Made by a program: the position numbers and the translations under genes
Shown: positions 1 to 64,000 of the stretch, piece by piece
Numbering within the stretch: position 1 is the stretch's first letter
How the letters are laid out: every line of letters starts with the position of its first letter
NCBI RefSeq assembly: GCF_032930845.1
Contig: NZ_CP136758.1
Coordinates: 2,805,001 to 2,869,000, forward strand
Direction: 5' to 3'
Length of the DNA: 64,000 nucleotides
DNA from: Parvularcula sp. LCG005
GTDB taxonomy: Bacteria; Pseudomonadota; Alphaproteobacteria; Caulobacterales; Parvularculaceae
The notes under the pieces: model-generated
Database searches by the model: none
What the model saw: the letters and a program-made list of their open reading frames with translations, nothing else
Told to the model about the DNA's origin: nothing

Positions 1-1295
1 CGGATCACGACAACATGGCCTTCCTTGATCTCGCCACGACCGACGGCAGCGAAGGCATCTTCTTCGCATTCAAAAACGCGGGCCGTGCCCTCGAAAACGC
101 CATCGGAATAGCCAGCGGTTTTCAGGACGGCACCTTCAGGGGCCACCTGGCCGTACAGGACGCGCAGGCCGCCCGTCTTTTTCAGCGGGTTGTCCAGTGG
201 ACGGACCACTTTCTGATCTGGCGCTTCTTCCGCCAGGTCGATCTCTTCGAACAGGGTCCGGCCTGAGACGGTGGGTGCATCCACGATCAGGCCTGCTTCG
301 CGCAGGCGTTTGCCGAACAGACGGCAGCCCCCGGCCTTGTACAGATCAACGGCCACATAGCGGCCACCTGGCTTCATGTCCGCAAACACGGGTGCGATGC
401 GCGACAGCTCATCAAAAATATCGATAGAGAACGGTACGCCCGCCTCTGTCGCGATTGCGGCGAGGTGCAGGACGGCATTGGTGGAACCGCCAGAAGCAAC
501 GACTGAAACGGCGGCATTTCGCAGGGAGGTTTCGGTCACGAAATGGCGCGAATCCGGCCCTTCGAGCGCCCGTTTCGCCGCGAGCATGCCGCAACGATGG
601 GCCTCACCCGCCTTCGCTTCATCCGTGGCCGGTGGATCGCCCGCGCCCAACGGCGCCAGGCCGAGGAATGCCAGGGCCATGGCCATCGTATTGGCCGTGA
701 ACTGACCACCACAGGCGCCGGCGCCGGGGCAGGCGTGGCGCTCAACCGCGTCCAGTTCACTATCACCGATCTGGCCTTGGGAGTGCGCACCGACTGCTTC
801 GAATACGTCCTGAATGGTGACGTCCTTGTCGTTCAGGCAGCCGGGCGCGATGGTCCCGCCGTAAAAAATGACGCCCGGGATATCCATCCGAGACAGGGCC
901 ATGGCGGCGGCTGGCAGGGTCTTGTCACAGCCAACCAGAATGACCGCGGCATCAAGCGCATGGCCGCGCACAGCCAACTCGATCGAGTCCGCGATGACCT
1001 CGCGCGACATCAAAGATGCCCGCATTCCTTCATGGCCCATGGTAATGCCGTCGGAGACGACGATGGTCCCAAATTCGACCGGCACACCGCCGCCTTCGCG
1101 CACGCCCTCGACAACAGGCGCGGCCAGGTCACGCAGGTGCATGTTGCACGGCGTGACCGAAGAATAGGTGTTGATCACCGCGACCATGGGCTTGTCGAAA
1201 TCCTCATCCGACATGCCGGTTGCCCGCAACATTGCTCTCGCCGCTGCCCGTGAGGGTCCTTTGGTGATGGCGTCGCTACGTTTTTGTCGGGTCAT
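1..1295 (-). CDS. ilvD: Dihydroxy-acid dehydratase (3' end outside window)
   Basis: Fe-S enzyme that dehydrates dihydroxy acids to 2-keto acids in valine, leucine and isoleucine synthesis. The 431 visible codons run from ATG at 1295 off the left edge, so the C-terminal part is missing. Recognisable family segments are TPCNMHLRDLA near residue 50, GCDKTLPA, the cysteine-rich HACPGAGACGGQF, and SGGSTNAVLHLAA; the cysteines fit Fe-S cluster ligands. AGGA lies just before the start. Related sugar-acid dehydratases share the fold, but the branched-chain-rich leader peptide directly upstream supports IlvD. Very sure of the family, fairly sure of the substrate. Confidence 0.93.
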   Translation of the reverse strand, partial: MTRQKRSDAITKGPSRAAARAMLRATGMSDEDFDKPMVAVINTYSSVTPCNMHLRDLAAPVVEGVREGGGVPVEFGTIVVSDGITMGHEGMRASLMSREVIADSIELAVRGHALDAAVILVGCDKTLPAAAMALSRMDIPGVIFYGGTIAPGCLNDKDVTIQDVFEAVGAHSQGQIGDSELDAVERHACPGAGACGGQFTANTMAMALAFLGLAPLGAGDPPATDEAKAGEAHRCGMLAAKRALEGPDSRHFVTETSLRNAAVSVVASGGSTNAVLHLAAIATEAGVPFSIDIFDELSRIAPVFADMKPGGRYVAVDLYKAGGCRLFGKRLREAGLIVDAPTVSGRTLFEEIDLAEEAPDQKVVRPLDNPLKKTGGLRVLYGQVAPEGAVLKTAGYSDGVFEGTARVFECEEDAFAAVGRGEIKEGHVVVI

Positions 1296-1328
1296 GGTCC
1301 TGGTCTTCTGTCATTTGTGGTGAAGGTT

Positions 1329-1356
1329 AAAAAAAAAGCTCCCTTTCGGGAGCTTT
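1329..1356 (-). terminator. Intrinsic terminator between leader peptide and ilvD
   Basis: On the minus strand, AAAGCTCCC, a GAAA loop and GGGAGCTTT form a 9-bp stem followed by an unbroken run of T. It lies 22 nt after the leader-peptide stop and 33 nt before ilvD. The left arm (plus-strand 1347-1353) can instead pair with CGGGAGC at 1389-1395 inside the leader gene, so this is most likely an attenuator terminator. It would also stop any read-through from gltB. Confidence 0.85.
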
Positions 1357-1377
1357 GCCTCGGCGCTGCGTATGCGT

Positions 1378-1500
1378 TTACCGATGCCGCTCCCGCGGGG
1401 ATATGAAGTCAATAAGGAGTACGAGACCGACCACGAGCCGAGCCGCGACCCGCGCGAGCGGGACGTTGACGAGGTTCGCTAGGACAGTCGCGTTTACCAT
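1378..1500 (-). CDS. Candidate ilvD leader peptide (attenuation)
   Basis: A 40-residue open frame from ATG at 1500 to TAA at 1378. By my count it holds 8 Val, 7 Leu and 2 Ile, ending with the cluster LVVGLVLLIDFI just before the stop. The codons are mostly GTC, CTC, GTA and CTA, whereas CTG dominates in neighbouring genes. It is followed by a terminator and then ilvD, the layout of ribosome-mediated attenuators such as ilvGMEDA and ilvBN in enterics. The Shine-Dalgarno sequence is weak (GGA about 11 nt upstream). The frame stays open further upstream, but the composition fits a start at 1500. It could instead be a small membrane peptide, though its position argues for a leader. Confidence 0.7.
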   Translation of the reverse strand: MVNATVLANLVNVPLARVAARLVVGLVLLIDFISPRERHR

Positions 1501-1639
1501 CTGATCCAATTCCGAAAAAACGTGCGAGCGAGGCCCGCGTGCAGGTCCGCTACCATAACGTCGCAGGGCACGCAACCACCAAAAGCCATCTTATGCTGAG
1601 TTGCGCGCGCTGTGCGCCGTTTTCTGTCATTGCGCCAGA

Positions 1640-4600
1640 TCAGATGGCGTCTTTCTGCGTTGGCGCCGCGTTGGACAGGGCTTCGATCCTGTCTGTCGGG
1701 GCGACATACCAGAAATGGTCTTTCTCCTCCTCCCAATTGCCCAGCATTTCCAAAGCGCGGGGCGATCCTGTCTGTTCTGCATGACGTGTGACCAACGCCC
1801 GCAATTCTTCTTCTTTTTCAGCTGTGGGGCGCATCCAGTGGACATGCTCTGGATTGACCAGCAACTCAAACCGCGACTCCTGGTCGAACACAAAGGCTTC
1901 GCCGCCGGTCATCCCCGCGCCGAAATTGTCCCCCACGGATCCAAGAATGACGACCGTACCGCCGGTCATGTACTCACAACCATTTGAGCCGCAGCCTTCA
2001 ATCACCGCGACGGCACCGGAGTTGCGCACGGCGAAGCGTTCCCCTGCGCGGCCTGCCGCCAGAAGATAGCCTGCGCTCGCGCCATAAAGGCAGGTATTGC
2101 CGATGATGACGTCCTGGGTCCACGGCTCCTTGGAGAACGGACGAATGACGATCTGCGCACCGGACAGGCCCTTGCCCACATAGTCATTGGAGTCGCCTTC
2201 CAGCTGAATCCGCAGGCCGTTGGCCCCGAACGCCCCGAGAGACTGCCCCGCTGATCCGCGCAGAGACAATGTCAGATGGCCATCGGGCAGCCCCTCAGGC
2301 CCGAACCGGCGAACAATCTCGCCGCTCGTCCAAGTACCGACCGCACGGTGCGTATTCTTCACCGTATAGGTCAGCTGCATTTTCTCCATGCGCTCCCAGA
2401 CGGGAGCAGAGTCCTGCATCACCTGCGCGTCGAGCGTCTCACCAACTTCATTGCGGTGGGTCCGGTCAGAGCGCGGCGGATGATCCGTCTCCTGCGCGCG
2501 CACGAGGAGCGGGTTCAGGTCGAGGTCGTCAAGATCAGGCGATCCACGGCTGATCTGACGCAACAGGTCTGTCCGGCCAATGACGTCATCGATCGACTTC
2601 ATCCCCAGTTGAGACAGAATTTCGCGCACCTCCTCGGCGAGGAACGTCATCAGATTGATCACGTGATCCGCTGTGCCGACAAACCGGCTGCGCAGGCTGT
2701 CATCCTGGGTGCAGATGCCGACAGGGCAGGTATTAGCCTGACACTGACGAACGATCAGACAGCCCATGGCGACCAATGACAGGGTACCGATGCCGAATTC
2801 TTCCGCCCCCAGCATGGCAGCGATAACGATATCGCGGCCAGTCCGCAGACCCCCGTCCGTCCGCAAGGTGACGGATTCGCGCATATCATTCAGTGTCAGG
2901 ATCTGGTTGGCTTCCGCCAGGCCCAGCTCCCACGGACTGCCCGCAAATTTGATCGATGTCTGCGGGCTGGCACCTGTGCCCCCCACATGACCGGCAATCA
3001 GGATGACATCCGCTTTGGCCTTGGCGACGCCCACCGCAATGGTGCCCACGCCAGCAGAGGAAACGAGCTTCACGCAGACGCGTGCTGACGGATTGATCTG
3101 CTTCAGGTCATAGATCAGCTGCGCCAAATCTTCGATCGAATAGATGTCGTGGTGCGGCGGTGGCGAAATCAGTGTCACGCCGGGCGTCGACTTGCGCATC
3201 TTGGCGATGAATTCTGTCACCTTGAAGCCGGGCAGCTGCCCACCTTCGCCGGGCTTGGCGCCCTGCGCCACTTTGATCTCGATCTCGCGGCACTGGTTCA
3301 GATATTCCGCGGTCACACCAAAGCGGCCCGATGCGATCTGCTTGACCGCAGAGTTCCAGTTGTCACCGTTCGGACGCCGCTCATACCGCGCCGGATCCTC
3401 GCCACCCTCGCCGGACACCGACTTGGCGCCGATCCGGTTCATGGCCAGGTTCAATGTTCCGTGTGCCTCTTCGGATAGGGCCCCCAGCGACATGCCGGGT
3501 GTCACGAAACGCTGGCGGATCGAGTTGACACTTTCAACCTGGTCCATCGGCGTTGCGCGTTCCGGCAGGCGGAAGCCGAGCAGGTCCCGCAGCTGGATCG
3601 CGTCCTGCGACTGCAGGATAGCCGAGAACTTCTTGAACTCGACATAGTCGTTGTTCCGCACGGAATTGTGCAGGTGACGGACGGCTTCAGCCTCATAGGC
3701 ATGACGCTCGCCTCCCTTGCGGATCCGGTAGAACGACCCGACCGGCAACCGGGCAAGCGTTTCGTCCCAGGCCGTCTGGTGCAGGCGATAAAGTGCCTTC
3801 TCGATACCGGAGAGCCCGAGCCCGGAAATCCGGCTCGACGCATCGGGGAAGAACTCGGAAATCAGTGTGCGGGACAGTCCGACAGTTTCAAAGTTACAGC
3901 CGCCCCGATAGGCGGACAGCACCGACACACCCATTTTCGAGATGATCTTGAGAAGACCGGCCTCAACCGACTTCTTGTAGTTCACCAGACACTGGGACAG
4001 GGTCAGGTCACCATACCGGCCCGCTTCGTGACGGTCGGCAATGGTCTCCATCGCAAGGTACGGGTTCACGGTCGTTGCGCCGACGCCAATCAGCACCGCT
4101 GAATAATGAGCGTCCAGGCACTCCGCCGACTGAACGTTGAGCGAACAGCGGGAGCGTAGACCACGCTCGATCAGGCGGCGGTGAACGCCGCCCGTGGCCA
4201 GCACCATGGGCACCGGCATCCGGTCCGCAGACTGATGGCGATCGGTCAGAATGATGTGTCCTGCCCCGCCTTTCTCGATCGCGTCACAGGCGTCCTGACG
4301 GATGCGATCAAGGGCTTCAGCGAGGGTGCTGCCGGACGGTGCATCGGAGGATGGCAGCGGCGCGGTACAGTCGATCTCGACCACCCCTTCCCCGAGGGTC
4401 GTTTTCATGCGCTCAAGCATGCCATTGGTCAGGATCGGACCGTCGAGAACAAAAACGTTCGTCTGCGCCGAATCTTCAGCAAGAATATTGCCCAGATTCT
4501 TGAAGCGCGTCTTGAGACTCATCACGCGGCCTTCGCGCAGCGGGTCGATTGGCGGGTTTGTCACCTGGCTGAACCGCTGGCGGAAGAAGTGCGGCAACGG

Positions 4601-6139
4601 ACGATATTGGTCAGACAGCACAGCGAGTGGCGTGTCGTCACCCATCGAACCGATGGCTTCCTTGCCGTCCATGGCCATGGGCTTCAGGATGAGTTCCAGA
4701 TCTTCAGCCGTGTAGCCCGCCCCATACTGGCGCCGACCCAGGGTATCATCTTCGAACAGACGATCCTCGGGCCCCGGCCCGATCATCTTTTCGAGGTCCT
4801 TAATGTTGGTCAGCCATTTGTCGTATGGGTGCGCCGCCGTCAGCTTGTCGAGGATCGCGTCATTGTCGTAGAAACGCCCCTCTTTGAGATCGACGGCAAT
4901 CATGCCGCCCGCAGAGACGGAACCGCGCTTGACCACAAACTTGTCACCGAGCGGGCACATGCCGGTCTCGGACCCCACGGCCAACAAGCCGTCATCGGAC
5001 AAAGCATAGCGCAGTGGCCGCAGACCGTTCCGGTCGAGGCCGGCAATGGCCCAGCGCCCGTCACAGGCGGCAATTGCCGCGGGGCCGTCCCACGGCTCCA
5101 TGACGGCATTGCAATATTCGTAGAGCGCGCGGCGTTCCGGCGACATGATCGACGTCCGCTTTGACCAAGCCTCAGGTATCAGCAGCGCTTTCACCATGGG
5201 CGCGGAACGCCCTGCCCGCACAAGCACTTCGTAGACGGAGTCAAGCGCGCCACTATCCGACGTCCCGGGCTGGATGATCGGCTTGATGTCCTCGTCATGG
5301 TCGCCATAGACACTGGACGCCATCTTGATCTCGTGGCTCTTCATCCAGTTCACATTGCCGCGCAGCGTGTTGATCTCACCATTATGTGCCAGCATGCGGA
5401 AAGGCTGGGCCAGTCGCCATTGCGGGAACGTGTTGGTGGAATACCGCTGGTGGAAGATGGCAAAGGACGAGACGAATCGGCTGTCCTGCAGGTCCAGGTA
5501 AAATTTGTCGATGTCCTGCGCCAGAAACATGCCCTTGTAGATCACATCAGTCGGCGACAGCGAGCAGATGTAGAAGTCAGGAATACTCGCAGCGAGCACC
5601 TGCTTCTCAATCCGGCGACGGACGATATAGAGGGTCCGCTCCAGTTCCGAGCTGTCGCGGCCCGACGGATCGTGGAACAGGAGCTGCTCGATTTCTGGTC
5701 GCGTGTCGTTGGCTTTGCGGCCGATCACCGACGGATCGACCGGCACCTGACGCCAGCCATAAAGCCGAAAACCAAAACGCAGGATCTCGGTTTCAACGAT
5801 GGCGCGGGCCTTGTCCTGGGCCCCGAAATCCGTCCGTGGCAGGAAGATCATGCCAACGCAGACGTCGTTCTGGCCGGGCTCCTGCCCGCCGCGCACGACC
5901 TTGTCCTTGAAGAATTCCTGGCTCACGCCGATGCGCACGCCAGCGCCATCACCCGTTGCGCCATCCGATGCCACAGCCCCGCGGTGCCACACGGCCTTCA
6001 GGGCGGCGATTGCTTTGGACACGACCTCGCGCCGCGGCTTGCCATCAATGGCGGCGATCAGGCCGACGCCGCAGGCATCCCGCTCGTCACGAGGGTCATA
6101 AAGGCCATCAAAAGGGCGGCCAAAAAAGTCATTCGTCAT
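1640..6139 (-). CDS. gltB: Glutamate synthase (NADPH) large subunit
   Basis: Alpha subunit of GOGAT, which with GltD makes two glutamates from glutamine and 2-oxoglutarate. The protein has 1499 residues, normal for the family. The N-terminal glutamine amidotransferase nucleophile is Cys23 in DERDACGVG, so about 22 residues should be removed on maturation. The FMN and 2-oxoglutarate synthase domain follows, with the 3Fe-4S segment CLIVRQCQANTCPVGICTQ near residue 1140, then the C-terminal GXGXG beta-helix. It lies 77 bp downstream of gltD on the same strand, probably one transcript. There is no clear terminator after its stop, so its transcript may run into the ilvD leader region. Confidence 0.97.
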   Translation of the reverse strand: MTNDFFGRPFDGLYDPRDERDACGVGLIAAIDGKPRREVVSKAIAALKAVWHRGAVASDGATGDGAGVRIGVSQEFFKDKVVRGGQEPGQNDVCVGMIFLPRTDFGAQDKARAIVETEILRFGFRLYGWRQVPVDPSVIGRKANDTRPEIEQLLFHDPSGRDSSELERTLYIVRRRIEKQVLAASIPDFYICSLSPTDVIYKGMFLAQDIDKFYLDLQDSRFVSSFAIFHQRYSTNTFPQWRLAQPFRMLAHNGEINTLRGNVNWMKSHEIKMASSVYGDHDEDIKPIIQPGTSDSGALDSVYEVLVRAGRSAPMVKALLIPEAWSKRTSIMSPERRALYEYCNAVMEPWDGPAAIAACDGRWAIAGLDRNGLRPLRYALSDDGLLAVGSETGMCPLGDKFVVKRGSVSAGGMIAVDLKEGRFYDNDAILDKLTAAHPYDKWLTNIKDLEKMIGPGPEDRLFEDDTLGRRQYGAGYTAEDLELILKPMAMDGKEAIGSMGDDTPLAVLSDQYRPLPHFFRQRFSQVTNPPIDPLREGRVMSLKTRFKNLGNILAEDSAQTNVFVLDGPILTNGMLERMKTTLGEGVVEIDCTAPLPSSDAPSGSTLAEALDRIRQDACDAIEKGGAGHIILTDRHQSADRMPVPMVLATGGVHRRLIERGLRSRCSLNVQSAECLDAHYSAVLIGVGATTVNPYLAMETIADRHEAGRYGDLTLSQCLVNYKKSVEAGLLKIISKMGVSVLSAYRGGCNFETVGLSRTLISEFFPDASSRISGLGLSGIEKALYRLHQTAWDETLARLPVGSFYRIRKGGERHAYEAEAVRHLHNSVRNNDYVEFKKFSAILQSQDAIQLRDLLGFRLPERATPMDQVESVNSIRQRFVTPGMSLGALSEEAHGTLNLAMNRIGAKSVSGEGGEDPARYERRPNGDNWNSAVKQIASGRFGVTAEYLNQCREIEIKVAQGAKPGEGGQLPGFKVTEFIAKMRKSTPGVTLISPPPHHDIYSIEDLAQLIYDLKQINPSARVCVKLVSSAGVGTIAVGVAKAKADVILIAGHVGGTGASPQTSIKFAGSPWELGLAEANQILTLNDMRESVTLRTDGGLRTGRDIVIAAMLGAEEFGIGTLSLVAMGCLIVRQCQANTCPVGICTQDDSLRSRFVGTADHVINLMTFLAEEVREILSQLGMKSIDDVIGRTDLLRQISRGSPDLDDLDLNPLLVRAQETDHPPRSDRTHRNEVGETLDAQVMQDSAPVWERMEKMQLTYTVKNTHRAVGTWTSGEIVRRFGPEGLPDGHLTLSLRGSAGQSLGAFGANGLRIQLEGDSNDYVGKGLSGAQIVIRPFSKEPWTQDVIIGNTCLYGASAGYLLAAGRAGERFAVRNSGAVAVIEGCGSNGCEYMTGGTVVILGSVGDNFGAGMTGGEAFVFDQESRFELLVNPEHVHWMRPTAEKEEELRALVTRHAEQTGSPRALEMLGNWEEEKDHFWYVAPTDRIEALSNAAPTQKDAI

Positions 6140-6216
6140 TTTATCGGTCCCTTGCGGGGGCCCTGTCCCGGCATCGGGGAAGGGCCTTGCATCAAGCGTT
6201 AATCGTATCGCGTCGA

Positions 6217-7674
6217 TCAGGCGACGGAAGCGAGATCAGCAGCGGCTTTCTTGGTGGCAGCCTCTGCCGTCAAATGAGTGTGCATCGCGGCGGCCGCCTT
6301 TTGTCCATCATGGATAGCCCAGACGACGAGCGATGCGCCGCGAACGATATCACCGGCCGCAAATACGCCTGGCACGACGGTCTGAAACGTCTTCGGGTCC
6401 ACCTTCAGGGTCCCCCAACGGGTGATCGACAATTCCGGATCGCCGAACAGGCCGGGCATGTCCTCAGGATCAAAGCCGAGGGCCTTGATCACGAGATCGG
6501 CTTCCAGTTCCACGTCGTCACCGGGCACTTCTTCAGGCGCCTGACGACCGGAGGCATCGGGCGCACCGAGGCGCATGCGCGCGACCCGGACACCGGTCAC
6601 CCGGTTTGCATCGCCAAGGACGGCTTTGGGGGCCGACAGCCAACGAAATTCCACGCCCTCTTCTTCGGCGTTCTGCACTTCGCGGGCGGAGCCGGGCATG
6701 TTGGCCCGGTCACGGCGATAAAGACAGGTGACCGATGCTGCATCCTGGCGGATGGCGGTGCGGACACAGTCCATGGCGGTGTCACCCCCGCCAATCACGA
6801 CGACGCGCTTGCCCTCAGCGTTCAGAAGACCGCTTTCATAGTCGATCACCTCGTCGCCAAAGCCCTTGCGGTTCGATGCCGTGAGGTACTGCAGCGCCGG
6901 CACAACGCCATTATTGCCGCTGCCCGGCAGGGTCAGGTCGCGCGCCTTGTAGACGCCGGTCGTCACCAGCACGGCATCATGCTTCTCGCGCAATTCGGCA
7001 AAGGAAATGTCTTTGCCGATATCCGTGTTGAGAACGAAGGTGACCCCCGCCTCTTCGAGCCGCTGGACACGTCGTGCGACGACATGCTTCTCAAGTTTGA
7101 ACCCGGGAATGCCGTAGGTCAGCAGACCGCCGGCGCGGTCGTAACGGTCATAGATCGTGACCTGATAGCCCAGCGACCGCAGGCGATCAGCCGCGGCCAT
7201 ACCGCCGGGACCCGCACCGATGATGCCAACGGACTGCGCACGCTCACGACGCGGCTGGATCGGCTTGACCCAGCCTTCCTGCCAGGCCGTCTCCGTGATG
7301 AACTGCTCGACAGCGCCGATCGTCACGGTGCCGTGGCCCGATTGCTCGATCACGCATGACCCCTCGCACAGGCGGTCCTGCGGGCAGATGCGGCCACAAA
7401 TTTCGGGCATGGTGGAGGTCGAGGAGGACACCTCATAGGCCTCATCCAGCCGTCCTTCAGCGGCCAGCATGAGCCAGTCGGGAATATGATTGCCTAACGG
7501 ACAGCCCGACGCACAGAACGGGACACCGCATTGCGAACAGCGCGAAGACTGCGTCTCCGCTTCACTGACCTTGAACCCCGTATAGATTTCGGAAAAATCT
7601 TCGCGACGCACTTCTGCGGCACGTTTTTCCGGCGTCTTCCGGGGGGTCGTTACGAATTTCAACATATCAGACAT
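6217..7674 (-). CDS. gltD: Glutamate synthase (NADPH) small subunit
   Basis: Beta subunit of GOGAT, feeding electrons from NADPH through FAD and 4Fe-4S clusters to GltB. The 485 residues start with a cysteine-rich ferredoxin-like region (C46, C49, C54, C58 in CSQCGVPFCASGC, then CGRICPQDRLCEGSC). A FAD-binding GIIGAGPGG follows near residue 150 and an NADP-binding VVVIGGGDTAMDC later on. It is the first gene of the gltD-gltB pair. The order gltD then gltB, and the position after glnK-amtB, place it in a nitrogen-assimilation block. Confidence 0.96.
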   Translation of the reverse strand: MSDMLKFVTTPRKTPEKRAAEVRREDFSEIYTGFKVSEAETQSSRCSQCGVPFCASGCPLGNHIPDWLMLAAEGRLDEAYEVSSSTSTMPEICGRICPQDRLCEGSCVIEQSGHGTVTIGAVEQFITETAWQEGWVKPIQPRRERAQSVGIIGAGPGGMAAADRLRSLGYQVTIYDRYDRAGGLLTYGIPGFKLEKHVVARRVQRLEEAGVTFVLNTDIGKDISFAELREKHDAVLVTTGVYKARDLTLPGSGNNGVVPALQYLTASNRKGFGDEVIDYESGLLNAEGKRVVVIGGGDTAMDCVRTAIRQDAASVTCLYRRDRANMPGSAREVQNAEEEGVEFRWLSAPKAVLGDANRVTGVRVARMRLGAPDASGRQAPEEVPGDDVELEADLVIKALGFDPEDMPGLFGDPELSITRWGTLKVDPKTFQTVVPGVFAAGDIVRGASLVVWAIHDGQKAAAAMHTHLTAEAATKKAAADLASVA

Positions 7675-7709
7675 ACCATAGCCTCAACACCAAAATGCGC
7701 CGCAACGCA

Positions 7710-7746
7710 AGAGCGCCCCGCCGACAAAATGCCGACGAGGCGCTCT
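7710..7746 (-). terminator. Possible terminator or hairpin after the porin gene
   Basis: AGAGCGCC (7710-7717) and GGCGCTCT (7739-7746) are perfect 8-nt inverted repeats with a 21-nt loop, in the 118-bp gap between the porin gene and gltD. The minus-strand side lacks a good T tract, so it may be a weak terminator or a processing hairpin. Confidence 0.35.
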
Positions 7747-7792
7747 ATTTTAGCTGAAAATGCTAAATTGCGACGAAATATCGCCGAAGTCG

Positions 7793-8476
7793 TTACATTG
7801 ACTTGCCGATCGTGAAGACGACGCCGCCTTCTGCGATCTCGCCCAGATAGTCTTCTGCGTCGGTATCAACCCAAGCAGCAGACAGATCGAGGCCAGCATA
7901 CGATGTGTCGAGCGACACAGCGTAGTCGATTTTCTCGTCACCAAAGGCGCCATCTTCCAGACCAACGTGCAGGCCGAGGGAGAATGGTGATTCACCCAGC
8001 GGGAAGCCAGCGTCAGCATAGACGTAGACGTTGTCGTCGCCGAGATTGTCCTGGTCAGGCGCATAGGCCAGACCACCGGTCAGCTCAGCAACACCGACGG
8101 TGCCGGAAACCGAACCGTATACTTCATAGTACTCGGTGTCGTCCGAACCTGGGTAGAAGTAGCTGATCGCGCCGACGTCAAATGCGAGGCCACCGGCTTC
8201 AAAGCCGTAACCAGCATAGAAGTCGAGCTCGGTTTCGCTACCGGCGAACTCGTCGATCGAAGACGCCCAGGTGCCGACATAGAAGCCGGATTCGTGAGCG
8301 GCGTCGAAGCCACCCTGAATGGCGAATTCGTCAGCACTCAGCGACACACCGCGGAAGCGATAGTCGGAAGTGAAGGCGACGTTGCCGCTGACTTCAAAAC
8401 CTTCAAGGTCTTGAGCGTGGGCAGAACCAACAGCTGCGAGTGCAGCGGCGGCAATTAGAAGAGTTTTCTTGTTCAT
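7793..8476 (-). CDS. TorF-family (TIGR02001-type) outer-membrane porin
   Basis: Predicted beta-barrel outer-membrane protein of 227 residues. The start at 8476 is chosen because MNKKTLLIAAAALAAVGSAHAQ is a clean signal peptide and GGAG sits upstream; a longer frame to 8512 has no such support. The mature part begins with FEVSGNVAFTSDYRFRG, the hallmark of this family. It continues with alternating aromatic/glycine strands such as ELDFYAGYGFEAGG and ends in FTIGKSM. It lies downstream of glnK-amtB and upstream of gltDB, all on one strand. The linkage suggests a role in uptake of ammonium or small amines, but that is inference. Confidence 0.82.
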   Translation of the reverse strand: MNKKTLLIAAAALAAVGSAHAQDLEGFEVSGNVAFTSDYRFRGVSLSADEFAIQGGFDAAHESGFYVGTWASSIDEFAGSETELDFYAGYGFEAGGLAFDVGAISYFYPGSDDTEYYEVYGSVSGTVGVAELTGGLAYAPDQDNLGDDNVYVYADAGFPLGESPFSLGLHVGLEDGAFGDEKIDYAVSLDTSYAGLDLSAAWVDTDAEDYLGEIAEGGVVFTIGKSM

Positions 8477-8563
8477 CTCTAGCTCCAGTTGTGTCCAACG
8501 AATGCCCGGCAATACCAGCCCACCCGTCCCTCATCGTCCCCAATGCCCCGGGGATCCCTCAAT

Positions 8564-8587
8564 GAAGGCGGGATCCATCCCGCCTTC
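8564..8587 (-). terminator. Strong hairpin after amtB
   Basis: GAAGGCGGGA, a 4-nt loop and TCCCGCCTTC make a perfect 10-bp stem 17 nt after the amtB stop. The following tract (ATTGAGGG) is not T-rich, so it may act as a transcript-end stabiliser or partial terminator between amtB and the porin gene rather than a full stop. Confidence 0.5.
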
Positions 8588-8603
8588 GCATTCTTGTCAG
8601 CCG

Positions 8604-9944
8604 TCAGGCTTTCGCTGCGGCGTCCGGCGCGTAGCCCGACGGTGCGCGGTCAACGAACTCCGGATAGGCTTCGAGACCGAGTTCCGCGATATCGCCGCCC
8701 GCCATCTCGTCTTCCGCCGTCATGCGGATGCCGAGCGTCAGCTTCAGAGCGAACCAGACGATGGCGCTGGTCGGGATGACCCAAGCCGCAACAGCTGCAA
8801 CACCTGTAATCTGGGCGATGAAGCTCGCATCACCGTTGGTGGCCGGCACGATCAATGTCCCGAAGATACCGGCAATCAGGTGAACCGGAATGGCGCCAAC
8901 GACATCGTCGATCTTGAACTTGTCGAGCATCGGAATGGCGAAGGTCACGAGGACAGCACCAGCGGCACCGATCAGGATCGCTTCCCAGATGGCAGGGGTC
9001 AGCGGCTCGGCCGTGATGGAGACGAGACCGGCCAGCGCGCCGTTCAGCACCATGGTCAGGTCGACCTTCTTGTAGAGAACCTTCGTCAGCAGGGTCGCGG
9101 CAACCACGCCACCGGCAGCAGCCATGTTGGTATTCGCAAAGATCTGCGAGACCGCGACCGCGTCAGCCGCTGAACCCAGGGCCAGCTGCGATGCGCCGTT
9201 GAAACCGAACCAGCCGAGCCAGAGGATAAACGTACCCAGTGTGGCGAGCGGCAGGTTTGAGCCCGGCATGGGGGTCACGCGACCGTCGGTGAACTTGCCA
9301 ATCCGGGGACCAAGAATGAGCACGCCCACAAGCGCGGCCCAACCGCCAACCGAGTGCACGATGGTCGAGCCGGCAAAGTCTTGGAAATTGGCTTGGTCGA
9401 GCCAGCCGCCGCCCCATTTCCACGCCCCTACGACAGGGTAGATGATGGAGGTCAGAACGACCGTAAAGATCAGAAACGGGAACAGCTTGACCCGCTCGGC
9501 CACAGCACCGGAAACGATCGATGCGGCTGTCGCAACGAACACCATCTGGAAGAACCAGTCGGACGCAGCCGAATAGCCGGTATCAAGGGCGATCACCTCG
9601 TCGCTGGCGACCTCAGACGGCCCCCACGTCGTGAAAGAGCCGAAGAACTGGTCAACGCCGTCATACATCAGGTTGTAGCCGACGAGGTAGAACATGATGC
9701 CGGCCACAGCATAGAGAACCATGTTCTTCAGGCAGATATCCGCCACGTTCTTCGTGCGGACGAGGCCCGCTTCGAGCATGCAGAAGCCTGCGGCCATGAA
9801 CATGACGAGGAAGCCGCCGATCAGGAACAACAGGCTGTTGAAGACGAAAGTCACTTCCTCAGCGCTTTGCGCCATGGCGGGGGATGCCCAGATGCCGATG
9901 GCAGCCGAAAGGCCAGCCGCGACTGCGAATTGTTTCAGTTTCAT
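8604..9944 (-). CDS. amtB: Ammonium transporter
   Basis: Inner-membrane Amt/Rh channel of 446 residues with a cleavable signal peptide ending AMAQ near residue 26. Eleven or so hydrophobic helices follow. The pore-histidine segments are visible as STIVHSVGGWAAL and IPVHLIAGIFGT, and FGFNGASQL is a family signature. It follows glnK by 26 bp on the same strand, the near-universal glnK-amtB pair, in which GlnK plugs the channel when nitrogen is plentiful. Confidence 0.97.
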   Translation of the reverse strand: MKLKQFAVAAGLSAAIGIWASPAMAQSAEEVTFVFNSLLFLIGGFLVMFMAAGFCMLEAGLVRTKNVADICLKNMVLYAVAGIMFYLVGYNLMYDGVDQFFGSFTTWGPSEVASDEVIALDTGYSAASDWFFQMVFVATAASIVSGAVAERVKLFPFLIFTVVLTSIIYPVVGAWKWGGGWLDQANFQDFAGSTIVHSVGGWAALVGVLILGPRIGKFTDGRVTPMPGSNLPLATLGTFILWLGWFGFNGASQLALGSAADAVAVSQIFANTNMAAAGGVVAATLLTKVLYKKVDLTMVLNGALAGLVSITAEPLTPAIWEAILIGAAGAVLVTFAIPMLDKFKIDDVVGAIPVHLIAGIFGTLIVPATNGDASFIAQITGVAAVAAWVIPTSAIVWFALKLTLGIRMTAEDEMAGGDIAELGLEAYPEFVDRAPSGYAPDAAAKA

Positions 9945-9970
9945 GATCTGTCCTATTTTCGTTAGCCCGC

Positions 9971-10309
9971 TTAAAGGGCTTGCTCGCCCTGTTCGCCCGT
10001 CCGGATGCGCACCGCGCGCTCCAGCGGCTGGACAAAAACCTTGCCGGCGCCGATCCGGCCCGTATTGGCCGCCTCGACGATGGTTTCCACGACCTGCTGC
10101 TCAAGCGACGCCGGAACGGCGATCTCGATCTTCAGCTTCGGCGTGAACTGGACCTCATATTCGGCACCACGATAGACTTCGCGATGTCCCTTCTGGCGAC
10201 CGAAGCCGCGGACGTCGGACACAGTCAGGCCCGACACGGAGAGCGTAGACAGTGCCTCACGCACGTCATCCAGCTTCTGGGGCGTAATTATCGCAGTAAT
10301 GAGCTTCAT
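9971..10309 (-). CDS. glnK: Nitrogen regulatory protein PII
   Basis: Small trimeric signal protein of 112 residues that senses 2-oxoglutarate, ATP and ADP and is uridylylated on its T-loop. The start at 10309 (MKLITAII) matches the family N-terminus; the longer frame to 10378 does not. Tyr51 is present in the T-loop segment VYRGAEYEVQFTPK, and the C-terminal signature GRIGAGKVFVQPL is intact. First gene of the amtB unit, so GlnK rather than a stand-alone GlnB. Confidence 0.95.
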   Translation of the reverse strand: MKLITAIITPQKLDDVREALSTLSVSGLTVSDVRGFGRQKGHREVYRGAEYEVQFTPKLKIEIAVPASLEQQVVETIVEAANTGRIGAGKVFVQPLERAVRIRTGEQGEQAL

Positions 10310-10642
10310 TTGGCCTCTTCTTGATTGTTTATGAACGATAGAACCAGACTTTTGTGCAACGCAACCGATTTGTGACAATTAGGGCATCAATGGACATGGC
10401 TGTTGCATGAAAACACCACGATGACCTCGAGGTTGGGCCGTTTCTTTCAAACCTGATTCGCTCGCTGTGCCGTCGTCGATTCGGCTCTAGGTCAGTCGAG
10501 CGGGCAGCGTGCCAACCGCAACGGTACTTCTTTCCGGCCTGCCATGGGCCATGGGACTTGACGCCAGCAGGTTCAGGGTCATGTTGCGGGCAATTTCCTA
10601 TGCGTGTTCGCCCGACACGCGCAGCCACTGATTGAAAATTTT
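10310..10642. other. Intergenic region between divergent glnK and proB
   Basis: About 330 bp separating two divergently transcribed units. It should hold both promoters. Beyond the weak glnK promoter candidate I see no stable hairpin, no RNA gene and no convincing open frame; the frames that cross it have no family resemblance. Confidence 0.6.
10335..10364 (-). promoter_or_regulatory. Possible glnK promoter
   Basis: On the minus strand TTGCGT and TATCGT are separated by 18 nt, ending 26 nt before the glnK start. The match to a sigma-70 type promoter is modest. No convincing sigma-54 element with GG-N10-GC spacing was found in the gap. Confidence 0.3.
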
Positions 10643-11764
10643 GTGAGCCATACCGAAAGCGATACCCCCCCAGCAGAGCTTGACGCCGCCGCGGCCCTTG
10701 CCTCGGCGCGACGCGTTGTTGTCAAAATTGGATCGTCACTTCTGACCACCGATGCTGATGGTCGGCGCCCGCTGGACCTTACCGTCTTGGCGGCGGACGC
10801 CATCAAGGCCCTCGGCCCGAACGGTGACCTGTGTTTCGTCTCATCCGGTGCCGTGGCGCTTGGCCGCCAGCACCAGATCGAGGCGGGCATGACCGTTGCC
10901 GACAAACAGGCCCTCGCCGCGATTGGCCAGATCGACTTGATGGTGCAGTGGAGAGCCGCCCTGGCTGCCGTTGGCCGCAAGGCCGCGCAAATCTTGCTGA
11001 CACCCGAAATCACCGAACGCCGCCGGCGGTACCTGAACGCACGGGCCAGCCTGCGCACTCTTCTTGATTGGGGTATCATCCCGATCATCAATGAGAATGA
11101 CGTGGTGGCCACCACCGGCCTGCGATACGGCGATAATGACCGCCTGGCCGCCATGGCGGCTGGTCTGGTAGATGCCGATACGGTCGTCCTGCTGACCGAT
11201 GTTGATGGCCTTTATACCGACAACCCCGCCAAGAACCCGGACGCCAAACACGTCTCGCTGGTCAAACCGGAATATCTGACCCGTATCGACAAGTCAGGGA
11301 TGGATCCGGGATCGTCTGTGGGCACGGGCGGGATGGCCAGCAAGATCGATGCGGCGCGCCTGGCGACCTCATGGGGCCTGCGCGTCATCATCACCTCAGG
11401 CCGGACGCCCGAACCGTTCAGCGCAATTGCCAATGGCTCAGCACGGGCCACGGTGTTCGAAGCGGCACGCCCCATGGTGCCGGCCCGTCGGCGCTGGCTC
11501 GCAGGCCTGACCCCCACGGGCGGGATTGCCCATGTGGACGAGGGTGCGCTGAAAGCGCTGCGCGAAGGCAAGAGCCTTCTCGCGGTCGGCGTTTCGCGCA
11601 TCGACAAGCCATTTGAAGAGGGTGACGTCGTCTCGGTCGTCGCCCCGAATGGCAAACCGGTTGGCTTTGGCCTGGCGAAAGCCAGCTCCACAGCCATTGA
11701 GAACCGGTCCGTGAAGATTGCTTTTCACCGGGACGACTTTGTACTGGAGATGGATTCACAATGA
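10643..11764 (+). CDS. proB: Glutamate 5-kinase
   Basis: First step of proline synthesis, phosphorylating glutamate. The amino-acid kinase core starts with VVVKIGSSLL, then SSGAVALGRQ, NENDVVATTGLRYGDND and DVDGLYTDNP, and a C-terminal PUA-like domain with PARRRWLAG. Neither possible start has a good ribosome site. GTG at 10643 gives 373 residues, close to the usual 367-370, while GTG at 10604 adds 13 residues with no likely function. Its stop overlaps the proA start by 4 bp (ATGA), so the two are translationally coupled. Confidence 0.95.
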   Translation: MSHTESDTPPAELDAAAALASARRVVVKIGSSLLTTDADGRRPLDLTVLAADAIKALGPNGDLCFVSSGAVALGRQHQIEAGMTVADKQALAAIGQIDLMVQWRAALAAVGRKAAQILLTPEITERRRRYLNARASLRTLLDWGIIPIINENDVVATTGLRYGDNDRLAAMAAGLVDADTVVLLTDVDGLYTDNPAKNPDAKHVSLVKPEYLTRIDKSGMDPGSSVGTGGMASKIDAARLATSWGLRVIITSGRTPEPFSAIANGSARATVFEAARPMVPARRRWLAGLTPTGGIAHVDEGALKALREGKSLLAVGVSRIDKPFEEGDVVSVVAPNGKPVGFGLAKASSTAIENRSVKIAFHRDDFVLEMDSQ

Positions 11765-13020
11765 CGGACGAGATCACGACCTTGGTCGGCCAGTTGGGCA
11801 AGGATGCCCGTGCCGCCGGCCGTATCCTCGCAACACTACCGGCAGACAAGCGGCGCGAAGGCATTCTGGCCCTCGCCGATGCGGTGGACGCGCGCAAGAA
11901 CGACATTCTGGAAGCCAATCAGAAGGACCTCGACGCGGGCGCCCATCTGTCCGATGCCATGAAGGACAGGCTGGCTCTGGACGAGGGCCGTCTTGACGGC
12001 GCGGTCGAGGGTCTGCGCATGGTCGCCAATCTCGATGACCCCGTCGGCAGCGTCATCGCCGAATGGGATCGACCCAATGGCCTGCATATCGAGCGCGTGC
12101 GAATGCCGATGGGCGTCATCGCCGTGATCTATGAGGCCCGCCCCATGGTCACGGTCGATGCGGCATCTCTTTGCATGAAGTCCGGCAACGCGGTGATCCT
12201 GCGGCCCGGCTCCGACAGCCTGCACACATCGCGCATGCTGGGCGAGATCATGGCATCAGCCTTTGAAAGCGCGGGCCTGCCCAAAGCTGCGGCGCAGGTG
12301 GTGCCAACACCGGACCGTGCTGCAGTGGGTGAAATCCTCAAAGGCGCGGGCGGCAATATTGATGTGGTTGTCCCAAGAGGCGGCCGCTCTCTCGTCGAGC
12401 GCGTGCAGAACGAGGCCCGTGTGCCGGTGATCGGCCATCTCGAAGGCCTTTGCCACGTCTATCTCGACAAGGATGCCGACGCCGACATGGCCCGCGATAT
12501 CATCGTCAACGCCAAGATGCGCCGCACCGGCGTTTGCGGCTCAGCAGAAACCGTGCTGATCGATCGGGCCGTGGCGTCCCGCCTCGTACCATTGGTCACG
12601 GAAGCCCTGAGCGCTGCGGGATGCGAAATTCGCGGCGATCAGGACAGCCAGGTGTTCGACGACCGGATCAAGGCGGCCGAAGAGGCAGACTGGACCACAG
12701 AATATCTCGGCCCCACGATTGCCATGGCGGTGGTCGACGGTGTCGAAGGCGCCATCGACCACATTGCCGTTTACGGCAGCGGTCATACTGAAAGCATTGT
12801 GACGGATAATCAGGATACGGCAGACCGTTTTCAGGCCGCCGTGGACAGCTCCATCGTCATGCACAACGCCTCCACCCAGTTCGCCGATGGTGGTGAATTC
12901 GGGATGGGCGCGGAGATCGGCATTGCCACGGGTCGTCTGGCGCCCCGCGGCCCGGTCGGCGCCGAACAGCTGTGCACGTATAAATATCTGGTTAAAGGCA
13001 ATGGCCAGACCCGGCCATGA
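11761..13020 (+). CDS. proA: Gamma-glutamyl phosphate reductase
   Basis: Second step of proline synthesis, reducing glutamyl-5-phosphate to the semialdehyde with NADPH. The 419 residues are of normal length. Catalytic Cys is in MRRTGVCGSAE near residue 260. Other family blocks are MGVIAVIYEARPMVT, CMKSGNAVILRPGSD and GEFGMGAEIGIATGRLAPRG. The ATGA overlap with proB and the terminator after the stop define a two-gene proBA operon. Confidence 0.97.
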   Translation: MTDEITTLVGQLGKDARAAGRILATLPADKRREGILALADAVDARKNDILEANQKDLDAGAHLSDAMKDRLALDEGRLDGAVEGLRMVANLDDPVGSVIAEWDRPNGLHIERVRMPMGVIAVIYEARPMVTVDAASLCMKSGNAVILRPGSDSLHTSRMLGEIMASAFESAGLPKAAAQVVPTPDRAAVGEILKGAGGNIDVVVPRGGRSLVERVQNEARVPVIGHLEGLCHVYLDKDADADMARDIIVNAKMRRTGVCGSAETVLIDRAVASRLVPLVTEALSAAGCEIRGDQDSQVFDDRIKAAEEADWTTEYLGPTIAMAVVDGVEGAIDHIAVYGSGHTESIVTDNQDTADRFQAAVDSSIVMHNASTQFADGGEFGMGAEIGIATGRLAPRGPVGAEQLCTYKYLVKGNGQTRP

Positions 13021-13036
13021 CCCCTTCCCCCAAATG

Positions 13037-13075
13037 AAAAAAGCCGCGCCGAGAAATCCCTGGCGCGGCTTTTTT
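13037..13075. terminator. Bidirectional terminator between proA and the RmuC-like gene
   Basis: AAAAAAGCCGCGCC (13037-13050) and its exact complement GGCGCGGCTTTTTT (13062-13075) surround an 11-nt loop. The A/T tracts on both sides serve both convergent genes. Confidence 0.9.
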
Positions 13076-13089
13076 GTTCTTTGGGTCTT

Positions 13090-15183
13090 TTACCGGAGCG
13101 GGTCAGGCCGGTCATCATCGAACCGGGCGGTGGGTTTCTTTTCCCGGCCGCTTCCCTGCTGCCAGTCCGGCGTACCGTCAAAGCGGTGCTGTTCGGCCAT
13201 TTCTTCGGCCAGCTCCTTGACCGACGCATCGCGATAATCCGACGCGTAGAGATCGTCATCGGCGGGACGATCATCGTCCTCAACCGGTTGGTCGGCGGAT
13301 GAGATCAACCCGCGCAGGGTGCCGCGCGTCCGCTCCAGCTCTTCGGACAGGTGTGCCGAACGGCGACGAAGGGCGGTGACTTCCTGGCGCAGGCGCTCAT
13401 CCTCTTCCTTCTTGGAGGCCTGGGCCGAAGCACGGCTCGAGCGCTGCTCAAGATCATCAGCATCCGGAAGCAGATTGCGGATCAGGTGCAGTGTTCCCAT
13501 CAGGGTCGATGGCGACACAAGCCAGACACGGGCGCGTTGGCTGTCGCGCACCAGATCCGGGAAGCGGTCATGCAGGATCGTGTACGCCGCTTCAGACGGC
13601 AGGAACAGGATGCAGCTATCGGCCGTCTCATTTGGCGCGATGCAGCGATCGGCGGCCTCAAGAATGGCCCGCAGAATGGCGCGGCGGAAGCCGTCCTCTG
13701 CGCCTTTGGCCTGTGGCAGGTTGCGACGGACCGCATCGCGGGATGGCAACTCGTGGAAGGCCTCCATCGGGAAGCCCGCATCGATGGCGATTTTCTCGCG
13801 CAGGCCGTCAAAGCTGATCAGGCAGTCAGCGGTTTCACCATTCGTCAGTGTAGCCCCGAACGAATAGCTGCCTTCAGGCAAGGTGCCGCGGATCACATCC
13901 GCGAGGCGAACGGTCACGGCACTGTCCTGTGCTGCGCGGTCAAGGATCGCCCGTTCAAGGCGCCCGAAATGTTCTTTGACCTCGTCCATGTCATTGCCCA
14001 TGGCGCCCAGCTTCACGCCGGTGGCCGAAAGGTCTGCACGGACCGATTTGATCTCGTCGAACACGGATTTGACCTCGGAATGGACAAGGCCCACTTCGGC
14101 AAAGCGCGTTTCAAGGATCTGCGTGATCGCACGGATACGCTGTCCCTGCCCTTCAATGGCCGAAGAGATCCGGTCCACCTGCTGGCCCAATGTCGTGACA
14201 TTGCGGCCCATCTCAAGGGACTGATCAGCAATCGGCATGGAACTGGCGTGACGTTTGTCGAGGCTTTCCAGCTTGCGGTCGATCGCGGAGATCACAAGAT
14301 CCAGCCTTGATGACTGCTCACTTTTCAGCATTTCGAACTGATCGGTGAATTCAGCGCGCATGCTGTCGATCCGCTGGGACTGACGCCGCTCTGCTTTTTC
14401 AATATCATCGCGGATGAACGGCGCAACGAATGGCCGGCCATAATCGTCGGTCGACAGCCCAGCCGCATAGGGGCCATGTTTTGGCAGGTCGGGTTCTGGC
14501 GATGGACGCACAAAGGTTGCGTTGTTTTCGACCTTTTCCCGACCACCAGCGAAAGAATATCGGCGCTGTTCCGGCTCTTCTTCCTCAATCTCGTCCGCAG
14601 GCTCTTCCTCATCGACGTCAATCGTGACGTCATCCTCATCGAGTTCTGCGGTTTCAAGCTCGGTTTCTTCGGAACGAAGCGGCACGACATTGGGGTGCTC
14701 GACCTCGGCCTCGTCGATTTCGACGTCACCAATGTCATCTGCGCTCACGGTCTCGAACGGTGTCTCCCCCTCATCGGACCAGTCGATCGGCGAGCTGTCC
14801 TCGTCATGGTCTACAGTATCGGCCTCGGCATCTGTGGCGTAGGGTTGAGGATCATCGAAGATGACTTCAGCAAACTCACCGTCATCGGCCGGGTAGCGTC
14901 GATTATCTGACATTTCATCGTCCCCTTCGAACTCGAACAACGGAGAAGCCTGGGTTTCAACGCCCGTGCGCTGGCGGCGATAGCGTCCGGCGATCATCAG
15001 CAGCATGATGCCGACAATGGCTGCCACCACCACAAAGAAGATCCAAAGGCCGTATTGACTGAAAAATCCATCCGACGCCTGGCCGGAAATATTGCGCAAT
15101 TGCGCCTCGGCGCGCGCCATTTCCTCTTCCATCGGGATTGGCGCATCAAGCACGTTGCCGACGCTTTTCAAGATACTCTTCAT
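13090..15183 (-). CDS. RmuC-like membrane-anchored coiled-coil protein
   Basis: A 697-residue protein placed beside def, where many alphaproteobacteria carry rmuC. The start at 15183 is chosen for its GGAAGG site. It has one membrane helix at about 46-67, a strongly acidic Asp/Glu-rich linker at about 85-220, long coiled coil at about 260-400, and an RmuC-like region at about 430-590. A basic/acidic coiled tail follows. The RmuC signature LVSPSTLMGTLHLIRNLL is clear. However, the place where RmuC proteins have D-A/S-K (the PD-(D/E)XK lysine) reads IDAGFPMEAF, so the predicted nuclease site looks lost. The long acidic linker is also unusual. It may be a structural rather than enzymatic homologue. 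Confidence 0.72.
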   Translation of the reverse strand: MKSILKSVGNVLDAPIPMEEEMARAEAQLRNISGQASDGFFSQYGLWIFFVVVAAIVGIMLLMIAGRYRRQRTGVETQASPLFEFEGDDEMSDNRRYPADDGEFAEVIFDDPQPYATDAEADTVDHDEDSSPIDWSDEGETPFETVSADDIGDVEIDEAEVEHPNVVPLRSEETELETAELDEDDVTIDVDEEEPADEIEEEEPEQRRYSFAGGREKVENNATFVRPSPEPDLPKHGPYAAGLSTDDYGRPFVAPFIRDDIEKAERRQSQRIDSMRAEFTDQFEMLKSEQSSRLDLVISAIDRKLESLDKRHASSMPIADQSLEMGRNVTTLGQQVDRISSAIEGQGQRIRAITQILETRFAEVGLVHSEVKSVFDEIKSVRADLSATGVKLGAMGNDMDEVKEHFGRLERAILDRAAQDSAVTVRLADVIRGTLPEGSYSFGATLTNGETADCLISFDGLREKIAIDAGFPMEAFHELPSRDAVRRNLPQAKGAEDGFRRAILRAILEAADRCIAPNETADSCILFLPSEAAYTILHDRFPDLVRDSQRARVWLVSPSTLMGTLHLIRNLLPDADDLEQRSSRASAQASKKEEDERLRQEVTALRRRSAHLSEELERTRGTLRGLISSADQPVEDDDRPADDDLYASDYRDASVKELAEEMAEQHRFDGTPDWQQGSGREKKPTARFDDDRPDPLR

Positions 15184-15383
15184 ACTAGCCTTCCCGGCAA
15201 ACTCCCAAACCGACAAACAGTAAGTCGTCCCCTATTGGGAACAGCGTATGCCACCAGTTTGATAAAAGCGAGAGCCGTGCCAGCTTAACCTTAGCTCATG
15301 ACTTGCCTCGTTTCGCCCTTCAAACCAATCGCAGTGGTACCGGGCGGATTGACCCGGCCGCAACTCGCCCTTACCTCCACCCC

Positions 15384-15899
15384 ATGTCCATTCGTCCCAT
15401 ATTGACCGCCCCTGATCCGCGCCTGCGCGAAATTTCCAAACCCGTCTCCGAGGTGACGGACGAACTGCGCGCCCTGATGGATGACATGCTGGAGACCATG
15501 TATGATGCCCCCGGCATCGGTCTCGCCGCCATCCAGGTCGGTGTCCCCTTGCGGATAATCGTGATGGACCTCGCCGACAAGGACGAGCCGCCACAACCCC
15601 GCTACTTCGTGAACCCCGTCATCAGAGACCCGTCAGACGACCTGCAGCCTTATGAAGAAGGGTGCCTGTCGGTGCCGGACTTCTATGACGAAGTTGAACG
15701 TCCCGCTCGTTGCGTGGTTGATTATGTCGATTACAACGGCAATGCGCAAACGCTTGAAGCGGAAGGCCTGCTGGCGGTCTGCATTCAGCATGAAATGGAC
15801 CACCTCGAGGGTGTCCTGTTCATCGACCATCTGTCGCGCCTGAAGCGTGAGCGGATCATGAAAAAACTGAAGAAAGAGCGGCTGGCCGCCGCCTACTGA
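15384..15899 (+). CDS. def: Peptide deformylase
   Basis: Metalloenzyme removing the formyl group from new proteins. It has 171 residues with all three family motifs: [17 protein letters not shown] and QHEMDHLEG, giving the Cys and two His metal ligands plus the catalytic Glu. The start at ATG 15384 (MSIRPIL) matches family length; the frame extends upstream without similarity. fmt starts 7 bp after the stop, so the two steps of N-terminal formyl handling are co-transcribed. Confidence 0.97.
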
Positions 15900-15906
15900 G
15901 GGTTCA

Positions 15907-16854
15907 ATGCGCCTGATTTTCATGGGGACGCCGGCCTTTGCCGTGCCCTCCCTCGCGAGCCTGGTTGCGAATGGGCATGAAGTCGCTGCGGTCTATACCC
16001 AACCCCCGCGACCAGCGGGCCGTGGCCACAAGCTCACCCCGTCGCCGGTCCATGCCTTCGCGCTTGAGCACGGGCTGGAAGTGCGGACACCAGAGAACTT
16101 CAAGGCCAGCGAAGATCGTGAAGCGTTTGCCGCCTTGGGCGCGGAAGTGGCCGTGGTTGTCGCGTATGGCCTGATCCTGCCTCGCGCCATTCTCGAAGCG
16201 CCCGAGCTTGGCTGCATCAACGTTCACGCTTCCCTTCTGCCCCGCTGGCGGGGGGCTGCGCCGATCCAACGGGCGATCATGGCGGGCGACCGCCATACGG
16301 GCGTGCAGGTCATGCAGATGGAGAAAGGGCTCGATACAGGCCCGATCCTCCTGTCCGAGACCGTGCCGATCGATCCGCATATGACCGCTGACAAGCTGAC
16401 GGATCATCTTTCCCATGTGGGTGCAGAGCTGCTGCCCCGGGCGTTGGCGGCCCTCTCCCGCGGCGGTATTGTACCGCATCCGCAATCAGAAGATGGCATT
16501 ACCTACGCCTCCAAGATCGATAGTGCCGAAGCGGTCGTTGACTGGACCCGACCAGCGGCTGAAGTCGACGCCCATATCCGGGGCCTGTCGCCATTTCCGG
16601 GCGCCAAGACACAGCTTCTCCGGGAGGGCAACGACCCTGTCCGCCTCAAGCTCGTCCTGTCACAAGGCGGTGATACCCCATCGTCCGCTGCACCCGGCAC
16701 CATTGTCAGTGCTGGCAATGAGGGTATCGATGTGGCGGCTGGCGACGGACAGACCGTTCGGCTGCTGACCCTCCAGCGCGAGGGCAAGGCGGCGCAGCCG
16801 GCTAGCGAATTTCTGCGCGGGATGCCGATCAAACCTGGCGACCGCCTGGGCTGA
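15907..16854 (+). CDS. fmt: Methionyl-tRNA formyltransferase
   Basis: Formylates initiator Met-tRNA using 10-formyl-tetrahydrofolate. The 315 residues contain FMGTPAFAVPSL at the N-terminus, the catalytic block NVHASLLPRWRGAAPIQRAI, GLDTGPIL, and a C-terminal OB-fold with LSPFPGAKT. GAGGGTTCA before ATG 15907 is a good ribosome site. It lies between def and truA with only a few bases either side. Confidence 0.97.
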   Translation: MRLIFMGTPAFAVPSLASLVANGHEVAAVYTQPPRPAGRGHKLTPSPVHAFALEHGLEVRTPENFKASEDREAFAALGAEVAVVVAYGLILPRAILEAPELGCINVHASLLPRWRGAAPIQRAIMAGDRHTGVQVMQMEKGLDTGPILLSETVPIDPHMTADKLTDHLSHVGAELLPRALAALSRGGIVPHPQSEDGITYASKIDSAEAVVDWTRPAAEVDAHIRGLSPFPGAKTQLLREGNDPVRLKLVLSQGGDTPSSAAPGTIVSAGNEGIDVAAGDGQTVRLLTLQREGKAAQPASEFLRGMPIKPGDRLG

Positions 16855-16856
16855 TC

Positions 16857-17600
16857 ATGCCGCGCTATCGCATCGACATCGAATATGACGGGACCGGCCT
16901 CGTCGGCTGGCAGCGGCAGGACAATGGCCCCTCCGTGCAGCAGGCGATCGAGGCAGCCGGTGCGGCGCTCAGTGGCGCGGCTTCACCCGTCTATGCTGCC
17001 GGACGGACCGATGCCGGTGTCCATGCCATTGCCATGACAGCGCACATCGACCTGCAAAAGGCCTTTCCGACCGATACAGTCAGAGACGGCCTGAATGCCC
17101 ATTTGCGGGATCACCGGATCACGGTTCTTGAGGCCGCTGCCGTCGACGACGACTTCCATGCACGCTTTTCCTGTACCGGGCGGCATTACCGCTATCGCCT
17201 GGTGGATCGGCGGTCGCCCCCGGCCCTCGAACAGAACCGGGTCTGGCATGTGCGACATGCCCTCGACCACGAAAAGATGCAGGCCGCCGCCAGTGCCCTA
17301 CTGGGCCTGCACGACTTCACGACCTACCGATCGGCCCATTGCCAGGCCAAGAGTCCGGTAAAAACGTTGACGCAATTCGATGTGGAACGGGTCGATGGCG
17401 AGGTTGTCTGCCGACTGCACGCGCCGTCATTCCTGCATAACCAGGTGCGGTCTCTTGTTGGCACCATCGCGCAGGTGGGACTGGGGCGGCAGGGCGTGGA
17501 CTGGCCGCGCCAGATGCTGGACGCCTGCGACCGGACCCTTTGCGGGCCGGTGGCCCCGGCCAGTGGGCTCTATTTCGTGAAGGCGGATTACCCCGCCTAG
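16857..17600 (+). CDS. truA: tRNA pseudouridine(38-40) synthase
   Basis: Makes pseudouridine at positions 38-40 of the tRNA anticodon arm. 247 residues with the catalytic aspartate in GRTDAGVHA and family blocks YDGTGLVGWQRQ and FLHNQVRSLVGT. It starts 2 bp after fmt, so def-fmt-truA is one operon. Its stop overlaps the stop of the convergent downstream gene by 4 bp. Confidence 0.97.
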   Translation: MPRYRIDIEYDGTGLVGWQRQDNGPSVQQAIEAAGAALSGAASPVYAAGRTDAGVHAIAMTAHIDLQKAFPTDTVRDGLNAHLRDHRITVLEAAAVDDDFHARFSCTGRHYRYRLVDRRSPPALEQNRVWHVRHALDHEKMQAAASALLGLHDFTTYRSAHCQAKSPVKTLTQFDVERVDGEVVCRLHAPSFLHNQVRSLVGTIAQVGLGRQGVDWPRQMLDACDRTLCGPVAPASGLYFVKADYPA

Positions 17601-18172
17601 CGCAGGCTACGTTTCGCCGATGGCGCCTGGGACTTGGGGCCTTCACTGGCGGAAATCGGTGCCGACGTTGTCGCCGTGCCGGTTACCCCGGGTTCAACCG
17701 CCACTTCGGCCTTGCGCAGGTAGGGGATGACAGGGTGCACGCGGCGATCATAGGCAATCGTGATCTTGCTGGCGCAGGTGGCAGCGGATTCCTGCAGGAA
17801 CGTCCCGCGGGCCTGAGCGGCGTCGGAAGTGTCCCCTTTTGGCAGATCGTCATGAACGGCCTGGGCGGCATCATTGGCTGCCTTCTGCAGCACAGCAGCA
17901 CCGGCCCCGGGCGAGGAGCGCGACAATTCATATTCCCACACCGCCAAAGCGTCCTTGAATCCCCGACGGATATGGGACGGCACGTTCGGCGCTGACTGCA
18001 AGGCATCAAGCATCTGTGCATAAACCACAGCGCACCGTGCAGCCTCGTTCATTGCGAAGGGTGGCGGCGCGGGCAGGACCTTGGGCCCGGTCCCGGCGCC
18101 CGATGACTGCGCCAGCGCGCTGGCAGAGACCATAGCGGCAGACGATGCGATGAGAGTGGCGATGAGGCGCAT
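17597..18172 (-). CDS. Secreted protein of unknown function
   Basis: 191 residues with a signal peptide (MRLIATLIASSAAMVSASALAQ) and a mature alpha-helical, alanine-rich region at about 40-130 containing two Cys. A Pro/Ser/Ala/Thr-rich tail with several basic residues ends it. No family recognised. It stands alone, convergent with truA with a 4-bp stop overlap and 99 bp downstream of truB on the same strand. Coding is supported by the clean signal peptide and its position. Confidence 0.7.
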   Translation of the reverse strand: MRLIATLIASSAAMVSASALAQSSGAGTGPKVLPAPPPFAMNEAARCAVVYAQMLDALQSAPNVPSHIRRGFKDALAVWEYELSRSSPGAGAAVLQKAANDAAQAVHDDLPKGDTSDAAQARGTFLQESAATCASKITIAYDRRVHPVIPYLRKAEVAVEPGVTGTATTSAPISASEGPKSQAPSAKRSLR

Positions 18173-18271
18173 GAGCGGCCTCCTTCAGCTAGCGGTAAGG
18201 GGCAACATAGCAGCGGGTCGCCCCGCTGCAAATTTCCTTTCCCTAACCCGCATCAGCCAAGGAAGAGTGAA

Positions 18272-19240
18272 TCAGTGCCCGCCGATGTTAAACACCTTGG
18301 TCGGCAGCAGTTTCAGCCCTTCAAGGCGGCAAAGGGCGATGGGCCGGTCACCTTCCATGGCGAGAACCGGTTCGATATCGTCCGCCTGCCCGTTGCGGAT
18401 CGGACCGACCTGCGCAATTGGCAGAATAGCGGCGCCGCCCGAGGACAGGCGTGCGGCCTCACTCCGACCGATGCTGACCGACGGATATTCGGTCATCGCC
18501 TGCTCAATGCCGGTCAGGTGGTCGTCATACCGGTCGACATTCCGGTCACCCGGCTCCAGCCGCGCCAGAGCATCACGCCCGGTCAGCTCTTCGAAAGTGA
18601 CCGCCATATCCTCGGTGAAGGGGCCCACGGCCGTGCGGCGCAAGGCCGAGACATGGGCGCGCGTGCCCAAGGCTTCGGCCATGTCGCGGACAACGGCCCG
18701 CACATAGGTCCCCTTGCCCGTCACAGCTTCAAACACGGCCTCATCGGCACTGGTGCAGTCGACCAGCCGCAGGGAGTGGATCGTCACTTCCCGGGCCGGC
18801 GGCACAACGGCCTCGCCATCCCGGGCCAGATCATAGGCCCGTTCACCGTCAATCTTGATGGCGGAGAATGCCGGTGGCCGCTGCTCGATCGTGCCAGTAA
18901 ATTCCGGCAGAATGTCCAAGATGTCAGCCTTGCTCGGGCGATGGTCCGACGTCTCCAACACATCACCTTCAAGATCGTCGGTGGTGGTCGAAGCCCCCCA
19001 GCGAGCGGTAAAGCGGTATGTCTTCAGGCCATCCTGAATGAAACTGACGGTCTTCGTCGCCTCACCGAAGGCGATCGGCAGAATGCCTGTGGCCAACGGG
19101 TCCAGGGTGCCCGCATGTCCGGCCTTCTGAGCATCAAAGAGCCATCGCAGTTTGGATACCGCTTCGGTTGATCCCATGTCGTAGGGTTTGTCGAGGACCA
19201 GCCAGCCATCGACCGCCCTGCCCTTTTTGCGCCGTGCCAT
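18272..19240 (-). CDS. truB: tRNA pseudouridine(55) synthase
   Basis: Makes pseudouridine 55 in the T-loop of tRNAs. 322 residues with the catalytic aspartate in KAGHAGTLDPLATGILP, then KTYRFTARWG, RPPAFSAIKIDGERAYDLAR and KGTYVRAVVRDMAEALG. ATG at 19240 with AAGG upstream is preferred; a GTG three bases earlier is possible. It lies downstream of rbfA, the common partner, with a small gene and a terminator between. Confidence 0.96.
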   Translation of the reverse strand: MARRKKGRAVDGWLVLDKPYDMGSTEAVSKLRWLFDAQKAGHAGTLDPLATGILPIAFGEATKTVSFIQDGLKTYRFTARWGASTTTDDLEGDVLETSDHRPSKADILDILPEFTGTIEQRPPAFSAIKIDGERAYDLARDGEAVVPPAREVTIHSLRLVDCTSADEAVFEAVTGKGTYVRAVVRDMAEALGTRAHVSALRRTAVGPFTEDMAVTFEELTGRDALARLEPGDRNVDRYDDHLTGIEQAMTEYPSVSIGRSEAARLSSGGAAILPIAQVGPIRNGQADDIEPVLAMEGDRPIALCRLEGLKLLPTKVFNIGGH

Positions 19241-19332
19241 CACGTCACCTTTTCACATCTTCGTTCGGGTAAGGCGGGGCGATTAGCGGCTCTGACGCCA
19301 AAGAGCCATTCCTGATTGTGCGTTCAGACCAT

Positions 19333-19361
19333 AAAAAAGCGGCCCCGCCACGCGGAGCCGC
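19333..19361 (-). terminator. Intrinsic terminator after the small gene at 19386
   Basis: On the minus strand GCGGCTCCGC, GTG and GCGGGGCCGC form a 10-bp stem with one G-U pair, followed by six T. It separates the rbfA-side transcript from truB. Confidence 0.85.
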
Positions 19362-19385
19362 CAAAAACAGGCCTGTCGAAGCCGA

Positions 19386-19814
19386 TCAGCTGCGGTCAGC
19401 TTCGACGTCGTAACCGTAGTTGCGAAGCAGACGGTTCAGGTCGGAAGCGCTTTCGCGCTCATCCATGGCCGACAGGATACCGCGATTGAACAGACCCGGC
19501 ATGGTGAACCATTCACCGCCGTCTTTCCACCGCAGAACAAGCGCTGGCACATCGCCGCCCGTGCGGTAGCCAACTTCAAAATCATCCCGCTCAAAGCCTG
19601 GGAACAGGCGGATCGTTTCGGATGTGTTGTCCAGTTCGGTGCCCGTTTCAGCAACGGTCAGGCTGTGCGACGTGTCGGTTTCAGCGTCAGCTGACAGCTC
19701 ACTGACTTCTACCAATTCGGGGGCAGTCCCCTCAACGGCAGCGTCTGCGGCCAGATCGGCGGTATCTGCTGTCGTTTCTGCAGCAGCGTCGCGCTGTTTC
19801 CTCCGGAAGAACAT
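19386..19814 (-). CDS. Conserved-looking protein of unknown function
   Basis: 142 residues starting at ATG 19814 (MFFRRKQRD) with AGGGG about 10 nt upstream. A basic N-terminus is followed by an Ala/Glu/Thr/Asp-rich, probably disordered stretch to about residue 65. A compact acidic domain then holds FPGFERDDFEVGYR, GEWFTMPGLFNRG and LLRNYGYDVEADRS. There is no signal peptide or membrane helix. It lies between rbfA and truB and ends in its own terminator. I do not recognise the family. Confidence 0.75.
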   Translation of the reverse strand: MFFRRKQRDAAAETTADTADLAADAAVEGTAPELVEVSELSADAETDTSHSLTVAETGTELDNTSETIRLFPGFERDDFEVGYRTGGDVPALVLRWKDGGEWFTMPGLFNRGILSAMDERESASDLNRLLRNYGYDVEADRS

Positions 19815-19901
19815 GGTCAATAGCCCCTTTGATACACTATCCCAACTCTCTCTGGCGGAGCGGGTTTTGTCAAAGGAATTGTTAACCTGTAGACAGGTTC
19901 C

Positions 19902-20288
19902 CTAAAGATCGCGTTTTACGTCGTCGCGATTCAGCAGCTTGTCGATCTTCGCGGCCTCGTCAAATCGGTCGTCAGCCCTGAACACCAGCTGCGGCGTGTA
20001 TTTCATGGTCAACTTTGCCCCCATGGCCGCGCGAATGCGGCCCGATGCGACGTTCAGCTTTTTCGCCGCTTCCTGGACATTGTCGGACCCCAGGACGGAG
20101 ATAAAGACCGTCGCATTGCGCAGGTCGGGGGACGCCTTCACTTCGCTGATCGTGATCGGCTCCCTGGGCATGTCCGGGTCATGCACTTCACCGCGTTGGA
20201 AAATTTCTGCGAGGACGTGCCGCATCAGCTCGCCCGCGCGCAACTGGCGCTGGGAGGGTCCTGCGGTCGTGGAAAATCGTTTAGCCAT
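19902..20288 (-). CDS. rbfA: Ribosome-binding factor A
   Basis: KH-fold factor for 30S subunit maturation, 128 residues. Recognised by the N-terminal SQRQLRAGELMRHVLAEIF, ISEVKASPDLRNATVFISVLG with the KH-type ASPDL, and the end block TPQLVFRADDRFDEAAKID. In most bacteria rbfA and truB are neighbours; here one small gene separates them. The nusA-infB genes usually upstream are absent. Confidence 0.95.
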   Translation of the reverse strand: MAKRFSTTAGPSQRQLRAGELMRHVLAEIFQRGEVHDPDMPREPITISEVKASPDLRNATVFISVLGSDNVQEAAKKLNVASGRIRAAMGAKLTMKYTPQLVFRADDRFDEAAKIDKLLNRDDVKRDL

Positions 20289-20354
20289 TCGCGCTAGGTA
20301 GGTGAGCGGCGGTCAGACATCAATGGCTCGGCAGCGCTTGGTAACCGTCCGCGA

Positions 20355-21074
20355 TCAGCTGCGGTGGATGCCGCACTCTGTCTTTGACTGTCCCCGCCAT
20401 CGGCCGGCACGCACATCATCGCCAGGTGCCACCGGATGGGTACAAGGCCAGCACCCGATGGAAGGAAAACCCTGCTCGACCAGCGGATGCGGCGGCAGGT
20501 CATGGGCCTTGAAATAGGTATCCACATCCTCGGGCTTCCAGCTGACGATCGGATTGACCTTGAAATGGGTACCCTTGAATTCGAAAACCGGCAGATGCAC
20601 GCGTGCCCCGCCGTGGAACTGCTTGCGGCCAGTGATCCAGGCTGAATAGCCATCAAGCGCTTTGTTCAGGGGACGGACTTTTCGCAACGTGCAGCATGCA
20701 TCGGTATCGGACTGCCACAACGAGCCATCGGGATCGATCTCCGCCGCTTCATCGGTGGCAGGCTTGAGATCGATGACATTCGTCAGGCCCAGCTGCCGCG
20801 CCAGCTTGCGCCGATAGATGGGTGTCTGGGCGAAATGCTTGCCCGTGTCGATAAAGAGAACCGGCGTGTCCGGTGCCACTTGCGCCACGAGATGCAGGAG
20901 CACGGCGGATTCCGCACCGAAGGAGGAGACGAGTGTAATCTCATCCACGAACTCTTCATTGATTGCGACGTCCAGAATTTCGCTGGGCGTCGCATTGGCG
21001 TATTTCGCCGCGAGCGATCGGGCCCGAGCCTCACGGATATCAACGCTGTTTTCGGCAGAAGCAGACAGTGTCAT
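20355..21074 (-). CDS. cysH: Adenylyl-sulfate / PAPS reductase
   Basis: Reduces activated sulfate to sulfite with thioredoxin. 239 residues from ATG 21074, preceded by GGGAGG. The nucleotide loop is SSFGAESAVLLHL, then DTGKHFAQT, and the C-terminal catalytic ECGIH is intact. Two cysteine pairs (ACCTLRKVRP and GCWPCT) are 4Fe-4S ligands, which favours APS over PAPS as substrate. Last gene of the cys operon, overlapping the DUF934 gene by 4 bp. Confidence 0.94.
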   Translation of the reverse strand: MTLSASAENSVDIREARARSLAAKYANATPSEILDVAINEEFVDEITLVSSFGAESAVLLHLVAQVAPDTPVLFIDTGKHFAQTPIYRRKLARQLGLTNVIDLKPATDEAAEIDPDGSLWQSDTDACCTLRKVRPLNKALDGYSAWITGRKQFHGGARVHLPVFEFKGTHFKVNPIVSWKPEDVDTYFKAHDLPPHPLVEQGFPSIGCWPCTHPVAPGDDVRAGRWRGQSKTECGIHRS

Positions 21075-21460
21075 TTTCGCGCCTCCCAAACCGGGCCGCC
21101 GATAATGGCGCGCTGGTAAAACGCCGGATAGACGCGAATGCTCTGCAACAGACCGTCCACGTCATAATCCTTGTCCAGCTCGAAGCTGGTGAAGCCGCAG
21201 CGCAGGGCAAAGAGCACCTGGTCCCGAAAGAGCGTGCCGCGTGCGCAGATATCGCCGGTGAAACCCTGACGCCGAAGAATGCGCGCCTGAGTAAAGGCGC
21301 GACCATCCCGCAATTTCGGGAACACCAGCGCCACGGCATCGACACCCTCCAACGCCACGGGATGGGCCGCCAGATCGGCATCATTATCGATCAACAGCGC
21401 ATCTGTCAGAGGAGCGCCGCCCTCAACAAGCTGATCGTTTTTCCACTCAAGCCGCTTCAT
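21071..21460 (-). CDS. DUF934 protein of the sulfite reductase operon
   Basis: 129 residues starting at ATG 21460 with a strong GGAGG. Family features are VALVFPKLRDGRAFTQARILR and ARGTLFRDQVLFALRCGFTSFE. DUF934 proteins are found almost only between cysI and cysH in proteobacteria, so a helper role in sulfite reduction is likely, but the biochemistry is not established. It overlaps the end of cysI by 14 bp and the start of cysH by 4 bp. Confidence 0.88.
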   Translation of the reverse strand: MKRLEWKNDQLVEGGAPLTDALLIDNDADLAAHPVALEGVDAVALVFPKLRDGRAFTQARILRRQGFTGDICARGTLFRDQVLFALRCGFTSFELDKDYDVDGLLQSIRVYPAFYQRAIIGGPVWEARK

Positions 21461-23117
21461 AAAGCGCCTCCTTGAACGGTGCAGCGCCAAGGCGCCGGTA
21501 AGTATCAATAAACGCCTCGGCCTCGCCGGTCCGCAGGCTCAGATAAGTCTCCACCAGACGCTCGACAGCATCGACAACAGCCTCAGTCGACAAGCCGCGG
21601 CCCACCACCTCACCAATCGACGATTGGGAATCCGCGGCACCGCCCAGCGTTACCTGATAATATTCCTCACCCTTCTTGTCGACGCCAAGAATACCGATGT
21701 GACCCACATGGTGGTGGCCACAGGCATTGATACAACCTGAAATCTTGATGTTCAGCCTGCCGATCAATTCCTCACGCCCCCGGTCAGCAAACCGTTCCTG
21801 TATCCGGTTGGCAACGGGGATTGAGCGAGTATTGGCCAGATTACAGTAGTCGAGGCCGGGGCAGGCAATGATGTCCGAGATCAGACCGGCATTGGACGTG
21901 CCAAGGCCAATCGCATCCAGCGCTTGCCACAGGGTATAAAGATCACTCTTTGCGACGGACGGCAGGACGAAATTCTGCTCATGGGTCGTGCGCAGCTCAC
22001 CGCCGGACAGACGATCAGCAATATCCGCCAACCCATCCATCTGCACATCCGTAATGTCGCCGGGCGGCAAGCCGGTCGGTTTCAGTGAGATTGTCGTGAT
22101 CGCGTAGCCTTCGACCTTATGCGGATGAACATTGTGACGAACCCATGCTGCAAAGTGAGGGTCGGCGGCCTTTTCCGCCGCCAACACAGCATCCCCTTCA
22201 GGATCAGGCGTCAGCTCACGCGGCTCAAAATAGGCGGCAATGCGCGCGCGCTCGGCCTCCGGCAAGTCCACGCTGCCCCCCTGCCCGATCGCACGGAACG
22301 TCTCCCACTCCTCTTCGACAGCGGCCCGGAATTTATCGACCCCCATCTCGTTGACGAGGATCTTGATGCGCGCCTTGTACATATTATCGCGACGTCCGTG
22401 CACGTTATACACGCGCAGGATCGCCTCGAGATAGGAAAGGAGTTGCGATTTGGGCAGGAAGTCGCGGATGACTTCACCAATATAAGGCGTCCGCCCCAAA
22501 CCACCGCCGACCAGCACGCGGAAGCCAACGTCACCCGCATCGTTCCGTGTCAGCAGAAGACCAATATCGTGCACCTGTACGGCCGCACGATCTTCTTCAC
22601 TGGCGCTGATTGCGATCTTGAACTTGCGCGGCAAGAAAGAGAATTCCGGATGGAACGTCGACCACTGACGAATGATTTCAGCCCAGACGCGCGGATCTTC
22701 GATTTCGTCTGCTGCAACACCAGCGAAGGGGTCACTGGTCACATTGCGGATGCAGTTCCCCGATGTCTGGATGGCATGCATCTCGACATCGGCCAGGCGT
22801 TGCAGAATATCCGGCACATCAACCAGCTTCATCCAGTTGAACTGCATGTTCTGGCGTGTCGTCACATGGCCATAGCCCTTGTCGAAATCCCGCGCGATCG
22901 ACCCGAGCACACGCAACTGATCCGATGACAGGGTGCCGTACGGAATGGCAACGCGCAGCATGTATGCATGCAGTTGCAGATAGAGGCCATTCATCAGGCG
23001 CAGCGGCTTGAACTCATCTTCGGTCAGCGCACCGGACAGGCGGCGTTCGACCTGATCGCGAAAATCATCGACCCGCGCCTGCACCAGCGCTTTGTCGTAG
23101 GCGTCATATTGATACAT
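21447..23117 (-). CDS. cysI: Sulfite reductase hemoprotein (nitrite/sulfite reductase family)
   Basis: Siroheme and 4Fe-4S enzyme reducing sulfite to sulfide, 556 residues. The cofactor cysteines are in ACPGLDYCNLA and SGCINACGHHHVG; GHVTTRQNMQFNW is a siroheme-binding block. No flavoprotein cysJ is next to it, so the electron donor may be ferredoxin or a distant reductase. It starts within a TAATG overlap with the DUF2849 gene and is downstream of cysG, which makes its siroheme. Confidence 0.94.
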   Translation of the reverse strand: MYQYDAYDKALVQARVDDFRDQVERRLSGALTEDEFKPLRLMNGLYLQLHAYMLRVAIPYGTLSSDQLRVLGSIARDFDKGYGHVTTRQNMQFNWMKLVDVPDILQRLADVEMHAIQTSGNCIRNVTSDPFAGVAADEIEDPRVWAEIIRQWSTFHPEFSFLPRKFKIAISASEEDRAAVQVHDIGLLLTRNDAGDVGFRVLVGGGLGRTPYIGEVIRDFLPKSQLLSYLEAILRVYNVHGRRDNMYKARIKILVNEMGVDKFRAAVEEEWETFRAIGQGGSVDLPEAERARIAAYFEPRELTPDPEGDAVLAAEKAADPHFAAWVRHNVHPHKVEGYAITTISLKPTGLPPGDITDVQMDGLADIADRLSGGELRTTHEQNFVLPSVAKSDLYTLWQALDAIGLGTSNAGLISDIIACPGLDYCNLANTRSIPVANRIQERFADRGREELIGRLNIKISGCINACGHHHVGHIGILGVDKKGEEYYQVTLGGAADSQSSIGEVVGRGLSTEAVVDAVERLVETYLSLRTGEAEAFIDTYRRLGAAPFKEALYEAA

Positions 23118-23503
23118 TATGCTTGTCCTCGGGCCTGACGGCCAAACTGGGGATGGATCGTCGGTCCCCGATCCCGGATTTCTTCACGCAGGCGTCCACG
23201 GCCATCAGGCTGAACGCCCGTTTCGGCCTCATCGACATCCATCAGGTAAGGGCCCACCACATGACCCTCATCGGTCAGGGCCCAGTCCAAGAGGGCGAGT
23301 GCATCCTCTCCCTCGACAATGGTCGCGGCGCCGAGATCCTCTGTCCACTGCTGGTCATCGGTCTGATAGACGACGACGCCGTCAACCAGACGGTTGGCGG
23401 TGACGATCTTCAGGCCTTCATTGCGGCCCTTTTTGACGCCGCCCACGCTGATCTTCGCCGGCTTTTCTGCCGGCGTATCTGGTTTTTTTACCGTGGCGCT
23501 CAT
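23117..23503 (-). CDS. DUF2849 protein
   Basis: 128 residues; a basic N-terminal tail followed by a domain with IVTANRLVDGVVVYQT and a block ending VGPYLMDVDE. DUF2849 is a small alphaproteobacterial family that sits between cysG and cysI, and it is assumed to assist the sulfite reductase. It overlaps cysG by 4 bp (ATGA) and abuts cysI. Function unproven. Confidence 0.86.
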   Translation of the reverse strand: MSATVKKPDTPAEKPAKISVGGVKKGRNEGLKIVTANRLVDGVVVYQTDDQQWTEDLGAATIVEGEDALALLDWALTDEGHVVGPYLMDVDEAETGVQPDGRGRLREEIRDRGPTIHPQFGRQARGQA

Positions 23504-24894
23504 GCCGCTTCTGCCTCTTGTAGAAATTCAGTCAGTCCGTGTCCGGACGCCTTGGCCGCGACCTCGCCAATGATGAGGACCGCAGGACCGACGATGGCGG
23601 CGCGGACAATGTCTACGGACAGATCACGAAGCGTGGTGCGCAGGATTTTCTGATCGGCCGTGGTCCCCTTTTCAACGACCGCCACCGGCGTCCTTGTATC
23701 AAGCCCACCATCCATCAGGCTGGCGGCCACCTCACCGGCGCGGCCAACACCCATATAGACCACGACGGTGTGCTTCAGCCGGGCCAGGGCGGCCCAGTCC
23801 AGATCCGGCGCACCGCCACCACCTGCGCTCGCCGTCACATAGGACACGGCCTGGGACATGCCGCGATGGGTCAGGGGCGTCGATGCCGCCGCCGCGCACC
23901 CGGCTGCTGCGGTAATGCCCGGCACCACCACGGCGTCAAGGCCCGCAGCGCGCACCTGCTCAAGCTCTTCGCCGCCGCGGCCAAAAATGAATGGGTCGCC
24001 GCCCTTCAGGCGCACGACACGTTTGCCCGCGCGAGCAAGGTCAATCATCAGCGCACCGATATCTTCCTGCGGCATGGAGTGGTCGGCCTTGCGCTTGCCC
24101 ACATAACGCCGTTCCGCATCCCGTCGGATGAGGTCGAGAATGTCGGTCGAGACAAGATTGTCGTAGAGAACAATGTCCGCTTCCTGCAGCACGCGCAGCG
24201 CCTTTAGGGTCAGAAGCTCAGGGTCACCCGGACCGGCGCCCACAATATGGATACTGCCAATGGCCGCGCCACCGGCCGCGACCGCGTGGTCAAAACCCTG
24301 CGCAGCCCCAGTCATGTCGCCATCATAGACCGCTTCGGCCACCGGGCCTTCGAACAGGCGCTCCCAGAACCGGCGACGTTCACCGGGTGCCACGTTCGCG
24401 GCGACCACATCGCGCCGAACACGCGCAAATTCCACAAGCTCACCCAGTCGGGCCGGCAACAGGGACTCGATCCGCTCACGCAGCCGGCGACCCAGAACAG
24501 GCGCGGCACCGCCCGTCGAAATGCCGATTGCCACGTCACCGCGATCAACGATCGAGGGAATCACCACATCACACAGTTCCGGCTGGTCAACGACGTTGAC
24601 GGGCACGCCGTGCAGTTTTGCTAAACGGGCAGCTTCACCATCAATATCAGGGTCGTCCGTGGCCGCCACGAGGAGAGCCGGACGGACCGCAAAATCCTCA
24701 TCCCGCAGATGCCGTGGGATGACCTCGACGCCGCTGAAGTCATCTATTTCCGAGGACCATTGCACATCCGAAAAGACCTTGATCTGCGGGGAGGCCTTCA
24801 ACAACAGTCGCAGCTTGCGGACCGCGAGCTCGCCGCCGCCGACGACAAAGACCGGTCGGTCCTTCAGGTCAAAAAAGGCTGGAAAGTACCGCAT
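23500..24894 (-). CDS. cysG: Siroheme synthase (multifunctional)
   Basis: Three activities in one chain of 464 residues: an N-terminal NAD-dependent precorrin-2 dehydrogenase/ferrochelatase (FVVGGGELAVRKL at the start) and a C-terminal uroporphyrinogen-III methyltransferase. The second domain is marked by IVGAGPGDPELLTLKALRVL, VRLKGGDPFIFGRGGEE and the PGITAA block. First gene of the cys operon, supplying siroheme to CysI. Promoter must lie in the 130-bp gap shared with the divergent LysR gene. Confidence 0.95.
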   Translation of the reverse strand: MRYFPAFFDLKDRPVFVVGGGELAVRKLRLLLKASPQIKVFSDVQWSSEIDDFSGVEVIPRHLRDEDFAVRPALLVAATDDPDIDGEAARLAKLHGVPVNVVDQPELCDVVIPSIVDRGDVAIGISTGGAAPVLGRRLRERIESLLPARLGELVEFARVRRDVVAANVAPGERRRFWERLFEGPVAEAVYDGDMTGAAQGFDHAVAAGGAAIGSIHIVGAGPGDPELLTLKALRVLQEADIVLYDNLVSTDILDLIRRDAERRYVGKRKADHSMPQEDIGALMIDLARAGKRVVRLKGGDPFIFGRGGEELEQVRAAGLDAVVVPGITAAAGCAAAASTPLTHRGMSQAVSYVTASAGGGGAPDLDWAALARLKHTVVVYMGVGRAGEVAASLMDGGLDTRTPVAVVEKGTTADQKILRTTLRDLSVDIVRAAIVGPAVLIIGEVAAKASGHGLTEFLQEAEAA

Positions 24895-24945
24895 CGCGCT
24901 TGCTTTCAGAATTTCTAAGGCTTATTTCTGTCACCGCAAGATGGA

Positions 24946-24960
24946 GATGCGATCGTCATC
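24946..24960. promoter_or_regulatory. Possible second LysR half-site
   Basis: GATGCGATCGTCATC is an imperfect palindrome (GATG/CATC around CGATCG) lying 18 nt from the better LysR-type box, in the gap between cysG and lysR. Spacing of two such sites is typical of LysR control regions, but the match is weak. Confidence 0.3.
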
Positions 24961-24977
24961 TGGCAACAGAAAGCTTC

Positions 24978-24994
24978 TCTATCATTGCGATAGA
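24978..24994. promoter_or_regulatory. LysR-type operator
   Basis: TCTATCATTGCGATAGA is a perfect 6-nt inverted repeat with a 5-nt spacer and contains the T-N11-A core of LysR boxes. It lies 30 nt before the lysR start and 84 nt before cysG, where an autoregulating LysR protein would bind. Confidence 0.6.
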
Positions 24995-25024
24995 AAACCT
25001 AATGCGCCGAAGTAAGGAAGGCCC

Positions 25025-25951
25025 ATGCGGAGACTGCCCCCCCTGAACGCCTTGCGCGCCTTTGAATCGGCGGCGCGGCACCTGTCCTTCACGAAGGCGG
25101 CCGACGAATTGTCGGTCACGCCAGGCGCGATCAGTCAGCAGGTCAAGCTGCTGGAAGAAACCGTGGGCGTACCGTTATTCAGACGCGATCCGAAGGGGCT
25201 GTCACTGACCGATGCGGGCATCTCCTCCCTGCCCTCGCTGCGGGACGGTTTTGACAGGCTGGCAGCGGCAGCGCGCCTGATGACCATGGAGCGGGGATCA
25301 GGGCGTCTTGCGCTTTCGGTCGCGCCCTCCTTTGCATCCAAATGGCTGGTGCCGCGCCTTGACGCGTTTCAGGAGCTGCACCCCGATATTGACGTCTACG
25401 TCCATGCCGACATGGAGGTCGTGGATTTCTCGGTCGATGATGTGGACCTGGCCATTCGCTATGGCCGCGGCAATTATGACGGCCTGACCAATACGCTCCT
25501 GATGCGTGAGCGGATCGTGCCTGTCTGCGCGCCATCTCTCCTGACCGGCGACAAGCCGCTGCGGCAGGTCGACGATCTGGCAAGTCACACACTGCTGCAC
25601 GACGATGGCAATGATCACGAGATCGCAACCTGGTCCATGTGGCTGCGCGCGGCCGGCAGCGAAGTGAACGGCACGCGGGGACCGCGTTTCAATCAGTCTT
25701 CACTGGTCATTGAAGCGGCCGTTGCAGGCCGGGGCGTCGCCCTGGCCAAATACGCGCTGGCTGTGGCCGATCTTGAAGCGGCGCGGCTGGTCATCCCCTT
25801 TAATCTGACAACGCCAACGGACTTCTCCTATTGGCTGGTCCACCCGGAAGCGAAGGCAGCCCTGCCGGAAGTCAAAGCGTTTATCGCCTGGCTGAAGGCA
25901 GAAGCATCAGCCCACGAAACCAATTCACCACCGGTACTCGTCGACGCCTAA
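25025..25951 (+). CDS. LysR-family transcriptional regulator (GcvA-like)
   Basis: 308 residues. The N-terminal winged helix has LRAFESAARHLSFTKAADEL and VTPGAISQQVKLLEETVG, the GcvA/AmpR-type signature. A type 2 periplasmic-binding-like effector domain follows from about residue 95. It is divergent from the sulfate-assimilation operon with a T-N11-A palindrome between, so it may regulate that operon. It is not a classical CysB by its HTH, and the effector is unknown. Its stop overlaps that of the convergent creA gene by 4 bp. Confidence 0.92.
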   Translation: MRRLPPLNALRAFESAARHLSFTKAADELSVTPGAISQQVKLLEETVGVPLFRRDPKGLSLTDAGISSLPSLRDGFDRLAAAARLMTMERGSGRLALSVAPSFASKWLVPRLDAFQELHPDIDVYVHADMEVVDFSVDDVDLAIRYGRGNYDGLTNTLLMRERIVPVCAPSLLTGDKPLRQVDDLASHTLLHDDGNDHEIATWSMWLRAAGSEVNGTRGPRFNQSSLVIEAAVAGRGVALAKYALAVADLEAARLVIPFNLTTPTDFSYWLVHPEAKAALPEVKAFIAWLKAEASAHETNSPPVLVDA

Positions 25952-26469
25952 GGCGCGGCGTCACCAGACAGGGTCACCACGGTTCCGTCCGCCCAACGCG
26001 CATCTCCGCCATACAGGGCGACCGTTGAGAGGGACATCTTGGCGGAGCCATCCACCGGTTTCCGACTATAGACGATATACATCAGCGTCTCATTATCCGG
26101 GTCATAGACCCGGCGCACGGCGATCGATTTGAAGACCAGGCTCTGCCGCTGGGTGAAAACCGTCTCGCCGTTCTTGTCGCGATCGATGTCACCGATCACG
26201 ATAGGGCCGGTCTGTCGACAGGCGATGGAGCTGTTGGAAGGGTCCTCGAACCAGTTGCCCTTGATCGCCCGGTCCCAGACACCGCGATCGAAATAGGTCA
26301 GATGGCAGGTCACGCCGGTGACCTTAGGGTCGCTCAACGCTTCGACCTTGATCTCATTGCCATAGAGATCGTTCTTGAATTCGCCGACTTCCTTTGTGTC
26401 CTTGCGACCACAGCCGGCAAGAAGGACAAGGGCGGAAAGGGCGATACAGGCGGCAGGCTTGTTCATCAT
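25948..26469 (-). CDS. creA: CreA family lipoprotein
   Basis: 173 residues. Lipobox LLAGC places the lipidated Cys near residue 19, after a hydrophobic segment. The mature part matches CreA: VGEFKNDLYGNEIKVEALSDP, then VTGVTCHLTYFDRG and DPSNSSIACRQTGPI. CreA is widespread in proteobacteria; its function is unknown, and most versions have a plain signal peptide, so the lipobox is notable. ATG 26469 is chosen over an upstream TTG. No clear Shine-Dalgarno; a hairpin lies just upstream. Confidence 0.87.
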   Translation of the reverse strand: MMNKPAACIALSALVLLAGCGRKDTKEVGEFKNDLYGNEIKVEALSDPKVTGVTCHLTYFDRGVWDRAIKGNWFEDPSNSSIACRQTGPIVIGDIDRDKNGETVFTQRQSLVFKSIAVRRVYDPDNETLMYIVYSRKPVDGSAKMSLSTVALYGGDARWADGTVVTLSGDAAP

Positions 26470-26479
26470 GACCAATAGA

Positions 26480-26501
26480 TAGGGCGCCCGCAGGCGCCCT
26501 A
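26480..26501 (-). terminator. Hairpin in front of creA, possible terminator of the upstream gene
   Basis: TAGGGCGCC and GGCGCCCTA form a 9-bp perfect stem with a 4-nt loop, 11-32 nt upstream of the creA start and 28 nt after the sugar dehydrogenase stop. There is no T tract. It could end the upstream transcript or mask the creA start region. Confidence 0.45.
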
Positions 26502-26528
26502 CTACTCTTCACCTGATTTTCTTGGCGG

Positions 26529-27767
26529 TCAGGCGGGCGTGAGCTTCAACAGACGCCCACCGCTTTCACCATTGCTGCTGCCGTCCTCGAGCAGCCAGAT
26601 GGCCCCATCAGGACCTTCTTCAACTTCACGAATGCGCTGGTTCATGTTGAAGCGCTCAGCCTCGCAGATGTCGCGATTATCGAGCGGGCAGTCGAAGGCG
26701 ACGCGGATGAGGGATTGCGAGGACAGCCCTCCGATCAGCGCCGAACCGGTCCATTCGGGGAACTGGTTACCCTTGTAGATGATCAGTCCAGCAGGACTGA
26801 TCACCGGGGTCCAGCTTTCTTCCGGCGTCATGAATTCTGGACGCGTGTCGTGGTCCGGCATCGGCCGACCATCATAGTGATCGCCGTTGGAGACTGTCGG
26901 ATAGCCGTAATTTTCGCCTTTCACGATGCGGTTGAATTCATCGCCACCCTTTGGACCCATCTCATGCTCCCAAAGCTGGCCTTCGGCATCAAAAGCGATA
27001 CCCAGGATATTGCGATGGCCGAGCGACCAGATCTCTGCCGTGACGCCACCCTGATCTGCGAAGGGATTGTCATCAGGTACGGAGCCATCGTGATTGAGGC
27101 GAATGATCTTGCCCAGATTCTGTTGCATGTCCTGCGCCGGATCGAATTTCTGGCGCTCGCCCGATGAAATGAAAATGTGCTGTCCGTCCGGCGTGAACAG
27201 GATGCGGTGACTATAGTGCCCCCGTCCCGTCACCTTTGGATTCTGGCGCCAGATCACTTCAAGGTCCGACAGCGTCCCGCCGGCGTCCGTCAGGGCCAGC
27301 TGTCCGCGCGCCACGACGGCGCCGCGCGTGTCATCCTCACCCGCCTCTACATAGGACACGTAGATGGTGCCATTGTCTGCAAATTGGGGATGCAGCGCCA
27401 CATCACCAAATCCGCCCTGGCCGCCATAGTCGACCGTGGGGACACCCGTGATCTCCCCCTTGTCGCCCGATTGCGTCACGACATAGAGCGCGCCGGGCTT
27501 TTCCGTGACGAGCATCCGGCCATCGGGCAGGAAGGTCATCGCCCACGGCTCACTGAACTGTGCCACGGCTTCGGTCGTGAAGATCGCGTCGACTGCTTCT
27601 TCGTCCGCGCCATCAGCCTCTGGTTCAGATGTCTGTTGCTTGGCCATGGGCTGCGATGGGGCCGCATCCGCCGCGGCAGAAGGCCCAGCATCGGCGCCGC
27701 CACCTTCACAAGCGGTGAGGGCAAGCAGCGCAGCAGACGTCAGAAGGCAGGTGGTCCATGAGGGCAT
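26529..27767 (-). CDS. PQQ-dependent aldose sugar dehydrogenase, lipoprotein
   Basis: 412 residues. Lipobox LTAC follows a hydrophobic segment, then an Ala/Pro/Gln/Glu linker to about residue 60. A six-bladed soluble glucose dehydrogenase-type propeller follows: [59 protein letters not shown] and [16 protein letters not shown] are family blocks with the cofactor-proximal His. ATG 27767 is preferred because GGAG sits 8 nt before it. Oxidises sugars in the periplasm if PQQ is available; no pqq genes are in the window. Confidence 0.88.
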
Positions 27768-27875
27768 CGTCATATCTCCAACAGAAGTGTTGAAGTGAAA
27801 CTAGAGCGAAGCCCGCCCCTGTCGAGCCGCCCGCGCAGCAGGGCGGGACGGCATCGACATCAGGATCAAACCAAA

Positions 27876-30083
27876 TCAGTCGGCTGAATTGTGCGCGACA
27901 GGTTCGGCATCGATCTTGTTCATCACATCAAGCGCAAAGCCGTAAAGATGAGCCCGCTCATCGAGACGCTCAAATCGCGCAGCCGATCCGCCATGCCCTG
28001 CCGACATGTTCATGCGCAGCAGGAACGGCCCGCCGGTCGTCTCATCGCGAAGGCGCGCGATCCATTTGGCTGGCTCCCAATAGGTGACGCGGTAGTCGGC
28101 AAGGCCGCCCGTTGCCAGAATTGGCGGGTAGGCAACGCCCGGCTTGATGTTGTCATAGGGGGAATAGCTCGCGATCCAGCCATATTCCTCAGCGCTGGTG
28201 ATCGGATTACCCCACTGATCCCATTCGGGCGGCGTCAGGGGCAAGGTGTCATCTGAGATTGTGTTGATGACATCAATGAATGGCACAGCACCCATGACGC
28301 CAGCAAACAGATCCGGCTCGAGATTGACCGATGCGCCGACCAGAAGGCCGCCGGCCGAGCCGCCATAGGAGACGATATTGCCCTTCGACGTATAGCCAAG
28401 GTCGATCAGCGCATGAGCGCTGTCGTTGAAATCCGTAAACGAGTTGTTTTTCTTGGCCAGCTTGCCATCCAGATACCACTGGCGGCCCTTGGCCGAGCCA
28501 CCGCGAATATGCGCCGTCGCATAGACGACACCGCGGTCGACCATGGACAGGATAGAGGTTGAAAAGCTGTCCGGGATATAGGCGCCATAGCTGCCATAAC
28601 CATACAGAAGGAGCGGTGCTGTACCGTCGAGCGGCACGGATTTCAGGCGAAGAACCATGACGGGAATTTCCTCGCCATCGCGCGCTTTCGCCATGATCAT
28701 GTCGACCTGATAAAGGTCCGGATTGTGACCGGACGGCACTTCCTGCGTCTTGCGCAGGACACGCTCCTTCGTCTTCATGTTGTAGTCGAATGTCTGTTCA
28801 GGCTGGGACGGCGATTCATACGTATACCGCACCCATTCGGTGTCGAATTCTCCCCAGCCGTCGAGGCCAAGCGCATAGGCCGCCTGATCAACATCAATCG
28901 GATGCGCGACACCATCGTAGTCGGAGATCACTATGCGCGGCACAGCGTTCTCACGCTCCATGCGCACAAGATAGTCCTTGAACGTCACGAGACCGGAAAT
29001 GTACCGACCGGACTGATGCGGCAGCCAGTCTTCCCAGTTTTCACGGCCAGGATTGTCGACAGGGGCGCGAACGATCTTGAAATCGACGGCATCATCAGCA
29101 TTCGTATGAATGTAGAAATAGTCGCCTCGATGATCGACATCATAAAGCTCGTCCTTCACACGCGGTGCGATGAGGCGGGGCTCGGCTTCAGGCTTGTCGA
29201 GCGGCACCACATAGGCCTCGCTGGTCACGCCATTGCCGATGCCGACAATCAGATACTTCTCGGATGAGGTCTGGCCCAGGCCAAGGAACATGGCATCATC
29301 GGCCTCCTCATAGACCAGACGGTCCGTGGAGGATTCCGTCCCCAGGACGTGGTGCCAGACGCGCTTGGGACGCTGGTTGTCGTCGCGTTCAATATAAAAG
29401 AAGCTTTTGGAATCAGCGGCCCAGACCACCCCGCCATCGGTGGAGGTCAGCGTCTCGGCAAATTCCTCACCCGTGGCGACATTCCGGATACGGATATCGA
29501 AATATTCCGAACCAACGCGGTCGAGGCTGTAGGCAATCAGTTCATGGTCTGGTGACGCATCGACGTCGGAGATGTTGAAGAATTCAGACCCTTCACTCTC
29601 CTTGTCGCCGTCAAAAAGCACCTGCTCCTCGGCACCTTCTTCGGTCCGGCGGGCATAGATCGGATAGTTGCCACCCTCGCGATACCGCACATAATATTCG
29701 TACGGACCGTCGCGCATGGGAACAGAGGTTTCATCCTCCTTGATCCGGCCGCGCATTTCCTCGAACAGGGTCTTGCGCAGACCGTCCAGATGCTCGGTCG
29801 ATGCCTCGTAATAGGCGACTTCCGCTTCCAGATACTCGCGAATATCCGCCTTCAGAACGCTGGGGTCACGCAGGACCTCCTGCCAATTGTCGTCGCGCAG
29901 CCAAGCGAAATTATCCGTGCGGGAAATCCCGTGCTGGATAATTTCAAGCGGACGTTTCTCCGCGATCGGGGCTACCAAATCGGCTTGGCGTTTCACCATA
30001 AGAGGCTGATCCTTCGTATTGGTCATCGAGGCGCAGGCGCCCATGAGGGTCAGGGCAGAAAAGGTCAAGAAGAGGCGCCGCAT
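27876..30083 (-). CDS. ptrB: Oligopeptidase B (S9A), predicted lipoprotein
   Basis: Serine peptidase cleaving small peptides after basic residues, 735 residues. An N-terminal beta-propeller is followed by an alpha/beta hydrolase domain with the nucleophile in YGGSAGG, the Asp in GGLADYRVTYWEP and the His in SAGHGG. The propeller-hydrolase junction YGYGSYGAYIPDSF is typical. Unlike cytosolic E. coli OpdB-type enzymes, it begins with a lipobox-like signal (LTLMGAC), as do many environmental homologues. ATG 30083 is chosen for spacing to GGAG; ATG 30089 is possible. Confidence 0.93.
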   Translation of the reverse strand: MRRLFLTFSALTLMGACASMTNTKDQPLMVKRQADLVAPIAEKRPLEIIQHGISRTDNFAWLRDDNWQEVLRDPSVLKADIREYLEAEVAYYEASTEHLDGLRKTLFEEMRGRIKEDETSVPMRDGPYEYYVRYREGGNYPIYARRTEEGAEEQVLFDGDKESEGSEFFNISDVDASPDHELIAYSLDRVGSEYFDIRIRNVATGEEFAETLTSTDGGVVWAADSKSFFYIERDDNQRPKRVWHHVLGTESSTDRLVYEEADDAMFLGLGQTSSEKYLIVGIGNGVTSEAYVVPLDKPEAEPRLIAPRVKDELYDVDHRGDYFYIHTNADDAVDFKIVRAPVDNPGRENWEDWLPHQSGRYISGLVTFKDYLVRMERENAVPRIVISDYDGVAHPIDVDQAAYALGLDGWGEFDTEWVRYTYESPSQPEQTFDYNMKTKERVLRKTQEVPSGHNPDLYQVDMIMAKARDGEEIPVMVLRLKSVPLDGTAPLLLYGYGSYGAYIPDSFSTSILSMVDRGVVYATAHIRGGSAKGRQWYLDGKLAKKNNSFTDFNDSAHALIDLGYTSKGNIVSYGGSAGGLLVGASVNLEPDLFAGVMGAVPFIDVINTISDDTLPLTPPEWDQWGNPITSAEEYGWIASYSPYDNIKPGVAYPPILATGGLADYRVTYWEPAKWIARLRDETTGGPFLLRMNMSAGHGGSAARFERLDERAHLYGFALDVMNKIDAEPVAHNSAD

Positions 30084-30551
30084 GGTCATGGTCTCCGAAG
30101 GGGGCGTCGATGCAAAGAGTCAAAAAAGGGTGACCCGCAGGCCACCGTCCGATCTTTAACCATTTTTGTTCCAAACACCAATCCGCCGGTTCAGGCCTTC
30201 GGACCCCGCCGGCCACAAGCGCCGCCAGACCGTAAGCAGACTTGCGATGGCCGGGCTGTTAGTCGGCGTAACGCTCGCCTGCCGATCAAGGCCTTCCTCA
30301 AACTTATGGCCCATTGATGATAATCGTCTTGGGCAGTTGCCCGTACAGCTTCGGTCAGCCCCACATCCTGAGCCGCCGTCGTCCCCGCGAACAGCGACAG
30401 CGCCGCCACGCACGACTTCAGTGTCATTGAACGCTTTCTGATGTCCCTCAGGGTTCACGTCCAAACCCTTTTCGCCCGAATGCGAGGCCCGTGGTCAAAA
30501 TGACAATAATTGCTGATTGCAGAGGGTCGATGACACCCGTTACGAGCAATC
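30084..30551. other. Long intergenic region with one doubtful small frame
   Basis: About 470 bp between divergent ptrB and the MBOAT gene. Apart from the doubtful secreted peptide at 30191-30427 I see no RNA gene and no strong terminator. Promoters for both flanking units must lie here. Confidence 0.5.
30191..30427 (-). CDS. Possible small secreted protein
   Basis: 78 residues beginning with a plausible signal peptide (MTLKSCVAALSLFAGTTAAQ), then a short hydrophilic stretch (DDYHQWAISLRKAL) and an Arg-rich tail. No family recognised and the ribosome site is poor. The Arg-rich end looks like out-of-frame sequence, so this could be a real small gene, a frameshifted remnant or chance. Confidence 0.35.
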   Translation of the reverse strand: MTLKSCVAALSLFAGTTAAQDVGLTEAVRATAQDDYHQWAISLRKALIGRRALRRLTARPSQVCLRSGGACGRRGPKA

Positions 30552-31940
30552 ATGGTGTTCGCGGGCGTCCCATTCCTGTTCTATTTCCTGCCGGTTCTGC
30601 TGGCCGCCTATTTCATCGTGCCGATGCGGATGCGCGCCGGGCGCAACCTGGTCCTGCTCGTCGGCAGCCTGATCTTTTATGCCTGGGGCGAGGGCAGCTA
30701 CGTGCTGCTGCTCCTGCTCTCCATTTTCATGAACCATCTGATCGCCCACCGGCTCGGTCGCACGGCATTGGCCCGTCGCTGGCTGATCGGTGGTGTGGCC
30801 GCCAATCTACTTCTGCTAGGGTGGTTCAAATATGCAGGCTTTTTTGGCCGCAGCATCGGGCTTGGCGAGATCGCGGATCCGCATCTGCCGCTGGGCATTT
30901 CCTTTTTCACCTTTCAGGCGATCAGCTATCTGGTGGATGTGGCCCGTCAGGAGGCCAAGCCTGCGCGCCGGTTGATTGACAGCGCGCTCTACATCGCCTC
31001 CTTCCCGCAGCTGATCGCCGGACCGATCGTCCGTTTCCAGACGATCGCAACGGCCCTGACCGAACGGCGCGAAACGATTGCCCTGTTTGCCGAGGGCGTG
31101 CGGATATTCCTTCTGGGTCTGGGTCAAAAAGTCCTGTTCGCCAATCTGGCAGCAGGCCCCGCTGATGCCATTTTCGCCCTGCCCGCCGATGGCCTGTCGC
31201 CGGTCCTCGCCTGGATCGGGATGGTCGCCTACAGCCTGCAGATCTTTTTTGATTTTGCCGGATACAGCAACATGGCCATTGGCCTGGGCCTCATGGTCGG
31301 CTTCCGCTTCCCAGCCAACTTCGCGACGCCCTATTGTGCGCAGTCGGTCACCGAGTTCTGGCGGCGCTGGCACATGACGCTGTCCCGCTGGTTTCGCGAT
31401 TACCTGTACATTCCACTGGGCGGCAACCGCCATGGGGAGGGCCGGACGATTGCCAATCTGTGGATCGTATTCCTCCTGTGTGGCCTGTGGCACGGCGCGG
31501 CATGGACGTTTGTCCTCTGGGGCGCGTGGCATGGCCTGTTCCTGTCCGTGGAGCGGCTGGCGAGGCAGCACACGAGGTGGACGCTTCCCCGCCCCTTGCG
31601 TCATCTCTACCTCCTGGTCGCGGTGATGTTCGGCTGGGTCCTGTTCAGAGCAGACACCTTGTCTCACGCCGGTGATCTTTATACGGCGCTTCTGGGTCGA
31701 CAGGGCACAGATGCCCTGCCGCTGGCCGCATACCTGCCCGGGATGACGGGCCTCTGGCTTGGCGTTGCCGCCTTGTTCGCCACGCCTCTACCCCAGTTGA
31801 TCATGACCGGGCTGATGAACCGCGCACCCCTCGCTGTCAGTGCACCATCGACCATTATTGGTTTCAGCCTCCTCTTCGTGGCGTGCGCGGCCTTCGTCGC
31901 CGGGGGCGCCTATAACCCATTTATCTATTTCCGGTTCTGA
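30552..31940 (+). CDS. MBOAT-family O-acyltransferase (AlgI/DltB-like)
   Basis: Inner-membrane acyltransferase that passes acyl groups toward periplasmic glycans. 462 residues with many membrane helices. The MBOAT active-site blocks are FWRRWHMTLSRWFRDYLYIPLGG and, with the catalytic His, LCGLWHGAAWTFVLWGAWHG. Also typical are GISFFTFQAISYLVDV and FPQLIAGPIVRF. It is fused by a TGATG stop/start to an AlgX-like gene, the usual AlgI-AlgJ/X pairing. The substrate may be a surface polysaccharide; no alginate polymerase genes are nearby. Confidence 0.93.
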   Translation: MVFAGVPFLFYFLPVLLAAYFIVPMRMRAGRNLVLLVGSLIFYAWGEGSYVLLLLLSIFMNHLIAHRLGRTALARRWLIGGVAANLLLLGWFKYAGFFGRSIGLGEIADPHLPLGISFFTFQAISYLVDVARQEAKPARRLIDSALYIASFPQLIAGPIVRFQTIATALTERRETIALFAEGVRIFLLGLGQKVLFANLAAGPADAIFALPADGLSPVLAWIGMVAYSLQIFFDFAGYSNMAIGLGLMVGFRFPANFATPYCAQSVTEFWRRWHMTLSRWFRDYLYIPLGGNRHGEGRTIANLWIVFLLCGLWHGAAWTFVLWGAWHGLFLSVERLARQHTRWTLPRPLRHLYLLVAVMFGWVLFRADTLSHAGDLYTALLGRQGTDALPLAAYLPGMTGLWLGVAALFATPLPQLIMTGLMNRAPLAVSAPSTIIGFSLLFVACAAFVAGGAYNPFIYFRF

Positions 31941-33076
31941 TGAAGAAATGGCGCGACACCCTGTTGGCGGTTCTGTTCATCATCGGCATCAGCCTGCCCG
32001 GTGTCCTGCACGGTGTAACAAGCCTGACGCGGTCCACCAGCGATCGCCTTGGCGCCGAGAACCGTCTTGCGGCCCCCCCGCCGCAATGGACGGCGGGCGG
32101 CCTTCGTGCTTACACGGAGGGTCTCAATCAGTGGATGTCCGATCATTTCGGTCTGCGCGCGAGCCTGATCGATCTTTATGGCAGTCTGCAGGATGATCTG
32201 GGCCTGACCTTCAATCAGGAAGTGATCGAGGGACAGGATGGCTGGTTGTTCCTCAATCATGGCGGCATGCTTGAGGATTATCAGGGGCGCGCCCCCCATG
32301 ACGCCAGCACTTTGGCATCATGGGTTGAAGGTCTCGATCGCCTGTCCGCCCTGTCCGCCGCCAAAGACGCAAGCTTCCTGGTCATGATCGCGCCCAATAA
32401 ACAGTCCATCTACGGCGCAGATTATTTCCCGCCTTTTCTTCAGGAAGGGGCTGGATCGCGCCGCGTGGACCATCTGCTGGCCGCGCTGGAGACTGAGGGG
32501 ATTCCCGCCATCTACCCGGCAGAGGACCTTCGATCGGCGCGCGGGCAGCATCAGGCCTATTTCCGCACCGACACGCACTGGACAGGATGGGGCGCCTATA
32601 CCGCCTATCGGGCCGCCATGTCGGCCATGCAGAAGACGGGCTTCGACCTTGCCATTTTGCCGGAGGACCGTCTCGCGATGCGGCTGGAAAGGGACAAGCT
32701 GGGGGACCTGGTCGCCCTACTCGGGCACGGTCGCTATACGGAGGATCGACCCATCTGGTCAGTGATGGATCCAGGGCCAGTCCGGACCAGCAAGGTCGAC
32801 CGACCCAATAGCGCCCTGCCCATTCCGACACGCATTATGGTCCGCGATCCGGGCGGACCGACGCTTCTCATCATCGGGGACAGTTTCTCGCCCTTCATGG
32901 CTGAGTATTTCGCGCAGAGCTTCGGCACCGTCGTCCTGTTTCGGCACGAGGCAGGTGTTGTCGATCTCAGCGAGCTCGAAGAATTTCAGCCGGATGTCGT
33001 CCTGTTCGAGGTGGTTGAGCGGATGCTCGTCAATCGCGCGGCGATGACTAGCCCCGACGGCCCTCAAACGGATTGA
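31940..33076 (+). CDS. AlgX/AlgJ-like SGNH acetyltransferase
   Basis: Periplasmic partner of the MBOAT protein, probably adding O-acetyl groups to a glycan. 378 residues with one N-terminal membrane anchor (about 7-25). The SGNH-type catalytic pieces are the DxHW in YFRTDTHWTGWGAYTAY near residue 210 and GDSFSPF near residue 313. Translationally coupled to the MBOAT gene. Its last 29 bp overlap the end of the convergent oxygenase gene. Confidence 0.88.
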   Translation: MKKWRDTLLAVLFIIGISLPGVLHGVTSLTRSTSDRLGAENRLAAPPPQWTAGGLRAYTEGLNQWMSDHFGLRASLIDLYGSLQDDLGLTFNQEVIEGQDGWLFLNHGGMLEDYQGRAPHDASTLASWVEGLDRLSALSAAKDASFLVMIAPNKQSIYGADYFPPFLQEGAGSRRVDHLLAALETEGIPAIYPAEDLRSARGQHQAYFRTDTHWTGWGAYTAYRAAMSAMQKTGFDLAILPEDRLAMRLERDKLGDLVALLGHGRYTEDRPIWSVMDPGPVRTSKVDRPNSALPIPTRIMVRDPGGPTLLIIGDSFSPFMAEYFAQSFGTVVLFRHEAGVVDLSELEEFQPDVVLFEVVERMLVNRAAMTSPDGPQTD

Positions 33077-33680
33077 GCTTTTTCAGGAAATACTGGAGGC
33101 CGCCGCGATTTTCCTTGCGATCCAGTTCTTCCTGACTGGTCAGGAACGTGGTCTGAATAACGTAACGCTCGCCTGCATAGGGCGGGTGGCCATGCCAGCT
33201 GGTGTCCGATCGCGCAAAAGCAAAGACATTGCCTGCAAGCGGCGCAACTTCCTCAGCGAAATCATCCATGTCCTCGTCACCGTTCAGGGCACGGATTGCA
33301 CCCCCTTCGGCCGGGTTCCAGGTATCATTGAGGTAGACCAGCATGGTGCAGATCTTGGATTCTGAATCATTGTGGATCCGGCCATCGCCGGTTTTTGACA
33401 GGCGCCGTACGGTGATCATTCGCGGCTTGTCCGTCAGGTCGAGACCGAGTTTGTCCGACAGCACCTTTGCCAGTGCCGGGGACTGCAGATCCGAAATCAG
33501 CTCGGCGAACCGCCCCCGCGCTGTCAGCTTTGACAGCGGAAGGTAGCCCGTCTTTTCAATCTCGGGATAGTCCCTGCGCACATCGCCCGCTTCTTGCGGT
33601 GTGAGCGCGCCCGTGGCCACAATATAGGTGAAGGGCGCGGTGCGGGTGGTGGCGTTGGCAATGGCATCGAGGTTCAGCAT
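33048..33680 (-). CDS. 2-oxoglutarate/Fe(II)-dependent oxygenase
   Basis: 210 residues. The iron ligands are the HxD of RIHNDSESK near residue 102 and a distal His in SWHGHPPYAGERY, with the 2-oxoglutarate-binding Arg in GERYVIQTTF. WNPAEGGAIRAL and PLAGNVFAFARSD are family blocks. Proteins like this occur in polysaccharide clusters and may hydroxylate a sugar or lipid substrate; that is inference. It lies convergent with the AlgX-like gene and divergent from the glycosyltransferase gene. Confidence 0.86.
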   Translation of the reverse strand: MLNLDAIANATTRTAPFTYIVATGALTPQEAGDVRRDYPEIEKTGYLPLSKLTARGRFAELISDLQSPALAKVLSDKLGLDLTDKPRMITVRRLSKTGDGRIHNDSESKICTMLVYLNDTWNPAEGGAIRALNGDEDMDDFAEEVAPLAGNVFAFARSDTSWHGHPPYAGERYVIQTTFLTSQEELDRKENRGGLQYFLKKLNPFEGRRG

Positions 33681-33767
33681 GGCCGGTTTCTAGCGCGAGA
33701 TGCATCCGCCGTCACGGGGGGACTTGCCCGGTTGCGCTTTGGCCGGGGCGGGACCACATCGGAGGCC

Positions 33768-34664
33768 ATGAGCGGCACGCACCCCAGTATTGGCATCGGT
33801 ATCCTGTCCTGGCGGGGCACCGACAGTCTGGCCCGGGTATTGCCCACCTATCGTCGCGGTGACCTGTTCAGCGCCGTCGATCAGACACTCCTGTTTCTGC
33901 CGGAGCCCGATGAGCGCGCTGTGGCGTTGGGGCAGCAATTCGATCTGGACGTCCGCACCCACCCTCACAACCTTGGCATTCTGGGTGGCTTCAAAGCCAT
34001 TGCCGAGCAGTTGACGACGGACCTCGTTCTGCTGCTCGAAGATGACTGCCCGCTGATCGAGCCGCCCGCCGAGGTGCAGCGCCAACTGACCCTCGGCGCC
34101 GCGGCGCTCGACGCCGGAGACGTACAGGTGGTGAGGCTGCGGCATCGCAAATATCCGGGCGCCTCGCGGCGGTTTGGGGTCATCGACAAATACAGGCGAT
34201 ATTTTCCGGCATCTGACGGGCCGTGGACTGATCGGGCGCTGGCAGCAGGCCGACGACTGATCCGCCCCGGGAAAGCCCGGCGGATGGCGGGGAATGGCCT
34301 CTACCTTCAGGCTGATGCCTATGCCGATCCCTATGATTTCATCGCCACTGACCAACCATTGGCGACCATCGATCACGCCCAGGAAATCATGCTGGCGAAG
34401 CGTCACCCCAGCCTCATGGACTGGCGGCATGATGGATACTGGCGCGCCACCGCAAAGACGGTTCCGTGGTCGAACCAGTCGATCCTTGTGAACCGGCGGT
34501 TCTATCTCGACCGGATCATTGCCTACGCTGAACAAAATCCGAGCCGCCGGACGGTCAACGGATTCAGCGATGTGGAGAAGGAACTGAACAGTGACTATTG
34601 GCGGCAATCCGGCTGGCATGTCGGCCTGCCAGGCGGCCTGTTTGCCCATGAATTGTGCAACTGA
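33768..34664 (+). CDS. Predicted glycosyltransferase
   Basis: 298 residues starting at ATG 33768 just after GGAGG, since the long upstream extension of the frame has no similarity. The N-terminal IGIGILSWRG, LGILGGFKAIAEQL and an acidic VLLLEDDCPLIEPP (DxD-like metal site) are typical of GT-A folds. The C-terminal half (ATIDHAQEIMLAKRHP, PWSNQSILVNRRFY) is not one I know. Acceptor unknown. Its place beside the acyltransferase and oxygenase suggests a shared surface glycan. Confidence 0.78.
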   Translation: MSGTHPSIGIGILSWRGTDSLARVLPTYRRGDLFSAVDQTLLFLPEPDERAVALGQQFDLDVRTHPHNLGILGGFKAIAEQLTTDLVLLLEDDCPLIEPPAEVQRQLTLGAAALDAGDVQVVRLRHRKYPGASRRFGVIDKYRRYFPASDGPWTDRALAAGRRLIRPGKARRMAGNGLYLQADAYADPYDFIATDQPLATIDHAQEIMLAKRHPSLMDWRHDGYWRATAKTVPWSNQSILVNRRFYLDRIIAYAEQNPSRRTVNGFSDVEKELNSDYWRQSGWHVGLPGGLFAHELCN

Positions 34665-34678
34665 GAGGATGATCCACG

Positions 34679-35257
34679 ATGAGTACTGAGCTTCGCGTCT
34701 ATTTTCACTTTCGCAGCCCCTATTCCAGGCTCGGCCTGTATAAATTGCTGAAGGCCGACATTGAGGACGCCGTCCCGACCCGGCTCCACATATTGACCAA
34801 AGCCGCGGGCACGGACGATCCGATCAATCCTGGCAGCACACCGGCCAGGCGGGCTTATCTGATGCAGGATGTCCCCCGCGCAACGATGGAAGCAGGCTTG
34901 CCGATCTCGTTTCCCCGGCCCTTCGACATGGATTACATGCCAGCCTACAGCGCATTCTATGCCGCGCGGGAGGCTGGAGCCGGCCTGGCGTTTGCGACCG
35001 CCCTGTCCAACAGTCGCTGGAGCGATGGTAGTGATGTCAGTGATCAGGCTGTTATCGATGAAGCCCTGTCACAGGCCGGCCTTCAGCCAGGACTGTCAGT
35101 CGACGATGCGGGCGCGCAGCTCGCGGCCGATACCGCCATGCTCGAAAAGGACGGCGCATTCGGCGTACCCTTCGCCGTTCTCGACGCAGACGGACGGTTG
35201 GAGAAATTCTGGGGTCAGGACCGGTTTGACCTGCTCATCAGAAAAATTAAGAGCTAG
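34679..35257 (+). CDS. DsbA-family / 2-hydroxychromene-2-carboxylate isomerase-like protein
   Basis: 192 residues with a thioredoxin-like kappa-GST fold: YFHFRSPYSRLGLYKLL at the start has Ser where DsbA has the CXXC, PFDMDYMPAYSAFYAAREAG in the helical insert, and FGVPFAVLDADGRLEKFWGQDR with the cis-proline near the end. The serine-type site favours glutathione-dependent isomerase over thiol oxidase. It is 15 bp after the glycosyltransferase and its stop overlaps that of convergent fur by 4 bp. Confidence 0.85.
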   Translation: MSTELRVYFHFRSPYSRLGLYKLLKADIEDAVPTRLHILTKAAGTDDPINPGSTPARRAYLMQDVPRATMEAGLPISFPRPFDMDYMPAYSAFYAAREAGAGLAFATALSNSRWSDGSDVSDQAVIDEALSQAGLQPGLSVDDAGAQLAADTAMLEKDGAFGVPFAVLDADGRLEKFWGQDRFDLLIRKIKS

Positions 35258-35673
35258 CTCTTCTTTTCATCCGTCAGCGGAACGCCATAAAGTTCAAGGC
35301 GATGGCCGACCAGGCGATAGCCGAGTTCCCGCGCGATCCGCTCCTGCAGCGCCTCGATCTCCTCATTGATGAATTCGATGACCTCGCGGGTCCGAACATC
35401 AATCAGGTGATCGTGATGGTCGTCGGTCGCCTCTTCATAGCGGGCCCGACCATCCTGGAAATCGTGGCGGTGCACGACGTCATAATCTTCGAGCAGGCGC
35501 AAAGTCCGATAGACCGTCGCGATGGAAATACGGGAATCGATTTCCGTCGCGCGACGGTGAATCTCCTCCACATCCGGATGATCTTCGGCACCGGCAATGA
35601 CTTGCGTGATCACGCGGCGCTGGTCCGTCATCCGAAGACCTTTTTCGACGCAGATTTTTTCCAAGCGATCCAT
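35254..35673 (-). CDS. fur: Fur-family metal-responsive regulator
   Basis: 139 residues. The winged helix includes LRMTDQRRVI and ISIATVYRTLRLLEDY; the metal site is the His-rich DDHHDHLIDV. The C-terminal Cys-X2-Cys pairs of many Fur proteins are absent, as is usual in alphaproteobacterial Fur/Mur. It may therefore respond to manganese or iron within the RirA/Irr-type network of this class. It is the last gene of nfu-tsaB-rimI-fur, an order conserved in the class. Confidence 0.93.
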   Translation of the reverse strand: MDRLEKICVEKGLRMTDQRRVITQVIAGAEDHPDVEEIHRRATEIDSRISIATVYRTLRLLEDYDVVHRHDFQDGRARYEEATDDHHDHLIDVRTREVIEFINEEIEALQERIARELGYRLVGHRLELYGVPLTDEKKS

Positions 35674-35724
35674 GAAAGTGCCTTAGGCCAATTTTTGCCG
35701 CAGGACCATGCTCAAATCTGTTTT

Positions 35725-36171
35725 TTAGAATGTCGAGCCCAGAGACAGGCCCATCTGGACGGCGTGCCGACCGCGCGCGTAATAGTCGCGGCGCTCGCGT
35801 AATGGCACAAAATTGAACTCATCATAGAGGCGTCGGGCAGGCTCGTTATCGGTGGCCACTTCCAGAAAGATGTGCCCCACCTCCCGTGCCCGTGCCGCCT
35901 CGATCATGCTGGAAAAGAGCGCGCGGCCGAGACCGTGGCGACGTTGATCAGCGGCTACACCGATGGTCAGGACCTCAGCTTCGTCAGCAATGATCTGGAA
36001 GACGCAGAATGCAGCCAAACGGTTCTCGCGTTCCGCCACCATGGCCAGTGTCGTGCGCCGGCTCAGCAGGTTTTGCCAGTACGCGGTATCCCAGGGGCTG
36101 TCCGCGAACGCGTCATGATGCAGCGGCGCAATGACCGCGGCATCACCAATCTCTGCGGCGCGGACGGTCAT
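35725..36171 (-). CDS. rimI: Ribosomal-protein-alanine N-acetyltransferase
   Basis: GNAT acetyltransferase of 148 residues acting on the N-terminus of S18 in E. coli. The acetyl-CoA loop is RRHGLGRAL and the C-terminal LEVATDNEPARRLYDEFNF is typical. It overlaps tsaB by 4 bp, the usual tsaB-rimI arrangement, and lies upstream of fur. Confidence 0.93.
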   Translation of the reverse strand: MTVRAAEIGDAAVIAPLHHDAFADSPWDTAYWQNLLSRRTTLAMVAERENRLAAFCVFQIIADEAEVLTIGVAADQRRHGLGRALFSSMIEAARAREVGHIFLEVATDNEPARRLYDEFNFVPLRERRDYYARGRHAVQMGLSLGSTF

Positions 36172-36776
36172 GCCCGGCGAGGGGTCGGCGTGGCCACCGG
36201 CGCGCGAAGATAGACCGGGACAAGCGCGCTTGGCGATCGGGTTTGCGCTGCATGAGCGAGCTGGCCAATGTCGGGGAGGATGACGTCAGATCCGGCCTTG
36301 CGGCCCAGCAACGACGCGCCCGACCCAATCATGGCGCCGCCTGTGGCCAGATCCCGCGCCATTTCAATATCCAGGACCGAAGGGGCGTGAGCGCAGTCAC
36401 CAAAGCCCTGCAAATAAACCTGTCCTCGGCGCGCATCGAGCACCGCGTAGCCGTGGGTCTCGCCCGGCAGAGACAGCCAAAGGGCCTCCATTGTCGTGAA
36501 GGCCACCGTGTCTGCGCCATGGGCAAAGGCAAAGCCTTTGGCGAAGCTCAACCCCACCCGTACCCCCATGAAGGACCCAGGCCCGACGGTCGACGCTAGA
36601 CGGCGGATCTGTGACGGCTGCACCCCAGCCTCGCGCAGAAGATCCGCAACAAGCCCGCCCAGATGCTCGGCATGCCCCACGCCAATCTCTTCGGATCGCG
36701 CCAGTACAGACCCGTCATCAAAGGCGAGAGCGGCACTGCAGGCAGGCAGGCAGGTATCAATGGCGAGCGTAAGAAT
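36168..36776 (-). CDS. tsaB: tRNA threonylcarbamoyladenosine protein TsaB, ATT start
   Basis: Partner of TsaD in making t6A37 in tRNA. The family N-terminus LAIDTCLPACSAALAF is encoded upstream of the first GTG (36680), yet the frame back to the in-frame TGA holds no ATG, GTG or TTG. ATT at 36774-36776 lies 6 nt after AGGA and gives the expected product of 202 residues. ASTVGPGSFMGVRVGLSFAKGFA later in the chain is also typical. ATT starts are rare (infC is the known case), so expression may be limited. It starts 19 bp after nfu and overlaps rimI by 4 bp. Confidence 0.85.
   Translation of the reverse strand: MLTLAIDTCLPACSAALAFDDGSVLARSEEIGVGHAEHLGGLVADLLREAGVQPSQIRRLASTVGPGSFMGVRVGLSFAKGFAFAHGADTVAFTTMEALWLSLPGETHGYAVLDARRGQVYLQGFGDCAHAPSVLDIEMARDLATGGAMIGSGASLLGRKAGSDVILPDIGQLAHAAQTRSPSALVPVYLRAPVATPTPRRA
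36738..36754. repeat. Tetranucleotide repeat (GCAG)4 at the tsaB 5' end
   Basis: Four tandem GCAG units plus one base, inside codons 10-15 of tsaB. Slippage by one unit would shift the frame, but tsaB is normally essential, so phase variation is unlikely. Confidence 0.7.
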
Positions 36777-36795
36777 GACGGATCCTGCGGTCTCG

Positions 36796-37383
36796 TTACA
36801 TCACCGCTTCGACGGCGGTCACCTCAGGCACATAATGTTTGAGAAGATTCTCGATGCCGCTCTTCAGGGTCATGGTCGAGGATGGGCAGCCCGAACAGGC
36901 CCCCTTCATCGTCAGATAGACGATGCCGTCGCCCGGTACGAAGCGGTGGAAGACGATATCGCCGCCGTCCTGGGCCACGGCAGGCCGCACCCGCGTGTCG
37001 AGGAGGTCGATGATCTGCTCCACAATCTCCCGATCCTCGCCTTCATAATCATCGGCCGTCCCCTCATCCTTCGCAGGGGTGCCGGCGACACCCTGATCCA
37101 CCAGCGGGATCCCGGCGGCGAGATAATCCGCGATCGTCCCGAGGAGCGCAGGCTTGATATCGGTCCAGTTGACCGTCGGGTCCTTCGTCACAGTGACGAA
37201 ATCGGCACCGAGATAGACGCCGGTCACGCCATCCACATCAAACAGCGCAACAGCCAGGGGCGATACCTTGGCCGCGTCGATGTTCGGAAAATCCATGCCA
37301 AGCTGACCTGCCCCCAGCACGTCGCGGCCGGGCAGAAACTTCATGGAATGCGGGTTTGGCGTATCTTCGGTCTGAATGAACAT
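36796..37383 (-). CDS. Nfu-type iron-sulfur cluster carrier
   Basis: 195 residues from ATG 37383 with GGAGG upstream. The N-terminal scaffold domain starts MFIQTEDTPNPHSMKFLPG. The C-terminal NifU domain carries RPAVAQDGGDIVFH and the cluster-binding CXXC in KGACSGCPSSTMTL. Delivers Fe-S clusters to target proteins. First gene of the nfu-tsaB-rimI-fur unit. Confidence 0.93.
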   Translation of the reverse strand: MFIQTEDTPNPHSMKFLPGRDVLGAGQLGMDFPNIDAAKVSPLAVALFDVDGVTGVYLGADFVTVTKDPTVNWTDIKPALLGTIADYLAAGIPLVDQGVAGTPAKDEGTADDYEGEDREIVEQIIDLLDTRVRPAVAQDGGDIVFHRFVPGDGIVYLTMKGACSGCPSSTMTLKSGIENLLKHYVPEVTAVEAVM

Positions 37384-37442
37384 GGGGGCCTCCAACGCTC
37401 TAACTGGCCCCAACGCCGCCAGACTTCAAGACATGCTTCCCA

Positions 37443-38645
37443 TCAGTTCAGATGCACATAGAACATATGGGTGATCAGATTGTCCCGGCGGCAGCCGTCA
37501 GGAACGGTTGAAAGGTCGACCACCCAGTCATCCATGGCGCGCAGCACATTTCGCGAGAACCGGTCCGAAGGCACCTCGGCCAGCACGCGGGCATCAACGA
37601 CGCTGCCGCTGTCATCGAAGTGAAACCCGACCATGACCGCGCCGCCCAGCTCCTGCGCTGATGCACTATTGGGATAGGTCACGTCGCGCTTTTTCTTCCA
37701 TTTGTAGGAATAGGGCGAGACCGGGCAGGGTGTCGAATAGGTCGGATGGGAGAGCCTTGTGGTGCCGTTCCAAACAAAGGGGGAGACGGCCTGCGGTGTC
37801 AGCTCGTTTGATTCGCTATAGGCTTCGGTCAGGGCGCTCCACGCCTGCACCTGCGCCAGCAGCCGGTCGTAGTTTTCTACATTTGTTTGTGTGGGGAAGA
37901 AATTCTCGGTGATATCCAAAAGCGCGGCTGCGTCACTGAGGGCCTGCAGACGCCGGGACTGGCCGGGCGTACCGACGCCTTCCAGCGTCTGCCCAACCGA
38001 GGATCGCCGGATCTTGGGCTTGAAGACATCCCCGCGGCTGAGCGTTGCTGCCGCCCGCAGGACATTGGCTGTCGCGAAATCGTGGATCGGCACGTCATCA
38101 AGTCTGCTCAAGGCCTCGCCCAACGGGGTCGTCAGGTCGATGACATCCACATACGCGGTCTTGGTCAGGCTGATATTGGCCAGCTGCATGGCAGCCGTCA
38201 CGGGCAGCGTATCGGCCGTGCCGCCCTGCGCCCAGTAGGCGTCCAGCGCTTCTATGGCGGCCCGCCGCTTGGGCGTATCCGGATCGACAAGAGCGGCCGT
38301 GGTTGTTGCCATGATGGCCAGTTCGGGCATCGTGAAATTGGTGGTGCCGTAACCCTGTTGGCCCAAGGCCAATGACCGCTCCGCCGCGGGCAAGGCAGAC
38401 GACGGGTCGTCGAACATCTCAAGATAGACAAATGTCTGTGCAAGGATCGCCCGGGTTTCATCATTCGCGCTGGCATCCTTTTCCGCCATCTCCCATGCCA
38501 TTTTGGCATGGCGTTTGGCATCATCTGACCGCCCCTCGCCCATCGCTTTCTGGAAGGCCTGGAAGGCCTGACCGTAATTGTCCTGTGCCATGGCAGGCGC
38601 GATCAGCGCGGTGCTGACCGCAAGTGCAGCAAAAATCGGTTTCAT
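37443..38645 (-). CDS. Periplasmic protein with TonB-like C-terminal domain
   Basis: 400 residues. Signal peptide MKPIFAALAVSTALIAPAMAQ, then a helical repeat-rich region (about 22-150) that resembles TPR-type helices (FQAFQKAMGEGRSDDAKRHA, AAERSLALGQQGY). The C-terminal 80 residues look like a TonB C-terminal domain: GGAVMVGFHFDDSGSVVDARVL and a following VLRAMDDWVVD. It has no membrane anchor of the TonB kind, so energy transduction is unlikely; envelope binding or assembly is more plausible. Function unknown. Single gene, divergent from maeB. Confidence 0.75.
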   Translation of the reverse strand: MKPIFAALAVSTALIAPAMAQDNYGQAFQAFQKAMGEGRSDDAKRHAKMAWEMAEKDASANDETRAILAQTFVYLEMFDDPSSALPAAERSLALGQQGYGTTNFTMPELAIMATTTAALVDPDTPKRRAAIEALDAYWAQGGTADTLPVTAAMQLANISLTKTAYVDVIDLTTPLGEALSRLDDVPIHDFATANVLRAAATLSRGDVFKPKIRRSSVGQTLEGVGTPGQSRRLQALSDAAALLDITENFFPTQTNVENYDRLLAQVQAWSALTEAYSESNELTPQAVSPFVWNGTTRLSHPTYSTPCPVSPYSYKWKKKRDVTYPNSASAQELGGAVMVGFHFDDSGSVVDARVLAEVPSDRFSRNVLRAMDDWVVDLSTVPDGCRRDNLITHMFYVHLN

Positions 38646-38788
38646 CGAAAATCCCTCCCACGGGCATTTGCCTTTCGGAAAAGCCTATCATGAGAGGCAA
38701 GGATGGAAAGCTGAAAAATGCGCCGTTGCCGCGCCATTTGGGGTGGAATGCGACTAGCCGAGACCCCGAACGGGCGGTATGCGTTCTT

Positions 38789-41098
38789 ATGGCTGACGAT
38801 AACTCAATTAAATTCACCGACCAGGAAGCAATCGATTTCCACGCGCATGGCAAGCCCGGGAAACTCGAGATTACGCCAACCAAACCGATGGCAACCCAGC
38901 GCGATCTGTCGCTGGCCTATTCGCCGGGCGTGGCGGTACCGGTCAAAAGGATCGCCGAGGATCCAGACAGTGCCTATGAGCTGACCGCCAAGGGCAACAT
39001 GGTCGCGGTTATCTCCAACGGAACCGCGATCCTGGGCCTGGGCAATCTGGGGGCACTGGCGTCCAAGCCGGTGATGGAGGGCAAGGCAGTCCTGTTCAAA
39101 CGGTTCGCCGATATCGATTCAATCGATCTTGAGGTGGACACGGAGGATCCGGACGCTTTCATCAACGCGATCCGTTATCTTGGCCCTTCCTTTGGCGGTA
39201 TCAATCTCGAGGATATTTCCGCACCGGACAGCTTCTATATCGAGCAGCAGCTGAAAGAGTTGATGGACATTCCGGTGTTCCACGATGACCAGCATGGCAC
39301 AGCGATCATTGCCGCAGCCGGGCTGTTGAACGCCGTCGACATCACCGGCCGGTCGATGAAAGACATCAAGGTGGCCGTGTCTGGCGCGGGGTCTTCGGCC
39401 CTGTCTGTCACTGGCCTCATCAAAACCATGGGCGTGCCCCATGAGAATGTTCTTGTCTGTGACAGCAAGGGCGTCATCTACAAGGGACGCACCGACCGGG
39501 TGAACCAGTGGCAGTCCGCCCATGCGGTCGAAACGGACAAACGGACGCTGGCCGAAGCCATGGACGGCGCCGATGTGGTGTTTGGCCTGTCAGTCGCCGG
39601 CGCGATCAGCCAGGACATGGTCAAATCCATGGCCAAGAACCCGATCATTTTCGCCATGGCCAACCCGACGCCGGAAATCACCCCCGAAGAAGTCATGGCT
39701 GTGCGCTCCGACGCCATCATGGCCACCGGGCGCTCTGACTACCCCAATCAGGTCAACAACGTCCTCGGTTTCCCCTACATCTTCCGCGGCGCCCTCGACG
39801 TCCGTGCGCGGACGATCAACGAGGAAATGAAAGTCGCCTGTGCCCAGGCCTTGGCCAAGCTGGCGCGTGAAGATGTGCCGGATGAAGTCGCCGCCGCCTA
39901 TGGCAAGCGGCTGCAATACGGACCGGGCTATATCATCCCGACCCCCTTCGACCCGCGCCTGATGTCCGAAATCCCGCCCGCCGTGGCCAAAGCCGCCGTC
40001 GACAGCGGTGTCGCGCGCAAGCCGATTGAGGACATGGCCGCCTATAAGGAAAAACTGGCTTCCCGGCTCGATCCATCAGCCGGCTTCCTGCAGAAGATTT
40101 ACTCCTCCCTGCGCAGTCACGATCCGCAAAAGCGGATTGTGTTCGCTGAGGGCGAAGAAGAAGCCGTCATTCGCGCCGCCTATGCCTTCCAGCAGCAGGG
40201 GCTCGGCAAGGCCATCCTGATTGGTCGTGACCAACTTGTGCACGATGCTGTGCGGCGCCTGGGCCTGCCCAAGGATCACGGCGTTGAGATCTGGAACGCC
40301 CGCCACACCGAGCACAATGATCTTTACACGACATACATGTACGAACGTCTGCAGCGCCACGGCCACTTGCTCCGCGACTGCCGCCGTCTTGTCACCCAAG
40401 ACCGGAACGTGTTCGGGGCCTGTATGCTGGCCCATGATCACGCCGACGGGATGGTAACGGGCCTGACCCGCCATTACAGCGTGTCACTGCAGAATGTTTC
40501 CCTCGCCCTCGACCCCCGTCCGGGTGAGCGCATCATCGGCATGTCAGCGATGCTGGCCCGGGGCCGGACCGTCTTTCTCGCCGACACGACGATCACCGAA
40601 CTGCCGACAGCACAGGAACTGGCCGACATTGCGATCCAGTCGGCTCACGCCGTCAGGGCGATGGGCTTCACACCGCGCGTCGCCTTTGTCAGCCATTCCA
40701 ACTTCGGTAATCCGGACACGGAAAATACGCGCCGGCTGCAGGATGCCGTTCGACTTCTGGACAGCCGCAATCCGGCACCTGATTTCGAATATGAGGGGGA
40801 GATGACCCCGCGCATGGCGCTTAACGACCAGCGGCTGGGGCGGATCTATCCGTTCGCGCGGCTGTCAGGTCCGGCCAACGTCCTCATCGTGCCTGGCCTG
40901 CACTCCGGCGGCATCGCCTCGAAGCTGATGAGCGAAATCGGCGGCGCGACGGTAATCGGGCCATTGCTGATCGGACTGTCCCATTCGGTTCAGATCCTCC
41001 AGACCGGCGGCAATGTCGGCGACATCATGACACTGGCGGCTATGGCCGCCTATGGGCTTGATCAGGACCACCGCAACTGGGCGAACACCAACGTCTGA
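38789..41098 (+). CDS. maeB: NADP-dependent malic enzyme with phosphotransacetylase-like domain
   Basis: Oxidative decarboxylation of malate to pyruvate. 769 residues from ATG 38789, close to the usual 759; the frame extends upstream without family match and the ribosome site is weak. Domain order: malic N-terminal ([37 protein letters not shown]), NAD-binding ([13 protein letters not shown]), then a phosphate acetyltransferase-like region from about residue 440 ([19 protein letters not shown]) that regulates by acetyl-CoA. Single-gene unit. Confidence 0.96.
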
Positions 41099-41103
41099 CG
41101 GCT

Positions 41104-41988
41104 TTAGAGCCTGCTGTAATCCATGCTGAAGGTATCGCAGCGGGCAAAGTCACCAGACTGATAGCCTGCTGAGAACCACCGCATGCGCTGGTCCGATGTC
41201 CCGTGGGTGAAGCTGTCAGGGTTGACCTGACGGGCGCCGGACTGACGCTGCAGGGCGTCATCACCGATCGCGGCGGCGGCGCGCATCGCCTCCTGAATGT
41301 CGCCCTCTTCCAGACCCTGACGCCAGTTATGGGCCCACAGACCGGCAAAACAGTCGGCCTGCAGCTCCATTCGTACCTGGGTCTGGTTCGACACGGTCTG
41401 GGACGCACCACGCTGGGCCTGGCGAACCTGATCCGAAATCCCCAGCACAGTCTGGACGTGGTGGCCAACTTCGTGGGCAATCACATAGGCGGGCGGAAAG
41501 TCCCCCTGGACGCCGAAGCGGCGCTGCAGCTCGTCAAAAAATGACGTATCCAGATAAACATTGCGATCGCCCGGGCAATAGAAAGGCCCGACGGAGGATG
41601 GCGCATAGCCGCATGCCGTCTGTACCCCTTGGGTAAAGAAGGCGAGGGTCGGTTCAGGATAGTCGCCATAGCCCTGTTCGCGGAAGACCGTGGTCCAGAC
41701 GTCTTCAGTCCCGCCGAGAACCGCCGCTACCATGTCGTCATACTCGCTGGTGATTTCTTCGCCTTGCCGTGCTGTCTGGGCAGGGCCACCGGCGATCAGC
41801 GAAAGCGCATCAATGCCGATGGCCTTCAGGCCAAAATAGGCACCGACCACGACGACAATTCCCATGATGCCGAAGCGGCCGAAGATGAAGCGAAGAAGGG
41901 TAAAGGCGATGCCCAAGCCACCGGCCGTGCGTGCTGCGCCCCGACGGTTCTCGATATTCTGACTGCGCCGCTGATTTTCCCACCGCAT
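41104..41988 (-). CDS. Neutral zinc metallopeptidase (YpfJ type)
   Basis: 294 residues with an N-terminal MRWENQRRSQNIENRRG block, one membrane helix at about 38-57, and a zinc-binding HEVGHH near residue 170. The preceding YLDTSFFDELQRRFG and the later MELQADCFAGLWAH are family signatures. Probably faces the periplasm; substrate unknown. Its stop lies 6 bp from the convergent maeB stop. Confidence 0.93.
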   Translation of the reverse strand: MRWENQRRSQNIENRRGAARTAGGLGIAFTLLRFIFGRFGIMGIVVVVGAYFGLKAIGIDALSLIAGGPAQTARQGEEITSEYDDMVAAVLGGTEDVWTTVFREQGYGDYPEPTLAFFTQGVQTACGYAPSSVGPFYCPGDRNVYLDTSFFDELQRRFGVQGDFPPAYVIAHEVGHHVQTVLGISDQVRQAQRGASQTVSNQTQVRMELQADCFAGLWAHNWRQGLEEGDIQEAMRAAAAIGDDALQRQSGARQVNPDSFTHGTSDQRMRWFSAGYQSGDFARCDTFSMDYSRL

Positions 41989-42079
41989 GGGCTGAGCCCT
42001 CCCTCAAATTGGACGGGACCAAAGAGAGCCCGAATGTGGGATCAACGCAATCCCTTACCCGACGTTCCCCACCGCGAGA

Positions 42080-42556
42080 TCAGTCCGCGTCGTTCTGCTG
42101 CATCAATTCCGTTCGCACACGCAGGGACCGCGTCGCCAGCGTGATTTCGCAGAGGAACTGCGTCAGGCCGGCAATCAGGCTGAGCATGGTAATGACGAAA
42201 AGCGGGGCCACGACAAAGCGCATGGGCCAGTCCGTCAGCTCGCCCAGAAACAGCATGGCGACCACAATGCTGATCAGGAGGGCCGATGACGAACAGAATG
42301 AAATCGCCCGGTTGGCGTAGCTCATCCGCCGATCAAGGATGCGCAGTTCATCCACATGCCGACGCCGTTCATCCCCCGTCTCGCCCCGATCCAGCCGCTC
42401 TTCGAGAATGCGGACCCGGTCCACAACCCGGCCCAGCCGCACCGTCATGACATTGAGAAAAGAGCCCGTCCCAACGAGAAGAAAGATCGGCGCGATCGCC
42501 AGCTGGATGACGAGGCCGATGGCATGCGCGGTTTCTTCGGTAGAGATCAGGTCCAT
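42080..42556 (-). CDS. DUF2721 membrane protein
   Basis: 158 residues with three predicted helices: about 13-35, 88-107 and 112-136. A basic cytosolic loop (RLGRVVDRVRILEERLD) follows the first helix. The pattern AIAPIFLLVGTGSFLNVMTVRLGRV is typical of the DUF2721 family, whose role is unknown. It lies alone between the metallopeptidase and sulfotransferase genes. Confidence 0.86.
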   Translation of the reverse strand: MDLISTEETAHAIGLVIQLAIAPIFLLVGTGSFLNVMTVRLGRVVDRVRILEERLDRGETGDERRRHVDELRILDRRMSYANRAISFCSSSALLISIVVAMLFLGELTDWPMRFVVAPLFVITMLSLIAGLTQFLCEITLATRSLRVRTELMQQNDAD

Positions 42557-42588
42557 GTCTCACCGACTGCCTCCGGCGGAACGAAGCG

Positions 42589-43434
42589 TCAAGCCGCCTC
42601 TTCCCGTATTCGGTCCCAGAAGTCTGCAGGTTTGCCGAATTCGGTGAGGAACCGCCTGTTGTCGTCGCGAAGGCGCAGCAGGACTTCATCGCGCAAAGCC
42701 GGATCCCACTTCGCGTCCACCTCATTACCCACCTTTTTGCGCAGAAGCGGCTTGGCCTTTTCGATAAGACCCCGCGGCATCAGGGCCTTGGCCGTGTCAA
42801 ACAGCGGATTGCGCCGCAGCTTTTCCATCAGCTTTGTGTCCCGGCGCTTTTCGGTGCGGGCGTTCAGATGGCGGGCCTGAACAGCCTCCTGCATGGGGAG
42901 GCCCAGAAACTCGAAACAGCCCTGCAGACACGCTTCCTCGTGGGCGAGGAAATCCGACAGGAAAACGACGTGGATCTGGTCCCGACGGAAAACACTCAGA
43001 TAATCAGATATCCGCGCCCAGTAGGCGCTTGTTTCCACCAGATGCGGGCGCTGCCGCACAGCGTCACTGAAGGGAATGAACGCGCCCCGGGCGTTTTCAA
43101 TGTCCTGAACATAGTGCGACTGGATCCGCGACAGCGGCTCGCGCACCATATAGATCAGCCGCGCCTCAGGCATGGCGTCATGCAGCATGGGTGCGATCGT
43201 CCGACTGCGCAGCCCCTCGGTGTAGTCTGGCGTCCCTTCGGCCACCAACTTGTCAGCGGGCGCGTCAGCAAAAAGCGATGCGTACCAGTCCAGACCGTTG
43301 TGAAGGTGATGGCTGAAATACTGGGTTTCCTTGCCCGGCACCATCCACAGACCGGCATGCTGCCCAAGGGCGTCACAAAGGGACGTGGTGCCGGCTTTCG
43401 GTGAGCCAATGAGGACAAGATCAGGCAACCGCAT
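42589..43434 (-). CDS. Sulfotransferase
   Basis: 281 residues of the PAPS-dependent family. The 5'-phosphosulfate loop is IGSPKAGTTSL near residue 10, with the 3'-phosphate loop in MVREPLSRIQSHY near residue 96. Transfers sulfate to an unknown acceptor, perhaps a glycan or lipid. Its presence may need PAPS, while the cysH in this window looks APS-type. Lies alone between DUF2721 and ybaB. Confidence 0.88.
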   Translation of the reverse strand: MRLPDLVLIGSPKAGTTSLCDALGQHAGLWMVPGKETQYFSHHLHNGLDWYASLFADAPADKLVAEGTPDYTEGLRSRTIAPMLHDAMPEARLIYMVREPLSRIQSHYVQDIENARGAFIPFSDAVRQRPHLVETSAYWARISDYLSVFRRDQIHVVFLSDFLAHEEACLQGCFEFLGLPMQEAVQARHLNARTEKRRDTKLMEKLRRNPLFDTAKALMPRGLIEKAKPLLRKKVGNEVDAKWDPALRDEVLLRLRDDNRRFLTEFGKPADFWDRIREEAA

Positions 43435-43515
43435 GGTCAGGCACTTTCACCGCCATCGAGGCGGATTGCTCTTTTTTCAGCGGCAATCACGCCTGACGGC
43501 GATGCTTGAACCGGT

Positions 43516-43836
43516 CTAGAATGGTAGCTTCATTCCGGGCGGCATGGGAATACCCTGTGTCAGGCTTTTCATCTGCTCCTGCGACTGCACTTCGAGTTTT
43601 GATTTGGCGTCGTTGATGGCCGCCGTCATCAGGTCCTCGAGAACTTCGCGCTCGCCCTCGACCATGAGAGACGGATCGATCGTCACGCGAGAAGCATAGC
43701 CCTTGCCGTTCAGGGTGACCTTGACCAGGCCTGCGCCTGCGCTGCCCTCGGCTTCGAGACCGGCAATCTTCTCCTGCATCTCTTCCATTTTTTGCTGCAG
43801 GCCGGCTGCCTGCTTCATCATGTCAGTGAAATTCAT
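43516..43836 (-). CDS. YbaB/EbfC nucleoid-associated protein
   Basis: 106 residues with the family's coiled-coil start ([19 protein letters not shown]), the core [18 protein letters not shown] and a Gly/Pro-rich end. Binds DNA as a dimer in other bacteria. Overlaps the DinB gene by 4 bp with AGAGGAGATGAACAG as ribosome site. In most genomes dnaX-ybaB-recR run together; here recR is missing. Confidence 0.93.
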
Positions 43837-44354
43837 CTGTTCATCTCCTCTGGGGGCATAAACGGCATATCGGTATCCGTCATGCGAAGACCAAGGGTCG
43901 TTAGCATGTGATGCACCTGCCCCCTGTGATGGGTCTGGTGGTTGAACATATGCGCGAACAGGAGCGCGCGGGGCTGGGTAAAAGTGCGCTGAGCAAAGGC
44001 GGAATGCCAGGTGAGCTCACCGTCGATATCGGCAGGGGCCAGCGAATCCATCCAGTCGCAGATCACCTGGTCCAGGGCCGCCCGATCCTTTCGCAGGTCT
44101 GTCCACGGTGTGGGCTCATCGGCCTCTCGCATATTGACCATTGGCAGGGCTGGCAGGTCAGCCCCTGTCAGTCGGGCGTGCCATACCTTGTCCGCCCACA
44201 GAATGTGCAGAAGCGTATTGTGGATGGACCGGAAGAACGCCCCGCGATCGGCGCGCCGGTCGTCGTCGGAAAGCTGATCCGCGGCGCCATACAGGCTGTC
44301 ATTCTGCCACCGGTTATAGCGCGCCAGGTGGCGAAGAAAGGACGGGCTGGTCAT
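43833..44354 (-). CDS. DinB/YfiT-like metal-binding protein
   Basis: 173 residues of the DinB four-helix fold. Candidate metal His are in [18 protein letters not shown] and [34 protein letters not shown] starts the domain. Many DinB proteins act as thiol transferases, others are unassigned. It is coupled to dnaX and ybaB by 4-bp overlaps on both sides, an unusual place for a DinB gene. Confidence 0.88.
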
Positions 44355-46015
44355 GTGGGCGTCTCGTCCTCATCAATCGGCGTCACCTTGGTGATCCGCG
44401 CATCGGGGAACAGATCAAACGCAGATTTCACGGCCGGATGGGCCAGTATAGCCTCGTCCCGGCTTTCCCGCAGGGTTTTGATCCCGCCAGGATCACGCAC
44501 GATACTGACAATCCACTGCTGGCCCGTCCATCTTTTCAGCGCCTGCCCCAGATCACCGGCAAGCGATTGCGGCGCCGCCTCGTCCACTGCGATTTCCAGT
44601 CGCCCCGGCTCGACGATCACCGGCCGTACCATGCTTTCGATACGGGCACGGAGCATGGCATCACGATGTTGCCCGGCGAGGCGAGCAATATCGGCCAGCG
44701 AATTGATGACCGGCCCCTGGTCAGCTGCGGGCGCAAGCTGAGGGGATGTTTCACGCGCCACCGCCACTGTTCCGCCGCCCGCCATGGCCCGGGCACCGCC
44801 ACCAGACGACAGACCAGAGTGGGAAGGCCCGGGACGGCCGGAGGATGCGCCAGACTGTTCGTTCAGCATGCGGATGGCATCATCCGGCGTCGGCAGCCCC
44901 GCCGCATAGGCCAGTCGGATCAGTCCGATCTCGGTTGCGGCGGCAGGGTCGGGCGCAATCATGGATTCCTCGAGCGCCTTCATCAGGAGCGACCACGCCC
45001 GGGTCAGGGCGGGCAGAGCCAGCCCCTCACTCATCTGGCGACCGCGCGCCGCATCTGCTTCACCGGCGGCGCCATGGGCAGCAGCGGAGGGGCCAGCCGC
45101 CTTGGTGCGGGTCAGCAGGTGGACGATGTCGAGAAGGTCGCGCAGCACGGCCGCCGGTTCGGCTCCCGCATTGTACTGGTCACGGAAGATATTCAACGCG
45201 GCGGCGCTGTCGCCCTTCATGGCTGCGTCAAGCAGGTCCCAGGTCAGTGTCCGGTCGACGAGCCCCAACATTTCACGCACAGCTTCGGCGCTGACCGCCT
45301 CATCACCGTGCTGAATGATCGCTTGGTCGAGCAGGGACAGACCATCCCGCACTGATCCCTCGGCGGCCCGCGCGATCATCAACAGGGCGTCATCGTCAAT
45401 CGTCGCGCCTTCCTTGTCGGCGATGGACTTCAGATGGCCCGCCAATGTTTCGGCATCGAAACGCCGCAGATCAAACCGTTGGCACCGCGACAGCACTGTG
45501 ACCGGCACCTTTCGAATCTCGGTCGTGGCGAAAATGAATTTCACATGCGGCGGCGGCTCTTCCAGGGTCTTGAGCAGCGCGTTGAACGCGCTGTTCGACA
45601 GCATGTGAACCTCGTCGATGATATAGACCTTGTAGCGCCCTTCGACCGGGGCATAGCGTACCCCTTCGATCAGTTCGCGTATGTCCCCGACACCGGTCCG
45701 TGAGGCAGCGTCCATTTCAATGACGTCCGGATGGCGGCTCTCGGCGATGGCGCGGCAGTGCTTGCCCTGGACGCGCATGTCGACGGTGGGACGGTCGACC
45801 TCATCGGTTTCATAATTCAGCGCCCGGGCCATGATCCGGGCGGTTGTCGTTTTCCCGACCCCGCGCACCCCTGTGAGGATGAAGGCATGGGCGATGCGGC
45901 CGGCCTCAAACGCATGCCTGAGCGTGCGAACCATGGCATCATGACCGAGCAGGTCATCAAAACTCTGCGGGCGGTACTTGCGCGCAAGGACCTGGTATTC
46001 GGGTGTTTCCGGCAT
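44351..46015 (-). CDS. dnaX: DNA polymerase III subunit gamma/tau
   Basis: Clamp-loader ATPase of 554 residues. Walker A is GVRGVGKTTTA near residue 50 and the sensor region IIDEVHMLSNSAFNALLKTLEEPPP follows. The zinc-binding cysteines of E. coli DnaX (the C64-C79 cluster) are reduced to a single Cys in GKHCRAIAESRHPDV, which is seen in many alphaproteobacteria. A low-complexity Gly/Ser/Ala segment and a C-terminal tau-like domain follow. First gene of dnaX-dinB-ybaB. Confidence 0.95.
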   Translation of the reverse strand: MPETPEYQVLARKYRPQSFDDLLGHDAMVRTLRHAFEAGRIAHAFILTGVRGVGKTTTARIMARALNYETDEVDRPTVDMRVQGKHCRAIAESRHPDVIEMDAASRTGVGDIRELIEGVRYAPVEGRYKVYIIDEVHMLSNSAFNALLKTLEEPPPHVKFIFATTEIRKVPVTVLSRCQRFDLRRFDAETLAGHLKSIADKEGATIDDDALLMIARAAEGSVRDGLSLLDQAIIQHGDEAVSAEAVREMLGLVDRTLTWDLLDAAMKGDSAAALNIFRDQYNAGAEPAAVLRDLLDIVHLLTRTKAAGPSAAAHGAAGEADAARGRQMSEGLALPALTRAWSLLMKALEESMIAPDPAAATEIGLIRLAYAAGLPTPDDAIRMLNEQSGASSGRPGPSHSGLSSGGGARAMAGGGTVAVARETSPQLAPAADQGPVINSLADIARLAGQHRDAMLRARIESMVRPVIVEPGRLEIAVDEAAPQSLAGDLGQALKRWTGQQWIVSIVRDPGGIKTLRESRDEAILAHPAVKSAFDLFPDARITKVTPIDEDETPT

Positions 46016-46110
46016 CCCCCTCTTATGCGCGGGCCGAGCGCTTTTGTCACTCGCTCCCGGAAATCGACTTTTGCGCAGGGCGGTCCGATCGCGCGGCGCG
46101 GGCGATAAAC

Positions 46111-46141
46111 AAAAAAGGGTGAGAGCGCATTGCTCTCACCC
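46111..46141 (-). terminator. Intrinsic terminator after the DUF3011 gene
   Basis: On the minus strand GGGTGAGAGC, AATGC and GCTCTCACCC form a perfect 10-bp stem followed by a T-rich tract. It stops the unit read from 47139. Confidence 0.9.
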
Positions 46142-46179
46142 TCGCTTCGTCACCTGACGACTGTGAACCGATCAGCCGA

Positions 46180-47139
46180 TCAGTATCCTGGCTGGCCGCG
46201 AACGACACTGCCGCTCGTGGCATAGGGCCGGTCGTAGCCATAGCTGTCATAGCGATAGGCAAAGACGGCGCGGCACCCATTGTCGACCCAGACGCCACCC
46301 CGGGTAATGCCCCAGTCGCGGCCACGGCGACAATTCGAGTCGGACCGTACCCGTTGCAGCCGCACATCATAGGCGCCCCGTGGGACCGCGCAGCTGCGGT
46401 AACGGTAGTCTGTCGACTCGCAGGACAGCGATACGAACTCGTCCCGACCGTAATCGTCATAGCCGTAGTCATCATAATATTCGACGTAACCGAAGTTCGC
46501 GCGGCACCCATTGGTCACCCAGACACCGCGGGACGTAATGCCCCAGTCGATCCCTTCACGGCAGCGATAGCCGCTGACAGGGCCGAGATAGCGAATGCGT
46601 TCATACCGGCCAGAAATCGTGCAGACCTGCCGCCCCGCCCCGCGTGAGTAGCAGGTGATCTGGCGATCACGCTGGCGGACCACCCGTGGGCCGCGATTAT
46701 TATTGCCGCGGCGGTCCCAGTCGCGCTGGTCACGGCGATCCCAGTCCCGCTGATCACGGCGTGAGTCATATCGCTGGTCACGGTCACGACGATTATCATT
46801 CCGGTCGTAGCGGTCGCGATCGCGTCGATCGTCATTGCGCCCGCGATCATCCCGGCGGTCATTGTCGTTCCGGCCCCGATCGTCGCGATCCCGGTCATTA
46901 TTGTCCCGACCACGATCGTCCCGGCGGTCGCCGCGATCATCGCTGCGACGATCATCGCCGCGCCGGCTATCCTGGGGCACGGCCCGAGGATTCTGTGGGC
47001 GCTCCGCTCTGTCGCCTTTGTCGGCTTCGCGTTCGCGTGCTTTTTCCTGTTGTCCTTCAACGGAGCGTGGCGGTGCGGCAATCGCCGTTCCACCCATCAG
47101 AAGGGCCGACAGGCCCGCTATGATAATCAGGGGTTTCAT
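46180..47139 (-). CDS. Secreted DUF3011 protein with Arg/Asp-rich linker
   Basis: 319 residues from ATG 47139 (GGAGG upstream). Signal peptide to about residue 22, then about 90 residues made almost only of Arg, Asp and Asn (57-148). Two DUF3011-like repeats then follow, each with Cys, a WGIT motif, GVWV and NGCRA (RCREGIDWGITSRGVWVTNG and the matching C-terminal copy). The cysteines suggest disulfides. DUF3011 has no known function. The charged tract is low-complexity and likely disordered. Confidence 0.86.
   Translation of the reverse strand: MKPLIIIAGLSALLMGGTAIAAPPRSVEGQQEKAREREADKGDRAERPQNPRAVPQDSRRGDDRRSDDRGDRRDDRGRDNNDRDRDDRGRNDNDRRDDRGRNDDRRDRDRYDRNDNRRDRDQRYDSRRDQRDWDRRDQRDWDRRGNNNRGPRVVRQRDRQITCYSRGAGRQVCTISGRYERIRYLGPVSGYRCREGIDWGITSRGVWVTNGCRANFGYVEYYDDYGYDDYGRDEFVSLSCESTDYRYRSCAVPRGAYDVRLQRVRSDSNCRRGRDWGITRGGVWVDNGCRAVFAYRYDSYGYDRPYATSGSVVRGQPGY
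46696..46971 (-). repeat. Arg/Asp-coding low-complexity tract
   Basis: Codons for residues 57-148 of the DUF3011 protein, rich in RDD, DRR and DNR units. It includes a tandem pair of DQRDWDRR (46708-46755) that is also a DNA-level direct repeat of about 24 bp. Prone to length change by slippage. Confidence 0.75.
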
Positions 47140-47405
47140 CACCTTCCTCCTTCAAGTTGTGCTTAAGAAGCGGTGAAATTGTGGTCGAAATGGGGCTGTG
47201 ATAGCGCTCCTATTGTATCAAAGCGTATCCTGAAAAGGGATTTTGGCAGCTGAGCAAAGATGTGACCGATTACATTGAGCATTCAGCGGCTGACAGAAGG
47301 AAAATCGCGAAGATCATCCTCCCTGTCCAGCGCCGATTTCCAGATCAGTTGCGATACGCAGGCGTCACTATTTGTCTGTTGCAGTGCAATATTTCTGGTC
47401 TTTGC

Positions 47406-48146
47406 TCAATAGGGTGACAGCGCTCCCTGTTGTCCTTGCATTTGCCCCTGCATCTGGCCTTGCATCTGACCCTGGCCCGGCATCATCGTTGGCAGGCCGA
47501 CCGATTGCCATGCCTCAAGACCGCCGCGATACCACAGGACATTCGTGAAACCGGCATTGGCCGCTCTCAACGCCGCATTGTACGACATCCAACAATAGGT
47601 AGACTGACAATACAGGATGATGGGAACATCTTTTCGCCCCTGTGTGGCCTGGGCCAGCTGATTGGCAAACTGTTGCTGCACCTGATCATTGAAGCTGCCA
47701 GGCTGCGCAGCGTAGCTCGCCGGCAAGGCACCGGGCAGGGTCTGCTGCGCACCCAGAACATCGACGAGCACATAAGGCATCGATTGCCCCAGCACGAGTT
47801 CAACCACGCCCTTGGTCGTGATGACCTGTCCACCCGGCAAGGTCGTCGGTGTGAGCCCGTGGAACGCGCCATTATGCAATTGCGCGGTAGGCTGAACACC
47901 GAAGTCCTGACGCTCCTGCGCCATCATGCTGTCGAGCTTGGGACCAATCGCCTGCAAAATTGCCCGCGGATCCTGCTGCATCGGTGCACCGCCATTATTG
48001 TTGCCATACGGCGTACCCGGCTGCTGCGGATAGGGATTTCCCGCGCCGCCGCCACCGGGGAAGGTGTCTTGGGCAAAAGCGGTGGGTGCGGATAGCGACA
48101 GGACGCAGGCGGACAGAATGAGCCCGCATTTAGACTGAAATGACAT
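47406..48146 (-). CDS. Secreted rhodanese-like protein
   Basis: 246 residues with a signal peptide (to SAPTAFAQ) and a Gly/Pro/Gln/Asn-rich linker. A rhodanese-like domain follows, ending with PIILYCQSTYCWMSYNAALRAA and FTNVLWYRGGLEAWQSVGLP. The Cys of YCQSTYC is the likely active-site residue. The tail has three MQGQ repeats encoded by 12-bp units at 47437-47472. It may handle sulfane sulfur in the periplasm; function unproven. Start ATG 48146, 3 bp from the stop of the upstream secreted protein. Confidence 0.85.
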   Translation of the reverse strand: MSFQSKCGLILSACVLSLSAPTAFAQDTFPGGGGAGNPYPQQPGTPYGNNNGGAPMQQDPRAILQAIGPKLDSMMAQERQDFGVQPTAQLHNGAFHGLTPTTLPGGQVITTKGVVELVLGQSMPYVLVDVLGAQQTLPGALPASYAAQPGSFNDQVQQQFANQLAQATQGRKDVPIILYCQSTYCWMSYNAALRAANAGFTNVLWYRGGLEAWQSVGLPTMMPGQGQMQGQMQGQMQGQQGALSPY

Positions 48147-48148
48147 GA

Positions 48149-49255
48149 TCAATATTCCTCTCTTTGCATTTCGGTACCGTCGACACCCGTATCGAGATAG
48201 GGGTCGAATGATGGGCTATCGGTCACCACGAAACCGCCATTCTGCAGTTCGTAGGCACGATCATAGGCATTGGGCAGTTTCACGACTTCGCCATAGCCAG
48301 TCACGTATCCCTGCTGCTCGAGGATCATGTCCGTGGTCCGGGCCTGCATGCTGTCCTCAATGGCGCTGCGGTCCATATATCCCTTGTGCTGAATATCGCT
48401 GATTTCGCTGTAGGTCTTGTTCAGCTGCGCCTGAGCGGAGACGCCCGATGGCCGTGCTGCACGACGCGAACGGTTGACCTTCGCATAATAGGCGGCCATG
48501 CGCCTTTCATAGCCGGGATCGAATTGCAGCGACCGGCGCACCTGCTCCATCAGATTGAAGTCGAGCTGGCCGTTGGGCGCCTTCAGTCCGATGACGCCGA
48601 AACTTGTCGCGCTCATGATATAGCCGCCCATGCCACCATTCATGTCGACCGTTGGTGTACGCATGAACTGCACGATCGTCATCAGGCTCTCGCGCATCTC
48701 CTTGCCATTCATGTTATAGGCAATGAGGGCTTCGACCGCTTCAAACCGGACCTGCATCCCGCCCGGCAATTGCTGACTGCTGATGGCCTGCTGCATCTGT
48801 GCCGTCGCATCGGGCCTTGGGCGCATGCCGATGATCCGGACGCCGGGCCGACGCGCAGTGATGACCATTTGAAGATAGGAGGGGGCGTCGAAAACCCGGG
48901 CCGCCGGACAGCCGGTGCCGCCCGAATTCGCAAATTGCGGCATCTGGTCCAGCATGGATCCCCAATACCATGTCTCTACCGGGAAAAAGACGATCTGTCG
49001 GTCGCTGCCATCATTGGCACTGGCCTGCCATTCAGCCTGGTTGGCCGAAGATGAGCATGTGGTCTGGCGCCATTTGACGCCGCCGGTCAGATCCCAGCCC
49101 TGTGGAATACCCACGGTGAACGCCGGGATCGGTCGCTCAAACCCATTCACATCAAGGATGGTCTTGGTCTGGAGCGGCTGTGCGATAGATTGGCCGCAGA
49201 TCAGGCTGGCGCAGGCGACTGACAGTACAAGGCGAATTTTTCTGAGCGGTCCCAT
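48149..49255 (-). CDS. Secreted protein of unknown function
   Basis: 368 residues with a signal peptide (to SIAQP). The N-terminal domain has AFTVGIPQGWDLTGGVKW, a layout seen in proteins with a signal-linked sandwich fold; the C-terminal half is helical with RRAARPSGVSAQAQL. No family recognised. ATG 49255 is preferred over 49261 because GGGGAG sits at better spacing. Directly upstream of the rhodanese-like gene, so probably co-transcribed with it. Confidence 0.8.
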   Translation of the reverse strand: MGPLRKIRLVLSVACASLICGQSIAQPLQTKTILDVNGFERPIPAFTVGIPQGWDLTGGVKWRQTTCSSSANQAEWQASANDGSDRQIVFFPVETWYWGSMLDQMPQFANSGGTGCPAARVFDAPSYLQMVITARRPGVRIIGMRPRPDATAQMQQAISSQQLPGGMQVRFEAVEALIAYNMNGKEMRESLMTIVQFMRTPTVDMNGGMGGYIMSATSFGVIGLKAPNGQLDFNLMEQVRRSLQFDPGYERRMAAYYAKVNRSRRAARPSGVSAQAQLNKTYSEISDIQHKGYMDRSAIEDSMQARTTDMILEQQGYVTGYGEVVKLPNAYDRAYELQNGGFVVTDSPSFDPYLDTGVDGTEMQREEY

Positions 49256-49343
49256 TGGCATCTCCCCGCGGGAAGATGTCCCGCTAATTCTCCTTGCGAG
49301 AGAGGGCGGGAAAGCCGGTCAAAGCGATGTGCGTTTTTTGCGG

Positions 49344-50024
49344 TCAGCTCGCGGAAACAACCACGCCCGGCATGATGGCCGCAATCATGACCGCCGTCTG
49401 AACCGCACGGATGGCGTCGACCGCAGCCGTGGCGGCCAGATGATCCCCTTTGGAAATCTCCTTGATCCGCGCCTTGTGCTCTTTCAGCAGGGCGGTATCG
49501 AAGTTGAGGCGGAGCAGGCCGGTCTGGTTCGCCAATGCGATCAGAACCGCATCCCGCGGTGACACCATGCCGGTGCTGAACATGGCACTGGCGAGGCGCT
49601 CTTTTAGTCGCAACTCAGCGCTCGGGTCCATTTCCGGGTAAACCGTGCGCTCGAAGAACCACAGATATTTCTGCCGTTCGCGCGTCAGCACATGCTTTTG
49701 GACGAGCGCTTCGCTGACGGGCTTTGAGATGCCGGAGCGGCTGCCAATCCGCTGCACCCACGTCTTGGCCTGCCCCTCAAGCCCTTTGGCTCGGATGATT
49801 TCCAGACAGCGGTCCAGAAACACATCTCCGGTCCGCCCTTCGGGCTTCACGGCGAGCTTGTTTTTTTCTCCCGGCAGTTCGTACACGATCCCGCGCAGCA
49901 GAAGTTCAGACAGGCCGGCACCCGCCAGAGCCATATCCACAAACTGTCCGCGTTTCACGCCCTTGCGGTCGCTCAGCGCCAACAACATCAGTTCTTCGGG
50001 CAATGTCAGGTCACTACTGGCCAT
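49344..50024 (-). CDS. Bacterial GOLPH3/VPS74 (GPP34) family protein
   Basis: 226 residues. The start DLTLPEELMLLALSDRKG is the GPP34 signature and the rest is helical with the hydrophobic hairpin-like end VQTAVMIAAIMPGVVV. Eukaryotic GOLPH3 binds PI4P and retains Golgi glycosyltransferases; the role of bacterial versions is unknown. A role in membrane binding is possible but not shown. Single gene, 118 bp from the divergent CXXC gene. Confidence 0.85.
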   Translation of the reverse strand: MASSDLTLPEELMLLALSDRKGVKRGQFVDMALAGAGLSELLLRGIVYELPGEKNKLAVKPEGRTGDVFLDRCLEIIRAKGLEGQAKTWVQRIGSRSGISKPVSEALVQKHVLTRERQKYLWFFERTVYPEMDPSAELRLKERLASAMFSTGMVSPRDAVLIALANQTGLLRLNFDTALLKEHKARIKEISKGDHLAATAAVDAIRAVQTAVMIAAIMPGVVVSAS

Positions 50025-50141
50025 GATGTCCCCTTTTTGCTTGTCCTCTCAAAGACATGGGGTTGCTTCAATTTGAAGCAATAGGCGCTTGACGATCTGC
50101 CGGCCCGGCGCAATGCAGCAGGCCAGCTAGAGGAGACACCT

Positions 50142-50369
50142 ATGCCGCAATTTGAAATGAAGGTTCTGCCGCCGGAGACGGTGAAGGGCAAAGAGGTTCT
50201 GGAACATGTGGCCGGTTCGCCCGCCCGTGAAGGCGGCGGTGACGAGACCTATCGTTGCGGCAACTGCAAAACCAAGCTGCTGGTCGATGTCGACCACCAC
50301 GACGCCCACGGGGTGATCGTGAAATGCGGGAAATGCGGGAAATACAATATTGAGCCGCATCATCACTGA
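50142..50369 (+). CDS. Small zinc-ribbon-like protein
   Basis: 75 residues with two CXXC pairs: YRCGNCKTKLL and VKCGKCGKYN, spaced 21 residues, and a His-rich end (EPHHH). Probably binds one zinc. AGGAG lies just before the start. No known family name; it may act in RNA or protein binding. It lies 30 bp from the ffs RNA gene on the other strand. Confidence 0.78.
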   Translation: MPQFEMKVLPPETVKGKEVLEHVAGSPAREGGGDETYRCGNCKTKLLVDVDHHDAHGVIVKCGKCGKYNIEPHHH

Positions 50370-50399
50370 AGCGCCCATGGTGAGCCGATCTAAGGAAAA

Positions 50400-50498
50400 G
50401 GTGGAAAGCCAACGCGACCCGAAGCGGAAACTCGTTGCGGCTGCTTCCTTCCGGACCTGACCGGATTGGCGAGACGCTCGCCCGCGCGGCCTTCCACG
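50400..50498 (-). ncRNA. ffs: Signal recognition particle RNA (4.5S-like)
   Basis: The minus strand reads GGTCAGGTCCGGAAGGAAGC, the invariant apical part of bacterial SRP RNA. Terminal stem arms GTGGAAGGCC and GGCTTTCCAC (plus 50401-50410 and 50488-50497) close a roughly 98-nt hairpin, and CTTTTCC follows as a T-rich end. Works with Ffh in co-translational membrane targeting. It is transcribed opposite to both flanking genes. Exact ends are inferred. Confidence 0.95.
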
Positions 50499-50501
50499 GC
50501 C

Positions 50502-50530
50502 TATATCGCGACACCGTCGCATGGATGCAA
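50502..50530 (-). promoter_or_regulatory. ffs: Promoter of ffs
   Basis: On the minus strand TTGCAT (plus 50525-50530) and GATATA (50502-50507) are 17 nt apart, placing the transcript start at the first bases of the SRP RNA stem. Confidence 0.65.
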
Positions 50531-50573
50531 GCCCCAGCCGGGCAGAACTTGTCCCGTCATCACAAGGCTTGCT

Positions 50574-50602
50574 TTGATTTGCTTTACAAACTGGTGTAAT
50601 AA
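50574..50602 (+). promoter_or_regulatory. Promoter with start at the ATG (leaderless)
   Basis: TTGATT (50574-50579), a 17-nt spacer and TAATAA (50597-50602) form a good sigma-70-type promoter. The transcript would start about 7 nt later, at or next to the ATG at 50609, so the mRNA for the membrane protein is likely leaderless. Confidence 0.6.
50584..50599. promoter_or_regulatory. Palindromic operator on that promoter
   Basis: TTACA-N6-TGTAA sits in the spacer and overlaps the -10 element. A repressor bound here would block the promoter. The winged-helix protein encoded in the same unit is the natural candidate. Confidence 0.5.
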
Positions 50603-50608
50603 GCAGGC

Positions 50609-51238
50609 ATGAATCCAGATCCCACTCGCGACGACCTGCAGTTTCTCCGCGCCATCAGCGAAGAGGGACGTCATGCGCCCCTGCTTGGCGGACGCTTTCT
50701 GACGTTGTGGGGCGCGCTGATTTCCGTCGCCTATGTGGGTGAATATGCCATCCTGTCCGGGCGGTTCGGCCTCCCGCCGATCAGCATGTTGATCTTGTGG
50801 GTGACCGTCATGGGCGCAGGGTTCCTGGGACAGCGCCTGCTCGTCCCCACCATTCGCGACAAGCCGGGGCGTGAAGCCTTCGCCAACAAGGTGGAAAAGC
50901 TGATCTGGGTGGCCGTCGGCATGAGCATTGCGGCCTATGCCATCGGCACTGCATTTGCCACGAGCATGGCCGGGGCGCCGGTCATTCTTTTCGACATGAT
51001 CCTGGCCGTCGCCTTTGGCGGCTACGGGGCTGCGCATTATGTCATGTCGCGGATCGCCCGCGCCCCATGGATGACCTATGCCGCCCTCGGATCATTCTTG
51101 GCCGCTTTTGTCGTGCCGTTCCTGGCGGGACAACCTGTCCTCTACCTGTTCGCCGCCGTCGTGGTCATACTGGTTGCCGTCGTGCCGGGGGTCAAACTCC
51201 TGATGGCTGAGCCCCCCTCACTGCCGGAGGACGCATGA
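50609..51238 (+). CDS. Integral membrane protein of unknown function
   Basis: 209 residues with about six hydrophobic segments (roughly 31-50, 56-75, 96-113, 121-142, 150-168, 170-190) after a soluble N-terminus of 30 residues. No family recognised. It is coupled by ATGA overlap to a winged-helix regulator, a known type of two-gene unit in which a repressor controls its membrane partner. Confidence 0.82.
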   Translation: MNPDPTRDDLQFLRAISEEGRHAPLLGGRFLTLWGALISVAYVGEYAILSGRFGLPPISMLILWVTVMGAGFLGQRLLVPTIRDKPGREAFANKVEKLIWVAVGMSIAAYAIGTAFATSMAGAPVILFDMILAVAFGGYGAAHYVMSRIARAPWMTYAALGSFLAAFVVPFLAGQPVLYLFAAVVVILVAVVPGVKLLMAEPPSLPEDA

Positions 51239-51540
51239 TCATGGCGGGATTTGACGCTGGAAATGTTGATGAGACCATTCACGGCCGCTTGCGCCTCGGG
51301 ATCATGGCGTATCTGACCTCGGTCTCACCAGCGCCGTTCACCGAGTTGGCCCATGTCCTCGAAGCGACCAACGGCAATCTGTCCGTGCACCTGCGCAAGC
51401 TTGAGGAAGCCGGATATGTGACGACGGAAAAAGGGTTCGAAAGCCGGCGGCCCCTGACCCTGGTCCACCTGACCGATAAGGGGCGCGAAGCGTGGGCCAG
51501 CTATCTGGAAGCCCTGAAACCCCTGTTCCCCGACCTGTAG
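51235..51540 (+). CDS. Winged-helix transcriptional regulator
   Basis: 101 residues with a single winged-helix domain: FTELAHVLEATNGNLSVHLRKLEEAGYV is the HTH, followed by LTLVHLTDKGREAWASYLEAL as wing and dimer helix. Similar small proteins (HTH_27/HTH_34 type) repress their own operon. It starts inside the preceding gene by 4 bp; a second ATG at 51241 is possible. Candidate for binding the palindrome at 50584. Confidence 0.88.
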   Translation: MIMAGFDAGNVDETIHGRLRLGIMAYLTSVSPAPFTELAHVLEATNGNLSVHLRKLEEAGYVTTEKGFESRRPLTLVHLTDKGREAWASYLEALKPLFPDL

Positions 51541-51549
51541 ACCGGGGCG

Positions 51550-52953
51550 TCAGGCCACCTTCGCTGAGACGGTGGCGGACGTACCGCATAATCGGACGAG
51601 CTCGGCGACAAGGTCCCGCTCCTGCAACGGTTTTGGCAAATAGCCGTCAACGCCCATGTCGAGATGACGTTGCCGGTCGCCGGACATCGCATCCGCTGTC
51701 AGCGCTACCACCGGCACCCGCGCCCATTCTTCATTAGACGAACGAATTTGCCTGATCGTTTCCGGTCCGTCCATGACCGGCATGTGCATGTCCAGCAGTA
51801 CGACATCAAACTCTTGTCTCCGCAACGCATCGAGCGCTTCTTTGCCATTGGTGGCTTCGACCGGGATGATACCGAACGGCTTGAGAAAAAGAGAGACGAT
51901 ATGACGATTGATCTGCATGTCATCGACCAGCAATATTTTCAGATTGGCGTCCCGAAGTGCGGTCCGCTGATCAATTGCTTCGACATCAATCGTCTGCACG
52001 CCCGGCGCCGAGTCAGCCGTCCGGGCCTCCGCGCCAAATGTCAGGACAAAGACTGAGCCGCGCCCCTTTTCACTGACGGCCCAGGCATCCCCTCGCATCT
52101 TTCGAGCCAGACGCCGGGTAATGGAAAGACCAAGGCCTGTGCCGCCATGACGACGGGAGGTGGTCTCGTCCGCCTGCTGAAACGGTTTGAACAGGGCCCC
52201 GAGCGTTTCGGCATCCATCCCCTCACCAGTGTCGCTGACCAGCACCTCGATTCGGAAAGCCGAGGCTCCTTCGGGCACAGCCGTGACGGCGACGTCCACA
52301 TGGCCGGCCGCTGTGAATTTGACGGCATTGGAGATGAGGTTGGATAGACATTGCTGATAGCGGACGGCATCGATCTGAACATATGCCGGGACTGAGGGAT
52401 GAACCGCTACATTCAGCTGCAGGCCCTTTTCATTTGCGGTTGGCGTCCACAGCTTTCTGATCCGCGCCATGATATGCCGCAGATCCGTCTGGGTGGGGAC
52501 AATATCCATTTTTCCCGCCTCGATCTTTGACAGATCGAGAATGTCATTGAGGAGCGATAGAAGGGTTTCTCCGCATTCAACGAGGGTCGTTAAATAGTCG
52601 CGCTGGTCGTCCTTCAGTGACGTCTGCAGCAGAACCTGTGCCATGCCCAGAATACCGTTCAGCGGTGTGCGGATTTCGTGGCTCATATTGGCCAGAAAAG
52701 ACGACTTGGAACGACTGGCAGTCTCAGCCGCCTGTTGCGCTTCGGCCATGAACCGATTTTTCGTCTCAAGGTGCGCAATCATCTGGTCGAGCTGGTCGGC
52801 CATCCGGCGACTGGACAAATCTGTACGCTGCTGTTCCTCATCATATTGCTGATAGGCGGCATTCACGAGGCGCAGCAATTGCGTAAGATTGACCGGTCCG
52901 CGACCATAGCCCACCTCGTCCAACTGCTGTCGCAAGAGCGGATGATCGATCAT
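51550..52953 (-). CDS. Hybrid histidine kinase with receiver domain
   Basis: 467 residues, no membrane helix. An N-terminal helical coiled region (about 1-80) leads to the dimerisation/phosphoacceptor His92 in SHEIRTPLNG. The catalytic ATP-binding part has NLISNAVKF, GEGMD and GGTGLGLSITRRLARKM. The C-terminal receiver contains the phosphate-accepting Asp in DVVLLDMHMPVMDG near residue 392 and KPL at the end. A soluble hybrid sensor; there is no output gene next to it, so a phosphotransfer protein elsewhere may be needed. Confidence 0.93.
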   Translation of the reverse strand: MIDHPLLRQQLDEVGYGRGPVNLTQLLRLVNAAYQQYDEEQQRTDLSSRRMADQLDQMIAHLETKNRFMAEAQQAAETASRSKSSFLANMSHEIRTPLNGILGMAQVLLQTSLKDDQRDYLTTLVECGETLLSLLNDILDLSKIEAGKMDIVPTQTDLRHIMARIRKLWTPTANEKGLQLNVAVHPSVPAYVQIDAVRYQQCLSNLISNAVKFTAAGHVDVAVTAVPEGASAFRIEVLVSDTGEGMDAETLGALFKPFQQADETTSRRHGGTGLGLSITRRLARKMRGDAWAVSEKGRGSVFVLTFGAEARTADSAPGVQTIDVEAIDQRTALRDANLKILLVDDMQINRHIVSLFLKPFGIIPVEATNGKEALDALRRQEFDVVLLDMHMPVMDGPETIRQIRSSNEEWARVPVVALTADAMSGDRQRHLDMGVDGYLPKPLQERDLVAELVRLCGTSATVSAKVA

Positions 52954-53127
52954 TTACCAGGTCTCCCCGTCGCCTGTTCGTTTCAAATCTTGCCAGCGCA
53001 AGCTGCTGGGCGGTCGTCAGAGCCCCCAAGGCTGACGGGTGTAGGCGATCAAACTTAACCTAAGGTTGCATTTCGTGGGGGGCGGTGTCGCATTGCCTCC
53101 CTTCCCTCGACGGCGCATGAAACGCGA

Positions 53128-54012
53128 ATGTTCGACAACCCCAACAATTTTGCTGATTACCCGCTCGACCGGATGGGCGTGCAGCGGAAAGACCCGGCAT
53201 TCCTCAATGGCCTGCAACGCGATCCGGCCTCACTGGCCATGCTCGTCTGTGGCCGGTCCGTCGCGATCCAGAACGGCAGCCTCCACTGGCACTCTCTGCG
53301 CTCCCCTGATCTGCCCCCCTCATTGGACGGTCCGCTATTTCTGGGCATGGACGGGCATGTCGCGAAATTTGCGATCGCTGTGACGGAAGAAGACGCTGAC
53401 ACGCTGGCAAACCTGCAACCGCTGCGTGATGTCTTGGCTGACCTGTCACCGACACAGGCGGCCGTGGCCGGACATGCCCTGTGGCTCACTGGCTGGCATG
53501 AGCGACATCGCTATTGCGCGCGACACGGGGATCTGACGGAAATTGCCGATGGGGGCGCCAAACGCGTCAATGTCAGGACGGGAACCGAGCATTTCCCCCG
53601 GACCGATCCGGTCGCGATCACCCTGCCCATTCACGAAGATTCTGTCTGCCTGGGTCGCGGGCCGCTTTTTCCGCCCGGTGTCTATTCGGCTTTCGCTGGC
53701 TTCCTTGAGCCATGCGAGACGCTCGAGGCCTGCGCCGCGCGGGAGGTGGAAGAAGAGGCCGGTCTGACCCTGCACACACTACGCTATTGTTTCAGCCAGC
53801 CCTGGCCATTCCCCTCATCCCTGATGGTGGGGTTTCTGGGCTGGACCAATGACCGGGAATTGACCCTCGACCCCACAGAGATCGAGGCAGCGCGCTGGCT
53901 GTCCCGCCAACAGGTCAATGCCCTGCTGCGCGGTGACATTGTCGACGACGTTCAGATCCCCCCGCCCTTCACCATCGCGCATCAATTGTTGAAGGTCTGG
54001 GCCGAGCGATAG
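53128..54012 (+). CDS. nudC: NADH pyrophosphatase (degenerate zinc ribbon)
   Basis: 294 residues. The Nudix box runs from GFLEPCETLEACAARE to EEEAGL around residue 190-212, and the NudC signature SQPWPFPSSLM follows. Hydrolyses NAD(H) or removes NAD caps from RNA in E. coli. The central zinc-ribbon is broken: YCARHGD has one Cys then His, and the later pair reads RVNVRTGTEHFPRTDP without Cys, so zinc binding looks lost. Convergent with pheA, overlapping its stop by 31 bp. Confidence 0.9.
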   Translation: MFDNPNNFADYPLDRMGVQRKDPAFLNGLQRDPASLAMLVCGRSVAIQNGSLHWHSLRSPDLPPSLDGPLFLGMDGHVAKFAIAVTEEDADTLANLQPLRDVLADLSPTQAAVAGHALWLTGWHERHRYCARHGDLTEIADGGAKRVNVRTGTEHFPRTDPVAITLPIHEDSVCLGRGPLFPPGVYSAFAGFLEPCETLEACAAREVEEEAGLTLHTLRYCFSQPWPFPSSLMVGFLGWTNDRELTLDPTEIEAARWLSRQQVNALLRGDIVDDVQIPPPFTIAHQLLKVWAER

Positions 54013-54836
54013 GGGTCAGCCGGGAAGACGCCGAGCAGTTTGAGGTGCGAGGAGAAAAAGCCCAGTTCCTCTAACGCCCGCTGGACTGGCGGATCATCAG
54101 GATGGCCGTCAAATTCCGCCTGGAACTGAGTCGCCGCGAAGGTGGCGTCGAGCTGATAGCTCTCCAGTTTCAGAAGGTTCACGCCATTGGTCGCAAAACC
54201 GCCAAGCGCTTTATAGAGCGCGGCCGGAATGTTGCGGACGCGGAACACCATGCTGGTCATCACGCGGCCGGACAGAAGATCAGGCCAGACCGCCTTGTCC
54301 TCATGGGTCAGCCGCAAGAACCGCGTCACATTGTGATCCTGATCCTGGATATCCCGCGCGACGATATCGAGGCCATAGCGGATCGCAGCCGCCTCTGGCG
54401 CGATCACGGCAATAGCCGGGTCCGGCGCCTCGGCCAGCTCCCGGGCTGCGCCTGCGGTGTCACGGGCTATATCGGGCAAGAGGCCCCGAGCCGCGATTTC
54501 TCTGCGGCATTGTGACAGGGCCATGGCGTGGCTGCGCACGTATTTAAGGCCTCGCGGATCTGCGCCCGGGGAGACCATCAACTGCATCTTCACCGGCAGA
54601 AAATGCTCGGATACGATACTCAACTCCATGTCCGGCAGGATGCGGTAGATATCGTCAACGCGCCCCGCAATGGCATTCTCCACGGGGACCATGGCTTCAT
54701 CCGCCTTTCCCGTCATGACGGCATCAAAGACATGGTCGAATGTCGGACAGGGCAACGCTTCGGCGCCTTGGGCGAAGGTGTGACAGGCCTGATCCGAGAA
54801 CGCCCCGGGCTCTCCTTGATAAGCAATTCGCGACAT
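53982..54836 (-). CDS. pheA: Prephenate dehydratase
   Basis: Makes phenylpyruvate from prephenate. 284 residues from ATG 54836 (an ATG at 54848 is possible). Dehydratase domain: AYQGEPGAFSDQA at the start, catalytic Thr-Arg-Phe in NVTRFLRL. A C-terminal ACT domain for phenylalanine sensing holds ALYKALGGFATNGVNLLKLESY. There is no fused chorismate mutase. Overlaps the convergent nudC by 31 bp. Confidence 0.94.
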   Translation of the reverse strand: MSRIAYQGEPGAFSDQACHTFAQGAEALPCPTFDHVFDAVMTGKADEAMVPVENAIAGRVDDIYRILPDMELSIVSEHFLPVKMQLMVSPGADPRGLKYVRSHAMALSQCRREIAARGLLPDIARDTAGAARELAEAPDPAIAVIAPEAAAIRYGLDIVARDIQDQDHNVTRFLRLTHEDKAVWPDLLSGRVMTSMVFRVRNIPAALYKALGGFATNGVNLLKLESYQLDATFAATQFQAEFDGHPDDPPVQRALEELGFFSSHLKLLGVFPADPYRSAQTFNN

Positions 54837-54975
54837 ATCTTTGTCCATCTCAACTGAATTCACACATCTGTGCGGAAAAGTGCCGTTGCAGGGAGGGGAG
54901 ACCCCCGCTAAACCCCGCCGAAAATTGTCACACCGAGGCGCCCCCGCGCCTCCCCGCAAACGTTGGGCCACCGCC

Positions 54976-55626
54976 ATGAAAGACCCCCTTTACGGGAACA
55001 AAGTTGCCGCCGCCATTCTCGTTACGCTTTTATTGGCTGTTGGCCTGCCGATCATTCTGGGAACGTTGACCGCCGTGTTTGCCGGGCATCACGGCGCGCA
55101 TCATGACGAGGAAAACCCCTGGGGCCTCGCCTATACCCCGACTGAGATTACAGTGGATGGCGCGACGGAAGCCGTGGCTGAAGTCGAAGTGGATCTTGGC
55201 ACGCTGCTGGCCAACGCGTCGGCGGAGCGCGGTGAACGCGCAGCTGGCCTCTGCGGCGCCTGCCACACCTTCGAAAAAGGTGGATCCAACGGGATCGGTC
55301 CTAATTTGTGGGGCGTGATGGGCCGTGAAGTCGCTGGCGTGTCCGGTTACGGCTATTCTGCGGCACTGCAGAGCGTCGGAGGTGAGTGGACCTATGAGAA
55401 GGTCGACCACCTTCTGGAGAATTCCCAATCCTTTGCCCCGGGCACCAGCATGGCCCAGATGGTCCGCAAGGACGACAAGCGCGCCGATATTCTCGCCTAT
55501 CTTCAGACGCTTTCTGACAATCCGATGCCATTCCCTGAGCCTGCACCAGTAGCGGAGCCAGAGGGCGAAGAAGGCGATGATGCTGCGGACGCCAGCGGTG
55601 ATGAGGACAATGGCGGAGATAATTAA
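54976..55626 (+). CDS. Membrane-anchored cytochrome c (CycM-like)
   Basis: 216 residues from ATG 54976 (MKDPLYGNKVAAAIL). One N-terminal helix (about 10-32) serves as anchor, then a linker. The heme site is CGACH in LCGACHTFEKGGSNGIGPN, and GTSMAQM supplies the axial Met. An acidic tail rich in Glu, Asp and Gly ends the protein. Shuttles electrons between the bc1 complex and oxidase in related species. Its last 17 bp overlap the DUF4169 gene. Confidence 0.9.
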   Translation: MKDPLYGNKVAAAILVTLLLAVGLPIILGTLTAVFAGHHGAHHDEENPWGLAYTPTEITVDGATEAVAEVEVDLGTLLANASAERGERAAGLCGACHTFEKGGSNGIGPNLWGVMGREVAGVSGYGYSAALQSVGGEWTYEKVDHLLENSQSFAPGTSMAQMVRKDDKRADILAYLQTLSDNPMPFPEPAPVAEPEGEEGDDAADASGDEDNGGDN

Positions 55627-55813
55627 TCTCCGTCAGGCCCGGAAGGCCCGGTCCCGACAGGACAAAGAAAAACGCGCGGCTGAAAACCGCGCGTTTTATG
55701 GTTTGAGCAAAGACCAAAGAGAAATTGCACGCCGTATTCAGGAACGGCAGGCAAAGGACGTCGACCAAACCAAGCTGGACTCGGAACAGGACGACGGTCC
55801 GGAAACCGCCTGA
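55610..55813 (+). CDS. DUF4169 protein
   Basis: 67 residues from ATG 55610 (MAEIINLRQARKARSRQDKE), a very basic, helical small protein of a family found in alphaproteobacteria. Function unknown. Overlaps the cytochrome gene by 17 bp. A perfect 11-bp inverted repeat with T tail lies inside the coding region and may limit its transcription. Confidence 0.82.
   Translation: MAEIINLRQARKARSRQDKEKRAAENRAFYGLSKDQREIARRIQERQAKDVDQTKLDSEQDDGPETA
55669..55700. terminator. Terminator-like hairpin inside the DUF4169 gene
   Basis: AAAACGCGCGG (55669-55679) and CCGCGCGTTTT (55687-55697) are perfect inverted repeats with a 7-nt loop, and a T-rich tail follows on the plus strand (and an A-rich tract on the other side). 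It looks like a bidirectional terminator embedded in codons for KEKRAAENRAF. Confidence 0.6.
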
Positions 55814-55829
55814 CCAATTGGTCGTTCAG

Positions 55830-56252
55830 CTAGGCGACCATGCTTGATTTCGTGCATATGGCGAGCCGATTGACCACGCTTTCCGCCGAGGATGGCTTCC
55901 TGCAGATCGCCGCCTGGGGCCAGCGTTTGCAGAAATCGCTCACATCACTGTCACCGGAATAGATGATGAACGGCACGCCCTGTTCCGACAGCAGGTCAGC
56001 GACGGCGGCAATGGTCCCGTCCGGGAGATTGATATCCAGGATGGCACCATCAACGTCGAGACGTTCGATCATCCGTTTGGCCTGAGTGACAGTGGTAGCC
56101 GGGCCAACGACCCATCCGCCTTCGTCAATAATGACATCGGCAAGATCCATCGCCGTGAGAACCTGATCCTCGACAACGAGGATTGCTTTACCTTCAATCC
56201 CAGCAAGCTTGGGGCGCTGGGAAAAAAGACGATCTGCTAATGAAGTCGCCAT
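55830..56252 (-). CDS. Single-domain response regulator
   Basis: 140 residues from ATG 56252 with GGAG upstream. A receiver without output domain: acidic pocket LVVEDQ near residue 27, phosphate-accepting Asp in GAILDINLPDG, then IYSGD and CRKPSS for the conserved Thr/Lys region. Such alphaproteobacterial receivers often sit in general stress phosphorelays, but no partner is adjacent. A weak GGAAC-N16-CATT element lies upstream. Confidence 0.88.
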   Translation of the reverse strand: MATSLADRLFSQRPKLAGIEGKAILVVEDQVLTAMDLADVIIDEGGWVVGPATTVTQAKRMIERLDVDGAILDINLPDGTIAAVADLLSEQGVPFIIYSGDSDVSDFCKRWPQAAICRKPSSAESVVNRLAICTKSSMVA

Positions 56253-56438
56253 GGGCGCTCCTTTCATCTTAGATTGACAAGAACGCCGTCAAAAAACACT
56301 TGCGATATGGCAAAACAATGCGTGTTTCGCGGCAGTGTTCCCTCAATTCTTCAAAACACGACAAAAAGTGCAACATTTTCAGATGGTTTACAAAGAGTAA
56401 ACGCAGCGAATGGCCTAGATTTGTCAGTACAGGGGCTG

Positions 56439-57338
56439 TTATAGGCCCCGGATTGGTCGAATAATCCGGCGCAGGAGCAATTGTTTGTCCTCTGCCCACC
56501 GAGCGGATATTTCCCGCACATCATCGATCGATGTGGCCATCCGCGTCGCATTCGCGTGAATGAGATTTGTGTCATCTACCATCATGCCGGTGTGACCGGG
56601 CCAGAACATCAGATCTCCGCGCTGCAGGTCCAGATCCTGCCAGCGCCCGCCGCGATCATCAGACCAAAGCGGATAGCCACGTGCCGGATCGCTGAAATGC
56701 GCCTCCTGCTGATCGGCATCACGAGGAATGGCGAGGCCAATGGCCTCATACGCATTTTGCAGCAGGCCTGAGCAGTCGAGCCCAAGGCTTTCCTTCCCGC
56801 CCCAGAAATAGGGCGTGTGCAGAAACGTCTCGGCCACTGCCACAGGGTCGGTGTCCACGAAATGATCGAGCGGCCGCACGGCGCCCTTCCAGACAAAGCC
56901 GCCCCGGCTGAGCGCAACATAGTCACCCTCTTCGTGCAGTACCGTCAGCTTGGCGTTGAGCGAGAGAATTTCATAGGGCGCAGATTTGAGATCGGGCTTT
57001 GAAAACCAATAGGCACGCAGGGCGCTCAGCGCATGGTCCGGCTGGTCAATGTCTTCCGACAACGCGTCTGTCTCGACATAGCCGACATATTTGTCCTGCT
57101 CCGACTGCCCCCATGCCCAGCCATCGGCTTCGTCATAGACAGTGAAAATCTCACCGAACAGAAGCTGTGTTTCCTGCGGCCCCGTGGCTTCCGGCACGCG
57201 GCGCACCGGCGCGACACCAAGGACGACCTGACGGGGCGTACCGGGATCAAAGCGGTCCGCCGTCACTTCCCCGCGCAGAAAGGAGGCGGCCACATCCGGC
57301 CGGGCCGGCGTCAGACGGGGATCGCGGGCCTTAGCCAT
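56439..57338 (-). CDS. NlpC/P60 peptidoglycan endopeptidase
   Basis: 299 residues from ATG 57338, overlapping the marR stop. Two SH3-like N-terminal parts (about 70-170), then a papain-like NlpC/P60 domain with Cys in LGLDCSGLLQNAYEA, His in HTGMMVDDT and a third polar site in LIHANA. Cleaves peptide stems of peptidoglycan, probably a dipeptidase-like enzyme. There is no obvious signal peptide, so cytosolic recycling of wall peptides is likely. Same unit as MarR. Confidence 0.9.
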   Translation of the reverse strand: MAKARDPRLTPARPDVAASFLRGEVTADRFDPGTPRQVVLGVAPVRRVPEATGPQETQLLFGEIFTVYDEADGWAWGQSEQDKYVGYVETDALSEDIDQPDHALSALRAYWFSKPDLKSAPYEILSLNAKLTVLHEEGDYVALSRGGFVWKGAVRPLDHFVDTDPVAVAETFLHTPYFWGGKESLGLDCSGLLQNAYEAIGLAIPRDADQQEAHFSDPARGYPLWSDDRGGRWQDLDLQRGDLMFWPGHTGMMVDDTNLIHANATRMATSIDDVREISARWAEDKQLLLRRIIRPIRGL

Positions 57339-57684
57339 AATAGGCACCGAGGTCTGACTGCCGTTCCCGCTCGTCCACGATGCGGGCAAACTCATCAATA
57401 AAGAGTGATCCCTCTTCGGTCTTCTGGACCAGCACAACGCGGCGATCCGACTGGTCGCGTGCCCGCTTGACGAGGCCATGGATCGACAAGGCGTCGAGCG
57501 CACGGGAAATGGCAGGCTTTGGCACTTCGAGCTCTTCGGAAAGGCGTCTGACCGTATGGGGCCCCGGTGTCAGGTACACGGTCAGGAGCAGCGCCCACTG
57601 GCGCATTGACAGATCCGGCCGGTCAAGTCGGACCGTATCCACCATCACATCACGCCATGGCAGAAGAATGTCGTTCGGGGTCAC
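57331..57684 (-). CDS. MarR-family transcriptional regulator
   Basis: 117 residues starting with GTG at 57684. Winged helix: LRRLSEELEVPKPAISRALDALS-type residues (VRRLSEELEVPKPAISRALD) and wing KRARDQSDRRVVLVQKTEEG. Short for the family. Its ribosome site GAAGG is good. A perfect palindrome 20 bp upstream is a likely operator; it probably controls itself and the downstream NlpC/P60 gene, which starts within its stop codon. Confidence 0.88.
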   Translation of the reverse strand: MTPNDILLPWRDVMVDTVRLDRPDLSMRQWALLLTVYLTPGPHTVRRLSEELEVPKPAISRALDALSIHGLVKRARDQSDRRVVLVQKTEEGSLFIDEFARIVDERERQSDLGAYYG

Positions 57685-57704
57685 TGAATACGCCTTCGTT
57701 TTTC

Positions 57705-57722
57705 TGTTTCGTTAGCGAAACA
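57705..57722. promoter_or_regulatory. MarR-type operator
   Basis: TGTTTCG-TTAG-CGAAACA is a perfect 7-nt inverted repeat. On the minus strand it overlaps the -10 region of a TTGCTG-N17-TAACGA promoter for marR. Typical of autoregulating MarR proteins. Confidence 0.6.
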
Positions 57723-57783
57723 AAAATGATGCAGCAAGTCTTGACGCGCAGCAATTATCGCCGTGCGTCGCTTTTCAAGAAAA

Positions 57784-58617
57784 TCAGTCGCGCAACAGAT
57801 CGTTGATCGCGGTCTTGGAGCGGGTCCGCTCGTCCACGGTCTTGACGATCACGGCACAGGCCAGAGACGGCCCGCCATTGGCGCTGGGCAGGGTGCCCGG
57901 CACGACCACAGAATAGGGCGGGACTTTGCCATAGTGAACATCGCCAGTCTGCCGGTCGACGATCTTTGTCGAGGCACCGATGAACACGCCCATGGAGACG
58001 ACCGCGCCCTCCCCGACCCGCACACCTTCGGCGATTTCGGACCGCGCACCGATAAAACAATTGTCCTCGATGATGACGGGCTCGGCCTGCAGCGGCTCAA
58101 GCACGCCGCCGATCCCGACGCCGCCGGAAATATGACAGTGCGCGCCGATCTGGGCGCAGGAGCCGATGGTCACCCAGGTGTCGACCATGGTCCCTTCGCC
58201 CACATAGGCGCCGATATTGACGAAGGACGGCATCAGCACGGCGCCAGGCGCGATGTAGGAACCGCGGCGCACGGTCGATGTGGGGACAGCCCGGAATCCG
58301 GCCTTGGCGAATTCCGCATCCGTCCAGCCTTCGAACTTGGAGGGGACCTTGTCGAACCATGGTGCACCGCCCGGGCCGCCGGCGATGATCTGGTTTGGCG
58401 TCAGGCGGAAGGACAGCAGCACAGCCTTCTTGGCCCATTGATGCACGACCCATTCGCCATCCATCTTTTCGGCCACGCGCAGCCGACCTTCGTCGATCGC
58501 ATTGATCGCGTCGGTTACCGCGCTCTTGATCGCAGAAAGATCGCCATCAGGATCGCTGAGCTGGTCGCGGCGATCCCAGGCGGTATTAATGGTGGATTCG
58601 AGCTGTGCAAAGGTCAT
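57784..58617 (-). CDS. dapD: Tetrahydrodipicolinate N-succinyltransferase
   Basis: Succinylation step of the lysine/DAP pathway. 277 residues. A helical N-terminus is followed by the left-handed beta-helix with hexapeptides: [40 protein letters not shown] and [20 protein letters not shown]. Typical lengths and motifs. Lies 35 bp after the HAD phosphatase gene on the same strand. Confidence 0.96.
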
Positions 58618-58652
58618 GGAGGGGAACAGGCGCCTTCGGTCGGATGATACGG

Positions 58653-59354
58653 TCAGACGCGCCTTGTGATTAGCGATAGGAACTGGGTCAAGTCCGAGGT
58701 GACATGATTCACGTGATCAAAGCGTTCCCCCGGTCGAGATGGGCGCTTGCCCTCCGGTTCGTCCTCGCACCATTCGGCCTGGGACTGGACCAGTACCGTT
58801 TCCATGCCTGCCGCATGGGGTACCTCAAGATTTTGCGGCATATCCTCGAACATGGCGGCGCGCTTGGGATCGATATTCCACGCCTGCCAGCAGAGGTCAT
58901 AGGCCCCCTGATGCGGCTTGGGCACAAATCCAGCCTTTTCGATATCGAAAACGTCGTCAAACAGCTCGAGGATGCCGATCTTGCCGGCGACATTCTCGGC
59001 GTGCTTCACCGAGCCATTGGTGAAGATGTAGCGCTTGCCCGGCAGGGCCGCGATGGCACTGGCCAGCGCCTCGTTCCGGTCCACAGGCGACAGATCAATG
59101 TCATGGACGAATGACATGAAGTCCTGCGGCGCAATGCCATGTTCATGCATCAGCCCGCTCAAGGTCGTGCCGTAATCGGCATAGAACTGCTTCTGCATGG
59201 TCCGGGCACTGACCGCGTCCATGTCGAGGGTCTTCTCGATGAAGAGCGTCATGCGCTCATCGATTTCACGGAACAGGTTGCAGTCGGCGGGGTAAAGTGT
59301 GTTGTCGAGATCGAAGATCCATGTGTCTACATGGCCGAAGGATGATGATGGCAA
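58653..59354 (-). CDS. HAD-family pyrimidine 5'-nucleotidase
   Basis: 233 residues of the HAD phosphatase superfamily. Nucleophile motif [17 protein letters not shown], motif II IFTNGS, and motif [14 protein letters not shown] and MFEDMPQNL. This subtype (SDT1-like) acts on pyrimidine nucleotides. In many alphaproteobacteria it sits next to dapD, as here. Substrate by analogy only. Confidence 0.9.
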
Positions 59355-59372
59355 AACGAACCCTTTGTGGTG

Positions 59373-60425
59373 TCAGCGGCCGGCGAGATCGGGATTGAAC
59401 AGCTCTGGCGTAAACTCAAACGTCCAGGCCTTGGCACCGTTCACATCGACGCGACGGAAACTGGCGGTGTCGAACCCGGATTCAGCACAGGCCACATCGC
59501 CCTCCGCCTGGAACTGGACCATCGAAATGCAGAAATCCGTGTCGCCGCCCGCCAGCGGCACGGAGCGGGTCTCCGCCTCCATGACGCCATAGACATAGAA
59601 ACTCTCATTGCTCAGCTCGCCGCGACGCACCTTGGCGCATTCCTGACTGTCGAGCTTCCACCAGCCCGAGGAGACATACCCGCCATCGGGCGGTGTCGGC
59701 TGGGCGAACGCCGCCCAGACGGGCAGCATTGTTGAGTTGCACATGAAAAAGCCCATCTGAGCGTCGGCAGTGTTGGCATCGGCGATCAGGGCATCGATCA
59801 CCGCATCGGTGATAGTGCCCGAATTGCTCATGCCTTTTGATTCCTGATAGCGGCGCAGGGCACTGCGGGTCGTGTTGCCCATGGCGCCATCGATTTCACC
59901 GTTGAAGATGCCGATGTCGCGCATCAGGCGCTGCACACCCGCCACCTGGGCCGCGAAGACGGTATAATTGGATTCATCGGTAAATTCGGTCGTGTAGGTG
60001 CCGTCGGCATTCTCGCCCACATCCACCGGCAGGAACTCCCGCTGGCGTCGCGGATCATCGGTACAGACGTCCTGGTCCCGCAGGGTGAAAAGGCTGTCAT
60101 TCTGCACGCAGAGCGGGGTCTTGCCCGACCATGTGCTCAGCTGTCCGCGATGCCCGGGAATGGCCTCGGCATAGACGAAATAGCGGCCGGGCCGGACCTT
60201 GTCCGACAGTACGCGCTTGCATTCGCCGGCGCGTAACCGCCACCAACCGCGCGTGATCAGACTTTCCTCGTCCACATACCCCACGGCGGCCGAGAGGGCG
60301 TAGCTCGTCTTGTTGCAGAATGTATATTGCGCGGCGGCCTGCCCTCCGAGCATCATGGATGCCAGCGAGACGAGAATCGCGATGGAGAGAATAGGAAGCG
60401 CTGAAACCGTCACTGGCTTGGTCAT
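59373..60425 (-). CDS. Secreted protein with two DUF1036 and a peptidoglycan-binding domain
   Basis: 350 residues from ATG 60425. Signal peptide to about residue 33, then DUF1036 ([31 protein letters not shown]) to about 140. A peptidoglycan-binding_1 domain follows at about 155-215 ([20 protein letters not shown] and [13 protein letters not shown]), then a second DUF1036 ([29 protein letters not shown]). The second copy is the less regular of the two. DUF1036 function is unknown; the domain order suggests envelope attachment. Confidence 0.86.
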
Positions 60426-60595
60426 GGGGTTGGGGTCCAAGGTCCTTGCAAAAGGTGTCGGCAAACGCTGCCTGGCGGGACATTCAGCGTGCAATTTCAT
60501 CTATCCCGCCTTCTTATTCAAGTCTTGACCGGCTGACGGAACGTCACGGCAGCCTAACTAAATGGCAAGAGCAACCCAAGGACGAAGGTGCCCCC

Positions 60596-60883
60596 ATGCA
60601 AAAACTGTCGGATGATGAACGCGCCCTGTTTTTCAAAGAGTTTTCGAACTGGACGCCCGCCCCTGATCGGGACGCGGCCACCGCGACGTTCAAGCTCAAA
60701 GATTTCAACGCCGCGTTCGGGTTCATGACGCGAATCGCGCTCAAGGCTGACAAAATGGACCACCATCCCGAATGGTTCAATGTTTACAATCGTGTGGAGA
60801 TCACACTGACAACCCACGATGCGGATGGACTGTCCGCACGCGATGTCGAAATGGCGCGATTTATCGCCAGCATTACGTCGTAG
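60596..60883 (+). CDS. phhB: Pterin-4a-carbinolamine dehydratase
   Basis: 95 residues from ATG 60596 with GAAGGTG before it. The family signature is [20 protein letters not shown], with the core [13 protein letters not shown] before it. Recycles pterin in phenylalanine hydroxylation and may assist transcription factors elsewhere. Followed by chvI in the same direction, 87 bp away. Confidence 0.95.
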
Positions 60884-60970
60884 TCTTTTTACATTCTGAA
60901 CGATTATGCCCAAAACTGGCCTTAAGTTCCCGCCAAGGGCAAAGGCGTACCGTTATCAGGAAAGACCAGA

Positions 60971-61666
60971 ATGGCGAACATTACCCTAGTCGATGACGAT
61001 CAGAACATCCTGACCTCGGTGTCGATCGCGCTTGAGTCCGAGGGTCATCACGTCACCACTTATGAAGATGGAGCCGAGGCGCTGGAAGGTATTCTGGCCA
61101 ATCCACCAGAACTGGTGATTTCGGATATCAAGATGCCGCGCATGGACGGCATGGAAATGCTGCGCGAACTGCGCCGCCAATCGGCTGTGCCGCTTATTTT
61201 CCTCACATCCAAGGATGAGGAAATCGACGAGGTTCTTGGCCTGACCCTTGGCGCCGACGATTATGTCAAAAAGCCGTTCTCCCAGCGCCTCCTGATGGAG
61301 CGGGTCAAGGCGGTCCTTCGCCGGTCTTCCGCCGCCCCGGCGTCAAGCCGTGAAGAGAGCAGCCAGGTCATTCGCAGGGCGTCTCTGACGCTGGATCCCC
61401 TGCGTCACGCCTGCACCTGGAATGGCGACAATGTCACCCTGACGGTCACTGAGTTTCTGATCCTGCAGTCGCTGGCCAATCGTCCCGGCTTCGTCAAATC
61501 GCGCGATGCGCTGATGGATGCGGCCTATGACGACCAAGTCTATGTAGACGACCGGACCATCGACAGCCACATCAAGCGGATCCGGAAAAAATTCCGCATG
61601 GTCGACAAGACCTTCGACCATATCGAAACGCTGTACGGGGTCGGGTACAAGTACAAGGAAGGATGA
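60971..61666 (+). CDS. chvI: Response regulator ChvI
   Basis: OmpR-type regulator of 231 residues. Receiver with Asp52 in [14 protein letters not shown] and the switch [13 protein letters not shown]-binding winged helix follows from about residue 130, with [22 protein letters not shown]-like spacing and [16 protein letters not shown]. In alphaproteobacteria it is the partner of ChvG in envelope and acid stress control. chvG follows within 5 bp. Confidence 0.95.
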
Positions 61667-61670
61667 CCGG

Positions 61671-63479
61671 ATGGACGCGCCGGAAGGGTTTGAGCGGCGC
61701 CGACGCGCGCCGGTCCGCCCGGGCAAACGGCGGACGTCCAACGACCGGTTGACGTCTCGCCGCGGATTTCTCGCCCGCCTGCGCGATGAGCGCGGACGGC
61801 TGCCGATTTCGCGGCTGACGATGACGATCTTCCTGACTAATCTCTTTGGCCTGACGATCCTGATGGCAGGATCGATGCGCCTCAATCATTATCGCGACGG
61901 CCTGATTGAAGCCAAGCTTGAAGGCGTCCGCGCACAGGCCCAGGTGGTCGCAGCCATCATGGCCACTGTCGCCGCAGAAGACGCCGACTGCGACATCATT
62001 GCCGCCGGTGAATATGCGGCCCCCTGCGATGTGATTCTGAACGAAGATCGCGTCAACACCATCTTCACGCGGGTATGGCCCAGTTTTGAAGGTCGTGTGC
62101 GGATCTTCTCCACGCCGGTGAATTATGACGGCACTCCCATTGAAGATGCCAGCAGTCTGCTGTTGCAGGACAAGACCTTGCGAGCGGACAATTTCGTGGT
62201 GAGCGAAGCCCCCGCGATTGAGGGCGAAGGTAAGGCCCCGTCCATCAGTGAGGTGACGAGAAATCTGCGTCGCGGTTTTGTGGACATCTTCATCGACCCC
62301 GGCTTCAGGTCGAACGCCCGGGCCATTACGCTCGAAGATGAGCTGACGCGGGCGTTTCTGGCGTCGTCGGCGGAGGATTATCCCAGCGCCTCATCGGTGA
62401 GATACAATGAGGAAGGCCAGATCGTCGCTTCCGTTTCTGTTCCCATACGGAAAGTTCAGGCGGTTTACGGCGTCGTGACAGCCGAAATTGGCGGCATTGA
62501 GGAACTGGTGGCGCAGGCCCGTGCGGCCTTGCTTGGCTTCTTCTGGGTTGCGGCCATCGTTGCCCTGATCATGTCGATCCTGCTGACAACGACCATTGCC
62601 GGGCCCATCCGCAAACTGGCGGCGGCGGCCGACCGTGTCCGCGAAGGGGTCCGGGGGAGCGGCAAGATGCGCATCCCCGAATTTCCACGACGACGCGACG
62701 AGATCGGCGAGCTGTCCGACTCCCTGCGCCAGATGACGCAGGAGCTTTATAACCGCATCGAGACGATCGATCATTTCGCGGCCGATGTGAGTCATGAGTT
62801 GAAAAATCCGCTGACCTCAATCAGGAGCGCGATCGAGACACTGGACGTTGCCCGTACGGATGAACAGCGCGCGCGGCTTCTCGCGGTCATCAATAATGAT
62901 GTGGCCCGGATGGATCGTCTGATTACAGACATTTCCAATGCTTCGAGGCTGGATGCAGAATTGGCCCGCGAGGCACGTGAGGCCGTCGATATTGCTCGCC
63001 TCCTGCGGGACATCACAGAACTTTATGGCACCACCAGAAAAGAGCATTCGGCCGCCGTTCGTTTGCTGGGGCGGATGGGCAAGCAGCCGCTTTATGTCTT
63101 TGGCTCACCCTCGACGCTGGGGCAGGTGTTCCGCAATCTGATTGATAATGCCCTGTCGTTCAGCCCCCCGGATGGGACGGTTCGCGTGACGCTGTCCGTC
63201 AGCAAGACGGATGATGGCCCGGTCGTCCATGTTTCGGTCGCCGATGATGGACCGGGCATTCCGGAGGATACACTCAACCGGATCTTTGAGCGCTTCTATA
63301 CCAAGCGGCCGGCGGGCACCTCCTTTGGCAACAATTCCGGGCTGGGTCTCGCCATCTGTCGTCAGATTGCGGAGAGCCATGGCGGCCGGATCTGGGCTGA
63401 AAACCGGATGAACGCAGACCGCAGCCAACGGATTGGTGCGGTTTTCCACGTCACCCTGCCCTTGCGTCGCCAGACATGA
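61671..63479 (+). CDS. chvG: Sensor histidine kinase ChvG
   Basis: 602 residues. A basic N-terminal tail leads to the first helix at about 48-68, then a periplasmic sensor part of about 215 residues containing the Cys pair in AEDADCDIIAAGEYAAPCD. The second helix is at about 285-307, then a HAMP domain. The phosphoacceptor is in ADVSHELKNPLTS near residue 370, and the ATP domain has NLIDNALSF and GLGLAICRQIAESHGG. Senses envelope stress or pH in relatives. Its end overlaps hprK by 4 bp. Confidence 0.95.
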   Translation: MDAPEGFERRRRAPVRPGKRRTSNDRLTSRRGFLARLRDERGRLPISRLTMTIFLTNLFGLTILMAGSMRLNHYRDGLIEAKLEGVRAQAQVVAAIMATVAAEDADCDIIAAGEYAAPCDVILNEDRVNTIFTRVWPSFEGRVRIFSTPVNYDGTPIEDASSLLLQDKTLRADNFVVSEAPAIEGEGKAPSISEVTRNLRRGFVDIFIDPGFRSNARAITLEDELTRAFLASSAEDYPSASSVRYNEEGQIVASVSVPIRKVQAVYGVVTAEIGGIEELVAQARAALLGFFWVAAIVALIMSILLTTTIAGPIRKLAAAADRVREGVRGSGKMRIPEFPRRRDEIGELSDSLRQMTQELYNRIETIDHFAADVSHELKNPLTSIRSAIETLDVARTDEQRARLLAVINNDVARMDRLITDISNASRLDAELAREAREAVDIARLLRDITELYGTTRKEHSAAVRLLGRMGKQPLYVFGSPSTLGQVFRNLIDNALSFSPPDGTVRVTLSVSKTDDGPVVHVSVADDGPGIPEDTLNRIFERFYTKRPAGTSFGNNSGLGLAICRQIAESHGGRIWAENRMNADRSQRIGAVFHVTLPLRRQT

Positions 63480-63946
63480 ACGACGGTGAAACCATTGCCG
63501 TCGCCACCGTTGTCGCGCTTGCTGTGGATGCTGATGGCCCGCTTGTGGGCATCGCCCTGACCGGCCCTTCGGGCAGCGGCAAGACGTCGGCTGCCTTTGC
63601 GCTCGTTGAAATGTGTCCCTGGCGGCGCAGCCGGGTCCTGGCAGATGACGGCGTCATTCTCTGGCGGGACGACCGGCGCATCATGGGCCGCGCCCATCCG
63701 CGCACCCGTGCGACGGCCGAAGCGCGGCGGGCCGGCATCATGTCTATGCCCACGATTGAGCAGGTCGTGATGGCGATGGTATTCGACTGCACAGAAGGCG
63801 GCGAGAGACTGCCCCCTGTGCGCAACTGGCCATCTGATGCCCCTTCGCTCGCCCTGCCACTCTATTCCCTACCGCCCATTCGGACGGTTCGGCCATTTGT
63901 CAGGTCCGTTTTAGGTGGACATTCTCCGCGTAGCGCGCTGGATTAG
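63476..63946 (+). CDS. hprK: HPr kinase/phosphorylase (short alphaproteobacterial type)
   Basis: 156 residues, only the kinase domain of the full-length HPrK. Walker A GPSGSGKTS at residues 30-38, then LADDGVILWRDD and the C-terminal signature VEQVVMAMVFDCTEGGE-like region (seen as IEQVVMAMVFDCTEG). Phosphorylates the Ser-type HPr of the nitrogen PTS in this class. Overlaps chvG by 4 bp (ATGA), the conserved link of envelope sensing and PTS. Confidence 0.92.
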   Translation: MNDGETIAVATVVALAVDADGPLVGIALTGPSGSGKTSAAFALVEMCPWRRSRVLADDGVILWRDDRRIMGRAHPRTRATAEARRAGIMSMPTIEQVVMAMVFDCTEGGERLPPVRNWPSDAPSLALPLYSLPPIRTVRPFVRSVLGGHSPRSALD

Positions 63947-63976
63947 GCATCCCGGCAGGCAACAACAGGATGAATG

Positions 63977-64000
63977 ATGATCGGTATCGTGGTCGTCACC
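63977..64000 (+). CDS. PTS EIIA component, mannose type (5' end only)
   Basis: The first eight codons read MIGIVVVT, the usual beginning of EIIA-Man-like proteins. AGGA lies 6 nt upstream. The gene follows hprK as in many alphaproteobacteria, before HPr. Only the start is in the window; an ATG three bases earlier is possible. Confidence 0.6.

Follow-up and report, generated by a model that had tools for sequence, protein, structure and literature searches.

Known attenuators of branched-chain operons and the ilvD leader

In Escherichia coli, the ilvL leader combines Ile, Val, and Leu codons with mutually exclusive hairpins. The E. coli ilvGMEDA operon is named among attenuated operons (PMC1183508), and attenuation through tandem Ile and Val codons is described for ilvBN (ilvIH) of Caulobacter crescentus (PMC4117421, citing Tarleton 1994). 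For Corynebacterium, an upstream frame or an attenuator is described at the ilvBNC operon (PMC10272879, PMC11857589).

The stretch of Parvularcula sp. LCG005 DNA analyzed here (64,000 nt, hereafter the window) carries, in order on the minus strand, a short leader frame, an RNA segment termed segment 2, a terminator, and ilvD. We consider it highly probable that this region is a ribosome-mediated transcription attenuator of the operon ilvD-ilvC-ilvG-ilvM-ilvA-leuA-leuC-leuD-leuB. The leader, the terminator, the exclusive pairings, their conservation and covariation, and the operon content can all be read from the sequence, and the leader very probably allows a translating ribosome to sense the supply of Val, Leu, and Ile and so to switch the branched-chain operon. 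The earlier note had proposed such attenuation for ilvD; conservation, covariation, and where the control codons sit strongly support that proposal, but control would extend to the entire ilv-leu operon.

The locus resembles E. coli ilvGMEDA as a putatively attenuated biosynthetic operon holding ilvG, ilvM, ilvD, and ilvA. It differs in its gene order (ilvD-C-G-M-A-leuA-C-D-B), by which the leu genes would share the control of the leader, in the lack of conservation of segment 1, and in having no Rfam match at gathering score. It shares with C. crescentus ilvBN (ilvIH) alphaproteobacterial attenuation at a branched-chain operon, whereas that system controls acetolactate synthase genes and the present leader precedes ilvD and the ilv-leu operon. 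With Corynebacterium ilvBNC it has in common that an ilv operon is preceded by a short frame or an attenuator, but phylum and operon differ.

The mechanism is of a known, textbook kind (ribosome-mediated ilv attenuators), although no Rfam family matches this leader at gathering score. Within the window, SRP RNA alone passes an Rfam gathering cut-off; at the leader, the best score is 21.1 bits for Phe_leader against a cut-off of 55; the leaders of six relatives likewise gave no match at gathering score. A search of the open-access literature found no paper on this ilvD leader; the 2004 survey of proteobacterial attenuators by Vitreschak, which lies outside that search, may already include some of these leaders.

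The ilvD-led operon

The 5' part of ilvD, the first gene of the operon, occupies positions 1-1295 (minus strand), and the remainder lies beyond the window. The description of a single ilvD in the earlier note is a window-edge effect, since the gene runs off base 1, and an ilvD standing alone is ruled out by the eight same-strand genes that follow it in the genome (ilvC, ilvG, ilvM, ilvA, leuA, leuC, leuD, and leuB). The acetolactate synthase of this operon is of the ilvG/ilvM type, and the nine genes from ilvD to leuB are probably transcribed together. In genomes where leuB precedes ilvD, the frame ahead of ilvD has at most 6/12 Val, Leu, or Ile (V/L/I) codons. Relocation of the leader ahead of leuC in such genomes was rejected because, among frames that end no farther than 600 nt from leuC, the richest reached no more than 5/12 in 19 of 19 cases; upstream of a second leuC (L148) the richest frame has 6/12.

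Leader peptide and control codons

The leader frame spans positions 1500-1378 on the minus strand and translates as MVNATVLANLVNVPLARVAARLVVGLVLLIDFISPRERHR followed by a stop. Its 40 codons and 17 branched-chain residues (counted by eye) are as described in the earlier note. The density of 9 V/L/I in 12 codons, with a stop 20-160 nt upstream of ilvD, was matched by none of 2000 dinucleotide shuffles, and at the sequence level the frame appears to be a translatable short leader carrying control codons for the end products. The frame is probably translated. The control run, assigned by frame reading to codons 22-30 (LVVGLVLLI; 1411-1437, minus strand), ends in CTC-CTT-ATT, and CTTATT recurs in 59 of the 81 leaders having at least 8 V/L/I per 12 codons.

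The codon bias of the control run is strong: ATT accounts for 82% of Ile codons (22% in ilvD), GTA for 35% of Val codons (3% in ilvD), and CTT plus CTC for 80% of Leu codons (29% in ilvD). ATT and ATC usually share one tRNA, as do CTT and CTC. According to the selective-charging idea, control codons are chosen for their sensitivity to starvation (PMC1183508). The ilvD leaders, with their biased codons, offer a test of this idea outside enterobacteria. Since one tRNA usually reads both members of these pairs, selective charging alone may not explain the preference for ATT and CTT.

Conservation of the leader

Relatives were taken as the best 80 of 584; the 17 of 60 family genomes in which no ilvD passed the cut-off fall outside the survey. 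Ten duplicate upstream regions were dropped from the locus set, as was a distant ilvD-like gene (L128) by the start filter, and a partial ilvD match (G050) was left out. Among the 111 distinct ilvD upstream regions, 84 carry a leader with at least 7 V/L/I in 12 codons (3.4% of shuffles), and 68 carry one with at least 9 (0.12% of shuffles). A V/L/I-rich leader is found in 71 of the 72 alphaproteobacterial regions examined, the sole exception being upstream of a distant ilvD-like gene (L127), and in 12 of 31 regions from Lysobacterales. A simple scan detected a terminator in 80 of the 84 leader-bearing loci; the other four (L046, L067, L072, and L105) were left out of the 80-locus pairing, folding, alignment, and bracket-helix analyses.

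Terminator, antiterminator, and protector hairpin

An intrinsic terminator lies between the leader and the first gene of the operon, where the earlier note had placed a 9-bp terminator. By terminator scan and inverted repeats, it comprises 9 bp (minus strand, 1356-1335) followed by T6. Its 5' arm is segment 3 (1347-1356), its 3' arm is segment 4 (1335-1343), and the T run covers 1329-1337, all on the minus strand. Segment 2 (1387-1399, minus strand; core GGGAGCGG) pairs with segment 3 through CGGGAGC (1389-1395) and GCTCCCG (1347-1353), an exact 7-nt complement, in agreement with the antiterminator that had been proposed. Taken in the window sequence alone, this match is modest (7 nt, where shuffles average 4.6; p about 0.02 for this one sequence), and the leader as a whole has no unusually stable fold (z -1.75; equalled by 15 of 200 shuffles).

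Alignment of the relatives, the check suggested with the original proposal, showed that the V/L/I leader is conserved and that segments 2, 3, and 4 co-vary. Segments 3 and 4 pair in 461 of 480 alignment cells (96%; at most 57% when slid and 86% when rows are permuted), with 39 double-change cells (permuted maximum 16; slid up to 32). For segments 2 and 3, 474 of 546 cells are paired (87%; slid maximum 71%; permuted mean 84%, maximum 86%) and 12 cells show double changes (permuted mean 3.6, maximum 9; slid maximum 7), although the rows are related, so that cells in either comparison are not independent events. One position across the three segments is seen as A-T-A, C-G-C, and T-A-T, with mismatched cells also present. 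Covariation thus maintains an antiterminator that excludes the terminator, clearly for 3:4 and with a smaller excess for 2:3. A short upstream match to segment 3 exceeds shuffles (p ≤ 0.05) in only 38 of 80 loci. Loci differ in where the leader stop lies and in which frame runs over segment 2, and segment 2 even switches side of the stop codon, while its sequence remains constant, which argues that it is kept as RNA.

An attenuator with a protector hairpin of segments 1 and 2, as in trp, would terminate an untranslated leader strongly, and we regard this version as unlikely. A possible segment 1 (1449-1461, minus strand), recognized as an inverted repeat, is 92% complementary to 1387-1399 over 13 nt, with a shorter 6-nt match at 1458-1463/1391-1396, and when RNA spanning 1530 through the U tract is folded ribosome-free, P(3:4) is 0.87. 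Against this, segment 2 of the window does not pair with upstream sequence clearly better than shuffles do (p 0.08 for energy, 0.40 for match length), and p ≤ 0.05 was reached by energy in 4 of 80 loci and by match length in 2, close to the chance rate, which rules out the hairpin as a conserved element and leaves the locus without this feature of a trp-type four-segment attenuator. Moreover, the minimum-energy fold of the RNA starting at 1500 contains the antiterminator, and in RNA ending before segment 4 upstream sequence occupies segment 3 without a ribosome. Of the three exclusive pairings in the earlier note, 2:3 and 3:4 therefore stand with covariation, whereas 1:2, drawn with inexact coordinates, exists in the window but is not conserved in the 80 loci. 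The conserved parts predict no protector hairpin without a ribosome, and the basal state may differ from that of trp.

Folding with a modeled ribosome

For the attenuator without a conserved protector, the following sequence of events may be proposed. With ample charged tRNA for Val, Leu, and Ile, the ribosome would pass the control codons and reach segment 2; with segment 2 covered, segments 3 and 4 would pair and RNA polymerase would halt at the U tract before ilvD. When any of the three amino acids is short, the ribosome would stall at codons 22-30 and leave segment 2 uncovered to pair with segment 3 ahead of segment 4 synthesis, and the operon would be transcribed. Read-through into ilvD would accordingly be expected to respond to amino acid supply.

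In the model, whose ribosome covers 12 nt counted from the A-site codon, a waiting ribosome at the control codons is predicted to free segment 2 and a finishing one to cover it. At the eight V/L/I codons of 22-30 in the window, predicted P(2:3) is 0.30-0.56 and P(3:4) 0.61-0.38; the predicted switch falls at codon 31, directly past the control run, and P(3:4) is 0.87 from codon 33 onward. It is not perfectly sharp, as P(2:3) returns to 0.42 at codon 32. Equilibrium folding with the finished terminator is a weak test, and RNA ended before segment 4 was used afterwards: the former prefers the antiterminator in only 27 of 80 loci when the stall is at the first control codon and in 21 when it is at the last, and the model therefore depends on the order in which the RNA is made. 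In the truncated RNA, the median probability of segment 3 pairing upstream exceeds 0.5 in 78 of 80 loci with the ribosome at the control codons, and the probability does so in none with the ribosome at the stop; L013 and L073 depart from the prediction in this RNA. Without a ribosome this probability averages 0.75 over the 80 loci (0.67 in the window), and the model hence separates a finished ribosome from a stalled or absent one, but not the latter two from each other.

Other explanations

A metabolite-binding riboswitch or protein-binding leader, with no part for translation, is very improbable. An RNA switch with exclusive pairings exists regardless, and a Veillonella "ilvD motif" is described as a weak riboswitch candidate (PMC8632094), but the conserved stretch ahead of segment 2 encodes a run of V/L/I with a biased choice of codons, no conserved fold is apparent there on inspection of the alignment, and no Rfam family other than SRP RNA passes its gathering cut-off in the window. 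It is just as hard to credit a constitutive gltB terminator with a chance hydrophobic frame and a separate downstream start for ilvD. In favor of this reading, same-strand gltB does end at 1640 with the terminator between it and ilvD. Against it, a same-strand upstream gltB match occurs in only 9 of 84 leader-bearing loci (flank 0.6-2.5 kb, shorter where contigs end), yet leader and terminator occur together in 80 of the 84; segments 2-3-4 co-vary, and V/L/I richness is far above shuffles.

Candidate promoter, bracket helix, and possible implications

Transcription of the attenuator may start near 1540. The genus alignment suggests a candidate promoter at 1547-1575 (minus strand; TTGCGT, 17 nt, TAGCGG, with TGG just upstream as an extended -10), and the form TTGCNN-N14-TGNTA occurs in 6 of 10 genus members (plain shuffles: mean 0.04, maximum 1 of 10), a test that is partly circular as the form was read from the same alignment. 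A standard sigma-70 scan found no promoter at the leader, and of the 74 other leader-bearing loci only 2 have the broader TTGNNN form.

In 34 of 70 members outside the genus of the window, a helix brackets the terminator and U tract. It was rejected as part of the window's own switch, where the genus's pairing (-5.3 kcal/mol) is no better than with other loci. Tentatively, and with more doubt than confidence, we suggest an uncatalogued family of multivalent Val/Leu/Ile attenuators ahead of ilvD-led ilv operons, lacking a conserved protector hairpin, in Parvularcula and its relatives and in Maricaulis-, Brevundimonas-, and Lysobacter-like bacteria, with a post-read-through bracket helix in roughly one in two members from outside the genus. 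If so, the bracket helix, formed only after read-through, would add a second, post-termination layer of control. If the nine genes from ilvD to leuB form one transcript, a single leader would tie the expression of nearly the entire branched-chain pathway to how much of three amino acids is available.

A putative attenuator upstream of ilvD

The gltB stop (1640) and the ilvD start (1295) on the minus strand enclose a leader frame of 40 codons (1500–1378, minus), 17 of which encode Val, Leu, or Ile (V/L/I), a richness equalled in 0 of 2000 dinucleotide shuffles. A 9-bp terminator hairpin with a T tract lies 3' of the frame (1356–1335, minus), and segment 2 (CGGGAGC, 1389–1395), near the frame end, is complementary to GCTCCCG in the 5' arm of the hairpin. 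Segment 3 may pair with segment 2 (antiterminator) or with segment 4 (terminator), and the mechanism is classical. Attenuators are reported at ilv operons elsewhere, among them those of Caulobacter (PMC4117421) and Corynebacterium (PMC10272879, PMC11857589). No description of this ilvD leader was found in the open-access literature, nor did the leader match Rfam at the gathering score in the window or in six relatives; as far as these searches reach, the leader family is uncatalogued. Elsewhere in the window, a small signal recognition particle RNA is located at 50398–50498 on the minus strand (RF00169, 57.2 bits).

A candidate promoter (TTGCNN-14-TGN-TA) is located at 1575–1547 on the minus strand, and suggests that transcription of the operon may begin separately, 3' of gltB and ahead of the leader. 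Of the 10 members of the genus, 6 carry this form against a shuffle mean of 0.04, a result that is a lead, as the form was taken from the same alignment as tested. A hairpin that resembles a weak terminator and has a T6 run (1524–1538, minus) lies just 3' of the candidate promoter, in the stretch from gltB to the leader.

Conservation among relatives

The closest named kin of the window is Parvularcula, with an ilvD identity of 78% to P. oceani among the best 80 of 584 relatives, which supplied the 80 loci from named genomes. Family genomes were matched in 43 of 60 cases, from which 30 loci including the window's own and 12 more were taken, and one partial match was left out. After removal of ten duplicates and locus L128, 111 upstream regions remained, and 84 of them have a frame rich in V/L/I (7 or more codons out of 12), compared to 3.4% of shuffles. 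The locus set was picked by ilvD similarity and the counts by group are not informative on other orders: the leader occurs in 71 of 72 alphaproteobacterial regions (assigned by record titles and the family search, with L020, labelled Bordetella, counted for its Brevundimonas-like leader), in 12 of 31 loci from genera that we take to be Lysobacterales, and, without a terminator, in one Acidobacteriota record. The sole alphaproteobacterial exception, L127, is a distant ilvD-like gene.

In 19 loci (including L036, L038, L041, L042, and L045), leuB is located just 5' of ilvD, and 18 of these also show leuC in the flank examined. Nearly all are Lysobacterales by title, while L082 is labelled only "Proteobacteria." The leader is absent before both ilvD and leuC in these 19 loci, which are perhaps a natural loss of the attenuator. 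The order ilvD-ilvC-ilvG and similar leaders are common to alphaproteobacterial and Lysobacterales loci, which may indicate that the operon was transferred along with its leader between two proteobacterial classes.

Covariation and codon choice

Segment 2 translates as PRERHR in the window and as GAAMEPxR in many relatives, and the leader stop codon falls before or at its start in L008, L099, and L100, whereas the core GGAGCGG is kept in most rows. Because the reading frame and stop position vary while the core stays, segment 2 is, judging from the alignment, conserved as RNA and not as peptide. Segments 2, 3, and 4 change jointly in Lysobacterales (GGCGC/GCGCC/GCGC and GGTGC/GCACC/GTGC), and within the genus of the window, AAA/TTT-like pairs take the place of CCC/GGG at the base of the terminator. 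The 2:3 pairing is present in 87% of cells compared to at most 86% under row permutation, a small excess since most rows have one sequence in common; the double changes (12 versus at most 9) are a better sign of 2:3 covariation. Against permutation, the 3:4 result is clear in both pairing (96% versus at most 86%) and double changes (39 versus at most 16). One slid version of 3:4 gives 32 double changes, yet pairs just 57% of cells.

The control windows of 81 leaders, which are related rows, were compared with the ilvD genes that they precede (the part present, up to 400 codons from the start). Ile is ATT in 76 of 93 control-window codons (22% in ilvD), Val is GTA in 88 of 250 (3%), and Leu is CTT or CTC in 347 of 433 (29%); CTTATT was found in 59 of the 81 leaders.

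Folding of the leader RNA

In the stall model, RNA was masked to 12 nt beyond the A-site codon's first base, with the remainder then folded. In the window's control run (codons 22–30), the eight V/L/I stall positions gave predicted 2:3 probabilities of 0.30–0.56, followed by 0.004 at codon 31 and 0.42 at codon 32; from codon 33 onward, the predictions were 0.00 for 2:3 and 0.87 for 3:4. Among 80 loci (the 84 leader-bearing loci minus four without a scanned terminator), upstream RNA held segment 3 at a median probability above 0.5 in 78 with a stalled ribosome (RNA ending before segment 4) and in none with the ribosome at the stop. At equilibrium with the finished terminator, the antiterminator preference was weaker (27 of 80 for a stall at the first control codon and 21 of 80 at the last). 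From this weaker preference and the result in RNA ending before segment 4, we conclude that the order of synthesis would matter for the modelled switch, as it does in known attenuators too.

Without a ribosome, the mean for segment 3 held upstream was 0.75, near the stalled state (80 loci, RNA ending before segment 4). A pairing of segments 1 and 2, as drawn in the earlier note, is present in the window (best 1449–1461/1387–1399), but across relatives this pairing is no better than shuffles, which suggests that an untranslated leader may read through in many of them.

Terminator variants and a bracketing helix

Among most relatives' terminators (e.g., L086 and L022), a 3' arm with a single additional base in the same position is frequent (GGAAGCGGG, GGCAGCGGG, GGTAGCGGG), so that the terminator has a bulge but the antiterminator can pair without interruption. 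This form occurs in 46 of 80 terminators and the form without the extra base, GGAGCGGG, in 8. A helix of approximately 10–15 bp, with arms just 5' of the terminator and just 3' of its T tract, brackets the terminator and U tract in L101, L095, L086, L029, L033, L062, L071, and others, and its 3' half is synthesised only after read-through. For 34 of the 70 loci from other genera, but for 0 of the 10 from the window's genus, the helix reaches −12 kcal/mol or lower. Within groups set by hand, own pairing was stronger than that between different loci: −15.7 versus −13.2 (Caulobacterales-like), −10.5 versus −8.5 (other alphaproteobacterial), and −12.2 versus −11.0 (Lysobacterales). A looser test against plain shuffles gave p < 0.05 in only 16 of 80 loci.

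The operon behind the leader

The window begins inside ilvD, and the earlier note had placed the leader on a single ilvD rather than a full operon. In the genome holding the window, however, eight further pathway genes follow on: model matches to ilvC, acetolactate synthase, and leuA lie directly past ilvD on the same strand, and the order over a 13.9-kb stretch is ilvD-ilvC-ilvG-ilvM-ilvA-leuA-leuC-leuD-leuB, with neighboring genes overlapping or at most about 76 nt apart. Curated NCBIfam cut-offs are passed by ilvC, ilvG, ilvA, leuA (via NF002086, though under that of TIGR00973), leuC, leuD, and leuB. The gene ilvM is under all NCBIfam cut-offs (best E-value 1.7e-8, with 81 of its 96 residues as query), as is ilvD under its own, with only the 431 residues inside the window as query. 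From this gene order, the leader would govern almost the whole branched-chain pathway, which fits with a control run that contains Val, Leu, and Ile codons alike.
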